Below, in pieces: positions 1 through 49,994 of a stretch of DNA of 49,994 nucleotides. The stretch covers positions 1-49,994 of the forward strand of contig WFTQ01000045.1 of the NCBI GenBank assembly GCA_015485355.1, given 5' to 3'. Positions within the stretch are counted from its first letter, which is position 1, and every line of letters starts with the position of its first letter. Under the pieces are notes generated by a model. It searched no databases. It was not told the DNA's origin and saw only the letters and a list, made by a program, of their open reading frames with translations. The stretch is from a bacterium. GTDB lineage: Bacteria; Calditrichota; Calditrichia; RBG-13-44-9; J042. A program made the position numbers and the translations under genes.

Positions 1-11
1 CTTTTATCTTT

Positions 12-40
12 AATTTACGCCCACCCCGAATTTTTGTCAA
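12..40 (-). promoter_or_regulatory. Leftward sigma70-type promoter at window edge
   Basis: Read on the minus strand, TTGACA (complement of 35-40) is followed after 17 nt by TAAATT (complement of 12-17). This is a perfect -35 box with good spacing. No leftward gene fits between it and base 1, so it should drive a gene beyond the left edge. Inference from sequence only. Confidence 0.55.
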
Positions 41-211
41 TACTATTGTAAAAAAGTTTAGGTTTGTTAAATATTCTCACCAAATTGGGTATTTATCCTG
101 AAACAAAGGCCATTAGTGAAAAAAATTTCTTTTTCCCGGTGTTTCCGTATGTGGAAACGGCTCCCGGAATCTCTCCGGATTTTAAAGTGTGTGGGAATCG
201 GGACAGTCCGT

Positions 212-250
212 GGAAGGAAAAGAAGCGGGTGGCCGATACCGCCACCCGCC
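212..250 (-). terminator. Rho-independent terminator of the Ig-repeat lipoprotein gene
   Basis: A perfect 9-bp stem, GCGGGTGGC (225-233) and GCCACCCGC (241-249), with a 7-nt loop. On the minus strand it is followed by the T-rich tract TTCTTTTCCTTCC (224 down to 212). It lies about 75 bp past the stop codon of the leftward gene ending at 325. The remaining sequence between 41 and 324 shows no gene. Confidence 0.8.
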
Positions 251-324
251 CGCAATCCGGTGGAAAATATCCCCCGCCCCGCCCAATGAACGCCCATGCG
301 GGGCGGAATGCTTTCAGGGGGTGT

Positions 325-1299
325 TCAGGGCAAGATGGTTACCACATTCATGGCCGCATTAAAGTTTCCGGCTTTGTCATACGCTTTAACGTAGATGGTG
401 TGGGCGTTTCCGTCGGCATACGTGGTTAAATTCCAGGAATATTCGTAGGGTTTGGAGGCGTCTGTGGCCTTTAGGGCCCCATCGATATAAAATTCTACCC
501 GGTCGATGCCGCTTTCGTCTTCCGCGTCGGCTACAATCGTGATACTGGAGGTGGTGGCGACACTGAAGGTGGCACCGGCGGGGGGATACAAAATGGTGAG
601 GGTGGGTGGGGTGATGTCCTCTACCACGTCGGAAGCCACCGTGACCGTAATGGTGGGAGAAACCCCGATGTAGCCGTTTTCGTCGTAAGCGGTGGCGAAA
701 ATGGAGTGCAAACTGCCGTTGACCAGTGAGGTGACGACCCATTCGTACTGAAACGGTGCCGCCAGATCGGTATATTCCAGGTTCCCATCGATGTAAAATT
801 CGACCTTACTGATGGCACTCTGGTCTTTCACTTGGGTGATGACGTTTATGGTGTCCCGAACCACCTGGCCCGTCACAGGGTGCAGGATGGTAATGACCGG
901 GGCCAGGGTGTCGGGCTGGCTGCCCTTGACGACCCGCACGCGGACCAGCGGGGAAAAGCCGGTGTTGCCCGATTGGTCTCGGGCCAGGGCCATGATGTAA
1001 TGATCCCGATTGTCTGCGATCGGGGTCGTGTTCCAATTATACGTCAGGTTATTCCCTTTCTGGGAAGCCACTTGAATGCCATCGATGTAGAGGGTCATGC
1101 TTTCAACATCGTCATCATCGGTGGAAGAGGCTACCACGGGAACTTCTCCGGTAAGGACCTGTCCCGGCGCCGGATGAATCACCACCACGATCGGCGGAAT
1201 GACGTCGGGCACTTCGGGAACGGAGCAGCCCTGGAACCCCGTCAGAAAAAGCGCCACCACCATGTAGAAACCGACAGCTGCGGATTTGATCATTCTCAT
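325..1299 (-). CDS. Ig-like repeat lipoprotein
   Basis: A predicted 324-aa secreted lipoprotein. An N-terminal hydrophobic segment ends in the lipobox-like FQGC (Cys about residue 25). Three tandem repeats of about 90-95 aa follow. Each begins with a PPxxxIxxPxxGQ-type strand and contains a characteristic YIDG turn (LYIDG, FYIDG, FYIDG), the pattern of bacterial Ig-like 'Big' domains found in surface proteins. There is no catalytic domain. The frame is open 32 codons further upstream, but ATG at 1299 has GGGAG seven bases before it and begins directly with the signal peptide, so I use it. Likely a monocistronic cell-envelope protein with a structural or adhesive role; the partner is unknown. 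It is divergent from the SPOR lipoprotein at 1546. Family assignment is fairly sure, function unknown. Confidence 0.8.
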   Translation of the reverse strand: MRMIKSAAVGFYMVVALFLTGFQGCSVPEVPDVIPPIVVVIHPAPGQVLTGEVPVVASSTDDDDVESMTLYIDGIQVASQKGNNLTYNWNTTPIADNRDHYIMALARDQSGNTGFSPLVRVRVVKGSQPDTLAPVITILHPVTGQVVRDTINVITQVKDQSAISKVEFYIDGNLEYTDLAAPFQYEWVVTSLVNGSLHSIFATAYDENGYIGVSPTITVTVASDVVEDITPPTLTILYPPAGATFSVATTSSITIVADAEDESGIDRVEFYIDGALKATDASKPYEYSWNLTTYADGNAHTIYVKAYDKAGNFNAAMNVVTILP

Positions 1300-1481
1300 G
1301 AAACAACTCCCACGTTTTAAATTGAACATTCCGTTAGATCCATTCGAAGTTGGTAAAAAAGGCTTTTTGTTTGCCGCCATTGTGATGAAGGTCATACCCC
1401 GGGGACCGTTCTTTTCTGTAAGTGGCTATTGAATAAATCAGTTAAGACTTTCCCAACCGAAAACCCATGAATATATTTCCC

Positions 1482-1510
1482 TTGAATTATCGGCGAAATT
1501 GTCTTAATTT
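1482..1510 (+). promoter_or_regulatory. Possible promoter of SPOR-yebC-ruv-queA block
   Basis: TTGAAT (1482-1487), 17-nt spacer, TAATTT (1505-1510), about 35 bp upstream of the first gene of the block. The match is moderate and the region is generally AT-rich, so a chance match is possible. Confidence 0.35.
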
Positions 1511-1545
1511 TTCGTAAAATTTTTCTGATTTCAGGAAATTGGGTG

Positions 1546-2094
1546 ATGATGGATTGGAAAAAAGGGAATTTGCTGGTGCTGGGAGTGTGTGTCGTAATGC
1601 TCTCCTGTGCCACGACTCGCAAAAGCGTTGAACCCGACACCCGGTCCGCTCCCTCCACACCGGGTCCGGCCTACGACGAATCGTTTGACCCCCTGACGCT
1701 CCAGGATGAGGACCTTTCGTTTGAAGAGGCCGCCTCCCCGGTTGAGAGGGAACAGCCCGAAACGGGAACACCCGGTGGAGAAGCAGCGGCTCGTCCGAAG
1801 GTGAATCGATTGATCAATGGCTTTCGGGTGCAATTGCTTGCCACCAAGGACATCGAGACCGCCACGCTGGCCAAAAAGGAGGCCGAATTCACCTTTGCCG
1901 GGGACAGCGTGGGCATCTATATCGAATTCGACAGCCCGTATTATAAACTGCGCATCGGGGACTGCCGAACCCGGGAAGCGGCCGAACAATTGAGAGACCT
2001 GGCACGAAGCAAAGGCTATCCCCAAGCCTGGATCGTTCGAACCAGGGTCTGGTCGAATCCCAACCTGCCCAAAACCGCTGCGGAAAATCCTTAA
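1546..2094 (+). CDS. SPOR-domain lipoprotein
   Basis: A 182-aa protein with a short hydrophobic N-terminus ending in a lipobox (VMLSC, Cys about residue 21). A low-complexity acidic/proline linker follows, then a C-terminal SPOR-type domain (about residues 85-170), seen from the pattern FRVQLLAT, YKLRIGDC and EAAEQLRDLARSKGYPQAWIV. SPOR domains bind denuded septal peptidoglycan, so a cell-envelope or septal role is likely, which fits the nearby division cluster. Three start codons lie in a row (GTG 1543, ATG 1546, ATG 1549). ATG 1546 gives the best distance (9 nt) from AGGA at 1533. It is 48 bp upstream of yebC and probably the first gene of that operon. Not equivalent to any named SPOR protein that I can recognise. 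Confidence 0.8.
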   Translation: MMDWKKGNLLVLGVCVVMLSCATTRKSVEPDTRSAPSTPGPAYDESFDPLTLQDEDLSFEEAASPVEREQPETGTPGGEAAARPKVNRLINGFRVQLLATKDIETATLAKKEAEFTFAGDSVGIYIEFDSPYYKLRIGDCRTREAAEQLRDLARSKGYPQAWIVRTRVWSNPNLPKTAAENP

Positions 2095-2142
2095 CCCAAA
2101 ATTTGCATGAGGATCCCGTTCCCAGATTAAAATGGAGGAGTT

Positions 2143-2892
2143 ATGGCCGGTCATTCGAAATGGGCGAACATCCGTTTCCGCAAAGAACGTCAGGATGCCA
2201 AACGCGGTAAAATCTTTACCAAGCTGATTAAAGAAATTACCATTGCCGCCCGCATGGGTGGGGGAGATCCCTCCGCCAATCCGCGCTTGCGCACCGCCAT
2301 TCAGAATGCCAAGGCGGCCAACATGCCCATGAAAAACATCGAAAACGCCATTAAAAAAGGGACCGGAGAATTACCGGGCGTGGTGTATGAGGAGGTGGCC
2401 TACGAAGGGTACGGACCCGGTGGAGTGGCCCTGTACATTGTATGCACCACCGACAATAAGAATCGCACCGTGGCGGAAATTCGTCATCTGCTGAACAAGT
2501 ACGGGGGAAATCTGGGAGAATCCGGCAGCGTTGCCTGGATGTTTGATAAGAAAGGTTTAATCCGGGTTAAGCGGGCCAACTACGACGAAGAGGAACTCCT
2601 GCTATTGGCCATCGATGCCGGGGCGGAAGATTTCCGCGTGGAGGATGAGTTCTATGAGATATACACCGATTTTAAAGAACTGGACACGGTTCGCGGTACA
2701 CTGGAAGACCAGGGTATCCATATCGAATCCGCCGAGGTGACCTTTATCCCTCAAAGCACCGTGCCGTTGGAGGGCAAACAGGCCGAGCAGATGTTGAAGC
2801 TCATGGATGCGCTGGAAGATAATGATGACGTCCAGAACGTGTATGCCAATTTCGATATCGACGAAGAGGTGATGGAAAAACTGCAGGCATAA
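2143..2892 (+). CDS. yebC: YebC/PmpR family DUF28 protein
   Basis: A 249-aa cytoplasmic protein with the full DUF28/TACO1 pattern: N-terminal [23 protein letters not shown], then [35 protein letters not shown] and [18 protein letters not shown]. Length is normal (about 240-250). YebC-family proteins were first described as transcription regulators (PmpR), and many members act in translation, helping ribosomes through proline-rich stretches. Which applies here cannot be told from sequence. AGGAG lies two bases before ATG 2143, within GGAGGAGTT, a close but strong ribosome site. The next gene ruvC starts 13 bp after the stop; yebC upstream of ruvCAB is a common arrangement. Confidence 0.95.
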
Positions 2893-2905
2893 TGAGGATG
2901 AATGG

Positions 2906-3403
2906 GTGATCATACTGGGAATTGACCCGGGATTAAGCGTTACCGGTTATGGGGTTGTTGCTGTGGATGGCGGCAAGGCCCGATGTGTGGATTTCGGGGG
3001 CATCTATCCGGCGTCCCGGGCGCCTCTGGCGGAGAAGCTGCAACGAATTTATGCGGGAATAAAGGAAGTGGTGGAGGCCTATCATCCGGATGCGGTGGCT
3101 ATCGAAGACATTTTTTATCACGAAAACGTGAAGACGGCCATTGTCATGGGCCATGCCCGGGGGGTCAGCATTCTGGCCGCGCAGCAGGCTCAGGTTCCCG
3201 TCTTCGAGTACAGCCCTCGGGAGGTTAAAATGTCCGTCGGTGGGTCCGGCGCCGCCTCCAAACAGCAAGTGCAAGCGATGGTACAAACCTTGTTGCGGTT
3301 GCCGGAATTGCCACGACCCTTCGATGCCGCCGACGCCCTGGCGGTCGCTCTTTGCCATTTTCACCGGATGAAATTCCAATCGCTAACCTCGGCAGCGAGA
3401 TGA
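2906..3403 (+). CDS. ruvC: Holliday junction resolvase RuvC
   Basis: A 165-aa RNase H-fold endonuclease that cuts Holliday junctions together with RuvAB. Catalytic acidic residues are visible: D7 in GIDPG, E67 in AIEDIF, and D140 and D143 in FDAADAL. The KMSVGGSGAASKQQV stretch matches the family's KxxVxGxGxAxKxQV loop. It starts at GTG 2906 with GAGG eight bases upstream. Only 4 bp separate it from ruvA, so they are co-transcribed. Length and motifs look fully functional. Confidence 0.96.
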   Translation: MIILGIDPGLSVTGYGVVAVDGGKARCVDFGGIYPASRAPLAEKLQRIYAGIKEVVEAYHPDAVAIEDIFYHENVKTAIVMGHARGVSILAAQQAQVPVFEYSPREVKMSVGGSGAASKQQVQAMVQTLLRLPELPRPFDAADALAVALCHFHRMKFQSLTSAAR

Positions 3404-3407
3404 ACTC

Positions 3408-4016
3408 ATGATCGAAACGGTGACTGGAAAGCTTGTGAAAAAATTACCCACGTTTTGTGTGCTGGATTGTCAAGGAATAGGGTTGGGCATTCACATCACA
3501 CTAAACACCTTTCATAAGCTGGAACACAACCATTCTTCAGAGGTAGTATCCCTTCACACTTACCTGCATGTTCGGGAAGATGATCTGCAACTGTATGGAT
3601 TCAGCGATCCCGAGGAAAAGGAGATGTTTCGGTTGTTAATCGGCATTTCGGGCGTGGGTCCCCGGTTGGCCCTGGCGGTGCTGTCGGGCATATCCGCTGC
3701 GGAGCTCCAGCAGGCCGTCTCTTCGGAGAGGGTGGATGCACTGACCCGAATCCCGGGAGTGGGACGCAAAACGGCTCAGCGGATTGTGCTGGAACTAAAG
3801 GAAAAAATCCAGCAGAAGCGTCACCTGAAACAGGCCGCCACCCCTGTGGAGCCGGGCGGCGTCTCCGAGCCAAAGGCGAACGAAGCGATTCTGGCACTGG
3901 TCTCCCTGGGTTACAAACAGGCCGATGCCCAAAAGGTCGTAAACAAGATTTTGTCTGCCGCCAAAGATGAGTTATCTTTAGAAGAACTGATAAAACAGGC
4001 ACTACAGGCGATTTGA
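3408..4016 (+). CDS. ruvA: Holliday junction branch migration protein RuvA
   Basis: A 202-aa DNA-binding subunit that forms tetramers around Holliday junctions and loads RuvB. It has an N-terminal OB fold (about 1-62), tandem helix-hairpin-helix motifs ([16 protein letters not shown] near 75-90 and [15 protein letters not shown] near 110-125), a flexible linker with Pro/Gly (about 140-155), and a C-terminal three-helix RuvB-binding domain (155-202, ending LIKQALQAI). Usual length. The stop overlaps the ruvB start by one base (TGATG), implying translational coupling. Confidence 0.96.
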
Positions 4017-5047
4017 TGACGGTAGAAAAGCGAGACATTATTAACCCGCGGCCGCTGCAGGAAGATCGCGATTTTGAGACCACCCTGCGTCCCGTCACCT
4101 TCAACGAATTTGTGGGGCAACAAAAGGTTATCGAAAATCTTAAGATTTATATCCAGGCGGCCCGTCAACGACAGGAGGCCCTGGATCACGTCCTCTTATA
4201 CGGCCCTCCGGGGTTGGGGAAGACCACTCTGGCCTATATAATCGCCCAGGAATTGGGAGTGGAGATCAAAACCACCTCCGGACCGGTGCTGGATAAGGCG
4301 GGTGACCTGGCGGGCCTCCTGACCAACCTGAACGAGCGCGATGTGTTGTTTATCGACGAGATTCATCGGCTCAACCATGTGGTGGAAGAGTATCTCTATT
4401 CCGCCATGGAAGATTTCCACTTGGACATCATGATCGATCGGGGCGCCAATGCCCGCAGTATTCAGATTAAATTGGCCCGTTTTACACTGGTAGGCGCCAC
4501 CACCCGGGCGGGTTTGCTTACCGCGCCCATGCGGGCACGCTTTGGGGTGGTGTTGCGTCTGGACTACTACACTCCGGAAGATTTACGACACATCATTCAG
4601 CGCTCCGCCCGGTTGATGCAGGTGGAGATTTCCGAGGCCGGTGCCCTGGAAATCGCCCGGCGTTCCCGAGGGACGCCCCGAATCGCCAATCGATTGTTGC
4701 GCCGGGCCCGGGACTTTGCCCAGGTCAAGGCCGATGGCGTCATCACCCTGGAGGTGGCCCGCCAATCCCTCCAGTTGCTGGAAGTGGATGAACGCGGCCT
4801 GGATGAAATGGACAAACGCATCATTCGTACCATTATCGAGAAATATAATGGAGGCCCCGTGGGCATCAATACCATTGCCGTAGCCGTGGGCGAAGAAAGC
4901 GATACCATCGAGGAAGTGTATGAACCCTTTCTGATTCAAGAAGGGTTTATCAAGCGGACGCCCCGGGGTCGGGTGGCGACGGCACTTGCCTACGAACATT
5001 TTAACTATAAACAGAGGAGATTCGGCTATCAGCAGGAATTATTTTGA
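4016..5047 (+). CDS. ruvB: Holliday junction branch migration helicase RuvB
   Basis: A 343-aa AAA+ ATPase motor for branch migration. Walker A is [10 protein letters not shown] (about 61-70), Walker B is LFIDEIHRL, sensor 1 is [11 protein letters not shown], and the arginine finger lies in PMRARFG. The C-terminal winged helix includes [16 protein letters not shown] and [13 protein letters not shown]. The start is taken at ATG 4016; an in-frame TTG one codon earlier is less likely. The 3' end is followed almost immediately by queA. A complete ruvCAB set in one operon is seen in many bacteria. Confidence 0.96.
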
Positions 5048-5060
5048 CGGCGATAGGCAA

Positions 5061-6095
5061 TTGAAACTCAGACTTTCGGATTTTGATTATGAATTACCCG
5101 AAGCATTGATCGCCCAATATCCCCTGGAGCGGCGCGACCAGAGTCGCATGATGGTGCTGGATCGCAAGCGCGGCGCCGTCCAGCATCGCATATTCAAGGA
5201 TGTGATTGAATACTTGCACTCCGGGGATTGCCTGGTGTTGAACAATACCAAGGTTTTTCCGGCGCGTCTGATCGGGAAAAAAGATAAAACGGGTGCCCGG
5301 GTGGAACTGCTCCTGCTGCGGAACCTGGAAAATGGGATCTGGGAAGTGATGGTGAAACCGGCCCGAAAGGTCCGGCTGGGAAACAAACTGGTGTTCGGGA
5401 ATCATTTCACCTGCGATGTCATCGACAACACCATCTCGGGTGGACGCATTGTGGAGTTCCATTTTAACGGGGATTTCTACGAGGCTCTGGAAAAAGTGGG
5501 ACAAACCCCCCTGCCGCCCTATATCAAACGTCCTTCGGAACCCATCGATCGGCAGTATTACCAAACGGTGTATGCTCAGGCGCCTGGTGCCGTCGCGGCT
5601 CCCACCGCCGGACTCCATTTTACCGAAGAGTTGCTGAAAAAAATCCAGAAAAAAGGCGTGCGCTTGGCCTTTGTGACCCTTCACGTGGGACTGGGCACCT
5701 TTAAGCCCGTTCAAGTGGAAGATATCACCCGCCACCAAATGGACTCCGAGTATTATGAACTAAACGAAGAAGCGGTGCGAACCATCAACAAAACCCGGGA
5801 ATCCGGAAAGGCCATTGTCGCCGTGGGCACAACCACGGTTCGGGTGCTGGAAACCATCGTCGACCGCAACGGCTATCTTCGACCCTCTCGTGGATGGACC
5901 GATAAATTCATTTATCCAGGGTACAAGTTCCGGGCTATAGACCACCTCATCACCAATTTCCACCTTCCTAAATCCACCCTGTTGATGCTGGTCTCCGCCT
6001 TTGCGGGACACGAATTGATCATGAAAGCCTATCGCATTGCCGTGGAAGAACAGTACCGCTTTTTTAGTTACGGAGATGCCATGTTGATTCTGTAA
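5061..6095 (+). CDS. queA: S-adenosylmethionine:tRNA ribosyltransferase-isomerase QueA
   Basis: A 344-aa enzyme that transfers and isomerises the ribosyl group of S-adenosylmethionine onto 7-aminomethyl-7-deazaguanine in tRNA, making epoxyqueuosine. Family motifs are LRLSDFDYELPEALIAQYP at the N-terminus, VLNNTKVFPARL, GAVAAPTAGLHFTEELL, THVGLGTF-like TLHVGLGTFKPV, VGTTTVRVLE and TNFHLPKSTLLMLVSAF. The frame stays open back into ruvB, but the family normally begins just before KLSDFDYELP, so TTG 5061 (13 bp after ruvB, weak TAGG upstream) is the best start. queA next to ruvB is common. No tgt gene lies in the window. Confidence 0.93.
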   Translation: MKLRLSDFDYELPEALIAQYPLERRDQSRMMVLDRKRGAVQHRIFKDVIEYLHSGDCLVLNNTKVFPARLIGKKDKTGARVELLLLRNLENGIWEVMVKPARKVRLGNKLVFGNHFTCDVIDNTISGGRIVEFHFNGDFYEALEKVGQTPLPPYIKRPSEPIDRQYYQTVYAQAPGAVAAPTAGLHFTEELLKKIQKKGVRLAFVTLHVGLGTFKPVQVEDITRHQMDSEYYELNEEAVRTINKTRESGKAIVAVGTTTVRVLETIVDRNGYLRPSRGWTDKFIYPGYKFRAIDHLITNFHLPKSTLLMLVSAFAGHELIMKAYRIAVEEQYRFFSYGDAMLIL

Positions 6096-6343
6096 CCCGC
6101 CATACCCCGCGCCCTCGGGAATCACCGGCAAGGTTGTCCGGAAAGGGTAGCCTGTCCGCGGCAAGGCATTCTCTCCCCCGGAGGATTAAAAAATCAAAAC
6201 ATCATCGGGTCCCCCCTCCATTCCCGTGGAAAAGCATGGAGGTTGATGATCGAAAAGAGTCCCTGCCGGTTCCCATCCGGCCCTCAACCCGGCAGGGGTT
6301 GGGTCCCTCGTCCCACAAATTTTACCATTCTGCTAAATTTATC
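6096..6343. other. Intergenic region between queA and mraZ with terminator-like hairpin
   Basis: No convincing gene here. A perfect 9-bp stem, CCCTGCCGG (6261-6269) and CCGGCAGGG (6289-6297), may end the upstream operon, but no T-run follows it. The promoter at 6344 begins immediately downstream. Confidence 0.5.
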
Positions 6344-6371
6344 TTGATTTTTTCCGAAAAAGTGCTATAAT
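6344..6371 (+). promoter_or_regulatory. Strong extended -10 promoter of the dcw cluster
   Basis: TTGATT (6344-6349), 16-nt spacer, perfect TATAAT (6366-6371) preceded by TGC, an extended -10 element. Expected transcription start is near 6378, giving a leader of about 50 nt before mraZ. This is the best promoter in the window and sits where the mra promoter is found in other bacteria. No array of three TGGGN boxes spaced by five bases, as in E. coli mraZ autoregulation, is visible. Confidence 0.75.
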
Positions 6372-6427
6372 AGTGGGGAGAAGTATATGGTTTTCCACAA
6401 AATTCCATTAAAGTGGCGGAGCAGCGC

Positions 6428-6868
6428 TTGAGCGGATTCTGGGGAAATTATAAGACCCGGCTGGATGCCAAGGGGCGCATTAACATTCCGGCTAAAGTCC
6501 GCAAAAACTTGCGGCCGGAAGATCAGGACACCTTTATCCTGATCCGGGGAACGGAAAAGTACATAAGTCTGCACCCGCTTTCCCGCTGGGAAGAAACCAT
6601 GGATCGAATCCGACAACAGGTGAAAAATGCTCAGGATATGAAGATCGTCATTCGTCGCCTGATGTATCAGGCCAGCGAGCAAACCATCGATCGCCAGGGT
6701 CGCTTGAACATCCCGGCGGAATTGATCGAATATGCCGAACTGGATGGGGAAGTCTACATTATCGGGAACGCATCCCGCCTGGAAATCTGGAGTCCCCATC
6801 ATTACGGCATGATTGTGGAAGAGAATGAAGACCGTTTTAAACAACTGGCTGTCAATTTTGAGATTTGA
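6428..6868 (+). CDS. mraZ: Transcriptional regulator MraZ
   Basis: A 146-aa protein with two SpoVT/AbrB-like halves, shown by FWGNYKTRLDAKGRINIPAK (about 3-22) and TIDRQGRLNIPAELIEYAEL (about 92-111). MraZ forms rings and controls its own dcw operon. Start choice: TTG 6428 has GGAG six bases upstream and gives MSGFWG, close to the family's usual MFxGxY beginning. GTG 6413, which would add five residues, has no ribosome site. First gene after the promoter at 6344. Between its stop and rsmH (149 bp) is a small hairpin ATCCCA/TGGGAT (6885-6901) and the palindrome CACAATTGTG (6968-6977), whose meaning is unknown. Confidence 0.92.
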   Translation: MSGFWGNYKTRLDAKGRINIPAKVRKNLRPEDQDTFILIRGTEKYISLHPLSRWEETMDRIRQQVKNAQDMKIVIRRLMYQASEQTIDRQGRLNIPAELIEYAELDGEVYIIGNASRLEIWSPHHYGMIVEENEDRFKQLAVNFEI

Positions 6869-7017
6869 TGAAGCCGGCGTTGGTATCCCATCCGGTGGGA
6901 TCGGGAATGCGGCGTCCTATCGGTGCCTCGCTTTCGAGGAAGCCCTGTTGAGGGGTTGGGGAGACCACACAATTGTGGGTTAGATCGGATGAATATTTCG
7001 TTTCGGGGAAAACAAGG

Positions 7018-7968
7018 ATGGGAGAAGCATTTCATCAGCCGGTACTGGTTCAGCAGGTGATTCGGTACTTGATCACGCGCAGGGATGGGGTTTACGTGGA
7101 TTGTACGCTGGGTGGAGGTGGGCATGCCTGGCATATATTGAAGGCCCTGTCCCCGGAAGGGGTGTTGATCGGTATCGATGCCGATGCCGAAGCACTGGCT
7201 TACGCTTCCGGTATATTGCAGGAATTTCCCAACAAGCGGTTGCGTCAGGCTTATTTTGATGATCTGGAAGTGGTGCTGTTCGAGCTGGAAAAATTGCCTG
7301 TGGACGGGGTGTTTTATGATCTGGGGGTTTCTTCCTTTCAGGTGGATATGGAGCGTCGCGGTTTTAGCTTTCAGGTGGATGCGCCTCTGGACATGCGGTT
7401 GAATCAGCGGCAGAAACGGACCGCTGCAGATGTCGTCAATACGTATCCTCAGGAGGAGCTGGAGCGGATCATTCGGGAATATGGGGAGGAACGGCACTGG
7501 CGGGCCATTGCCCGAGAGATCGTTAAGAAACGTGCTGTGATGCGGGTGCGTTCCACGGGGGATCTGGTCGCGATTGTGCGTGCGGTGGTGGGGGAGCCGT
7601 TTCTCATCAAGTCGTTGGCGCGGGTGTTTCAGGCCCTTCGCATCGAGGTGAACAGGGAGCTGGAACGGTTAAAAACCTCCCTGGAGCAGGCATTTCGTGT
7701 ATTGCGTCGGGGGGGACGGGTGGTGGTGCTCAGTTATCATTCGCTGGAAGATCGGATTGTGAAGGAATTTTTCCGTTATAAGGCGAGCGACTGTGTATGT
7801 CCCCCGGGGCTACCGGCCTGTGTATGCCGTAAGAAGCCGGAGATGGCCATCCTTACCCGGCACGTGGTTACGCCGGATAGGGAAGAAATTCGTCGGAACC
7901 CGCGTTCTCGCAGTGCTCGGCTGCGTGCTGCGGAAAAGATGGTGGATTATACCGAGGAGGCGCAATGA
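7018..7968 (+). CDS. rsmH: 16S rRNA (cytosine1402-N4)-methyltransferase RsmH
   Basis: A 316-aa SAM-dependent methyltransferase (also called MraW) acting on C1402 of 16S rRNA. Visible motifs: HQPVLVQQV near the start, SAM-binding VDCTLGGGGHAWHIL, DLGVSSFQVD, RGFSFQVDAPLDMRL, and VLSYHSLEDRIVKEFF. ATG 7018 has GGGGAA seven bases upstream and matches the family start; the frame is open 15 codons further back without a ribosome site. It overlaps ftsL by 4 bp (ATGA). Its place in the dcw cluster is the standard one. Confidence 0.96.
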   Translation: MGEAFHQPVLVQQVIRYLITRRDGVYVDCTLGGGGHAWHILKALSPEGVLIGIDADAEALAYASGILQEFPNKRLRQAYFDDLEVVLFELEKLPVDGVFYDLGVSSFQVDMERRGFSFQVDAPLDMRLNQRQKRTAADVVNTYPQEELERIIREYGEERHWRAIAREIVKKRAVMRVRSTGDLVAIVRAVVGEPFLIKSLARVFQALRIEVNRELERLKTSLEQAFRVLRRGGRVVVLSYHSLEDRIVKEFFRYKASDCVCPPGLPACVCRKKPEMAILTRHVVTPDREEIRRNPRSRSARLRAAEKMVDYTEEAQ

Positions 7969-8387
7969 CCCGAACCCGCAAACAGCGCTCCCGGCGCTCG
8001 ATGGCCTACCGCCTGAAGGCAGAATCCCGGCGGGTGGCTTACGGCGTATCGGTGGGATTTCTGATGTTTAGCTCCCTGGTGGTATTGAGCCTGGGATTCA
8101 TCCTGTATCAAACGAAAAATCATTTGATTCGCAAATATATTCACGAAAAACAGGTACTGGTGGAAGAGATTCTGCGGTTGAACAGCGAGAACAATCGGTA
8201 CCGTACACGTATCAAAGTGGAGCTTACCAACTATACCCGCATTTCCCGCATCGCCCGGGAGAAACTGGGGTTGACGGGTTCGGTCGCTCCACCGCAGTGG
8301 TTTGATGTGGATCGAGAGGAATTGGAGAAATATGCGCGCAAAGACGACCAGATATCGGAACAGCGGGTATCGCCGCGCGGGCCGTGA
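7965..8387 (+). CDS. ftsL: Cell division protein FtsL-like
   Basis: A 140-aa bitopic membrane protein. It has a basic cytoplasmic N-terminus (about 1-25), one transmembrane helix (about 26-48), then a heptad-rich periplasmic segment (VLVEEILRLNSENNRYRTRIKVEL, written here as two overlapping halves: VLVEEILRLN and ENNRYRTRIKVEL) and the RISRIAREKLGL motif seen in FtsL/DivIC proteins. FtsL pairs with FtsB (DivIC) and FtsQ in the divisome. Identification rests on topology and position between rsmH and ftsI, since sequences diverge strongly. GGAGG precedes ATG 7965, which overlaps the rsmH stop. The 3' end overlaps ftsI by 56 bp. Confidence 0.82.
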   Translation: MTRTRKQRSRRSMAYRLKAESRRVAYGVSVGFLMFSSLVVLSLGFILYQTKNHLIRKYIHEKQVLVEEILRLNSENNRYRTRIKVELTNYTRISRIAREKLGLTGSVAPPQWFDVDREELEKYARKDDQISEQRVSPRGP

Positions 8388-10476
8388 GTCTGGCAAGGAG
8401 CTTCGCAGCCGCGTGCTGCTGCTGCGCCTGCTCTGGCTATCGCTGTTTCTGCTGGTGGTCTGGCGATTGATCGATGTTCAGATCGTCCAGCACCGGCAAT
8501 TTGCCGAAATCGGGAAGCGGCATTTTAAATTCGGTACCGTCATACCGGCTCAACGGGGTACCATTTACGATCGCAATGGCGAAAGGCTGGCTGTCGATTT
8601 GATCCATTATTCTGTGGCTGCCGAACCGCCCCGGATCGACGATAAGAAGCGCACCGCCCGGGTGTTGGCACGGCTGTTGGGCAAAAATCCCCGAAACCTC
8701 TTACGCAAATTACAGAGCACGAAAAAATTTATTTACTTAGCCCATAAACAACCGCCGGAAATTGCCGACAGCATTCGCGTCTATCGCCTTTCCGGCATCA
8801 GGCTGGAGAAAAAGTTCAGTCGTTATTACCCTTTTCAAACCTATGCCGCCCAGGTTCTGGGTTTTTGCAACCTGGATAATGAGGCCCAGGCCGGATTGGA
8901 AAAAAGCTACGATAAATATTTACGGGGCAAACCCGGATGGAGTGTCTTTTTTCGGGACCGATGGGGCAATCAGTACCCGGACTGGGAATACCCCACCTCC
9001 CGGCCCATCAACGGTTTGGATGTTCAGTCCACCCTGGACATGGTTTTTCAGACAATACTGGAGGATGAACTGGCCGCCGGGGTGAAGGCCCATCAAGCCG
9101 ATCGCGGCAGCGCCATCCTGATGAATCCGGAAACCGGAGAAATTCTGGCGATGGCCAATTATCCCGGTTTCGATCCCAACCGCTATTTTCAATACGCTAT
9201 CGAGCGGTTTCGGAACACGGCCATCGCTTACCTGTATGATCCCGGTTCGACCTTCAAGATGGTTTCTCTGGCATATATGCTGGAGCAGTTGACCATCGAT
9301 CTGGACAAAGACATTGTCTTTTGCGAGAACGGTCGATATCGGTTGTTCGGAAAAACCATCCGGGATCACGAACCATACGGTTGGTTGACGGTACGCCAGG
9401 TATTCGAGCGTTCCAGCAATATCGGCGTCATTAAGTTAGCCCGGCGTTTTAAGGAGCCCGTCTTTTACCGATATGCCCGGGATTTCGGGTTTGGCGTACG
9501 TACCGGAATCGATCTCCCGGCGGAAGCCGGCGGCATTTTGCACACCCCGGAAACGTTTACTCGTTCCACCAAATTTTACATGGGGATCGGCTACGAGGTG
9601 GCCGTTACCCCGTTGCAGGTGCTTCTGGCCTACGCTGCGGTGGCGAATGGCGGCCGTTTGATGCGCCCTTACATCGTGCGGCGTATAAGCGATTCCCAGG
9701 GCAATGTGGTGCGGGAACGAGGCCCGCAAGTCATCCGACAAGTCATCTCCCCGGAAACCGCGGCCTATATTCGACAGGTATTGCAGGGTGTCGTTGAGCG
9801 AGGCACCGGACAACGGGCGCGGGTGAAGGGGCTTTCCATTGCTGGAAAAACGGGAACCTCCCAGCGCTGGGATCGAGACCGCGGTACTTATTCTGCGGAC
9901 AGTCATGTGGCTTCCTTTGTGGGATTTTTCCCGGCGGAGCGTCCCCGGTTTGTCCTGATGGTCGTCGTTTTCAATCCCCGCAAGGGTTACTATGGCAGTC
10001 AGGTGGCGGCGCCGATCTTCCGGAACATCGCCAGTCGCCTGGTGGGGTTGCCGGCCGCTCAGATGGCCGCCGCTCAAATAATGCACCCTGAAAACACCGA
10101 AGAGGGGGCCGGGACCGAAGTATTGCGGCTGGAAGGCCTGGCGCTGCCCACGGCCATCGCGATTTTGAAGGAACATCGGATCGCCTACGAGGTGATTGGC
10201 GGCGGCGATCGGGTTCAGCAGCAAAAGAATCTGTTTTCCCCCGAAAACGGCCGTCTACAAAAGGTGGTGTTGATTTCCAATACCCAGAACCTGATCTCCG
10301 GCACTATAGTTCCCCGTTTAAAAGGACTGACGTTAAAAGAAGCCTTACAGAAATTGTCCCGGCTGAACATGGAAGCGGAGGTCGAGGGGTATGGTGTGGT
10401 AGTGCGCCAGTATCCGCCTCCGGGCAGACCCTTGGAGAGGAACAAACGAGTAAAATTGGTGTGTAAACCGGCATGA
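8332..10476 (+). CDS. ftsI: Penicillin-binding protein 3 (FtsI/SpoVD type) with C-terminal PASTA
   Basis: A 714-aa septal peptidoglycan transpeptidase. Transmembrane anchor about 28-46; dimerisation/pedestal domain about 60-235 (RGTIYDRNG); transpeptidase about 255-575 with catalytic SxxK at S306-K309 (GSTFKM), SxN at 361-363 (SSN) and KTGT at 506-509. The C-terminus carries one clear PASTA domain (about 656-711, with VPRLKGLTLKEAL) and a weaker preceding one. PASTA tails are typical of Gram-positive PBPs and SpoVD but occur in some didermic phyla. ATG 8332 has GGAG upstream; an ATG ten codons earlier is possible. The 3' end overlaps murE by 4 bp. Confidence 0.94.
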   Translation: MRAKTTRYRNSGYRRAGRESGKELRSRVLLLRLLWLSLFLLVVWRLIDVQIVQHRQFAEIGKRHFKFGTVIPAQRGTIYDRNGERLAVDLIHYSVAAEPPRIDDKKRTARVLARLLGKNPRNLLRKLQSTKKFIYLAHKQPPEIADSIRVYRLSGIRLEKKFSRYYPFQTYAAQVLGFCNLDNEAQAGLEKSYDKYLRGKPGWSVFFRDRWGNQYPDWEYPTSRPINGLDVQSTLDMVFQTILEDELAAGVKAHQADRGSAILMNPETGEILAMANYPGFDPNRYFQYAIERFRNTAIAYLYDPGSTFKMVSLAYMLEQLTIDLDKDIVFCENGRYRLFGKTIRDHEPYGWLTVRQVFERSSNIGVIKLARRFKEPVFYRYARDFGFGVRTGIDLPAEAGGILHTPETFTRSTKFYMGIGYEVAVTPLQVLLAYAAVANGGRLMRPYIVRRISDSQGNVVRERGPQVIRQVISPETAAYIRQVLQGVVERGTGQRARVKGLSIAGKTGTSQRWDRDRGTYSADSHVASFVGFFPAERPRFVLMVVVFNPRKGYYGSQVAAPIFRNIASRLVGLPAAQMAAAQIMHPENTEEGAGTEVLRLEGLALPTAIAILKEHRIAYEVIGGGDRVQQQKNLFSPENGRLQKVVLISNTQNLISGTIVPRLKGLTLKEALQKLSRLNMEAEVEGYGVVVRQYPPPGRPLERNKRVKLVCKPA

Positions 10477-11932
10477 TGAAGCGGATTACCGATATTCTTG
10501 CCAACGTGCCCGTCCGAGAAGTATGGGGCGATATCGATCGGATGGTGGCCGGCCTCCAGTACGATTCCCGTCGGGTGGGGGCGAACGAGGCATTTATCGC
10601 CATTCGAGGATTCCGTGTGGACGGCCATCGGTTTATAGGGGAAGCCTATCGGCGGGGGTGTCGGGTCTTTTTCGTCGAAGAGCCTCAATCCTTGAAAGAG
10701 GCTACCCAGATTGTTTTATCCGATACCCGGCGCGCCTTACCCTGCTGGCAAAAAATTTCTACGACGGGGTGGTCGACCACATGAAACTGATTGGTATAAC
10801 CGGAACGAATGGCAAGACCACCACGGCGTATCTATTGCATGCCATTCTGACCCGGGCCCGCTGGAAACCCGGGTTTATTAGTACCGTGGAATATAAGATC
10901 GGGGAGGAAACCCTTCCGGCGCAACGAACCACTCCGGAGGCCATCGATTTGCACCGGATGTTTTACCGGATGTACGCCCGGGGGATAAAGAGCGCCGTCA
11001 TGGAAGTGTCGTCGCACGCCCTGGCCCTGCATCGCACCGATTTTATGCCTTTCGCCGCCGCCGTGTTTACCAATCTGGGGCATGACCATCTGGACTTCCA
11101 TAAGAACATGGAAGAGTATTTCCGGGCCAAAAAAAAGCTCTTCGATGGTTTGTCGGAAATGGCACGAGCGGTGGTGAACCGGGACGATCCTTATGGACTG
11201 AAGATCGCCGCCGATACCGAAGCGGACGTCTTTACCTATTCGCTCGACAATCGGGAAGCGACCGTTTATTTAAAATCGTATCAGGTGGTGGGCGAGGGGC
11301 TTTACTTAACCCTTGTCGTGCCTTCCGGGGAACTGAGCCTGACCACCGCTTTGATAGGGAAATACAATATTTACAACGTGCTGGCGGCGGTCACTACGGC
11401 CGTGGCCCTGGGAATACCGGAAGAACATATTGTGGCGGGGGTGCAAGAACTGGAACAGGTTCCCGGACGGGTTCAGAAATGGGTATCCCCGCGGGGATTC
11501 AAGGTTTATGTGGATTATGCTCATGCGCCTGACGCCCTGCGCCGGGTGCTGGAAGCCCTGCTGGAATTTCAACCCCGCCGGTTGATCGTCGTCTTTGGCT
11601 GTGGCGGCGATCGGGATCGGGCCAAACGACCCATCATGGGAAAAATTGCCGAAGATTATGCGGACCTGATCTATTTAACCAGTGACAACCCCCGAAGCGA
11701 GGATCCCGAAGCCATTATTCAGGAAATCCTCCAGGGCATTTACGATCGCTCCCGGGTGCGGGTGGAACCCGATCGCGAAACCGCCATCCGAAAGGCCCTG
11801 AAAGAGGCCCGGAAGGGGGATATTGTGCTCATCGCCGGAAAAGGTCACGAGACCTATCAAATCTATGGCGATCGTTCGATCCCTTTCGACGATCGCGAAA
11901 TGGTAAGACGGTACCTTTCCCTCAGGGAGTGA
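10473..11932 (+). pseudogene. murE: UDP-N-acetylmuramoyl-tripeptide synthetase MurE, frameshifted
   Basis: MurE adds the third stem-peptide residue to UDP-MurNAc-L-Ala-D-Glu. The reading frame from 10473/10476 encodes a normal N-terminal domain (AYDSR-like LQYDSRRV, FIAIRGFRVDGHRFI, VLSDTRRAL). It then breaks near 10739-10742 and would stop at 10784. The rest continues in the -1 frame (LLAKNFYDG, P-loop GITGTNGKTTT, EVSSHALALHR, GHDHLDFH). Restoring one base gives about 485 aa, the normal length. DNPR (about 404-407 in the joined protein) indicates meso-diaminopimelate specificity. Because the enzyme is essential and every motif is intact, an assembly or sequencing error is the likeliest cause; a real mutation or recoding is less likely. 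In operon after ftsI. Confidence 0.9.
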
Positions 11933-12128
11933 AGGAACATTCGGTCATTGGACGACCCATCGAAACTGCGGGCCTGGTCCGCCTGACATGGACGAAAATC
12001 CCGACGATCCCGGTGTGACAGGGGGAGAAGGCTGTTTTTTACTTCAAATGCCGGGTTTCGTTTTGTAATTTTTACCCTTTGTGGGTGTATTCCGTTGGCA
12101 AACCAAACGGCAGGGAAGGACAAGATTG

Positions 12129-13547
12129 ATGCAGCGACGGCGATCCACATCGGTCGGCACACGGACGCCATTGGAGCCATTTGTGGCCGGCTATCCGCAG
12201 TTGCGGAAAGTGATGGGGCCTTTGCATGGCGTGGACTATCGGCAGCTGTCTATCGATTCCCGAACCATGCAGTCGGGTGAGTGTTTTGTGGCCCTCAAAG
12301 GGGAACGCTTCGATGCCCACGACTTTCTACCCCAGGTGGTGGAAAAGCGCCCTGCAGCGGTGATCGTGAACGAAAACGGCTTCCAGAGCCACTATGGCCT
12401 GCTGAAGGCCCACTCGGTGCCGACCGTCGTGGTTCAGGATACCCTGCATTTTCTTCAGGAACTGGCCCGCTGGCACCGCTCCCGTTTTGCCGTTCCTGTA
12501 ATAGGTATCACCGGTTCCAGTGGCAAGACCACCACTCGCGAAATGATCGCCGCCATTTTAGAATCACGATATCGAGTGGTGCGCAGCGCTAAAAATCAAA
12601 ACAATCAAATCGGGGTCCCCTTGTCCCTGCTGAAAATGGACGAAACCACCGAGGTGGCCGTTCTGGAACTGGGAACCAATCAGCCGGGGGAGATTCAGCG
12701 TCTGACCGAGCTGGTTCAACCCACTATCGGTGTCATTACCCAGATCGGCAAGGGGCACATTGGATTTTTTGGAAGCCAGGAGGCCATATATCGGGAGAAA
12801 ACGGCGCTGTTTCGGGGTATGGCTTCCGGAAGCACGATCGTTTTAAACATGGAAGATGCGTTTCTGAAGCGATACACCCGTCCCGATGTCCATATCCTCC
12901 GGGCGGGGCTCCATGGCGGCTTGGATGTGTGGGGTGAGTGGTTGGCGGTGGACGCCCTTGGATGCGTTCGCTGGCGGCTTAACGGCAGGGTGGCTATTCA
13001 GATGGGCATTCCCGGGCGCCATCAATTTCTGAATGCCATTCTGGCCAGTGCGGTGGGATTGCATTTGGGCCTGACCGAGGAGGCGATATGTCAGGCCTTA
13101 GAGGCCTTTCGGCCGGCACAGCAGCGCATGGAATATTTTCAGCGCGATGGGGTGCTGTTCATCAACGATGCCTATAACGCCAATCCCGAGTCCATGCGCG
13201 CCGCTTTACAGTACCTGTGCGAGGTGCCCCGCGGCGGAAAACGCATCGCCGTGCTGGGGGATATGCTGGAACTGGGTGAATTTGAGGTGTACGAGCACCG
13301 CACCCTGGGAGATGTCATTGCCGGTTTACCCATAGAGGTAATATTGCTTTATGGTCCCCGAATGCGGCATCTGGAACAGCGACTGAGGGAACTGTCGCCT
13401 TCGGAACGGGTGGTGCGCTGGTTTGCCGCTCATGACGAACTGGCTGCCTTTTTAAAAACGCGCTTGAGCGCCGGGGACGTGGTGTTGGTGAAAGGCTCCC
13501 GGGGCATGCAGATGGAATGGGTGCTGGAGAACTTAACGGCGGAGTAG
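12129..13547 (+). CDS. murF: UDP-N-acetylmuramoyl-tripeptide--D-Ala-D-Ala ligase MurF
   Basis: A 472-aa Mur ligase adding D-Ala-D-Ala to the UDP-MurNAc-tripeptide. N-terminal substrate domain LSIDSRTMQSGECFVALKGERFDAHDF (in halves: LSIDSRTMQSGECF and VALKGERFDAHDF), P-loop VIGITGSSGKTTTREM, KNQNNQIGVPLSLL, ELGTNQPGEI, then NDAYNANPESMRAAL and VLGDMLELGE in the C-terminal domain. ATG 12129 follows GGAAGGA; an in-frame ATG 16 codons earlier lacks a site. It is separated from murE by 196 bp, the largest gap inside the cluster up to murF, in which I found no convincing promoter. The stop is 5 bp before mraY. Confidence 0.95.
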   Translation: MQRRRSTSVGTRTPLEPFVAGYPQLRKVMGPLHGVDYRQLSIDSRTMQSGECFVALKGERFDAHDFLPQVVEKRPAAVIVNENGFQSHYGLLKAHSVPTVVVQDTLHFLQELARWHRSRFAVPVIGITGSSGKTTTREMIAAILESRYRVVRSAKNQNNQIGVPLSLLKMDETTEVAVLELGTNQPGEIQRLTELVQPTIGVITQIGKGHIGFFGSQEAIYREKTALFRGMASGSTIVLNMEDAFLKRYTRPDVHILRAGLHGGLDVWGEWLAVDALGCVRWRLNGRVAIQMGIPGRHQFLNAILASAVGLHLGLTEEAICQALEAFRPAQQRMEYFQRDGVLFINDAYNANPESMRAALQYLCEVPRGGKRIAVLGDMLELGEFEVYEHRTLGDVIAGLPIEVILLYGPRMRHLEQRLRELSPSERVVRWFAAHDELAAFLKTRLSAGDVVLVKGSRGMQMEWVLENLTAE

Positions 13548-13552
13548 CGGAT

Positions 13553-14665
13553 ATGTTAGCCGATTTTTTGTATCAGTTTAAGGATGTGTTCTTTGGCTTT
13601 AATGTGTTTCGATATATCACCGTGCGGGCGGCTTTGGCGGCCATCACAGCCTTAATTTTCAGCTTTTATGTGGGGCCCCGGATGATCCGCTGGCTGCAAA
13701 ACCATCAAATCGGTGAAGAAATTCGTACCGACGGACCGGCCACACATTTGGCCAAGGCCGGAACGCCGACCATGGGCGGATTGATTATTCTGTCTTCCAT
13801 TTTATTGTCCGTGTTAATGTGGACCAAAATTCTCTCCAATTTTTACATCTGGATGATCTTTCTGGCCACTTTCTGGATGGGACTGGTCGGTTTAATGGAT
13901 GATTATTTGAAGGTGGTCAAAAAGAAAAAGCGGGGTTTGATCGGCCGTTACAAACTGGCGGGGCAGATTACCCTGGGCCTGATTATTGGTAGCTTGATTT
14001 ACTTTCATCCTCAGTTCATCGCCCAGGGATTAAACGATAATACCAGCGTACCTTTTTTTAAGAATCTGGAAATAAATTTTGGTCTTTTTTACATCCCCAT
14101 CGTTATACTGGTCATCACGGCATCTTCCAATGCGGTGAATTTAACCGATGGTCTGGATGGACTGGCCGCCGGTTTGATTGCCATTTCCATGTTAGCATTT
14201 GCCGGGATGAGTTACGTGACCGGGAATGTCAAATTTGCTGACTATTTGAATATCATATACCTGCCGGGCAGTGGAGAGTTGACGGTATATTGCATGGCGG
14301 TGGTGGGGGCGGCGATGGGATTTCTCTGGTTCAATGCTTATCCGGCACAGGTGTTCATGGGAGATACCGGAGCATTGGCCTTGGGCAGTACGCTGGGTGC
14401 CGCCGCGGTATTGATCAAGAAAGAGATTTTGTTGATCCTGATCGGGGGGGTATTCGTGGCCGAAGCCCTTAGCGTTATCATTCAGACCAGTTATTTTAAA
14501 TACTCCCGAAAAAAATACGGTCAGGGGCGCCGGGTTTTCCGCATGGCTCCCCTGCATCATCATTACGAATTAAAGGGCTGGCACGAGGCCAAAGTGGTGG
14601 TCCGATTCTGGATCATCGGTATTTTGCTGGCCCTGTTAAGCCTGACTACTTTTAAAGTCCAATGA
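13553..14665 (+). CDS. mraY: Phospho-MurNAc-pentapeptide transferase MraY
   Basis: A 370-aa integral membrane enzyme with about ten transmembrane helices that transfers phospho-MurNAc-pentapeptide to undecaprenyl phosphate, forming lipid I. Family motifs: HLAKAGTPTMGGLII, GLMDDYLKV, NLTDGLDGLA, FMGDTGALALG and MAPLHHHYELKGW. The catalytic Asp residues of these motifs are all present. ATG 13553 has GGAG eight bases upstream, overlapping the end of murF. The next gene murD begins 12 bp after the stop. Confidence 0.96.
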   Translation: MLADFLYQFKDVFFGFNVFRYITVRAALAAITALIFSFYVGPRMIRWLQNHQIGEEIRTDGPATHLAKAGTPTMGGLIILSSILLSVLMWTKILSNFYIWMIFLATFWMGLVGLMDDYLKVVKKKKRGLIGRYKLAGQITLGLIIGSLIYFHPQFIAQGLNDNTSVPFFKNLEINFGLFYIPIVILVITASSNAVNLTDGLDGLAAGLIAISMLAFAGMSYVTGNVKFADYLNIIYLPGSGELTVYCMAVVGAAMGFLWFNAYPAQVFMGDTGALALGSTLGAAAVLIKKEILLILIGGVFVAEALSVIIQTSYFKYSRKKYGQGRRVFRMAPLHHHYELKGWHEAKVVVRFWIIGILLALLSLTTFKVQ

Positions 14666-14677
14666 AGGGATGGAAGC

Positions 14678-16123
14678 GTGGGAGCCCGTTTTGACATAAA
14701 GTCCACCGGAAGCGAGAATGTTCGTCAGCTGCAGGGATGCCCGGTGGCCGTTCTGGGAGCCGCCCGCAGTGGCCGGGAGGTGGCCCGCCTGCTACACCTG
14801 GCCGGTGCCCGGGTGTTGTTAAGTGAAGCGCGCCCCGCCCGTCAGGTGGCGGAACAGCTGCGGCACCTTCCCGAAGACATTGAAGTGGAAACCGGGGGAC
14901 ACAGCAGTAACATTCTGAAGGCCCACCTGGTGGTCATCAGCCCGGGAATTCCGCTGGAAATCCCCATCTTGCAAAAAGTGAGGCGGGCACACATTCCCGT
15001 TGTTGGAGAACTGGAAGTGGCTTCCTGGTTTACCCGGGCTCCGATTATCGCCATTACCGGCAGCAATGGCAAGACCACGACCACGGCCCTCACCGGAGAA
15101 ATGTTCCGGTATCAGTATGCCGATGTGATTGTGGGGGGCAATATCGGCCGCCCTTTTTCCGGCGAATTGCTTAAAATGCCCCGGCCCGTATTCAACATCC
15201 TGGAAGTGAGCAGCTTCCAGCTGGAAAGCATTCATGCCTTTCATCCGCGGGCCGCCGTCATTACCAATCTTTCCCCCAACCATCTGGACCGGTATGCCGG
15301 TTTCGACGCCTATGTTCGGGCGAAATTGAACCTGTTGAAAAACATGACCGGCGACGACATCCTGCTCTACAATGCCGATGATCCGATGTTGACTGCCCAT
15401 CTGCGGCGGGTGGTTCCCCAGCAATTTCCCTTCAGCCTGAAGGGAGCGCTGGACCAGGGGAGCTGGTGGCAGGCAGACGGAATCCGAATTCGATGGCAGG
15501 AACTGGATGTGGAGATTCCCATTCCCGGCATGCGATTACGCGGTCCGCACAATCGATACAATTTACTGGTAGCGGCGACGCTGGCCGCGTTGTTTGGGGT
15601 AGAGCTGCGGCACGTCCAGCAGGTGGCGGAAACCTTTCAAGGGCTTCCGCATCGCTTGGAACCGGTGGGAAAGGTAGGGGGCGTGCTTTTTGTGAACGAT
15701 TCCAAGGCTACCACGGTACAGGCGCTGGAATTTGCCCTGCAGAGCTTTCAGGAACCGCTGGTTCTGATCGCCGGGGGAAAAGACAAGGGGGGGGATTTCG
15801 GTGCGCTGGTCCCGCTGTTGCAGCAACGGGTCAAAGCGGCCGTACTCATCGGTCAGGCCGCCCGGCGCATTCAAGAGGCCTGGCAGGGGTATATCCCCCT
15901 GTACCGATGTACCACCCTGAAAGCGGCGGTTCAACAGGCCTTTCGGCTGGCCGACGCCGGCGATGTGGTGCTGCTGGCCCCTGCCTGTTCCAGCTTCGAT
16001 ATGTTTCGAGATTACGAGGACCGCGGCGAGCAGTTCCGCCGCATGGTCCAGCAATTGGAAGACGTTACGCACCAAGAAACGCCCGGGGATCCCCGGCCCA
16101 AAACGGAGGACCCGCATTCGTGA
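14678..16123 (+). CDS. murD: UDP-N-acetylmuramoylalanine--D-glutamate ligase MurD
   Basis: A 481-aa Mur ligase that adds D-glutamate to UDP-MurNAc-L-Ala. N-terminal Rossmann-like domain with VAVLGAARSGREVARLL; SPGIPLE; P-loop AITGSNGKTTTTAL; GGNIGRPF; LEVSSFQLE; NLSPNHLDRY; C-terminal NDSKATTVQALEFAL, AGGKDKGGDF and LAPACSSFDMFRDYEDRGEQF. It starts at GTG 14678, preceded by AAGGGATGGAAGC. The last about 20 residues are a polar tail beyond the family core. A 132-bp gap to ftsW shows no gene. Confidence 0.95.
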   Translation: MGARFDIKSTGSENVRQLQGCPVAVLGAARSGREVARLLHLAGARVLLSEARPARQVAEQLRHLPEDIEVETGGHSSNILKAHLVVISPGIPLEIPILQKVRRAHIPVVGELEVASWFTRAPIIAITGSNGKTTTTALTGEMFRYQYADVIVGGNIGRPFSGELLKMPRPVFNILEVSSFQLESIHAFHPRAAVITNLSPNHLDRYAGFDAYVRAKLNLLKNMTGDDILLYNADDPMLTAHLRRVVPQQFPFSLKGALDQGSWWQADGIRIRWQELDVEIPIPGMRLRGPHNRYNLLVAATLAALFGVELRHVQQVAETFQGLPHRLEPVGKVGGVLFVNDSKATTVQALEFALQSFQEPLVLIAGGKDKGGDFGALVPLLQQRVKAAVLIGQAARRIQEAWQGYIPLYRCTTLKAAVQQAFRLADAGDVVLLAPACSSFDMFRDYEDRGEQFRRMVQQLEDVTHQETPGDPRPKTEDPHS

Positions 16124-16255
16124 AACAGTGCGACTCCAGGAGGGAATGTTGCAGGGCGGTATCCACGGCCCGTTTCCGGCCGGAGGATCGAGACGGCCCG
16201 AATCGCCGGGGAAAAAGAACGATACCCAAATCCGTGGGGCAACGCAGGAGGTGGC

Positions 16256-17410
16256 ATGCAACGTTCTCTGGTTGACCGTTGGCTGTTTTTCGCATTTTTT
16301 ACATTGATTTTTATCGGGGTCATTATGGTCTACAGTGCCAGCGTGTATTATGCCGAATTGACCCGCCACAACCCATTGTATTATCTCTTGCGCCACCTGA
16401 TGGCCTTGTTGATAGGGGTGATTGTGGGGGTAGGACTCTACAGTTTTCCCTTCAGGTACTTAAACCATCTGGCCCCGCTGTTGTTATGGGTGGGGCTGTT
16501 CATTCTGGGCTATCTGGCATTCGTGGCGCATAGTCGCTGGGTGTATCTGGGACCGTTGCACTTCCAGGGAGTGGACGTGGCCCGATTGGGATTGATAGTA
16601 TACCTGGCCGCCTCTCTGGCCCGAAAGGAGAATCGGTTATCCGATTTTCAGGAGGGCCTGTTTCCTCATCTCGGTTACCTGGGCCTGTTTGCATTTCTTA
16701 CCCTTCTGCAACCCGATTTCAGTAGTGCCATATTGCTTTTAATGGTAGGATTTACCATGCTTTTTGTGGCCCCGGTCCGCGTAAAGCACCTGCTGGCGGT
16801 CATCGGGGGGACTCTACCCCTGGCCCTGGGGGTTGTTCTGATCTCCCCCTATAAATGGGAACGGGTGATGGCTTATTGGAAGATGGAAGAAGACCTGCAG
16901 GGCAAAGGGTATCAGATTTACCAATCGCTGGTGAGTCTGGGCAGTGGCGGTGTTTGGGGAGTCGGGTTCACCCAAAGTCGTCAAAAACTGTTTTATTTAC
17001 CGGAGGCCCATACTGATTTTATTTATGCCATTATCGGGGAAGAGTGGGGTTTGTTGGGTACCCTGTTGGTATTGGGGTTGTTTTTTATAATCATGATTCG
17101 GGGCCTACGCATGGCGACGAAGGTAACGGAGCGTTTTACTTTTTATTTAATTGTGGGGATTACGGCCAATTTTGTTTGGTATGCCCTGGTGAACATTATG
17201 GTTACCTTGCGATTGGTACCGCCCACCGGGGTACCGCTGCCTTTTATCAGTTACGGGGGCACGGCATTGATCGTCAACTGCGCTCTGGCGGGTTTACTAC
17301 TGGGCATCGAACGCCGATTAAGAGATGCTCCGGAAGGCCGCCTTCGGCCTACGGTTAAACGGGTGTATCCCGTGCAACGGCGCTATACAACCCGGCGGAT
17401 ATACCAATGA
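16256..17410 (+). CDS. ftsW: Peptidoglycan glycosyltransferase FtsW (SEDS family)
   Basis: A 384-aa polytopic SEDS protein that polymerises lipid II together with FtsI at the septum; about ten transmembrane helices. It keeps the putative catalytic Asp in PEAHTDFI (249-256, D254), GxGYQ-like GKGYQIYQSLVSLGSGG, and PPTGVPLPFISYGGT near the C-terminus. Odd: the nearly invariant FQPSE of FtsW/RodA reads FQGVD (103-107). The cytoplasmic tail is Arg-rich. CAGGAGGTGGC before ATG 16256 is a strong ribosome site. FtsW rather than RodA by its place in the dcw cluster. Stop overlaps murG by 4 bp. Confidence 0.94.
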   Translation: MQRSLVDRWLFFAFFTLIFIGVIMVYSASVYYAELTRHNPLYYLLRHLMALLIGVIVGVGLYSFPFRYLNHLAPLLLWVGLFILGYLAFVAHSRWVYLGPLHFQGVDVARLGLIVYLAASLARKENRLSDFQEGLFPHLGYLGLFAFLTLLQPDFSSAILLLMVGFTMLFVAPVRVKHLLAVIGGTLPLALGVVLISPYKWERVMAYWKMEEDLQGKGYQIYQSLVSLGSGGVWGVGFTQSRQKLFYLPEAHTDFIYAIIGEEWGLLGTLLVLGLFFIIMIRGLRMATKVTERFTFYLIVGITANFVWYALVNIMVTLRLVPPTGVPLPFISYGGTALIVNCALAGLLLGIERRLRDAPEGRLRPTVKRVYPVQRRYTTRRIYQ

Positions 17411-18543
17411 AGAAACGGATTTTGATTACCGGTGGTGGTACGGGGGGTCACGTGTACCCTGCCATAGCCACCATGGAAGCCTTAAGTGCGATGGGGGAGT
17501 TCGAATTTCTTTATGTGGGTGGAAGAGGTGGTATCGAAACCCGCATCATTCCGGAGTGGGGTGTGCCCTTGCGCACGATCTGGATATCCGGGTTTCAACG
17601 GTACCTGACCTGGAGAAATGTTCTGTTCCCGTTCAAGCTGGGAGTGAGTCTGGTGCAGAGTTGGTGGATTCTACGGCGATTCCGGCCTCATCTGGCCATT
17701 GGGACGGGTGGCTATGTTACCGGCCCGGTGCTGTTTGCGGCGTACCGGATGGGGATTCCCGTATTGATTGAAGAGCAGGATGTATACCCTGGGATCACCA
17801 CCCGCTTGCTGGCCCCATACGCCCGGAAGATTTGTGTGGCGTTTGAGGGAGCCGGAAGGTTTTTGAAGGTGCCGTCGGATCGGGTTGTGGTGACGGGCAA
17901 TCCCGTGCGGCGGGATTTGACCGCCATAACGGCCGAAGAGGCGCGGCGGCGTTGGGGAATTCCCCCGGATGCCCGGGTCGTGCTGGTATTGGGTGGCAGT
18001 CAGGGGGCCCGTTCGATCAACCAGGCGATGCTTCGTATCCTGTCGGCGCTGTTGCAGCAACCCGGGGTCTGGGTGCTCTGGCAAACCGGGCCCCGCCGTT
18101 TTGCCGAGGTGGAGCCACAAGGCCGTCGGCGGGACGGACGGGTTCGGCTCCTACCCTACATCGAGGATATGGCCGCCGCCTATGCGGCCGCGGACGTGGT
18201 GATCACCCGGGCCGGAGCCCTGACCCTGGCGGAACTGGCGGTGGTGCAAAAACCGGCTATCCTGATTCCCTATCCCCATGCGGCGGGAAACCATCAGGAA
18301 CTCAATGCCCGGTATATCGAATCTCTGGGAGCCGCAGTGGTCATACCCGAACATCCCGGTTGGGAAAAGCCGTTGCTTCAACATTTGCAAACCTTGCTGG
18401 CATCGGCGGCCCAACGGCAACGCATGGCCCGATGCTGGGCCCCCGTGTCCCGAAAAGATGCGGCTCGCAAAATTGCCCGAATGGCTCTGGATTTGCTGGA
18501 AACCAATCCCTCTTTAAAAACGACGCCAACGGAGGTGCCTTAG
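17407..18543 (+). CDS. murG: Lipid II synthase MurG (GlcNAc transferase)
   Basis: A 378-aa GT28 enzyme that adds GlcNAc from UDP-GlcNAc to lipid I on the inner face of the cytoplasmic membrane. N-terminal GGGTGGHVYPAIA (about 8-20), GTGGYVTGPVL, EEQDVYPGITTRLLAPYA, GNPVRRDL; C-terminal domain VLGGSQGARSIN, ADVVITRAGALTLAELAVVQKPAILIPYP and AAGNHQELNA. Standard length. It overlaps ftsW by ATGA and ends 2 bp before the murC GTG, so tight coupling on both sides. Confidence 0.96.
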   Translation: MKKRILITGGGTGGHVYPAIATMEALSAMGEFEFLYVGGRGGIETRIIPEWGVPLRTIWISGFQRYLTWRNVLFPFKLGVSLVQSWWILRRFRPHLAIGTGGYVTGPVLFAAYRMGIPVLIEEQDVYPGITTRLLAPYARKICVAFEGAGRFLKVPSDRVVVTGNPVRRDLTAITAEEARRRWGIPPDARVVLVLGGSQGARSINQAMLRILSALLQQPGVWVLWQTGPRRFAEVEPQGRRRDGRVRLLPYIEDMAAAYAAADVVITRAGALTLAELAVVQKPAILIPYPHAAGNHQELNARYIESLGAAVVIPEHPGWEKPLLQHLQTLLASAAQRQRMARCWAPVSRKDAARKIARMALDLLETNPSLKTTPTEVP

Positions 18544-18545
18544 TC

Positions 18546-19922
18546 GTGCGTTTGGGAAAAATTCGTAAAATTCACTTCGTGGGCATCGGTGGTATCGGGA
18601 TGAGCGGTATTGCGGAATTGCTTTTAAACCTGGGCTATCAGGTGAGCGGCTCTGATCTCAATCCCTCCGAAATCACCCGACACCTGGAAGAAAAAGGCGC
18701 CCGAATTTTTAAAGGACATGCCCCGGAGCACGTTCGGGGAACTCAAGTATTGGTCTATTCCAGTGCGGTAACCCCGGATAACGTGGAAATCCAGGAAGCC
18801 CTCCGTCGCAAGATCCCGGTCATCAAACGTGCCGAGATGCTGGCAGAGCTTATGCGATTGAAGCACGGAATCGCCATTGCCGGCACCCATGGAAAAACCA
18901 CCACCACTTCCATGACCGGGGCGGTGTTGACCGAGGGTGGATTGGACCCCACCCTTATCATTGGGGGAAAGGTAAAAGCTTTAAATACCAATGCAAAGTT
19001 AGGGAGCGGCGATTTTCTGGTGGCCGAAGCCGATGAGTTCGATCGCAGTTTCTTATTTCTGGTCCCTACGATTGCGGTGATCACCAATGTGGAGCCCGAG
19101 CATCTGGATAGTTATCGGGATTACGAGGATCTCAAAGATGCCTTTGTATCATTTGCCAATAAGGTGCCTTTTTACGGAAAAATCATTGCATGTTTGGACG
19201 ATCGGGGGGTACAAGAGGTGTTGTCCCGATTTAAGAGGCGGGTGGAGACTTACGGTTTCAGCAGCCAGGCCGATCTGGTGGCTCGCCACGTGCGCTGGGA
19301 AAAGGGACGGCAGGTCTTTCAGGTGTTCTACCATCAGAAAGCATTGGGAACCATACGGTTACAGGTTCCCGGGGCCCACAATGTGCTCAATGCGCTGGCC
19401 GCCGTCGCCGTAGGACTGGAACTGGACGTTCCTTTCCGCACCATACAACAGGCGCTGGCCGATTTTACCGGGGTCAACCGTCGGTTCGAGATCAAGGCGG
19501 AAGTCAACGGTATTCTGCTGGTGGATGATTATGCCCATCATCCCACCGAGATTCAGGCCACGTTGGAAGCCGCCCGTACCGGGTGGCCGGAACGGCGCAT
19601 AGTGGCCGTCTTTCAACCGCATCTGTACAGTCGGACCCAAAAGTTTTATCGCGAGTTTGCCCGATCGTTCCTCGATGCCGATGTGCTCTTTGTACTGGAT
19701 GTGTATCCAGCCCGAGAGGCGCCTATCGAGGGAGTTAGTGGCCGCTGGATTGCCGATGCCGCCGTCGAGATGGGCCATCGCCAGGTCTTTTTTGTGGAGG
19801 ATAAAACCCGGGTGGCCCATGCCGTGGCCCCCCATGTGCGTCCTGGAGATATGATCATTACCATTGGTGCCGGCGATGTCTGGCGCATTAATCAGCGTTT
19901 ACTGGATTGGTTGACCCGATAA
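18546..19922 (+). CDS. murC: UDP-N-acetylmuramate--L-alanine ligase MurC
   Basis: A 458-aa Mur ligase adding L-alanine to UDP-MurNAc, first step of the stem peptide. HFVGIGGIGMSGIAELLLN, YSSAVTPDNVEI, P-loop IAGTHGKTTTTSM, VAEADEFDRSFL, NVEPEHLDSY, GVNRRFEIKAE, VDDYAHHPTEI, FQPHLYSRTQ and DVYPAREAPIEGVSG are all present. It starts at GTG 18546 with GGAGG ten bases upstream. The same frame is open far back through murG, but those 198 upstream codons are antisense-like shadow sequence and not part of the protein. Confidence 0.96.
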   Translation: MRLGKIRKIHFVGIGGIGMSGIAELLLNLGYQVSGSDLNPSEITRHLEEKGARIFKGHAPEHVRGTQVLVYSSAVTPDNVEIQEALRRKIPVIKRAEMLAELMRLKHGIAIAGTHGKTTTTSMTGAVLTEGGLDPTLIIGGKVKALNTNAKLGSGDFLVAEADEFDRSFLFLVPTIAVITNVEPEHLDSYRDYEDLKDAFVSFANKVPFYGKIIACLDDRGVQEVLSRFKRRVETYGFSSQADLVARHVRWEKGRQVFQVFYHQKALGTIRLQVPGAHNVLNALAAVAVGLELDVPFRTIQQALADFTGVNRRFEIKAEVNGILLVDDYAHHPTEIQATLEAARTGWPERRIVAVFQPHLYSRTQKFYREFARSFLDADVLFVLDVYPAREAPIEGVSGRWIADAAVEMGHRQVFFVEDKTRVAHAVAPHVRPGDMIITIGAGDVWRINQRLLDWLTR

Positions 19923-19939
19923 CAAGGATGGAAGGAAGG

Positions 19940-20908
19940 ATGACCAAGGCCGAGACAACTTTCTGGCAATTGTTGAAGCGGCGTTTCGGCGCCAGCTGTT
20001 GGTTGAACGAACCCCTGTGGCGCCACACGGCCTATCGGGTGGGGGGACCGGCCGATGCCTTCATAAAACCGGCCACCCTTCAGGATCTGCAGGAAGTTAT
20101 CCACTGGTGTTATCGGGAGGGGGTGCCCTTCCAGGTGCTGGGAAAAGGGGCCAACGTCCTGGTGCACGATCGCGGTTATCGGGGAGTCATCCTTTCGCTG
20201 GAAACCTGTTGCGGCGATATTCGGCGGAAAGGAAGGGTACTGACGGTGGGAGCGGGTGTGCCGGTGCAGAAGTTGGTGGCCTACTGCGAAGAACGGGGAT
20301 TGGCAGGCCTTCAATTTATGTCGGGCATTCCGGGAACCGTGGGTGGGGCATTGATGATGAATGCGGGTGCCTTTGGTGGGGAGATTGGGGATCGGGTGCT
20401 CTGGGTGGAGGCGCTGAACCGGCAGGGCCGGCGGCGACGGATCTCCCGCGAACAAGCCGGGTTCGGGTATCGGCGGGCAACCGGGTTGCGAGGCCTGGTT
20501 CTGCTGGGTTGCCGGCTGCATCTGGAAGAAGGTTCACCGGATCAATTACGACAACAGCGACAGGCCATTGTCCTCCGGCGGGAAAAGAACCAGCCGCTGG
20601 ATTATCCCTCTTGCGGTTCTGTTTTTAAACGGCCGCCCGGTGAGTATGCCGGACGATTGATCGAACGGGCGGGGGGAAAGGGCCTGCGCGTAGGCGGTGC
20701 CATGGTGTCCCCCAAACATGCCAACTTCATCTTAAACGTGGCCGGGGCCACCGCCCGGGATATCTTTCACCTCATCGTCACGGTTCAGCAACGGGTGTAT
20801 CGGCAAACCGGAGTGTGGTTGGCGCCCGAGGTAAAATTCATCGGTTTCTCGGAACAGGAATTGCAACAATTGGAAAAGCCGGAAAATGGGACAACGTCGG
20901 AGGGTTAA
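19940..20908 (+). CDS. murB: UDP-N-acetylenolpyruvoylglucosamine reductase MurB
   Basis: A 322-aa FAD enzyme reducing UDP-GlcNAc-enolpyruvate to UDP-MurNAc. HTAYRVGGPADAFIKP and VLGKGANVLVHD are FAD-binding motifs; GLAGLQFMSGIPGTVGGALMMNAGAFGGEI (in halves: LQFMSGIPGTVGG and ALMMNAGAFGGEI) is the conserved core; the YPSCGSVFKRPPG Ser is the proton donor; the C-terminal EVKFIG Glu completes the site. The CGSVFKRP arrangement suggests type II MurB. ATG 19940 sits behind a GGAAGGAAGG run; in-frame ATG 19928 is possible. ftsQ starts inside its last 23 bp. ddl, often found here, is absent. Confidence 0.95.
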   Translation: MTKAETTFWQLLKRRFGASCWLNEPLWRHTAYRVGGPADAFIKPATLQDLQEVIHWCYREGVPFQVLGKGANVLVHDRGYRGVILSLETCCGDIRRKGRVLTVGAGVPVQKLVAYCEERGLAGLQFMSGIPGTVGGALMMNAGAFGGEIGDRVLWVEALNRQGRRRRISREQAGFGYRRATGLRGLVLLGCRLHLEEGSPDQLRQQRQAIVLRREKNQPLDYPSCGSVFKRPPGEYAGRLIERAGGKGLRVGGAMVSPKHANFILNVAGATARDIFHLIVTVQQRVYRQTGVWLAPEVKFIGFSEQELQQLEKPENGTTSEG

Positions 20909-21668
20909 CATATCCCTTTGGGGGGGAGTCCACTTTACTCCTCGAGCAACCTTCGGGACCCTGGTGCTGCTGTTGTTGGGATGGGGAATCGTGAATGGGG
21001 TGAATTATTTGAAACATCAATCGAATCTGTTCCGGCTGCGGGAGGTTCGGGTGGAGGGACTGACCTACCTGCCCCGGGGGCGCATTCTGGAATTGGCCGA
21101 GGTCGAAAAAGGAGTGCCGTTGTTCTCCATCTCGCCGCAACAAGTGGCCCGGCGCATTCTGCAAAACAAATACGTGCGGGCGGTAAGTGTACGCCGGCTG
21201 ATACCCGCCACCCTGTTGATTGCCGTGTGGGAGCGACAACCGGTGGCCTACCTGATCGATCGGTATGAATATATTGTGGACGAAACGGGCATTATTTTGC
21301 TCAAACCTGCGGCTGTTTCTGTTGGGGAGCTTCCCCTCATTACCGGTCTGAAAGTGGCAAAATTGCTGAAAAATCGGGAGCCATTGTATCGAGCCCTGGA
21401 ACTCATCGAGAAAATTCAGGAAGTGGATCCCACGATACTGGGATTGTTATCCGGGATTCACATGGAAACGGATGGGACCCCAAAGCTGATTCTGATTAAA
21501 GGAGGCGCGCAGGTGGAACTGGGAAAGGAGCAACACTACCGGCGGCTATACCTAATCAGTCGGTTTCTAAAACGCAAAAAGATCTGGCAAAATTTACCCC
21601 GCATCCGTCGGATCGATGTTACCTTTGATAACCGTATCATTGTTGAATATAAAACCCAAAAAGGATGA
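20886..21668 (+). CDS. ftsQ: Cell division protein FtsQ/DivIB
   Basis: A 260-aa bitopic division protein: basic cytoplasmic start, transmembrane helix about 21-41, then POTRA-like domain about 48-118 (FRLREVRVEGLTYLPRGRIL, NKYVRAVSVRRLIPATLLIAV in halves, and ERQPVAYL) and a beta domain to the end. FtsQ links FtsL/FtsB to FtsA/FtsZ and controls septal synthesis. Its sequence is divergent, but topology, POTRA pattern and position directly before ftsA make the call firm. ATG 20886 overlaps murB by 23 bp; the stop overlaps the ftsA start by 4 bp. Confidence 0.93.
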   Translation: MGQRRRVNISLWGGVHFTPRATFGTLVLLLLGWGIVNGVNYLKHQSNLFRLREVRVEGLTYLPRGRILELAEVEKGVPLFSISPQQVARRILQNKYVRAVSVRRLIPATLLIAVWERQPVAYLIDRYEYIVDETGIILLKPAAVSVGELPLITGLKVAKLLKNREPLYRALELIEKIQEVDPTILGLLSGIHMETDGTPKLILIKGGAQVELGKEQHYRRLYLISRFLKRKKIWQNLPRIRRIDVTFDNRIIVEYKTQKG

Positions 21669-22909
21669 AAAGGGCAATGGAAGGTCGACTTATTACCGGT
21701 CTGGATATCGGCACGACCAAGGTTTGTGCCGTCATCGTAAAGGAAGACGCCGATGGCGTGATGAACGTGGTGGGCATGGGAAGTGCACCCTCGCACGGCA
21801 TCCGTAAAGGCGTGGTGGTAAACATCGATAAAACGGTGCAGGCCATCCAGCAGGCCATGGAAGAGGCCCAGCGGATGGCCGGCGCATCCGTGGATGGGGT
21901 GTTTGTGGGCATTGCCGGGGATCATATCCGCAGTCTGAACAGCAAGGGCATTGTGGGGGTTTCTCGGGACGATCATGAGATTACCGAGGAGGATGTGGAG
22001 AGAGCCATCAATGCGGCCAAGGCATTGGCTTTGCCCATTGATCGAGAAATCATTCACGTCATTCCCCAGGAGTTTATTGTGGACGATCAGGATGGCATTC
22101 ATGATCCGGTTGGGATGGCGGGGGTGCGCCTGGAGGTGGAAGTGCACATCGTCACGGCTGCGGTGACCTCGGCCCAGAACATTGTCCGGAGTGTCCAGCG
22201 GGCGGGATACACGGTGCAGGAAATTGTACTGGAACCCCTGGCTTCCAGCCTGGCCGTGCTGGATGAAGACGAGCGCAATCTGGGGGTGGTGCTGGTGGAT
22301 CTGGGGGGAGGAACCACGGATGTGGCCATGTTCTTCGACGGACACATCCGAAATACCTCGGTGGTCGCCCTGGGAGGGCAGCATGTCACCAACGATATCG
22401 CCATCGGTTTACGAACCCCTCCGGAGCAGGCAGAGGACATTAAAATCCGATATGGTACCGTATTGGGAGACGACCTGGAGGGGGAGGAACAGATCATGGT
22501 GCCGGGTGTGGGCGGTCGCCCTTCGCGGATGCTTTCCCGCTCGGTGCTGGTGGATATCATAGCTCCCCGGATGGAAGAGATTCTGACCCTGACGTTTCAG
22601 AAGATGAAGAAATCGGATATTCTGGAGCTGATGGCCGCCGGGGCGGTGATCACCGGGGGAGGCGCTCTGCTCCCCGGAACCGTGGAGCTGGCCGAACGCA
22701 TTTGGGGATTGCCGGTCAAGCTGGGTGTGCCCCGCGAGATGGGGGGGCTTTCCAATTCCATTCAAAATCCCATCTACAGCACTGCGGTGGGATTGTGCCT
22801 TTACGGGGCTCAGTATCACGAGGGGGGATATTTTTCGGATGTCAAGGGCGGTAATCTGTGGGATGATGTATTCGAGAGCCTGAAGCGTTTTTTTCGACGT
22901 TTTTTTTGA
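21665..22909 (+). CDS. ftsA: Cell division protein FtsA
   Basis: A 414-aa actin-like protein that tethers FtsZ to the membrane. Phosphate-1 motif GLDIGTTKVCAVIVKE (about 12-27), the SHS2/1C subdomain (about 85-165), phosphate-2 VDLGGGTTDVAMFFDG, and adenosine motif GAVITGGGALLPG. It ends in an amphipathic, basic/aromatic helix, DDVFESLKRFFRRFF, the membrane-targeting sequence. Two start codons are possible: ATG 21665 overlapping ftsQ, or ATG 21677 after AAAAGG; I keep the first. ftsZ follows after 244 bp. Confidence 0.95.
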   Translation: MKRAMEGRLITGLDIGTTKVCAVIVKEDADGVMNVVGMGSAPSHGIRKGVVVNIDKTVQAIQQAMEEAQRMAGASVDGVFVGIAGDHIRSLNSKGIVGVSRDDHEITEEDVERAINAAKALALPIDREIIHVIPQEFIVDDQDGIHDPVGMAGVRLEVEVHIVTAAVTSAQNIVRSVQRAGYTVQEIVLEPLASSLAVLDEDERNLGVVLVDLGGGTTDVAMFFDGHIRNTSVVALGGQHVTNDIAIGLRTPPEQAEDIKIRYGTVLGDDLEGEEQIMVPGVGGRPSRMLSRSVLVDIIAPRMEEILTLTFQKMKKSDILELMAAGAVITGGGALLPGTVELAERIWGLPVKLGVPREMGGLSNSIQNPIYSTAVGLCLYGAQYHEGGYFSDVKGGNLWDDVFESLKRFFRRFF

Positions 22910-23009
22910 TCGCCGGCGGGGCAGGAATGGAATGGGTGGGTCGTATCATGCGTCGTACCCGGAAAAAGAAACGTAAGTGAATAAAAAAATGGAAATTAGA
23001 GAAAAAAGG

Positions 23010-23038
23010 TTGATTTTCCCGAGGAAATTGATTAAATA
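23010..23038 (+). promoter_or_regulatory. Possible internal promoter before ftsZ
   Basis: TTGATT (23010-23015), 17-nt spacer, TAAATA (23033-23038) in the AT-rich 244-bp gap between ftsA and ftsZ. A separate ftsZ promoter is common in dcw clusters. AT-richness makes chance matches likely. Confidence 0.4.
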
Positions 23039-23153
23039 CCAAGAAATAAATTCAATAAAACCAATGACTAAAATTCTTTTCAAAGTCTGCACAGGGAAGT
23101 GGATAGGCAAATTGGGATAAACCATGAAGCTCATTTAACCAGAGGAGGCGTTT

Positions 23154-24326
23154 ATGGCCATTGAATTTGACGAATTCGCCGAGATGACCGCCAAAATGAA
23201 GGTGGTAGGGGTTGGTGGTGCCGGTGGAAATGCCATTAATACCATGGTGGAAGCCGGTTTGACCGGAGTCGATTTTGTTGCCATTAATACAGATGCCCAG
23301 GCGTTGGACAACAACAAGGCTCAAATCCGGGTACAGATTGGCAAGAACTTAACGCACGGCCTGGGTGCGGGGGCGAATCCTGAAATCGGTCGACAGGCCA
23401 TTGAAGAGGATCGGGAAGAGGTGATACGGGTCTTATCCGGTGCGGATATGGTGTTTGTGACGGGTGGCATGGGGGGAGGCACCTGCACGGGAGCGGCACC
23501 GGTGGTGGCCGAAATTGCACGGGACATGGGGGCCCTCACGGTGGGTATTGTGACCAAACCGTTTGCCTTTGAGGGACTGATCCGGATGAAACGCGCCGAA
23601 CAGGGCATCGAAGAGTTGCGGAAACACGTGGATACCCTGATCGTCATTCCTAACCAGCGATTGTTTGCGGTGGTGGAAAAAAACACCCCCTTGCTCGATG
23701 CCTTCAAAGTGGCCGATGAAGTCTTGCTGCATGCCACCAAAGGCATTTCGGATTTGATTGCCGTTCCTGGACTGGTGAACCTGGATTTTGCCGATGTCCG
23801 CACCATTATGGCCGAAATGGGGGATGCCCTCATGGGTACCGGCTATGCCAAAGGCGAAGGCAAGGCGGTGGCGGCGGCCCAAATGGCTATCTCCAGTCCC
23901 TTACTGGAAGGGGTCTCTATCCGGGGGGCCCAAGGCGTGTTGGTGAATATCTGTGGCGGACGGGATCTGAGTCTGCACGAGGTGAACGAAGCCACCACCA
24001 TCATTCATGAAGAGGCCGGCGAGGCTGCCAATGTGATCTTTGGCGCCGTGATCGACGAAAAACTGAACGATGAAATTTTTATTACCGTGATTGCTACCGG
24101 TTTTCGCGCCGATAGCAAACAGCTGGTGGAACGAAAGGATTCCTTCGGGGACGAGAAAAACCCCAAAGTACTGGAATTGCCCACCTTTTTACGGGACCAG
24201 AAAAAGAAAGAATCCACCAGAAAGAAGAGTGCCGATCCCCCCGCCGGGAAAACCGGGGAACTGCCTTTCGAGGATGATATCGACGATCTGGATATCCCCA
24301 CCTTCTTACGCAAACAAATGGATTGA
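23154..24326 (+). CDS. ftsZ: Cell division GTPase FtsZ
   Basis: A 390-aa tubulin homologue forming the Z ring. GTP-binding domain: [16 protein letters not shown] (about 15-30), AINTDAQAL, tubulin signature 107-113, and the T7 loop [11 protein letters not shown]. Two oddities. The signature reads GGGTCTG instead of the usual GGGTGTG, with Cys at 111 (codon TGC, 23484-23486). The FtsA-binding C-terminal peptide occurs twice: LPTFLRDQ at 342-349 and IPTFLRKQ at 381-388, separated by a charged linker. GAGGAGG precedes ATG 23154. Last gene of the dcw cluster, followed by a hairpin. Confidence 0.97.
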
Positions 24327-24346
24327 TTCTGGCAAGCCTCCTCTCT

Positions 24347-24376
24347 CAGATGCCCATTCTCCGGAATGGGCATCTG
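24347..24376 (+). terminator. Hairpin terminator at end of dcw cluster
   Basis: A perfect 13-bp stem, CAGATGCCCATTC (24347-24359) and GAATGGGCATCTG (24364-24376), with a 4-nt loop, 20 bp after the ftsZ stop. The following GGTGGTTGTGCCTTTCC is only weakly T-rich. The hairpin lies between convergent genes and may act on both, or protect 3' ends. Confidence 0.6.
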
Positions 24377-24491
24377 GGTGGTTGTGCCTTTCCGAAGAGG
24401 TCTCAATCCCCGGGGTCGATTACCGAATGCCGTTCAGACCCGGACAGGGTCTGCGGTTTCTCTTGTGGCGGCCTCCCCCAACGGCGTGCCG

Positions 24492-25802
24492 CTAAAAACT
24501 ATATTTAATTTCCAGAAAGGCGCGGGAATATTTTTGGTTCTGACCAAAAGGGCTGTCTTCAGGACCTCTAAAGAGGGTGACGCCTCCATACACATTTAAG
24601 CCATCCGCCAATTCGTGGTACAGGATGGGCAGAATGAATAAATCCCGGTGTTTCGCGTTCATGACGCCGATCAGTTGCAGCGAGGTGTAGGGAAGGATCT
24701 GATAAACCAAACGGGTGGAAAGGGAACTTTCCAGGGGTTCTGGAATTCGAGGAGCAGGATTGCCCAATTGACGCCACATGAGGCGTTCTCGATCCGGATC
24801 ATACTTCAGACGCCGCAACTGAGAGCATTGCAGCGTCAGGCTGAGATCGTCACTAAAACGGTAATCGAACCCCAGAATATATTGGATAAACGGGTTTTCC
24901 AGGAATACATTGCGGCCCTGTCGATCGCGGGTCCGAAAATAGGCCCCTTCTCCCTTAATGACCCAACGCCCCTGCGTAACCACAAAATCCCCGCCGATAA
25001 TCTGGATGGGATTATACTGTTCCTGCCACAGGATGGCCTCGGGCACGTGATACGCATTGAGCCGGGGTTGAATGCGGATGTCTGGAAACTTATGGAACCC
25101 CTGGAAATAACTGATCGAGTAATCGATGCCCAGCCATTGAGAAGAGAGTTTCATGGCCCATTCGGCGTTGGCCAGCCGATTTTCCGGTAAGGCGGCCGGA
25201 AGCTTTTCCACCGGGTAAGGGCCCATTGTTTTCGGTACCTCGATGGGGATTTTGTTCGGTTGAAACCGTGGGATGAGCACACCTTCCAACGACCACCCGC
25301 CCAAATATAGGGTGAATCTGGCAGCCATCACCGGTATGCGGTAATCTTCGATCTCGGCGGCGATGTTCTGGTAATCCCAGGGGTTGATGTTATCCGTGGG
25401 ATTGATCCAATCGGCCTTTCCCCAGAAGATGAACTGTTTGCCCAGGCGCAGGTCGAAGAAAGGAAAATACAGATCAATATAACTTTCCACCGGGTAAATT
25501 TCCATTCCCCGGGCCCGAGATTCCTGAGCCAGTCCGGTCACGGCGGTTTCTTCAAAGTTGAAATTGACCGCGGTAAACAGAGCCGCCCGCCGGCCCAGGG
25601 TTTGGGTCAACACCAATTGCAGCCGACTCCCCAGACGATCGTAGGGATAAGGCGCATTGGTATTGACGTGATAAAACAATTTGAAATAGCCCCCCAGCGA
25701 GGGTTGCGCCCTGCCCGGCTGCCAGAACAGCGGGACCAGCATCAGGACGACGCCGATGCGCCTCAGGAGGGAAGTCGGTGTCGCATGCCCCAGGGTTTTC
25801 AT
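24492..25802 (-). CDS. Outer-membrane beta-barrel protein, DUF1302-like
   Basis: A 436-aa protein with a signal peptide (hydrophobic core LLRRIGVVLMLVPLFW, cleavage probably after GRA near 32). Alternating aromatic beta-strands run throughout and the last residues are EIKYSF, a C-terminal Phe as in BAM-assembled barrels. LRLGKQFIFWGKADWINPTD (in halves: LRLGKQFIFWG and KADWINPTD) recalls DUF1302/alginate-export-like barrels. ATG 25802 is preceded by GGGAAAGCGG and lies 23 bp after the LolA-like gene's stop; an open frame further upstream overlaps that gene and is ignored. Last gene of the TetR-MMPL-LolA-like operon, so probably the outer-membrane acceptor or exit channel. Family is tentative. 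Confidence 0.82.
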   Translation of the reverse strand: MKTLGHATPTSLLRRIGVVLMLVPLFWQPGRAQPSLGGYFKLFYHVNTNAPYPYDRLGSRLQLVLTQTLGRRAALFTAVNFNFEETAVTGLAQESRARGMEIYPVESYIDLYFPFFDLRLGKQFIFWGKADWINPTDNINPWDYQNIAAEIEDYRIPVMAARFTLYLGGWSLEGVLIPRFQPNKIPIEVPKTMGPYPVEKLPAALPENRLANAEWAMKLSSQWLGIDYSISYFQGFHKFPDIRIQPRLNAYHVPEAILWQEQYNPIQIIGGDFVVTQGRWVIKGEGAYFRTRDRQGRNVFLENPFIQYILGFDYRFSDDLSLTLQCSQLRRLKYDPDRERLMWRQLGNPAPRIPEPLESSLSTRLVYQILPYTSLQLIGVMNAKHRDLFILPILYHELADGLNVYGGVTLFRGPEDSPFGQNQKYSRAFLEIKYSF

Positions 25803-25825
25803 TCCGCTTTCCCGAGTTGTCTCAC

Positions 25826-26620
25826 TTAACGAATGCGTTGCAAGAAACGCACCGAAAAAAAGTTGGCCGGAATGTTCTGATTGACCCGGATGTTTTCGAA
25901 AATCAGCTCGCTCCGGTGCCCGGTTTGCAGATCGGTCATGAGCAAATCGGTTTGGAACCATACGCCGGAAATATTTTCCACCCGGCGTACGGTTAAGCGT
26001 TTCCATTCCCGGTCCCCGCGATCGAAATACAGGGATTGAACGGTAACCAGGAGATCCTTGCGAATCCAACGAATGATCTTGTTGTATCCGGTATCTTTCG
26101 AGATCTGAGGAGTGGCCGGCAAGGATTCGATTGTGTAGCATTCCCGTCCGTCAAGAGTTTGGTCTTCCAGGCGCCGATAGGTCCAGTCGTTTAATTTAGG
26201 TCGTCCGATGTCATAATAAGTGAAATCCGAGGACATGAAGTTGCCTCCCTTTCCGCTGGAGGCAATCCGTTTTATCCGGCGCAATGCCGGAAGATAGAGG
26301 TATCGCTCATCGTCTCTGTCCAGGTGCTCGATGATCAAAAAAGCGGTATTGCGCACGTCCGGTGGGGATAGGAAACGCATCAGCATATCGCTTTCGTCTT
26401 CGGTGCGTTTGCGGCTGTACATCTTGATTTTTCGAACGCGTTTTTCTCCCCGGGCGTTCTGCAGGACGAGGGTGACATCGGCCTGGAGATCTTTCCAGGT
26501 CGTTTTGTGCAGGACGGCCTCCATGATCTCCCGGCCGCTCTTGCCTTGGGCTGCCGGCTGCGGCATCCCCGTAAGCCATAGGCCGACAAGGACGGTCAGC
26601 CAGAGGGATCGGATCTTCAT
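25826..26620 (-). CDS. LolA-like outer-membrane lipoprotein-sorting protein
   Basis: A 264-aa periplasmic protein with a signal peptide (about 1-26, ending PAAQG). The rest matches the LolA-like family found beside MMPL exporters: ADVTLVLQNARGEKRVRKI, RFLSPPDVRNTAFLIIEH, RYLYLPALRRIKRIASSGKGGNFMSSDFTYYDI (in halves: RYLYLPALRRIKRI and NFMSSDFTYYDI) and CYTIESLP. The fold is a half-barrel that can carry acyl chains. GAGGAG precedes ATG 26620, and the start abuts the MMPL stop (1 bp). In context it probably shuttles a lipidic cargo between the inner-membrane exporter and the outer-membrane barrel; the cargo is unknown. Confidence 0.88.
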   Translation of the reverse strand: MKIRSLWLTVLVGLWLTGMPQPAAQGKSGREIMEAVLHKTTWKDLQADVTLVLQNARGEKRVRKIKMYSRKRTEDESDMLMRFLSPPDVRNTAFLIIEHLDRDDERYLYLPALRRIKRIASSGKGGNFMSSDFTYYDIGRPKLNDWTYRRLEDQTLDGRECYTIESLPATPQISKDTGYNKIIRWIRKDLLVTVQSLYFDRGDREWKRLTVRRVENISGVWFQTDLLMTDLQTGHRSELIFENIRVNQNIPANFFSVRFLQRIR

Positions 26621-26621
26621 A

Positions 26622-28970
26622 TTACGGGCTCCTCTTTTTTAATGCCGCTGGTTTGAAGGTCAGAAAAATGACCGGTAGAATGGTAATAGCTCCGAAACAG
26701 GTGGTCAACATGGCCAGGGTGATGAGCATTCCCATATTTTGCACCCCGCCAAAGATGGAGAACATCATCACGGCAAATCCCAGGCCCACCGTGAGGGCAT
26801 TCAATACTATGGGAACCCCGGCTTCTACCATGGTGACCCGTAGGCTTTCGGCTTCCGGCATCATAGCCAATTCCATTCGATAGCGATGAATGAAATGTAC
26901 CGCATAATCGACCCCCACGCCGATCGCAATGGAGGAGGTCAACATGGTGACAATGTTCAAGTGGGTGCCCGTCCAGCCCATGAAACCGAAATTGAAAACC
27001 ATGGCGAAAAGCAGGGGGATGGCATTGAACATGCCAAGGGTCAGGGAACGAAAAGAGAGGGTCGTCACCAGGGTCACCAGAATCAGTGAGGTCAAAATGC
27101 TCCAGAATTGCCCCCGCACTACCAGATCGTTGATGGCCAGAAACAACTGGGAAGTTCCCGTCAGTTCAACCCGGGCGCTGTGAAAATTGTTTTGAATGAA
27201 ATGGCGGGTCCGTTGCTCTATTTCCCGTAACACATTGCCGGATTCGGTATCGATAAAGGCATTGATCCGGGCGGTCTGATATTGATAGTCGACCAGGTTG
27301 GCGAAATCATCCGGTTTGCCGGACATTTCATACAGTTGGAGATACTGGGCCACCAGCTGTCGTCCGGGCACCTTAAAGCGAATTGGCACTTCGACCCCGC
27401 GGCCGTTGTTTTCTATCCACTCATAACCCACGGCCTCTATCGTGTCCGGCGGGATGCGATGATAGGCTTCCGAGTCGGCATGCATGACTTTATTCATCCG
27501 CTTGATATAATCTGCCAGCGAAAGTGTGGCGCCCACGTGGGGCAGGGTCTTTAAAAACGCTTCCAGCTTTTCCATATCCCGCAAAACGCGGGGTTCTTTG
27601 ATTTGCCCGGCACTGTCCCCTTCCACCATCACGGTTAAGAACGTGGTGCCGGCAAAGTTTTGGTTGACTTTTTCGAAGGCCAACCGGGCAGGATGGTCTT
27701 CCGGGAAATTGTTGATGGTGTTGTTTTCCAGATGAATGTGACTAAACCCCGCGACGGCGAAGACGACCACCAGCACCACCAATCCGCCCACCAGAGGGCG
27801 ATGCCGGATGAGAAGGTCGGCATATCCCGTGGCTATACGGCTCAACCGACTGCGACGTTTGTGCTCCCGGATTGGGTCTGGAATGTGTAAAAGGGATAAA
27901 GTGGCCGGTAAGAAGGTGAGCGAAAAGAGCATGGCGATCATAACCCCCGCAGCGGTAAAAATCCCCAGCTGCCCTACCGATCCCACGTGAGACGTGTTCA
28001 GGGCTAGAAAACCGAACGAAGTGGTGATCGAGGTGATGATGACCGGTGTGTTCAGCTCCTGCATCACCGCCAGAACGGTTTCCGGCGCACTTTTACCGTG
28101 CTGGGCATGTTCGAAATATCGGTTCATGATATGGATGCCATCGGCTACGGCGATGGAGGCCAACAAAATGGGCAGCATATTGGTCGAATGACTGATGGGA
28201 ACCCCGAATAGAGCCATCAGCCCGATGGCGCAGATCACGCTGCTGATAACAATGAATAGCGGCAACACCACCCCACGAAAAGAACGAAAGCTGATCCACA
28301 ATACGGCGATGATGATGAAAATTACCAGGGGGAACAGAATGCCCATGTCTCGAGCCATTCCTCGTCCCAGATAATAGGTCAACACGGGTTTGCCGGTGAT
28401 GTAAACCGTGAAGGGTACTTGCTGATCTTCAAAGAATTGTATGATCTGATGGGCGGCATCTTCCGCCTTGATGGTGTTCTTCAGAAACACCATGATTCCC
28501 GCCATGCGCTCGTCCCGCGATATCAAATTTTCAATGGGCAGATCGCTGTGGAAGAGGGTTTGACGGTATTGGGACACCTGTTCGGGGGTGGCGGGGGGCT
28601 CTTCCAAAATCTCTCGCACTTCCATGCCGTTGTGGGTGCCGCGGATGATCTTTACGTTGGTGGGACTCATGACGGAATAGACATCGGGCATGTCTTCCAG
28701 CTTCCGGGTGATCCGATATAAATGGTGCAGCACGGGGACGCTGAATAGGGAATCGGTCTCCACGGCGATGAGAATAAAATCTCGGCTGGGAAAGATCGTG
28801 TTCATCCGATCATACAGGCGTTTTGCGGGGATGTCCTGGGGCAGGGCGGAAGTGATGTCCGGATCCACCGTAATGCTCCGAATCTGATACCCCAGCACGC
28901 CGGTCAGGATGAGCACCAGGGCAATGGTCGGCCACGGGTGGCGCACCACCCATCGGGTTATATGAAACAT
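26622..28970 (-). CDS. RND superfamily MMPL-type exporter
   Basis: A 782-aa polytopic inner-membrane protein. One transmembrane helix near the N-terminus, a large periplasmic loop (about 35-215), a bundle of five to six helices (about 215-375), a second periplasmic loop (about 410-610) and a second bundle (about 615-775). Repeat-specific motifs: LASIAVADGIHIMNRYFEH and SSIAIGVGVDYAVHFIHRYR, where the Asp residues are proton-relay candidates. This is the predicted exporter family of MmpL/HpnN type (COG1033), which moves lipids or other hydrophobic cargo. ATG 28970 overlaps the TetR stop by one base with GGAGG ten bases upstream, so translation is coupled. Confidence 0.92.
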   Translation of the reverse strand: MFHITRWVVRHPWPTIALVLILTGVLGYQIRSITVDPDITSALPQDIPAKRLYDRMNTIFPSRDFILIAVETDSLFSVPVLHHLYRITRKLEDMPDVYSVMSPTNVKIIRGTHNGMEVREILEEPPATPEQVSQYRQTLFHSDLPIENLISRDERMAGIMVFLKNTIKAEDAAHQIIQFFEDQQVPFTVYITGKPVLTYYLGRGMARDMGILFPLVIFIIIAVLWISFRSFRGVVLPLFIVISSVICAIGLMALFGVPISHSTNMLPILLASIAVADGIHIMNRYFEHAQHGKSAPETVLAVMQELNTPVIITSITTSFGFLALNTSHVGSVGQLGIFTAAGVMIAMLFSLTFLPATLSLLHIPDPIREHKRRSRLSRIATGYADLLIRHRPLVGGLVVLVVVFAVAGFSHIHLENNTINNFPEDHPARLAFEKVNQNFAGTTFLTVMVEGDSAGQIKEPRVLRDMEKLEAFLKTLPHVGATLSLADYIKRMNKVMHADSEAYHRIPPDTIEAVGYEWIENNGRGVEVPIRFKVPGRQLVAQYLQLYEMSGKPDDFANLVDYQYQTARINAFIDTESGNVLREIEQRTRHFIQNNFHSARVELTGTSQLFLAINDLVVRGQFWSILTSLILVTLVTTLSFRSLTLGMFNAIPLLFAMVFNFGFMGWTGTHLNIVTMLTSSIAIGVGVDYAVHFIHRYRMELAMMPEAESLRVTMVEAGVPIVLNALTVGLGFAVMMFSIFGGVQNMGMLITLAMLTTCFGAITILPVIFLTFKPAALKKRSP

Positions 28971-29593
28971 CAGCGATTGTCCTCCTTTTGCATGAGAGCA
29001 CCGTTCAGGAAAATCTGATTGATCAATTGAGCTTTCTCTCGAAGCCCCCGGGCATCGGCGTCCCGATCAAGAAATTGTCCCAAACCCATTACCAGAGCGC
29101 CGAAAATTTCCACCAATTGGTCCGTGGGGTACGGTTTCAGAACACCCCGCTGCTGGGCCTGCAAGAACAGCTCCTGCACCCGGCGGGTCTTTTCCTGAAT
29201 CAGGGGCTGCAATTGCCGCATGGCCTTCCGGTTCAAGGCGGGATGGGCCGTCAGGTAATAATAAAGTTTAAAATAGTTCGGATAGGCGGCAAAAAAGTGC
29301 GCCCCCACCAGGGCGATTTGTTGAATTTGCTCCAGTAAGCTTTCGCTGGTTTCCCATTCCCGTTCGATCCGGTCGAAAAACTCCCGGATGCCGTCTTCCA
29401 GAATGGATAACAACAGCTCATCTTTGCTCTTGAAATAGTAGTATAGGGTGGCCTTCCCCAGCTCGGCGTTTTCGGCAATCCGTTCCATGCTGGTGCCATG
29501 GTAACCGTTCTCGGCGAAGGTTTTCAGGGCGGCGTTGCGGATCAGCTGGATGCGGGCACGGCGTTCTCGCTCTTTGCGCTCGGCAATGGGCAT
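28970..29593 (-). CDS. TetR family transcriptional regulator
   Basis: A 207-aa repressor-like protein. The N-terminal helix-turn-helix (about 17-63) has the classic pattern IRNAALKTFAENGYHGTSMERIAENAELGKATLYYYFKSKDEL (key pieces: FAENGYHGTSMERIA, GKATLYYYFKSKDELL). The C-terminal ligand and dimer domain is variable and resembles the FadR/AcrR-type group. First gene of a leftward operon with the MMPL exporter, LolA-like protein and barrel, so it probably represses this operon and responds to the exported or a related hydrophobic compound. It uses ATG 29593, with only a weak AGGT site upstream. Confidence 0.92.
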   Translation of the reverse strand: MPIAERKERERRARIQLIRNAALKTFAENGYHGTSMERIAENAELGKATLYYYFKSKDELLLSILEDGIREFFDRIEREWETSESLLEQIQQIALVGAHFFAAYPNYFKLYYYLTAHPALNRKAMRQLQPLIQEKTRRVQELFLQAQQRGVLKPYPTDQLVEIFGALVMGLGQFLDRDADARGLREKAQLINQIFLNGALMQKEDNR

Positions 29594-29614
29594 AAGTTCG
29601 ACTACCTATTCAAA

Positions 29615-29661
29615 ATTCGACCATACATTCGAAAGTTAAGCCGTTTTACCCGGCGTTTCAA
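29615..29661 (-). promoter_or_regulatory. Promoter and possible TetR operator of the export operon
   Basis: On the minus strand TTGAAA (complement of 29656-29661), a 17-nt spacer and TAACTT (complement of 29633-29638). Directly downstream of the -10 lie two copies of ATTCGA twelve bases apart (29615-29620 and 29627-29632), the second extended to the palindrome TTCGAA; a third GTTCGA is at 29596-29601. Repeats just past a promoter of a TetR gene are natural operator candidates. Confidence 0.4.
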
Positions 29662-29753
29662 TAAGTTTTCCACATTTTTTGATAGGCGATTCCGCGGGGA
29701 TGTGCCGCGGCCATGCGCCCCTTCCCAAACCGCTTATTTTATTCGAAAAAAAT

Positions 29754-29782
29754 TTGCTTTTTTTCCCTTTAACCGTTACACT
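29754..29782 (+). promoter_or_regulatory. Promoter of gldC
   Basis: TTGCTT (29754-29759), 17-nt spacer, TACACT (29777-29782), about 50 bp before the gldC start. It is divergent from the export-operon promoter and about 100 bp from it. Confidence 0.45.
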
Positions 29783-29833
29783 GGCAGCGACTGCTTGGAA
29801 GGGAAAGAACAGAAAATAATCGGAGGATTGTCC

Positions 29834-30175
29834 ATGTCTCGGTCGTCAGAATTGAAATTCACTATTCATCTGGATGAGAAAAAATTTCCCGTAAAGATTG
29901 AGTGGGAGGCCACCGACGCCGATTTCACCGGTCGCCGGCAATGCGACGCTTTGATGATTTCCCTGTGGGATAATGAGGAAAAAAATACCATGGGAATGGA
30001 TTTATGGACTCCGGAAATGCTGATTGTTGATATGAACGTGCATGTGTTCCAGACCCTGATGAAAATCGCGGATACGTATTTAAAGGCGACCAACAATTTA
30101 CAGGTGGCCAATATGATCACCGATTTTGCCCAGCGGTTCGGGCGGGAAACTCAGGTTTTACAGGATGAGGCCTGA
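29834..30175 (+). CDS. gldC: GldC-like gliding-motility protein
   Basis: A 113-aa soluble protein without signal peptide or transmembrane helix. The pattern LKFTIHLDEKKFPVKIEWEATD, SLWDNEEKNTMGMDLWTPEM, FQTLMKIADTYLKATNN and ITDFAQRFGRE matches GldC of Bacteroidota over its whole length (about 110 aa). In gliding species GldC is an accessory cytoplasmic protein; outside them its role is not known. GGAGG precedes ATG 29834; the frame is open upstream but without a start context. It stands alone, divergent from the TetR operon. Its presence, with the T9SS tail on the peptidase at 36010, supports an FCB-group host. Confidence 0.87.
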   Translation: MSRSSELKFTIHLDEKKFPVKIEWEATDADFTGRRQCDALMISLWDNEEKNTMGMDLWTPEMLIVDMNVHVFQTLMKIADTYLKATNNLQVANMITDFAQRFGRETQVLQDEA

Positions 30176-30188
30176 TCGATGGGGCCGG

Positions 30189-30223
30189 GCGGAAAAGCGA
30201 TATGGAGGGGTTAACGCTTCCGC
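30189..30223 (+). other. Hairpin in the gldC-ahcY gap
   Basis: GCGGAAAAGCG (30189-30199) and CGCTTCCGC (30215-30223) form a stem with one bulged A and a 15-nt loop just after gldC. No T-run follows. The remaining gap to 30439 also contains the symmetric ATGAAAATTTCAT (30269-30281). I looked for an S-adenosylhomocysteine riboswitch ahead of ahcY and did not see its conserved core. Confidence 0.3.
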
Positions 30224-30436
30224 ACTCCGGGCAAAAGCAAACTTCCCAGGGGCTACGTCACGAAGTTTATGAAAATTTCATTCAAGTAGCAATTGCTTTG
30301 CCCGAAATTTAACTTTGGCTGTCATTGGCTGGGGAAAAAACAGCGATCCTTTTGGAAAAGTTCGTCAGGATATCGGTAAGGACCGGCGAGAGATTGGGTT
30401 ACAAAGACACCAGGTAATTGATAAAAGAAAGGGTAG

Positions 30437-31693
<1,257 letters not shown>

Positions 31694-31700
31694 GAGTGGC

Positions 31701-31734
31701 GCTTGCTCACCGGAGGGCCGGGCGGTGAGCAAGC
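31701..31734. terminator. Hairpin between convergent ahcY and propeller gene
   Basis: A perfect 11-bp stem, GCTTGCTCACC (31701-31711) and GGTGAGCAAGC (31724-31734), with a 12-nt loop, 7 bp after the ahcY stop. No T-run on either side, so its role as terminator is inferred from position between convergent genes. Confidence 0.5.
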
Positions 31735-31813
31735 GGGGGACCATCCTATCGCCGAATCTTTTCCTGCGGTTTCTTTGCGCATGCGCTTAATGCGACTTGG
31801 CGCGAACGGTGCG

Positions 31814-32932
31814 TTAGTGCAGGGCGTAAAGGAAGCCGTCCCGACTCCCCACAAAAACCGTCCCCCGGTACACCGCCGGGGAGGCATAGATGCGCCCTTC
31901 CGTTTCAAATTGCCACAAAACCTTTCCCGTTTGGGCATCCAAGGCGTAAAATATGCCGTTGACACCCCCGAAGTATACCACACCGTTGACCACGATCGGG
32001 GAGCTGTCGATTTGATCATCGGTGGCAAAGTGCCATAACTCCCGGCCGGTTCGGGCGTCCAGAGCATAAAACCTCCCGTTTAGGCTCCCGAAATAGACCA
32101 CGTCCCGGGCCACGGCCGGGGAGGAACGGATCTGATCCCCGGTGTCAAAGTCCCACTGTTTTTTTCCGTTGGAAGCTTGCACGGCATAAAACCGCCCGTC
32201 TAAGCTCCCGAAGTAGACCGTCTTATGGCTGATGGTGGGGGAAGAAATGATCCAGTTTTCGGTGGCGAAAGTCCATTTCAATTTCCCCTTTTTCCGCTCG
32301 ATGGCGTACAGGCGGCCGTCCCAGCCGCCAAAATAGATGGTATGGCCCTGAACGGCTGGAGAAGAGGAGATGCCGTTTTCGGCTTTGAAACGCCAATCCA
32401 GCGACCCGTCGGCGGATTTCAAGGCCACAAATTGCCCGTTGACGGCTCCCAGGTATACCCGCTCCCCATAGAACGCCGGAGAAGCCACAATGCGCGAGCC
32501 CAGGCGATATTGCCACATTTTCTTTCCGTCCACCGGATTCAATCCGTAAACATTGCCTTTCCCATCGGCAAGGATGATATGCGTAGGGGAAACGGCGGGG
32601 GTGGAAAAAATATTCCCTTCCGCCCGGAATCGCCAGATGGGCTGGCCGGTTTGATAGTGCAACGCAAACAGATTTCCGTTCAATCCGGCGACGTAAACCA
32701 CGTCGTTAAAAACCAGGGGGGAGGCGAATACCCAGTGGCCAACCTCGAACGTCCATTTGACGGAACGGAATGTCTTCACGGGTGAGGTGTGGAAGACCCC
32801 CGTGTGTTCGGGGTTCCCCCGGTACATTACCATTGGAACCTCTTTTCTAAAAGGAAAACATCCCCATTGGAGAAGAACAATCACCCCAATGACCAGTCGG
32901 ATACCCCTTTGCCGCCAACGATGTTTTCGCAT
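31814..32932 (-). CDS. PQQ-like eight-bladed beta-propeller lipoprotein
   Basis: A 372-aa protein with N-terminal hydrophobic segment and lipobox (LLQWGC, Cys about 25). The rest is eight consecutive repeats, most exactly 40 aa, each with SSPxV, VYFGxxxGxxYALxxxxGxxxW cores; the last repeat is short and is completed by the N-terminal strand SVKWTFEVG, closing the ring. This architecture is that of BamB, the outer-membrane assembly lipoprotein, and of PQQ-enzyme repeats, but no PQQ-enzyme catalytic residues are evident. A BamB-like scaffold role in the envelope is possible; orthology is unproven because the repeats are unusually regular. Start ATG 32932 with a weak GGGG upstream. Confidence 0.85.
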   Translation of the reverse strand: MRKHRWRQRGIRLVIGVIVLLQWGCFPFRKEVPMVMYRGNPEHTGVFHTSPVKTFRSVKWTFEVGHWVFASPLVFNDVVYVAGLNGNLFALHYQTGQPIWRFRAEGNIFSTPAVSPTHIILADGKGNVYGLNPVDGKKMWQYRLGSRIVASPAFYGERVYLGAVNGQFVALKSADGSLDWRFKAENGISSSPAVQGHTIYFGGWDGRLYAIERKKGKLKWTFATENWIISSPTISHKTVYFGSLDGRFYAVQASNGKKQWDFDTGDQIRSSPAVARDVVYFGSLNGRFYALDARTGRELWHFATDDQIDSSPIVVNGVVYFGGVNGIFYALDAQTGKVLWQFETEGRIYASPAVYRGTVFVGSRDGFLYALH

Positions 32933-33215
32933 TACGACCCCACGGTTTAGGATAATTGGTCCAACCCTTCTGCAAATCTACCCGCCGGCCTAATTTACGA
33001 AAAAGCCGATGGTATTCCATATAGAAAATATTTGCGGCCGCTCTTGTACCGAAAGTCGGTCTGCGGGTTAGCGCCTCCCCCCCGTCGCCGCAAAGGCCGG
33101 AGCCGGTTGGAATAGTACCGGCTTAAACCGTATTCAGGGTTGAATCCATGTGATTTTTAATTTTATCTTGACTTCCGGCGATGTATATTACAGCCGATTA
33201 AACGAATGTTTTTAA

Positions 33216-33911
33216 ATGGGGCAACAGCCGGTTACGGTTTTTATCGTTGAAGATGATCCCGACATCGCCGAGATTGTGAAGGACAATCTCCGGCGGGAAG
33301 GTTTTCGAGTGGCGATTTATACCGATGGGGTGGTGGCTTATGAGGCCATTATGCAACACGCTCCGGATTTGATCGTTCTGGATTTGAATCTTCCGGGAAT
33401 GAGCGGCATTGAATTATGCAAATATTTGCGGGAGGAAGCCCGCACGGCGGATATCCCGGTGATCATGTTGACCGCCCGTGGAGAAGAAATTGACAAGATT
33501 ATCGGGTTTGAGGTAGGAGCGGATGACTATGTGACCAAGCCGTTCAGTCCTCGCGAGTTGGTGGCGCGGGTGCGGGTGCATTTAAAACGTGCTCGAAAAA
33601 CGGCGGGCCAAATCTTCCGCCAGGGAGAACTAATGGTTAACTTTGCGACGCATGAGGTATTGTTAAACCAGCGGCCCCTGGAGTTGACACCCATTCAATT
33701 CAAATTGCTGCGCACATTGATCGAGGCCGGTGGTCGGGTGCTTTCGCGTCAACAGTTGCTGGAAATGGTCTGGGGACCGGATTATTATGGAGATCCCCGC
33801 ACAGTGGACGTGCATATTGCGCGGTTACGCGATCGCCTGCAAACGGCCGGCGCTTACATTAAAACCGTCAAAGGAACCGGATATCGATGGGGAACCGGCA
33901 AGACCCCCTGA
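33216..33911 (+). CDS. Response regulator, OmpR/PhoB family
   Basis: A 231-aa two-component regulator. Receiver domain 1-120 with acidic pocket EDD (12-14), phosphoacceptor D56 in VLDLNLPG, switch T86 in MLTARG and K108 in TKPF. C-terminal winged helix about 133-227 (LELTPIQFKLLRTLIEAGGRVLSRQQLLEMVWG in pieces: LELTPIQFKLL, VLSRQQLLEMVWG; then RTVDVHIARLRDRL and VKGTGYRW). It is 57 bp ahead of the sensor kinase gene. A PhoB-like phosphate role is possible from the family, but no phosphate gene lies nearby. There is no ribosome site before ATG 33216 (TTTTTAA). Confidence 0.95.
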   Translation: MGQQPVTVFIVEDDPDIAEIVKDNLRREGFRVAIYTDGVVAYEAIMQHAPDLIVLDLNLPGMSGIELCKYLREEARTADIPVIMLTARGEEIDKIIGFEVGADDYVTKPFSPRELVARVRVHLKRARKTAGQIFRQGELMVNFATHEVLLNQRPLELTPIQFKLLRTLIEAGGRVLSRQQLLEMVWGPDYYGDPRTVDVHIARLRDRLQTAGAYIKTVKGTGYRWGTGKTP

Positions 33912-33968
33912 GCCAAACAACAACAGGCATTGGCAAGCCAGGACGTTAAAGACCAATACCCCCGGTTT

Positions 33969-35813
33969 ATGAAAAAGTTCTTTATCCCAAAACATCTATT
34001 GCAGCAACTGTTGTTGATTCTGGTCCTGTCGTTGATAATCGGCCAGATGGTGGGAATTTCTCTGTTTTATTATAAATTTCGCCTCTTTTTGTTTGAGGAA
34101 AAGAAGAAAGAACTGCGCCAATACATTCAGGTGGCTCGCAAATCCCTGGACATGGAGCGACTGGTGGAAAAAGACCGTCGGTACCTGAAGGCCTTTGCCG
34201 ACGATCTGGCCCGCCGGATCGACTGTCGGGTCACGTTTATCGACATGCAGGGGAATGTGCTGGCGGATTCGGAAGTCCCCTTGTCCCAGATCCCCCTGAT
34301 GGAAAATCATTTAAATCGTCCTGAAGTGCAGCAATCTTTGCGCCAAGGGTGGGGATACGATTTACGCTTGAGTGCTTCGATTCACCGGGAACTGCTGTAC
34401 GGCAGCCGGCTTTTGGAGCACCAGGGCCGAAGGGCCGGGGTATTGCGTCTGGCCTATTTTTCCGGGGAAATTTTTCAGATTTTAAGATTGGCCCGATGGG
34501 TGTTTTTTCTGGGAGGGGTAATGGTGTTGGGCATTTCTGGATTGCTGGTGATCTTGTTGACCCGCCGCTTGAACCGCGATTTTCAAGATTTGGCCTGGCA
34601 AGCACAGCGCCTGGCCCGTGGCGACCTGACTGCCCGAAGTCATATCAATCAACCCCGGGAGTTGCATGTGCTCTCGGACACCCTGAACACCCTCTCCCAG
34701 CGGATTTCCCGCTTCTTGAGGCATCTGGAGCGGGAACGCCAGGAGCTGGACCTGATCCTCCGATCCATCAACGAGGGGATTATCGCCATCGACGATGCTC
34801 GTCGGATTGTGTTCATGAATCAGCTGGCCCGTAGCCTTCTGGACATTCCCGATATCCCGGTCCAGGGTCATTATTATTATCAAATCATTCGCAGCACCGA
34901 CCTGATCATGCTGATCGATAAATTTTTTGAATTTCAGTCCTTTATTCATGATGAATTTTCTCTGCCCGACGATCGGGTGTTGGAGGTGTCCATCTCCGCC
35001 TTCCAGCTGGGGGAATCGCGAAAACCCGGGGCCACCGTTGTTTTACGCGACGTGACGGCGTTCCGGAAACTGGAGCGGGTACGACGGGATTTTGTGGCCA
35101 ATGTGTCGCACGAATTTAAAAATCCTCTGGCCAGTATTCGGGGAGCCGCCGAAAGCCTGCTGGATTGGGCCCTGGAAGACCCCGGTACCCGCCGCAAATA
35201 CATTGAGAAAATCCTGAACCAAGCCCAGCACCTGGAACGTCTGGTCACCGATTTATTACAACTTGCCCGCGTGGAAAAACTGGAACGGGTGGAACTTCTG
35301 ACCTTCGATCCACTGCCCCTGTTAAACGAGCTGGTCCAGGAATTTGACGAAATGGCCCGGCGGCAGGGACTTCGGTTCCAAACGGAATTTCCCGCCCTTC
35401 CCGGACTCCAGATCCTGGGGGAACCGGAGATGTTTCGTACCATCATGGTGAATTTGTTGGACAATGCCATAAAATATACCCCCCGAGGCGGCCGGATAAC
35501 GCTAAAGGTCCACCCCACGGGAGAGGCAAACTGGGTGCGTTTTTCTGTCATGGATACGGGCATTGGTATACCCGAGAAGTATCAGGATCGTATTTTTGAA
35601 CGCTTTTTCCGTGTCGATAAGGCCCGCTCTCGATTTCACAAAAGCACCGGCTTGGGGCTCTCCATCGTCAAACACATGGCCGAATTGCAAGGGGCTCGCA
35701 TCGGCCTATGGAGCGAGGAAGGAAAAGGCAGCCATTTCTGGATCGATTTTCCCCTGGCAAAAGAAACGCAGAATCCACCCTCGAGCCCGCAGGGATCCCG
35801 GACGGCTCTCTAA
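33969..35813 (+). CDS. Sensor histidine kinase, PhoR-like (HAMP-PAS-HisKA-HATPase)
   Basis: A 614-aa membrane kinase. TM1 about 9-33, extracytoplasmic sensor about 34-172, TM2 about 175-198, HAMP about 199-250, PAS about 255-365 (SINEGIIAIDDARRIVFMN), HisKA with H381 in NVSHEFKNPLASI, and HATPase with N-box MVNLLDNAIKYTP (about 493-505), G1 DTGIGIPEKYQ and G2 STGLGLSIVKHM. It partners with the regulator directly upstream. Start chosen at ATG 33969 because it begins the membrane helix; an in-frame TTG at 33930 is possible, and neither has a clear ribosome site. Architecture is that of PhoR/WalK-type kinases; the signal is unknown. Confidence 0.94.
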   Translation: MKKFFIPKHLLQQLLLILVLSLIIGQMVGISLFYYKFRLFLFEEKKKELRQYIQVARKSLDMERLVEKDRRYLKAFADDLARRIDCRVTFIDMQGNVLADSEVPLSQIPLMENHLNRPEVQQSLRQGWGYDLRLSASIHRELLYGSRLLEHQGRRAGVLRLAYFSGEIFQILRLARWVFFLGGVMVLGISGLLVILLTRRLNRDFQDLAWQAQRLARGDLTARSHINQPRELHVLSDTLNTLSQRISRFLRHLERERQELDLILRSINEGIIAIDDARRIVFMNQLARSLLDIPDIPVQGHYYYQIIRSTDLIMLIDKFFEFQSFIHDEFSLPDDRVLEVSISAFQLGESRKPGATVVLRDVTAFRKLERVRRDFVANVSHEFKNPLASIRGAAESLLDWALEDPGTRRKYIEKILNQAQHLERLVTDLLQLARVEKLERVELLTFDPLPLLNELVQEFDEMARRQGLRFQTEFPALPGLQILGEPEMFRTIMVNLLDNAIKYTPRGGRITLKVHPTGEANWVRFSVMDTGIGIPEKYQDRIFERFFRVDKARSRFHKSTGLGLSIVKHMAELQGARIGLWSEEGKGSHFWIDFPLAKETQNPPSSPQGSRTAL

Positions 35814-36009
35814 AAAATTAAAGAGCAGAATGGCGAATCCAGAGAGAAAGGATAGGACCCTCAGCTTGCCGCCGGTGAGTGCCCCGCCACGGCTTTCCGG
35901 ATTTTTATTTTGTGTCTTTCGAGTTTCCACCTTATTTTTCCGTCGTGGAGCAGGGATGCGGGGTCTCTTCCATTCGGAGGTCTTCCCAAGAAACGGAGGG
36001 TAAATTTGG

Positions 36010-38058
36010 ATGAGATATTTATGGGTTGGTTTATTGCTGGTATGGGGCGGCACGGTATTGGCCCAACCGGATTCTTTGACTACTCAGCAGATTGAAAAAA
36101 TTACCCGGGAAGCCCGACACAAGGAACGGGTAAACCGGATCCGGGCATTCCATCGGTTGTGGACCGCGGCTCGACCCGATTCTGCCGATTTTGATGCCAT
36201 CTACTACGAATTGGATTTGAAGATTTCGGTTTCCCCCCGCCGGTTTATCGGTACGGTTAAGGGGGTGTACCGCAGCAACGTCGACGGCCTATCCGGGATT
36301 ATTCTGAATTTTGATTCTCGAGAAGATTTGAGCACCCCCTGGCAGGATTTTCAGGTAATCGGTCCCGTCCGGAGCTGGCAACACGAAAACTGGAATCTTT
36401 ACCTGCAGTTCGATACGACCTTTGCCGCCGGCGATACCTTTTCCATTACCATTCACTATCGGGGCATCCCGCGTCGGGGGGGATTCCAAGCATTTGCGTT
36501 TACCACCAACATTTACGGAGATACGGTCATCTCCACCCTGAGCGAACCGTACCTGGCTCAAACCTGGTGGCCTTGCAAAGACGATCCTTCCGATAAAGCC
36601 GATTCGGCCAGGATTATCGTGACCGTACCGCGCGACTATCTGGTGGCCTCCAACGGCGTGTTGGTGCGAAATCAATTGTTGCCCGATAGCAGTCGGCGCC
36701 GGTTCGTCTGGAAAGTGACCTATCCGATCACCACCTATTCCATTTCATTGGCCATATCGAAATATACCCATTTTACCGACAGCTGGGAATATGCCCCGGG
36801 TAAGGAACTGCCGCTGGAGTATTACGTCTATCCGCGGATGTACAAAACCGCTGTCGAAGCCTTTCAAACCGTTCCGAATATGTTGGATGTGTTTTCCCGA
36901 TGGTTCGGTTTATATCCGTTTATAAGAGAAAAATATGGCCACGCCCAGTTTGAGTGGGGCGGCGCCATGGAACATCAAACCATGACCAGCATCGGGGGCG
37001 TCTCCACCAGTTGGGAATATATTTATGCTCATGAATTGGCTCACCACTGGTTCGGCAATCTGGTCACCTGTCGAACCTGGGGGGACATCTGGCTGAACGA
37101 AGGATTCGCCTCTTATTGCGAAGCCCTTTATTACGAGGCCGTCAATGGAAGGCAGGCCTACCACGACTACATGAATGCCAAACTGCCCTATATCGCTAAC
37201 TGGGGGAAAGAAGCCGTGTATCGTTACAATACCGACGACCCCTGGGAAATCTTCAGTAGTACGGTCTACGACAAGGGAGCCTGGGTGCTTCATATGCTGC
37301 GTTATGTGGTGGGGGATTCGGCTTTCTTTCGAATTTTATACGAATATCCCAACGATCCTCGATTTCGCTACCGTTCCGCTTCTACCGCCGATTTTCAGTC
37401 CGTTTGCGAAGCCGTGAGCGGGCAAGAGCTGCAGTGGTTTTTTGATCAGTGGATTTACCAACCCTATTATCCCTACTACTACTGGGGCTATAATGTGACC
37501 CAGAAGGATACTGTGTATGAAATATACATTCAAGTGGAACAGGAGAAACGGCCGGAATGGTTTACCAGCTATGTGTTCCAAATGCCTCTGGAATTTGAGA
37601 TTCGATATCAGGATGGAAGCAGCGAACGCGTACGCTTTTGGAATACCACCCGTGCCCAGACGTTTGTCTTCACCCGGAACAGGATAGTGGATACCGTGAT
37701 TTTTGACCCGGATCGCTGGATTTTGAAAAAATCCAGGCGGGTGTTGGTTTCCATCCCCGATACCCATACACCGCCCGTGGCTCAGTTCCGGTTGTATCCA
37801 AACCATCCCAATCCCTTCAACGGGGAGACCACCCTTTCGTTTGATCTGATGCGACCGGATCACATCCGCCTGGAAATTTACGACCTACAAGGCCGACGGG
37901 TCAAAACCTTGCTCAACGGGTTCCATGCCTCCGGGCGTTTCTCGGTGGTTTGGAATGCCACCGACGAAAAGGGAACAGTGGTTTCGGGCGGGGTCTATTT
38001 TGCCGTTATCCGCGGAAGCGGTGTTAAAGATGTCCAAAAAATGGTGTTTATCCCCTGA
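36010..38058 (+). CDS. Secreted M1-family zinc metallopeptidase with T9SS sorting domain
   Basis: A 682-aa protein with signal peptide (1-18, ending VLA|Q). M1 N-terminal beta domain about 60-270; catalytic domain with zinc site HELAHHWFGN (H341, H345) and third ligand E364 in WLNEGFAS; substrate motif GGAMEH (317-322), where classical M1 aminopeptidases have GxMEN. The last 90 residues (593-682) are a T9SS type A sorting domain starting FRLYPNHPNPFNGETTLSFD, with IYDLQGRRVKTL and GVYFAVI. It should be exported across both membranes and act on peptides outside the cell. GGAGG lies ten bases before ATG 36010. Monocistronic; the 196-bp gap before it holds no clear promoter. Confidence 0.93.
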   Translation: MRYLWVGLLLVWGGTVLAQPDSLTTQQIEKITREARHKERVNRIRAFHRLWTAARPDSADFDAIYYELDLKISVSPRRFIGTVKGVYRSNVDGLSGIILNFDSREDLSTPWQDFQVIGPVRSWQHENWNLYLQFDTTFAAGDTFSITIHYRGIPRRGGFQAFAFTTNIYGDTVISTLSEPYLAQTWWPCKDDPSDKADSARIIVTVPRDYLVASNGVLVRNQLLPDSSRRRFVWKVTYPITTYSISLAISKYTHFTDSWEYAPGKELPLEYYVYPRMYKTAVEAFQTVPNMLDVFSRWFGLYPFIREKYGHAQFEWGGAMEHQTMTSIGGVSTSWEYIYAHELAHHWFGNLVTCRTWGDIWLNEGFASYCEALYYEAVNGRQAYHDYMNAKLPYIANWGKEAVYRYNTDDPWEIFSSTVYDKGAWVLHMLRYVVGDSAFFRILYEYPNDPRFRYRSASTADFQSVCEAVSGQELQWFFDQWIYQPYYPYYYWGYNVTQKDTVYEIYIQVEQEKRPEWFTSYVFQMPLEFEIRYQDGSSERVRFWNTTRAQTFVFTRNRIVDTVIFDPDRWILKKSRRVLVSIPDTHTPPVAQFRLYPNHPNPFNGETTLSFDLMRPDHIRLEIYDLQGRRVKTLLNGFHASGRFSVVWNATDEKGTVVSGGVYFAVIRGSGVKDVQKMVFIP

Positions 38059-38502
38059 AAGGAGAGGGAACGCCTTTTTTCACCCTTGTGCGAGTGGGTA
38101 TTCCCTCGTCTGTGATGGGTTTTTTCTGAAAGGTGGTGAGTGGTTCCCTATGAGCGGCCGTTTTCTGGGGCCCGTTTGTTGGGTCCGGGGAACGGGTGAG
38201 GGCTGCGGTGCGGTCGGCAGACGCCTGGTGCAAACCCGTGGGTTTGCTCCAACCAAATTCTGGATGAGTGTGTTGTATAGCGGGCTGATCAGGGGTGCGC
38301 CCTGCCGGTTCCTCCAGGACCACTAAACCCGGGTACTTCCATCGGGCGATGAGGCCCGGGGTAAAACCCCGTCCGGGATTACGCGTACGAGGGGATTGGT
38401 CTGTAATGTTCCGGTCGCGGATGAAGAACTCCGGCTGAAACCGATCGTTCAGCGTGAATGTTCCCCTTTTTGCCCCCGAATAACCGTCCTGGTGAAGGCC
38501 TT
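38059..38502. other. Gene-free 444-bp region with hairpins
   Basis: Between the convergent peptidase and DUF58 genes. Open frames here are Pro/Arg-rich and lack ribosome sites and family patterns, so I call no gene. Two perfect inverted repeats are visible: GCAAACCC/GGGTTTGC (38230-38247) and CGGGGT-AAA-ACCCCG (38357-38371). The stretch 38370-38460 (ATTAC...GTAAT, CCGG pairs) could fold further. It may be a dispersed repeat or structured RNA; nothing proves either. Confidence 0.45.
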
Positions 38503-39414
38503 TCACATCAGCCGCTGGCGTTTAAGCAAAAACCGAATCAGAGCCTTATCAAAAGGTTCCCGAGTAAAGATATTCTGAAAATCCACTTGCATGTTGTAAC
38601 ATCCCGTGCGCAGAGATTTGTAAAACGCCTCGATGAGGTTCCGATAATCCCGGCGGATCAAATACGGTTGGGTTTTCATTTCATCTCCGCTTTCCAGATC
38701 CACAAAGGTCACTTCATCGGTAAAGTCGAAAAACCAGTCTTTGGGGTCGAGGATATTAAAGACCAGCACCTCGTGGTTATAATAGCGGAAATGGCGAATA
38801 CCTTCGAGAATTTTATCCGCGTCTTCATACAGAAATTCGGAGAGCAAAATAATCAATCCCCGACGTTTGATTTTCTCCGCCATCAGGTGCAACGTTTCGC
38901 TGACCGATGTGCTTACCGGTTGTGGTTCGGCCTGCTCCAGGCTCCGAAACAGGAATTTCAGGTAAGAGGGGGTGGACTTGGGAGGAAGATATTTCATCAG
39001 TTTATGGGCGAACAATCCCAGACCCACCGCGTCCCGCTGTTTTATTAAAATATAAGCCAGGGCAGCCGCCAGATAGGTGGCGTATTGCAACTTGGTGATA
39101 CCATGGCTGGTGTAGCCCATGGAACCGGAAACGTCCAGCAGTAAATATGCTTTCAGATTGGTTTCTTCTTCATATTGTTTGATGTAAAAGCGATCTGTGC
39201 GCCCATAAACCTTCCAGTCGATATCCCGGATGTTGTCTCCGGGCATGTATTGCCGGTGTTCGGAAAATTCCACACTGAATCCATGAAAGGGACTTTTATG
39301 CAAGCCCACTAAAAATCCTTCCACAATAAATTTGGCGATCAATTCCAGATTCTTTACCCGGGCCACTACTTCCGGGAGAAGATAGTGGCGTTCGTTGCGA
39401 TCCTGATCGGTCAT
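38503..39414 (-). CDS. DUF58 domain protein with vWA-like core
   Basis: A 303-aa cytoplasmic protein. The DUF58 motif is clear: GFSVEFSEHRQYMPGDNIRDIDWKVYGRTDRFYIKQYEEET (pieces: FSEHRQYMPGDNIRDIDWK, TDRFYIKQYEEE), followed by LLLDVSGSMGY, a DxSxS MIDAS-like metal site, and a Rossmann-type vWA fold to the end. DUF58 proteins usually sit beside a MoxR AAA+ ATPase; here none is adjacent. Role unknown, possibly envelope stress or protein maturation as for other MoxR-linked families. ATG 39414 has AGGA nine bases upstream; upstream in-frame codons lack a site. Divergent from trxB. Confidence 0.9.
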   Translation of the reverse strand: MTDQDRNERHYLLPEVVARVKNLELIAKFIVEGFLVGLHKSPFHGFSVEFSEHRQYMPGDNIRDIDWKVYGRTDRFYIKQYEEETNLKAYLLLDVSGSMGYTSHGITKLQYATYLAAALAYILIKQRDAVGLGLFAHKLMKYLPPKSTPSYLKFLFRSLEQAEPQPVSTSVSETLHLMAEKIKRRGLIILLSEFLYEDADKILEGIRHFRYYNHEVLVFNILDPKDWFFDFTDEVTFVDLESGDEMKTQPYLIRRDYRNLIEAFYKSLRTGCYNMQVDFQNIFTREPFDKALIRFLLKRQRLM

Positions 39415-39485
39415 TCGAGGAATCCTTGTTGTGCTTCTGTGTCGAGGGTAAATTAAGGGCCGGGGGGAGGAAGGCAAAACGAATT

Positions 39486-39513
39486 TTGAAATCCATGTAT
39501 CTCTCCTTACATT
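39486..39513 (+). promoter_or_regulatory. Promoter of trxB
   Basis: TTGAAA (39486-39491), 16-nt spacer, TACATT (39508-39513), about 68 bp before the trxB start. Good -35 and acceptable -10. Confidence 0.45.
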
Positions 39514-39581
39514 GATGAATCTAAATCTTTTGATTTTTGAAAGCGCAAGAGGTCATGGTTAAATTGATAGGAGATGGGGTC

Positions 39582-40541
39582 ATGGAAGTGAAGGGGCATT
39601 ATAAGGTGCTGATTATAGGTTCAGGGCCGGCGGGTTTGACCGCGGCCATCTACGCGGCGCGGGCGGAGTTACGGCCCCTGGTCATTGAGGGGTTGCAACC
39701 CGGTGGACAATTGACCATAACCACAGAGGTGGAAAATTTTCCCGGTTTCCCGGAAGGTATTCTGGGGCCGGAACTGATGAATCGGATGCATGCGCAAGCG
39801 GAAAAATTTGGTACCGAGTTTTATTTTGGTACCGTCACCCGGGTCGATTTTTCCAAACGGCCGTTTGAAGTGGAGGCGGAGGGAAGCCGATTTACCGCCG
39901 ATGCGGTCATCATTGCCTCGGGTGCCTCCGCCCGATTGCTGGGCCTGGAATCGGAAAAGCGGTTGATGGGACGTGGGTTGAGCGCCTGCGCCACTTGCGA
40001 TGGGTTTTTCTTTAAAGACAAACATGTGGTCGTGGTGGGAGGGGGGGACTCCGCCATGGAAGAGGCGATTTTCCTTACCAAATTCGCCCAACGAGTCACC
40101 GTCATTCATCGGCGGGACAAACTCCGGGCCTCCCGGATTATGCAAGAACGTGCCTTTCAAAATCCCAAAATCGATTTTCTTTGGAACAAAGTGGTGGTGG
40201 ATATTCTGGGCACACCCGAAGAAGGGGTACGGGGTGTGCGCCTGAAGGACACCTTGACGGACCAAACAATGGAGTTCGCCTGCGAGGGGGTGTTTCTGGC
40301 TATCGGGCATGTCCCCAATACCCGGATTTTTGAAGGCCAGCTGGAACTGGACGACAAAGGGTATATCATCACCCAGAAGGGTAGCACCCGTACATCGGTG
40401 AAAGGGGTGTTCGCGGCCGGGGATGTTCAGGACTCCATCTACCGCCAGGCGGTCACGGCTGCCGGTAGTGGTTGCATGGCCGCCTTGGATGCCGAACACT
40501 ACCTGGCCGAATTGGAATTGGAAGATCACCGGAACAAGTAA
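39582..40541 (+). CDS. trxB: Thioredoxin reductase
   Basis: A 319-aa FAD/NADPH enzyme reducing thioredoxin. FAD-binding [16 protein letters not shown] near the N-terminus, redox-active CATC at 136-139 within [14 protein letters not shown]-binding [16 protein letters not shown] with HRR following, and the FAD motif [34 protein letters not shown] (pieces: [22 protein letters not shown]). ATG 39582 has AGGAG eight bases upstream; two earlier in-frame starts are less suited. Normal length. No thioredoxin gene in the window. A CGGGCGG/CCGCCCG stem lies 30 bp after the stop (40571-40599). Confidence 0.95.
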
Positions 40542-40679
40542 TCCTTTCCTGGAAAGTACCCTGGAAATGCCGGGCGGTATAGCCGGTGGCGGCCGCCCGT
40601 TCCCACAGAGTGGATGCCCTGCCGCTGAGAAGGGGCGCCGTGTCGGTGAACCGATTCTTACCCAAAGGCCTCCTGTCCG

Positions 40680-41744
40680 TTAAGGCCGCGAGGCGATCAG
40701 ATTGGAGAGAGCCAGTTTAATTAAAAGAGGGGGTTCAATGGTATCTGTGGGATAAGAGGCCACATTGGTGCTCACACTGAGCTTTATGGGGCCGGAGCGT
40801 TTGTAGCGAAATTCCATGTCTTCCAGTTCCCGTCGGATTTTATTTGCCAGTCCCCAGGCGTCCGGTTTGGTGGTTTCGGGAAGGAGCAATAAAAACGTGT
40901 TATTATCGTAATGGAAAGAGACGTCAAAATAGCGGGTGTTGTGGTGGAGGTATTCCGCTATCTGTTTCAGGATGACATCCCGGAGGGAACTGCGGTAAAT
41001 TTGAACAATTTTCCCGAAATTATCGATGCGCACGGATAATAAGGACAGTGGGTGTTGAAAACGCTGGGATCGGCGGAATTCGGCTTCCAGAAATAGGGCG
41101 AGCGTGTGGCGCCGGAACATGTGGGTGAGCGGGTCCCGCCAGCTTTGTTTATTCAGAATATCCACCCGTTCGCTGCGCAACATGGCGCTGATCATGGGTT
41201 CGGTGAGTTGCATCAACACGTTACGGTCGGCGTCCGAGAAGCTGTTCACCCGTCTCTTATGAAGCTTCAGCACACCGATGGGGTGTTGGTGGGGATGGGC
41301 CAGGGGCAGATACAACAGGCAGCCCCGGGGCGGTTGGGGTAGACCCAAAAAGGCGCCGAGACGGGCCTGAGAGATGTCCGGCACATAAATCATCTTGTTC
41401 TGTAAAAAGGCCTGCCCCACAAACCCCTCCCCGGGTTTATAAAAAATTTCCCGGAGCTGACGCTTGGCAAATCCATGAGAGTACCGGGCCAGCAACCAAT
41501 CCTGGCGCTCTTGATACAGGAAAAAGGCGAAATTCTCGGTCTGAAAAAACTCCAGAAGAATTTTCCGAATCGCCCGGATGAAGTCCCGAATATCGAACAC
41601 CCCGTTCAGTAATTGAAGGGCGTTATAGAGCCGGAGAAGTTCTTTAATCTGGTGGGTCAGCAGGTTATTGATGCTCTCGATCTCGGCGAATTTATCTTCC
41701 AGCTCTTCGATTTTTTTCTGTATGTTGGAAATTGAATGCGTCAT
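40680..41744 (-). CDS. GAF protein with degenerate GGDEF domain
   Basis: A 354-aa cytoplasmic protein. Coiled coil about 5-45, GAF domain about 50-190, and GGDEF-fold domain about 200-350 (starting DPLTHMFRRHTL). The active-site loop, which should read GGDEF, is DNNTF (280-284), so cyclase activity is not expected. R271-YF-D274 sits exactly at the RxxD inhibitory-site position relative to the loop (compare RAID-LPC-RYGGEEF in PleD), so c-di-GMP binding remains possible. Probably a signalling receptor combining a GAF-sensed ligand with c-di-GMP. Convergent with trxB; ATG 41744 is the only start near the coiled coil. Confidence 0.85.
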   Translation of the reverse strand: MTHSISNIQKKIEELEDKFAEIESINNLLTHQIKELLRLYNALQLLNGVFDIRDFIRAIRKILLEFFQTENFAFFLYQERQDWLLARYSHGFAKRQLREIFYKPGEGFVGQAFLQNKMIYVPDISQARLGAFLGLPQPPRGCLLYLPLAHPHQHPIGVLKLHKRRVNSFSDADRNVLMQLTEPMISAMLRSERVDILNKQSWRDPLTHMFRRHTLALFLEAEFRRSQRFQHPLSLLSVRIDNFGKIVQIYRSSLRDVILKQIAEYLHHNTRYFDVSFHYDNNTFLLLLPETTKPDAWGLANKIRRELEDMEFRYKRSGPIKLSVSTNVASYPTDTIEPPLLIKLALSNLIASRP

Positions 41745-42107
41745 AAATTTATTGATTCTTAAGGGTTACGATAAATTAAGCCTCTGGCGATAAAAGTCAA
41801 TATTTTATTCAAAAATTTTTCTGCTTATTCCGTGATCGCCGTCAATCCCCGAAAGCATTTTCCCCCTTAGGGAAAGGGGGAATGCTGAAGCTGTTTATCC
41901 GGGGACGAAGCAGCGGGATTGGACGAGGCTGTTCGGAACCCGACAAACCAAAATACGGAATAGGGACGGCGTGATTTCCGTTCCGTTTTATCTTCGGAAT
42001 GTCTTTTAAGTTTGGGGGTATTGAGACGAAAATATGGGTGAGCCAAAGGAGATGGCGAATGGAAATTCAATTGATTTTATAACATTCATAAACTATATTT
42101 TTGTATT
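41745..42107. other. Divergent intergenic region with imperfect hairpin
   Basis: 363 bp between the GGDEF-like gene (leftward) and the TPR gene (rightward). No gene seen. It contains an imperfect hairpin GCATTTTCCCCCTT (41855-41868) and AAGGGGGAATGC (41874-41885), and the TPR-gene promoter at its right end. The leftward promoter could not be fixed among the AT-rich bases 41745-41830. Confidence 0.5.
42071..42099 (+). promoter_or_regulatory. Promoter giving an apparently leaderless TPR transcript
   Basis: TTGATT (42071-42076), 17-nt spacer, TATATT (42094-42099). The start codon ATG 42108 lies 9 bases after the -10 box, where transcription would begin, and no ribosome binding site exists. Suggests a leaderless or near-leaderless mRNA. 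Confidence 0.6.
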
Positions 42108-43976
42108 ATGATAAAATTAAAACGATTTTTGCTGGTTTGTTTTGTCGCCGTCATTACCACCGCATCTATCTCACCGATGTTTGCTCAAGCCCGACGCGTG
42201 GTAGGGGTGGTCTTCTTTAAAAACAAGGGGAAAATTTCCCATAACTGGGTGGCCTGGGGCATCGAATATCTGCTTTACGATAAATTGAAAAATATCAATG
42301 GTGTTTCTGTTTACGAAAAAGAAACCCTCAACCGGGTGCTCAAGAAATTACACATTCGCAATTCGGCGGATGTGGATGTCCGCAAGGCTTTTACGGTGGG
42401 CAAATTTACCGGCATCGAAATTCTGTTTACCGGAAGTTATGCCGTCCGGGCCCAGAAAATTGCTATGGAATTCAAGGTGTTAAGCACGTATACCGGAGCC
42501 CCTGTCTTCGAAAAAATTTATACCGGGTCCCTGTCGCAAATGTTCGATCTTTTCAATCAGGCCTTAAACGAGGCCCTCAACACCATTCAAATTCCCTTAT
42601 CGGACAAGGAAAAGGATTATTTGTTTGGCAAGCCGACCGTTTCTTTAAAGGCTTTCGAATCTTATTGTAAGGCATACGTGGAAATCAGTCGGGGTTCGCC
42701 CATGGAGATGATCGCCGGGTATTTCCAGCGGGCCATTCAAGAAGACCCTAATTTCTGGGAGGCCCCCTACAATTTAGGGGTCATTTATTACAATTTCGAC
42801 CTTTACGACAAGGCGCAACAGCAATTCGAGCGCGTGATCCAGAAGCGGGAGGATTTTTACAAAGCCTATTTCGGTAAAGGAGTCATTTTTTATCTCCAAA
42901 AGAAATATCGTCGGGCGATTCGTCAGTTTAAAACGGTGGTATCGCTGTACCCGGAACACGATCGCTCTTATTACTACATGGGCATATGCTATACCCGTTT
43001 AGATTCGTTGCGCAAGGGCATTCAATCCCTGGAAAAGTCCATCGAACTCAATCCCAATTATGCGCCGGCTTATTATCAGCTGGGATTGGCGGACATGCGG
43101 CGGCGCTGGTTTAAGAAAGCCATTGTCAGCTTTAACAAGGCCATCAAACTGAATCCGGATTATTACCAGGCGCACAATGCCTTAGGAGAAGCCTATTATG
43201 CTTTGAACATGTTCGAAGAGGCGATCATTGAATTTCAAAAAACCATCCGGTTACAGCCGCGCTTTGCCACGGCATATTTTAATCTGGGAAATGCGATTTA
43301 CAAAAAAGGCGCCCTGGAAGAAATTGTGGATGCGTTCTGGGCTTTAATGGAAATTGAGATCGTTCCCGGGGAAAAGCCCGGGGAAACACCTCCAATACCC
43401 GGCACCACCGATCTGGCGAAATTACGGGAAAAATCCCGGATCAAAGACCCCGCCAAAATTTACCGCCGCATGGTACGCAATTACCGAATGGCTTTAAAAT
43501 ATGATCGAAAATTTTTTGAAGCCAGTTATAATCTTGGCTTGACCTACGAGAACCTTTCCATGCCCGATTCCGCAGAATATTATTATCGGATGAGTATACG
43601 GATCAAACCGGACCTGGCCCAGGCCCACATGCGACTGGGAAAGCTGTATGAGCAAAGGAAGGCGTTCGATCTGGCATTGAAAGAGTTTGAAGAGGTGGTC
43701 AAGATCGAACCGCGATACTTTGCGGCAAATCCCAAATTGGGAGAACCCTACCGTTACGTCAATATTATCGATCTGGTGCTGCAGAAGTTCCAGGCCCGGC
43801 TTCAACGGAATCCCCGTGATCGGGAAGCGCTGAAAGTGGTAGGCAGGATTTATTTCAGTCTGGGGCGTTTTGGCCAGGCGGAGCAATATTTTCAACAACT
43901 GGTGGAAGTGAATCCCAACGATCGCCTGGCCCGCCAGACCCTTCGGGAGATTCGACGTAAACTGCGGAAGTTGTAG
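42108..43976 (+). CDS. Secreted TPR-repeat protein
   Basis: A 622-aa protein with a signal peptide (1-27, ending MFAQA). Residues about 28-165 form an alpha/beta domain (VVGVVFFKNKG, NWVAWGIEYLLYDKL, VYEKETLNRVLKKL, GIEILFTGSY) of the kind seen in CsgG/FlgO-like or TolB N-domain-like periplasmic modules; I am not sure which. From about 200 to the end are around ten tetratricopeptide repeats (for example APAYYQLGLADMRRRWFKKA, ATAYFNLGNAIYKKGALEE), interrupted by a Pro-rich insert near 425-445. A periplasmic scaffold for protein complexes is likely. No ribosome binding site; ATG 42108 follows the promoter directly. Confidence 0.85.
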   Translation: MIKLKRFLLVCFVAVITTASISPMFAQARRVVGVVFFKNKGKISHNWVAWGIEYLLYDKLKNINGVSVYEKETLNRVLKKLHIRNSADVDVRKAFTVGKFTGIEILFTGSYAVRAQKIAMEFKVLSTYTGAPVFEKIYTGSLSQMFDLFNQALNEALNTIQIPLSDKEKDYLFGKPTVSLKAFESYCKAYVEISRGSPMEMIAGYFQRAIQEDPNFWEAPYNLGVIYYNFDLYDKAQQQFERVIQKREDFYKAYFGKGVIFYLQKKYRRAIRQFKTVVSLYPEHDRSYYYMGICYTRLDSLRKGIQSLEKSIELNPNYAPAYYQLGLADMRRRWFKKAIVSFNKAIKLNPDYYQAHNALGEAYYALNMFEEAIIEFQKTIRLQPRFATAYFNLGNAIYKKGALEEIVDAFWALMEIEIVPGEKPGETPPIPGTTDLAKLREKSRIKDPAKIYRRMVRNYRMALKYDRKFFEASYNLGLTYENLSMPDSAEYYYRMSIRIKPDLAQAHMRLGKLYEQRKAFDLALKEFEEVVKIEPRYFAANPKLGEPYRYVNIIDLVLQKFQARLQRNPRDREALKVVGRIYFSLGRFGQAEQYFQQLVEVNPNDRLARQTLREIRRKLRKL

Positions 43977-44210
43977 CGGCTCCCTACGCCGGGATTTTCA
44001 GCACCTTTTCAGGGCCGACATCCTATCCCTCCTACCGGCGGACCTGCCCGGAGTACGGCTCGATGGGAATGAAAAAGATCGTCGGGCAAAATTCCGGAAA
44101 GGAACTTGGAACGCGCTTCAGGGGTAGGGCGTCGCTTCCACCGGGATGGTTTTTCCCCCTGGGGAATGCCTGTGTTCACTCTCTGCGGCATCGGAGCCGG
44201 CGGATGAGAA

Positions 44211-45095
44211 TCAGAAGCGGCGGGAGGTTTCAATGCCGCCCTTGCCTTCCCGGGGTTCCTCCTGCAGTTCCTCCAGCACTTCTTTAAAAATATCCCACAG
44301 ACTGGTTTCCTTTTCTTCTATGGGGACCTCCATCGGGTGAGCCTCGCCGTCCATCTGTTCGATGATGCCCGGCAGATCGTTGATTTGCGTTACCACAGCG
44401 TCCGGCACTTCAGTCCGTTTCCGGGGTTTTTGAGGCCAGTTGGGAATGGCATCCAGGGAGCTGAAATAGAGTCGTTCTCGATCGGTTTGAGGAAAAATCC
44501 CCTTTTCCCGGGAGTTTAATTTCAAAAGCACTGTTTTTATACCCAGGGACTTTGCCGGCACTATATCGTTATCGATGCGGTCTCCGATCATGATGGCATG
44601 TTGCGGTTCCGTACGGGTCTTTTCCAGTGCCAGCTGAAAGATGCGGGGATCCGGTTTTTTTATGTGGACTTCTTCGCTGAGGACGACCACCTTAAAAAAC
44701 TGCTGAAAGCCGAATTGTTTGATAAACCGGTGGGCTGTCTGCGGCTGATTCGCCACAATGGCCAGAGTGTAAAATCGGATCAGGTTTTGCAGGACGTAGC
44801 GCACACCGGGAATGGCTCGAATGTATCCCGGGGCCCGCCGGCGGGTAAAGTACTGGATTTCTTCTTTGAAACGCTTCCACTCCCAATCCGGTAAAACCTG
44901 ACGGGCGATCGTCCAGTGGGGGGCCGGATCCCCGAAGTCGTCCACCAGCTCCTCCCGCGTTTTTATGATGCGTTCAAAGGTCCACCCGGGATCGTGTTTC
45001 CGAAGATAATACCACAAAATTTCGTAGTACTTAAAACGCAAAATGTCCTCATTAATCAACACATCCCCGATGTCGAAAAAAACGGTCTTAATCAC
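44211..45095 (-). CDS. HAD superfamily hydrolase with C-terminal extension
   Basis: A 294-aa protein. HAD motifs: I, FFDIGDV (nucleophile D8; the usual +2 Asp is Gly10, with Asp at 11); II, IVANQP, where Ala replaces the usual Ser/Thr; III, KKPDPRIF; IV, MIGDRIDNDI. The cap is inserted after motif I (about 15-90). After about residue 225 comes an acidic tail (EEKETSLWDIFKEVLEELQEE) not part of the core. The changes in motifs I and II make phosphatase activity uncertain. GTG 45095 with GGAG upstream overlaps the AmgK-like gene by 8 bp, so the two are coupled. A role with that kinase in sugar phosphate metabolism is inferred. Confidence 0.85.
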   Translation of the reverse strand: MIKTVFFDIGDVLINEDILRFKYYEILWYYLRKHDPGWTFERIIKTREELVDDFGDPAPHWTIARQVLPDWEWKRFKEEIQYFTRRRAPGYIRAIPGVRYVLQNLIRFYTLAIVANQPQTAHRFIKQFGFQQFFKVVVLSEEVHIKKPDPRIFQLALEKTRTEPQHAIMIGDRIDNDIVPAKSLGIKTVLLKLNSREKGIFPQTDRERLYFSSLDAIPNWPQKPRKRTEVPDAVVTQINDLPGIIEQMDGEAHPMEVPIEEKETSLWDIFKEVLEELQEEPREGKGGIETSRRF

Positions 45096-46116
45096 GGATT
45101 TTCTCCCGATTCAAGTATGCCAACAGTTCTGTCAAAGCCGAAAATTGAGGGTATTTGTCCAGCACCCGAATAACCATCTCCAGTGTGTTGGGAATGTATT
45201 GTAAAAAGTGCCGGGACTTAAAGCGGTGGTAGTTATAGGCAAAGGCGCCTGCGTCATGCAATTTGCGTTGAATGATGGTATAATCGATATAGCGCTGGTA
45301 TTGTTCGTAAGACCAGTTTATCCCCGTATCTTTCAAATAATTGAAAAACTCTTCCATTAACGTCTGTTGCAGGGAGGCGGGTACCGGGATGTACGAATCC
45401 CATAAAAGGGAAACCAGGTCATAGACCGGCAGTCCGTGCCGGGCATCCTGAAAGTCGATGATTTTTAAAGGGGCGGTGCCGGGATGGGGTTCGAAAAACA
45501 TATTACTGCTTTGAAAATCCCGGTGAACAAAGGTGGGAGTTTCCACATCCAGCCACTGACTGATATGGTCGGTCAATTTTTTAAATTGTTGTTCCAATGC
45601 CGGGGAAAAAGTGATGCCAAAGAAGCCTTCCAGCAATTGCTGTTTGACATGAAAGCGAAACTCGAACCGGTATTTATTCTCGTCGAAGCGTCGATGAAAG
45701 GCGGGACAGTGACTTTCCCAGAGGCATCGTTGTTGCATTTGTTGTAAGAATGCGATCGTTTTCCGAAGGGCGGTTTCCATTTTCTCGGGGTGCTGCTGGA
45801 CGAACATATCCAGCCGGGGCCAACGAATGTATTCCAGAAAAATAATTCCCGCATCTTCCCACACTTCGAAAATTCGCGGGGTGGGAATGCGCATACGCCT
45901 TAGGTAGTAATCCACATTCATATAGTCTAACAGAATCCGGATGTCGGGCAAAGGTACCACCATGACGAGCACTTCGTTTCCGGGAAAGTAGGTTTCACCA
46001 TCCAGATTAAGGAGAAAATACCGCCGAGATGATGCACCGCTGTTAACCTTTTCAATACTTTTGATTCCGGTTCCCAGATGTTTCTCAATGCCGGGGATCA
46101 AAGGCTGAATGTCCAT
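45088..46116 (-). CDS. AmgK-like sugar kinase (aminoglycoside phosphotransferase fold)
   Basis: A 342-aa APH-fold kinase. Catalytic loop FVHRDFQSSNMFF (HRD 198-200, D200; N205) and metal motif DFQDARHGLPVYDLVSLLWD (221-240). The DFQDA-G-xxYDLVSLL pattern is closest in memory to AmgK, the anomeric MurNAc/GlcNAc kinase of peptidoglycan recycling in Pseudomonas and relatives. The nucleotide-binding N-lobe has SGASSRRYF and an MVVPLP segment where other members have Lys, so that Lys is displaced or missing. GGAG lies eight bases before ATG 46116. First gene of a two-gene unit with the HAD protein. The MurU nucleotidyltransferase expected in the same pathway is not in the window. Confidence 0.78.
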   Translation of the reverse strand: MDIQPLIPGIEKHLGTGIKSIEKVNSGASSRRYFLLNLDGETYFPGNEVLVMVVPLPDIRILLDYMNVDYYLRRMRIPTPRIFEVWEDAGIIFLEYIRWPRLDMFVQQHPEKMETALRKTIAFLQQMQQRCLWESHCPAFHRRFDENKYRFEFRFHVKQQLLEGFFGITFSPALEQQFKKLTDHISQWLDVETPTFVHRDFQSSNMFFEPHPGTAPLKIIDFQDARHGLPVYDLVSLLWDSYIPVPASLQQTLMEEFFNYLKDTGINWSYEQYQRYIDYTIIQRKLHDAGAFAYNYHRFKSRHFLQYIPNTLEMVIRVLDKYPQFSALTELLAYLNREKIRD

Positions 46117-46453
46117 GAACTATTCTCCGTTCCTGAATCCCTTCGGGTGGTTCGGGTATCCATTATGTTGTGCCGGCCCCATCTGGATCTCCAGGGGCTT
46201 CGGGCCTACGATGTCTTCATCGGCCGATTTCGTGAGTTTGTGAAGTAAAATCGGGCGTCCTCCCGGTGTTTTTTTTCAAAGCGGGGATCAGGCGTTCCCC
46301 CGAAACGGCGTCCAACCGATAATGACTTTCCGGTGTTTCCACCGTGGGATTGTGCTGAAGGATTGGATCTCGTCATTCTTCACCTTCCATTCGAGCGGTG
46401 ATGCCCCCTGAGAATTTAAATTACGAAATGAAATGGGAATTTGAAACGGGAAA
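46117..46453. other. 337-bp gene-free region with a weak terminator
   Basis: Between two leftward genes. No supportable gene. CGGG (46252-46255) and CCCG (46262-46265) followed by T8 (46269-46276) resembles a short rightward terminator but no rightward gene ends here; on the minus strand the same stem is followed by ATTTTACTT, so it could end the GNAT transcript. Confidence 0.4.
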
Positions 46454-46987
46454 TTAACCCTTCGGATGATGGGGATTGAGGGTTGCATCGGATTGAGCCA
46501 ATTTCTGAATGGTTTTCCGGGTCAGTCGGTAAACGGTCCATTCGGATTGCGGAATTGCGCCCAGCGACTTATAGAATTCAATGGCCGGTGTATTCCAGTT
46601 TAAAACAGCCCATTCCATGCGTCCGCAATCCTTCCGGAGGGCGATTTGCGCCAGTTCTTTGAGCAGAGCCTTGCCGATGCCTCGGCCTCGGTAGGCGGGT
46701 TCCACAAATAAATCCTCCAAATAAAGGGTGGGTTTGCCCAGAAAAGTGGAGAAGGTAAAAAAATACAGGGCAAAGCCCACCGCGCGATAGGCCTGGTTTT
46801 CCCGCCATTCTGCCAACAATGTCTGGAAATGGGGAGCAGGCCCGCTTCCGAATTTCCGATAATCCTCCAGGGTGGCGGTTACTTCGTGTTGTAGGCGCTC
46901 ATACTCTGCCAGCGCCTTAACCAGTCGGAAAATTTCGGGAACATCGGTGGGTGTGCCACAACGGATACGGAACGTTTGCTGCACCAT
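46454..46987 (-). CDS. GNAT N-acetyltransferase, diamine/spermidine (SSAT)-like
   Basis: A 177-aa GNAT enzyme transferring an acetyl group from acetyl-CoA. Pattern from the N-terminus: IRCGTPTDVPEIFRLVKALAEYERLQHEV, acetyl-CoA-binding LYLEDLFVEPAYRGRGIGKALLKELA (pieces: YLEDLFVEP, YRGRGIGKALL), then WAVLNWNTPAIEFYKSLGA. FALYFFTFSTFLGKPTLYLEDL is the characteristic SSAT-like strand pair, so a polyamine or other diamine substrate is likely but not proven. GGGAG precedes ATG 46987. It lies 29 bp upstream (in transcription) of nothing obviously linked; the TRAP genes end just before it. Confidence 0.9.
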   Translation of the reverse strand: MVQQTFRIRCGTPTDVPEIFRLVKALAEYERLQHEVTATLEDYRKFGSGPAPHFQTLLAEWRENQAYRAVGFALYFFTFSTFLGKPTLYLEDLFVEPAYRGRGIGKALLKELAQIALRKDCGRMEWAVLNWNTPAIEFYKSLGAIPQSEWTVYRLTRKTIQKLAQSDATLNPHHPKG

Positions 46988-47016
46988 GGTGTCTCTCCCG
47001 CTTGTGCATTGATTGT

Positions 47017-48300
47017 TCAGGGGCCGGGGGCCAATACCCGCACCAACCAGAGGCTTAGATCGGGCAAATAGGTGATCAAAATAAGGGCGATGAGCAAAAT
47101 GATTAAGAATGGTAGAGTGGCCAGATACAGTCGGGAAATGGGTCGGTTGAAACGGAAACTGGCGATAAACAGATTCATGCCCACCGGCGGTGTCGAATAA
47201 CCGATTCCCAAATTGGCCAGAAAGATTATTCCCAGGTGCACCGGATCCACCCCGAAATTCAGGGCAATGGGAATGATCAAGGGAACAATGACCATAATAG
47301 CAGAAAAAATATCCATCAAGGCGCCCACAATGAGCAAGAAGATGTTGAGCGTCAGTAGAAAGAGCGCTTTGCTGGTGATGAACTGTTTCATGAATTCCAG
47401 GAGGACCATGGGAATTTCGGCATCGATCATGTAATTGGCCAGCCCCATAGCGGCGCCCAGGATTACCAGAATGCCGCCTACCAGAACCATGCTTTCGCGC
47501 ATTACCCGAGGCAGATCCCGGAGAGGATGAATATCACGATACACCACGATTTCGATGAATAAGGCGTAAAAAGCGGTTACCGCGGCCGCTTCCGTGGCGG
47601 TGAAAAACCCTCCGTAAATACCCACCAGAATGATAAAAGGCAGAGGAATTTCCCAGGCGGCTTCCCGAACGGCCCGAAAGGCGTTGGACCACGAAAAAGG
47701 GGTTGGGGGAAGCTTTAAGTCTTTTACATAGAAGACACTATAGATCGAAAGCAGGGTGATCATGAGTATGCTGGGAATGATTCCGGCGATGAACAATTGG
47801 TCTATACTCACCCCGCTCACCAAACCGTAAAGGATGATGGGTAAGCTGGGCGGAAAAAGAAGCCCCAAATTCCCCGAGGCCGTTAAGATACCCAGCGTAA
47901 ATCTTTCGGGATAATTGTCGTTTCGCAATACGGGGTACAGCAGGCCTCCCAGCGCGATAATGGTGACTCCGGAGGCTCCGGTAAAAGCCGTGAAAACGGC
48001 ACAGGACACCAGGGTTACAATGGATAATCCACCGGGTATCCAGCCGAACAGTGCCCGGGAAAGGTTAACCAGTCGCCGTGGGGATTGGCTTTCCGCCAGC
48101 AGGTACCCTGCAAAGGTAAACAAGGGAATGGCCAGAAGAATCGGTGCGTTGGCCAGTCGATAAAGTTCTACGATGACGGCCGAGGTATCGATATCGGCGG
48201 CATGAAAAGCCATTAACGCAATGGCACTGATGATGGCGAAGAGGGGTGTACCGAACAACGCCAGCACCAGCAGGGCGATGCCGATCAGCAGTATCGTCAT
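47017..48300 (-). CDS. dctM: TRAP transporter large permease DctM
   Basis: A 427-aa membrane protein with about twelve transmembrane segments, the sodium-coupled transport subunit of a TRAP transporter. Family features: GASGVTIIALGGLLYPVL, LGLLFPPSLPIILYGLVSG and LGIGYSTPPVGMNLFI, the two-repeat layout of DctM. Translated after dctQ with a 4-bp overlap. The N-terminal two helices and ATG 48300 look complete. Imports an organic acid or similar solute; the substrate cannot be told from the permease. Confidence 0.94.
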   Translation of the reverse strand: MTILLIGIALLVLALFGTPLFAIISAIALMAFHAADIDTSAVIVELYRLANAPILLAIPLFTFAGYLLAESQSPRRLVNLSRALFGWIPGGLSIVTLVSCAVFTAFTGASGVTIIALGGLLYPVLRNDNYPERFTLGILTASGNLGLLFPPSLPIILYGLVSGVSIDQLFIAGIIPSILMITLLSIYSVFYVKDLKLPPTPFSWSNAFRAVREAAWEIPLPFIILVGIYGGFFTATEAAAVTAFYALFIEIVVYRDIHPLRDLPRVMRESMVLVGGILVILGAAMGLANYMIDAEIPMVLLEFMKQFITSKALFLLTLNIFLLIVGALMDIFSAIMVIVPLIIPIALNFGVDPVHLGIIFLANLGIGYSTPPVGMNLFIASFRFNRPISRLYLATLPFLIILLIALILITYLPDLSLWLVRVLAPGP

Positions 48301-48821
48301 GACGCCGGTTCCGTTTTATCGGGTTCAGGGGGAAGGGGCGCCACCAGGTCGAGACCGATTTGTATCAGATGTAAGAGAAACCGAAACCCGATGAGTCCGA
48401 AGCCGATGGGAATGATGAGCTGGAAGATCCAGATGGGCAGCCCGGAAAATAGTTCACTTCCCCCTTCTTTTTCGAACATCACCATCCGCCAGGCGGCCCG
48501 CATCAACACATAGGTAATGATTATGGTCAACACATGGATGACGGCCTGCACAATGGACGCCCATCGGGATGGTAGAGCCCGGGAAAGGACGTCGATGTTG
48601 ATGTGCTTGTTTTCCCGGCTTGCCAGGGACGCCCCAATAAATCCCACCCAGAGCACCAGGTGGCGTAAAAAAATATCGCCCCACAAAATGCCTGTAGAGA
48701 AGAAATTGCGCAATACGACCTGAAGAAAGGCCAGTCCTACCATGGTCCCCAGGATCACAACAACGCATACATTTTCTATCACATACAGGCTTCGGTCAAT
48801 GTGTTGCAGTACCTTTCGCAT
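48297..48821 (-). CDS. dctQ: TRAP transporter small permease DctQ
   Basis: A 174-aa membrane protein with four transmembrane helices (about 18-38, 52-70, 92-112, 133-153), with the DctQ pattern FLRHLVLWVGFIGASLASRENKHINIDVLSRALP (pieces: LRHLVLWVGFIGASLAS, ENKHINIDVL). It forms the membrane complex with DctM. Start ATG 48821 is 15 bp after the dctP stop and has no clear ribosome site, so it may depend on coupling to dctP. Polar Pro/Glu tail at the C-terminus. Confidence 0.92.
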   Translation of the reverse strand: MRKVLQHIDRSLYVIENVCVVVILGTMVGLAFLQVVLRNFFSTGILWGDIFLRHLVLWVGFIGASLASRENKHINIDVLSRALPSRWASIVQAVIHVLTIIITYVLMRAAWRMVMFEKEGGSELFSGLPIWIFQLIIPIGFGLIGFRFLLHLIQIGLDLVAPLPPEPDKTEPAS

Positions 48822-48836
48822 GGAAGTCGGGATGAT

Positions 48837-49844
48837 TTATTGGGGCGGTTGGTTTCGGCTGCGAAATTCCTGTAACGCGTTCTCGATCCGGGTTAAAAAT
48901 TCCCGGCTGTAGAGCTTCCCCACCAAGTTGCGCCTGGCCTGCGCACCGGCCTCGTAAAAAGCGCCCAGATTTTCCCGGGGCACCGGAACCATCTCGATGC
49001 CGTTTTTCAACATGATTTCGATGGCCTTTTCGTTATCCGCCCGGCTCTGTTGTACCAGTTCGGTCATGTAATGTCTGCCCTTTTCAATAAGCAGCCGCTG
49101 ATAGGACTCCGGCAATTTATTGAAGATGCGATTGGAAATAAGCACGGCACCGGTCGCGTCGGCCAGCGGTACATCCATCATGTATTTGACTTTGGTGTAC
49201 CATTGTAAAGAAACACAGGCCAGGGGGGAGGTATACACCGCTTCGATGAGATTGGTCTGCAGGGAAGTTAAAACATCGGTCACCGAAAGGGGAATGGCAC
49301 TAACGCCCAGTGCCTTGAAGGTGGCCTCGGCCACCGGATCACCTTCCCACATCCACATTTTGGTGTCTTTCAAATCCTGTAAAGTGGTGATCGGTTTTTT
49401 GGAATACACGTATACGAATCCGACTTCGGTCCACCCGATCAAGGTGTATCCGACTTGTTGAAATTTTCGGAAGAACTCATCGTAGAGCAGGCCGGTGATA
49501 TAATCAATTTCTTGATAGTCTCGAAACAATAAAGGGGCGTCCAGAATCCGGACTTCGGGAAGAATTTCTCCCAACCCGAATCCGGTAAAACCGGCGCTGT
49601 GGAGTTGACCCAATCGGATTTTTCGCAGGACGTCTTTTTCATCTCCCTGAATCCCCCCAGCGTAGATTTTAAAACGCACTTCTCCGTTGGTCAGCCGGCG
49701 GATTTCCTGATCGAACGCCTTCATGACCCGCAACCAGGTGGAGCCTTCCGGCGCCAGGGTGGCGAATTTGATGACGTATTTTTTCTGGGAGAGGAGCGGT
49801 GAGATCAAAAGTAACGTCAGCAAAAAGACAAAACTCTTGCGCAC
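48837..49844 (-). CDS. dctP: TRAP transporter substrate-binding protein DctP
   Basis: A 335-aa periplasmic solute receptor with signal peptide (1-19, LLTLLLISPLLSQ). DctP-family pattern: IKFATLAPEGSTWLRVMKAF, RFKIYAGGIQGDEKDVLRKI, GQLHSAGFTGFGLGEILPE and LQTNLIEAVYTSPLACVSLQWY (in pieces: LQTNLIEAVYTSP, SLQWYTKVKYM), where the conserved Arg/Asn set usually fixes a substrate carboxylate. First gene of the three-gene transporter operon; GGGAGG lies six bases before GTG 49844. The upstream 150 bp to the window end show no further gene. Confidence 0.94.
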   Translation of the reverse strand: MRKSFVFLLTLLLISPLLSQKKYVIKFATLAPEGSTWLRVMKAFDQEIRRLTNGEVRFKIYAGGIQGDEKDVLRKIRLGQLHSAGFTGFGLGEILPEVRILDAPLLFRDYQEIDYITGLLYDEFFRKFQQVGYTLIGWTEVGFVYVYSKKPITTLQDLKDTKMWMWEGDPVAEATFKALGVSAIPLSVTDVLTSLQTNLIEAVYTSPLACVSLQWYTKVKYMMDVPLADATGAVLISNRIFNKLPESYQRLLIEKGRHYMTELVQQSRADNEKAIEIMLKNGIEMVPVPRENLGAFYEAGAQARRNLVGKLYSREFLTRIENALQEFRSRNQPPQ

Positions 49845-49994
49845 GGTAGACCTCCCTTCTTTGATTTCAAGGCAAGCCCTGGGTGAATGCTTTCAGGCCA
49901 ACTTCGGGAAGCCGGCGGAAACACCTGATCCACCGGTGCCGGCAAGCCCAGGCCATTAAATTAAAAAGAAAAACATTGAAAATGAAAAGATATA

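Follow-up and report, generated by a model that had tools for sequence, protein, structure and literature searches.

In mycobacteria MmpL pairs with LppX, and the LolA-fold lipoproteins LppX/LprG exemplify the concept of an MMPL protein with a LolA-like lipid carrier, in an envelope of another kind. Sets of an HAE3-type RND protein, a LolA-fold carrier and a DUF1302 protein are also a known kind. AmeABCD of Castellaniella defragrans consists of an HAE3 RND protein with DUF1302, DUF1329 and YCF48 proteins, and the ameABCD mutant has a lower monoterpene tolerance, while HpnN, which has the HAE3 RND architecture, is without a carrier or barrel gene partner (PMC6394551). The DUF1302/DUF1329 genes of P. 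putida are required for growth on Tween 20, and published AlphaFold predictions pair the DUF1329 protein with DUF1302 and with the RND partner (PMC10866462); the MMPL-LolA of Thalassolituus is induced 42-fold on C28 alkane (PMC6304351). In Acinetobacter, the acinetin-505 lipopeptide operon A1S_0112-0119 (PMC5376624) has an RND gene whose mutant is motility-deficient (PMC7997844), and in P. gingivalis a TetR-MMPL-LolA-hypothetical operon is among the strongest responses to hemin/iron limitation (PMC10470040; PMC10434189). P. gingivalis LolA3 has a 13-stranded sheet described as forming a hydrophobic groove and binds LolB only weakly (PMC13103446), and De Smet et al. found the cavity of F. johnsoniae LolA3 to be more polar, the deletion of lolA3 there being without phenotype (PMC11885536). 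A sequence-only reading of the present locus had called the whole set uncharacterised, which goes too far given the mutant, expression or structural data just cited for Castellaniella, P. putida, Thalassolituus, Acinetobacter and P. gingivalis, and stands in so far as none of these relatives has both a proven cargo and the exact gene set described below.

The window, that is the whole stretch of 49,994 nucleotides that was analysed, comes from a Calditrichota bacterium, and the reading of its ORFs gave four complete genes at 24492-29593 on the minus strand. In order, they encode a TetR-family repressor (28970-29593, 207 aa; TetR_N PF00440, 8.3e-18), an HAE3-like MMPL/RND inner-membrane transporter (26622-28970, 782 aa; MMPL PF03176, 9.5e-45), a LolA-like periplasmic carrier with an N-terminal signal peptide (25826-26620, 264 aa; LolA_like PF17131, 1.2e-55) and a DUF1302 outer-membrane beta-barrel with a signal peptide (24492-25802, 436 aa; PF06980, 1.2e-9), all four Pfam matches being above the curated cut-offs. 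The TetR stop and the MMPL start have one base in common (TGATG), a 1-bp gap separates the MMPL and LolA-like genes and a 23-bp gap the LolA-like and barrel genes, and no extra ORF lies between them, so that the tightly spaced four-gene cassette of the sequence-only reading (gaps of at most 23 bp, TGATG overlap) was borne out. The longest ORF at the barrel locus begins upstream, at 26141; we placed the predicted start at the ATG at 25802, which gives a signal-peptide-like N-terminus and fits that spacing. Another ORF (29834-30175), putatively GldC-like, is divergent from tetR and has the intergenic region in common with it; it was also present in a relative of the same genus (G001) and was not seen elsewhere.

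The cassette resembles AmeABCD in that an HAE3-type RND protein, a LolA-superfamily carrier and a DUF1302 outer-membrane protein are encoded together, but it is led by tetR, has a PF17131 carrier instead of the 451-aa DUF1329 carrier and lacks YCF48/AmeC, no YCF48-like AmeC gene being recognised beside it. The YCF48-MMPL-DUF1302-DUF1329 set that we found on an Aromatoleum plasmid lies among beta-oxidation genes. The Acinetobacter locus, an MMPL-LolA fusion with a DUF1302-like barrel that matches the acinetin-505 operon (A1S_0116-A1S_0117), likewise has an MMPL protein, a LolA-like protein and a DUF1302-like barrel in one operon, but there the MMPL and LolA parts are fused, an extra N-terminal domain is present, tetR is missing and the operon is NRPS-linked. 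In Porphyromonas-like genomes, LolA3 orthologues were located within TetR-(ABC-ABC)-MMPL-LolA-DUF1302 operons, a layout also seen in the operon that responds to hemin/iron limitation in P. gingivalis and P. intermedia (PMC10470040; PMC10434189); from annotation and synteny we infer that PGN0947 (LolA3) is PG1179, whose likely operon, PG1178-PG1181, differs from the window cassette in its ABC exporter pair and its operator. In the Lol pathway the engine is a LolCDE-type ABC transporter and the receptor is LolB, whereas the cassette has an RND/MMPL protein and, as outer-membrane partner, a barrel. Unlike HAE1 tripartite efflux systems, it has neither a membrane-fusion protein nor a TolC-type channel according to Pfam on the cassette genes, and its barrel is AlgE/porin-like.

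The nearest NCBIfam family of the transporter was HAE3 (TIGR00921, E 2.2e-90, 303.8 bits against a model cut-off of 351.9), whereas the HpnN model (TIGR03480) stayed at 179.9 against its cut-off of 751.85; the nearest PDB sequences were HpnN and the MmpL4/5 structures. Invariant acidic residues were found at D277 (TM4) and D688-Y689 (TM10), of which D688-Y689 is canonical and D277 is displaced by one position from the canonical MmpL Asp. In the transporter tree, the window clade (13 rows, 100/100) and a second, broad clade (16 rows, 100/100) were mutually separate, and the window clade was also set apart from the AmeD-like row of Aromatoleum, a separation to be read with caution given the long branches, and from a longer paralogue type of its own genome. 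This paralogue lies on contig C57 (~11970-17020; L001 / L081), where a second MMPL gene (980 aa) is accompanied by a LolA_like gene and a barrel gene, the barrel having no Pfam match at E 0.001; relatives of this MMPL type also have tetR (L084, L086, L099). A hopanoid cargo was judged unlikely, as no SQHop_cyclase was found in the window genome and seven cassette-bearing relatives (8 genomes).

The carrier scored 188 bits for PF17131 and 29.1 bits for DUF1329 (cut-off 23.1), and its PDB sequence relatives were LolA3 (9TP6), 3BK5 and 4Z48. Its AF2 model (61-sequence alignment, pLDDT 89.4) had P. gingivalis LolA3 (9TP6) as the top Foldseek match (TM 0.84 query / 0.93 target, rmsd 1.5), with LprG also in the list, and reached a TM-score (query) of only ~0.4 to true LolA, so the modelled fold is of the LolA3 type and not that of classical LolA; sequence identity between P. 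gingivalis LolA3 and a close window relative was about 35%. A strand-face hydrophobicity test on the carrier was not significant (the null reached the value in 3856/5000), and the predicted groove therefore rests on homology. Support for the hydrophobic cargo proposed by the sequence-only reading is indirect and comes through relatives. A third LolA_like gene of the same genome (contig C3, ~14256-14804, L003) lies beside what we recognised by eye as an FtsX/LolE-type permease gene and a divergent TetR-like gene, as if an ABC-type engine served the same carrier fold.

The barrel scored 38.2 bits for DUF1302 (cut-off 23.2). Its AF2 model (pLDDT 89.5) has about 18-20 strands and resembled AlgE and general porins in Foldseek (TM about 0.5); FadL was absent among the Foldseek matches listed, and a PDB sequence search found no relative. 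Seven Omp85 matches above cut-off in the window genome indicate that an outer membrane is present. No LptD match was obtained there with PF04453, which, given the Omp85 proteins, we read as a divergent LptD rather than its absence; an outer membrane without LPS is the other way to account for it.

Among 60 relatives, 48 genomes had a LolA_like match, and MMPL (E <=1e-30) and the barrel were found in 32 each. In the fetched loci of the window clade the order tetR-mmpL-lolA-barrel held on every contig of sufficient length except, probably, in G012, where the gene before mmpL is not tetR. A scan of named genomes extended this order: the best 80 MMPL matches represented 80 loci from more than ten phyla, namely Calditrichota, Ignavibacteriota, Fidelibacterota (Marinimicrobia), Bacteroidota, Spirochaetota, Cloacimonadota, WOR-3, Delongbacteria, Latescibacterota, Nitrospirota and Binatota. 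With contig ends allowed for, so that the scorable number varies by position, tetR preceded mmpL in 66/70, the carrier gene followed in 57/62 and the barrel was present in 38/42; as the loci were the best matches found via the MMPL gene, these figures describe this MMPL subfamily and not all MMPLs. Chance would not give anything near such constancy of order, and the co-occurrence in relatives on which the sequence-only reading had staked its case holds. Its assignment of regulator, inner-membrane pump, periplasmic carrier and outer-membrane barrel likewise agrees with the families, the AlphaFold and Foldseek results for carrier and barrel, the synteny and the operator.

Several of the accessory genes inserted between core genes in the broad clade are lipid-linked. 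They include a gene for a 310-aa OMPLA-like barrel, present in 12/42 loci with a weak PF02253 match below the Pfam cut-off, and cupin, PAP2 phosphatase and phospholipid methyltransferase genes; none of these occurred in the window clade. The 310-aa barrel retains an H-x-S-N-G motif that resembles the OMPLA active site, but its identity as OMPLA was rejected because the Pfam support is weak and a PDB search gave no relative. We also observed a secreted YtfJ-like protein between mmpL and lolA in several loci (L123, L098, L092; Pfam on L092) and two ArsP-type permease halves at the same place in two others (L122, L139; Pfam on L122).

A conserved palindromic operator of tetR is predicted, which the sequence-only reading had missed. 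The putative operator O1 (29616-29633, minus strand, TTCGAATGTATGGTCGAA) is conserved across the window clade, in which the 18-bp palindrome TTCGAMYGNNNRGTCGAA lies upstream of tetR, and overlaps the end of the predicted -10. A weaker candidate, O2 (29597-29614, TTTGAATAGGTAGTCGAA, 2 mismatches, 19 bp from O1), and a promoter-like TTGAAA-17-TAACTT before tetR (29633-29661, minus strand) were read from the sequence, the latter by eye and not listed by a stricter consensus promoter scan. The relative G001 has the same tandem arrangement, also with 19-bp spacing. A whole-genome search of the 3.4-Mb genome found O1 as the sole site with <=1 mismatch, so a wider TetR regulon was rejected, and in the genomes of window-type relatives exact operator matches occurred at the cassette only. 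The broad clade has a different operator, TTAGTGAATATTAACTAA. With <=2 mismatches, the operator TTAGTKANTANTMACTAA of this clade was present in 34/62 tetR upstream regions, against 1/620 shuffles and 4/309 other upstream regions; with <=1 mismatch, all 58 sites in 1.08 Mb (58/58) were in or adjoining the cassette, being upstream of tetR, mmpL or another cassette gene or directly beside the cassette. Three Bacteroidales had 1-3 such sites each genome-wide (<=1 mismatch), mostly at the cassette, and the operator was not found in LolA3-type (Porphyromonas-like) loci. The predicted palindrome at its own promoter is what would mark this TetR as a local repressor, and the conservation of the operator with its single genomic location argues that the operon is very probably self-repressed.

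Taken together, we consider that the four genes probably form an autoregulated, proton-driven route dedicated to carrying an amphiphile outward between the two membranes. Driven by the proton-motive force, the MMPL/RND protein would pick up a lipid-like amphiphile at the periplasmic face of the inner membrane and hand it to the LolA3-type carrier, which would cross the periplasm and dock on the DUF1302 barrel, and the barrel would insert the molecule into the outer membrane or let it pass across. Bound to the tandem palindrome over its own promoter, TetR would silence the whole operon until it is freed by a ligand, which is probably the cargo or one of its precursors. In favour of this reading are the conserved order, the operator sites, the LolA3 carrier fold with its described hydrophobic groove, the Acinetobacter relative inside the acinetin-505 operon, the ameABCD phenotype, the RND relatives HpnN and MmpL4/5, which export lipids or siderophores, and the lipid-linked accessory genes of some loci; the predicted P. 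putida pairings favour the hand-over. Against it count the lack of a linked cargo gene and of conserved flanks at window-type cassettes in the fetched loci, the strand-face result together with the more polar F. johnsoniae cavity, the displaced TM4 acid, the OMPLA assignment below cut-off, and the P. putida and Thalassolituus relatives, which could mean uptake.

In inducible efflux, an RND pump typically comes with a TetR regulator, and the cassette might instead serve tolerance: TetR would detect foreign amphiphiles that are toxic to the cell, such as solvents and bile-like or terpenoid compounds, and the pump would expel them. Such a role has been proposed for AmeABCD, whose deletion reduces monoterpene tolerance. 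The cassette is indeed self-contained, patchy in relatives (32/60 genomes by MMPL) and without linked biosynthesis; but the MFP/TolC partners are absent, a membrane lipid fits the LolA carrier and the lipid-linked accessory genes better, and the Acinetobacter relative lies within a biosynthetic operon, which makes this explanation unlikely. It is more improbable still that the parts work as an uptake route, on which hydrophobic nutrients would enter at the barrel and travel with the carrier as far as the inner membrane. The Tween 20 and alkane findings and the beta-oxidation neighbourhood in Aromatoleum point that way, but the characterised RND/MMPL proteins (HpnN, MmpL) export, membership of the acinetin-505 cluster suggests an outward direction, and no catabolic genes were seen adjoining the window cassette.

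We give very little credence to a branch of lipoprotein sorting in which the LolA-like protein would carry lipoproteins with MMPL in place of LolCDE. The LolA fold, the family name "outer membrane lipoprotein-sorting protein" and the other LolA_like gene adjoining an FtsX-type permease gene favour it, but the TM-score of ~0.4 to true LolA against 0.84 to LolA3, the weak LolB binding and the lack of a lolA3 deletion phenotype do not, and it would be odd for housekeeping lipoproteins to have an inducible repressor of their own and so wide a barrel. Hardly any weight falls on the analogy by which the cassette, at least in the Bacteroidota branch, might export a lipophilic metallophore or porphyrin in the manner of MmpL4/5, since, against the hemin/iron response of the P. 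gingivalis operon, the operon setting of the LolA3 orthologues and the MmpL4/5 PDB relatives, no iron or heme gene was seen beside the window cassette and the different operators of the LolA3 branch mean that regulation is not common to both.

Beyond the dedicated export route, we tentatively suggest, as a possibility held with some doubt, that diderms widely use TetR-MMPL-LolA3-DUF1302 as a lipid exporter separate from the Lol, Lpt and Mla pathways and from tripartite efflux, which would move a specific outer-membrane amphiphile under dedicated self-repression and would explain the orphan LolA3 carriers of Bacteroidota. What is new here is the predicted sites of self-repression, the occurrence in so many phyla and the likely partners for LolA3. 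For lipids that are neither lipoproteins nor LPS, the way to the outer membrane is an open field, in which a compact, self-regulated set of RND protein, carrier and barrel, present across numerous phyla, offers itself directly as a candidate. The cassette connects LolA3, a structure without an assigned function, with likely partners, and its predicted operator may be used for finding the inducer.
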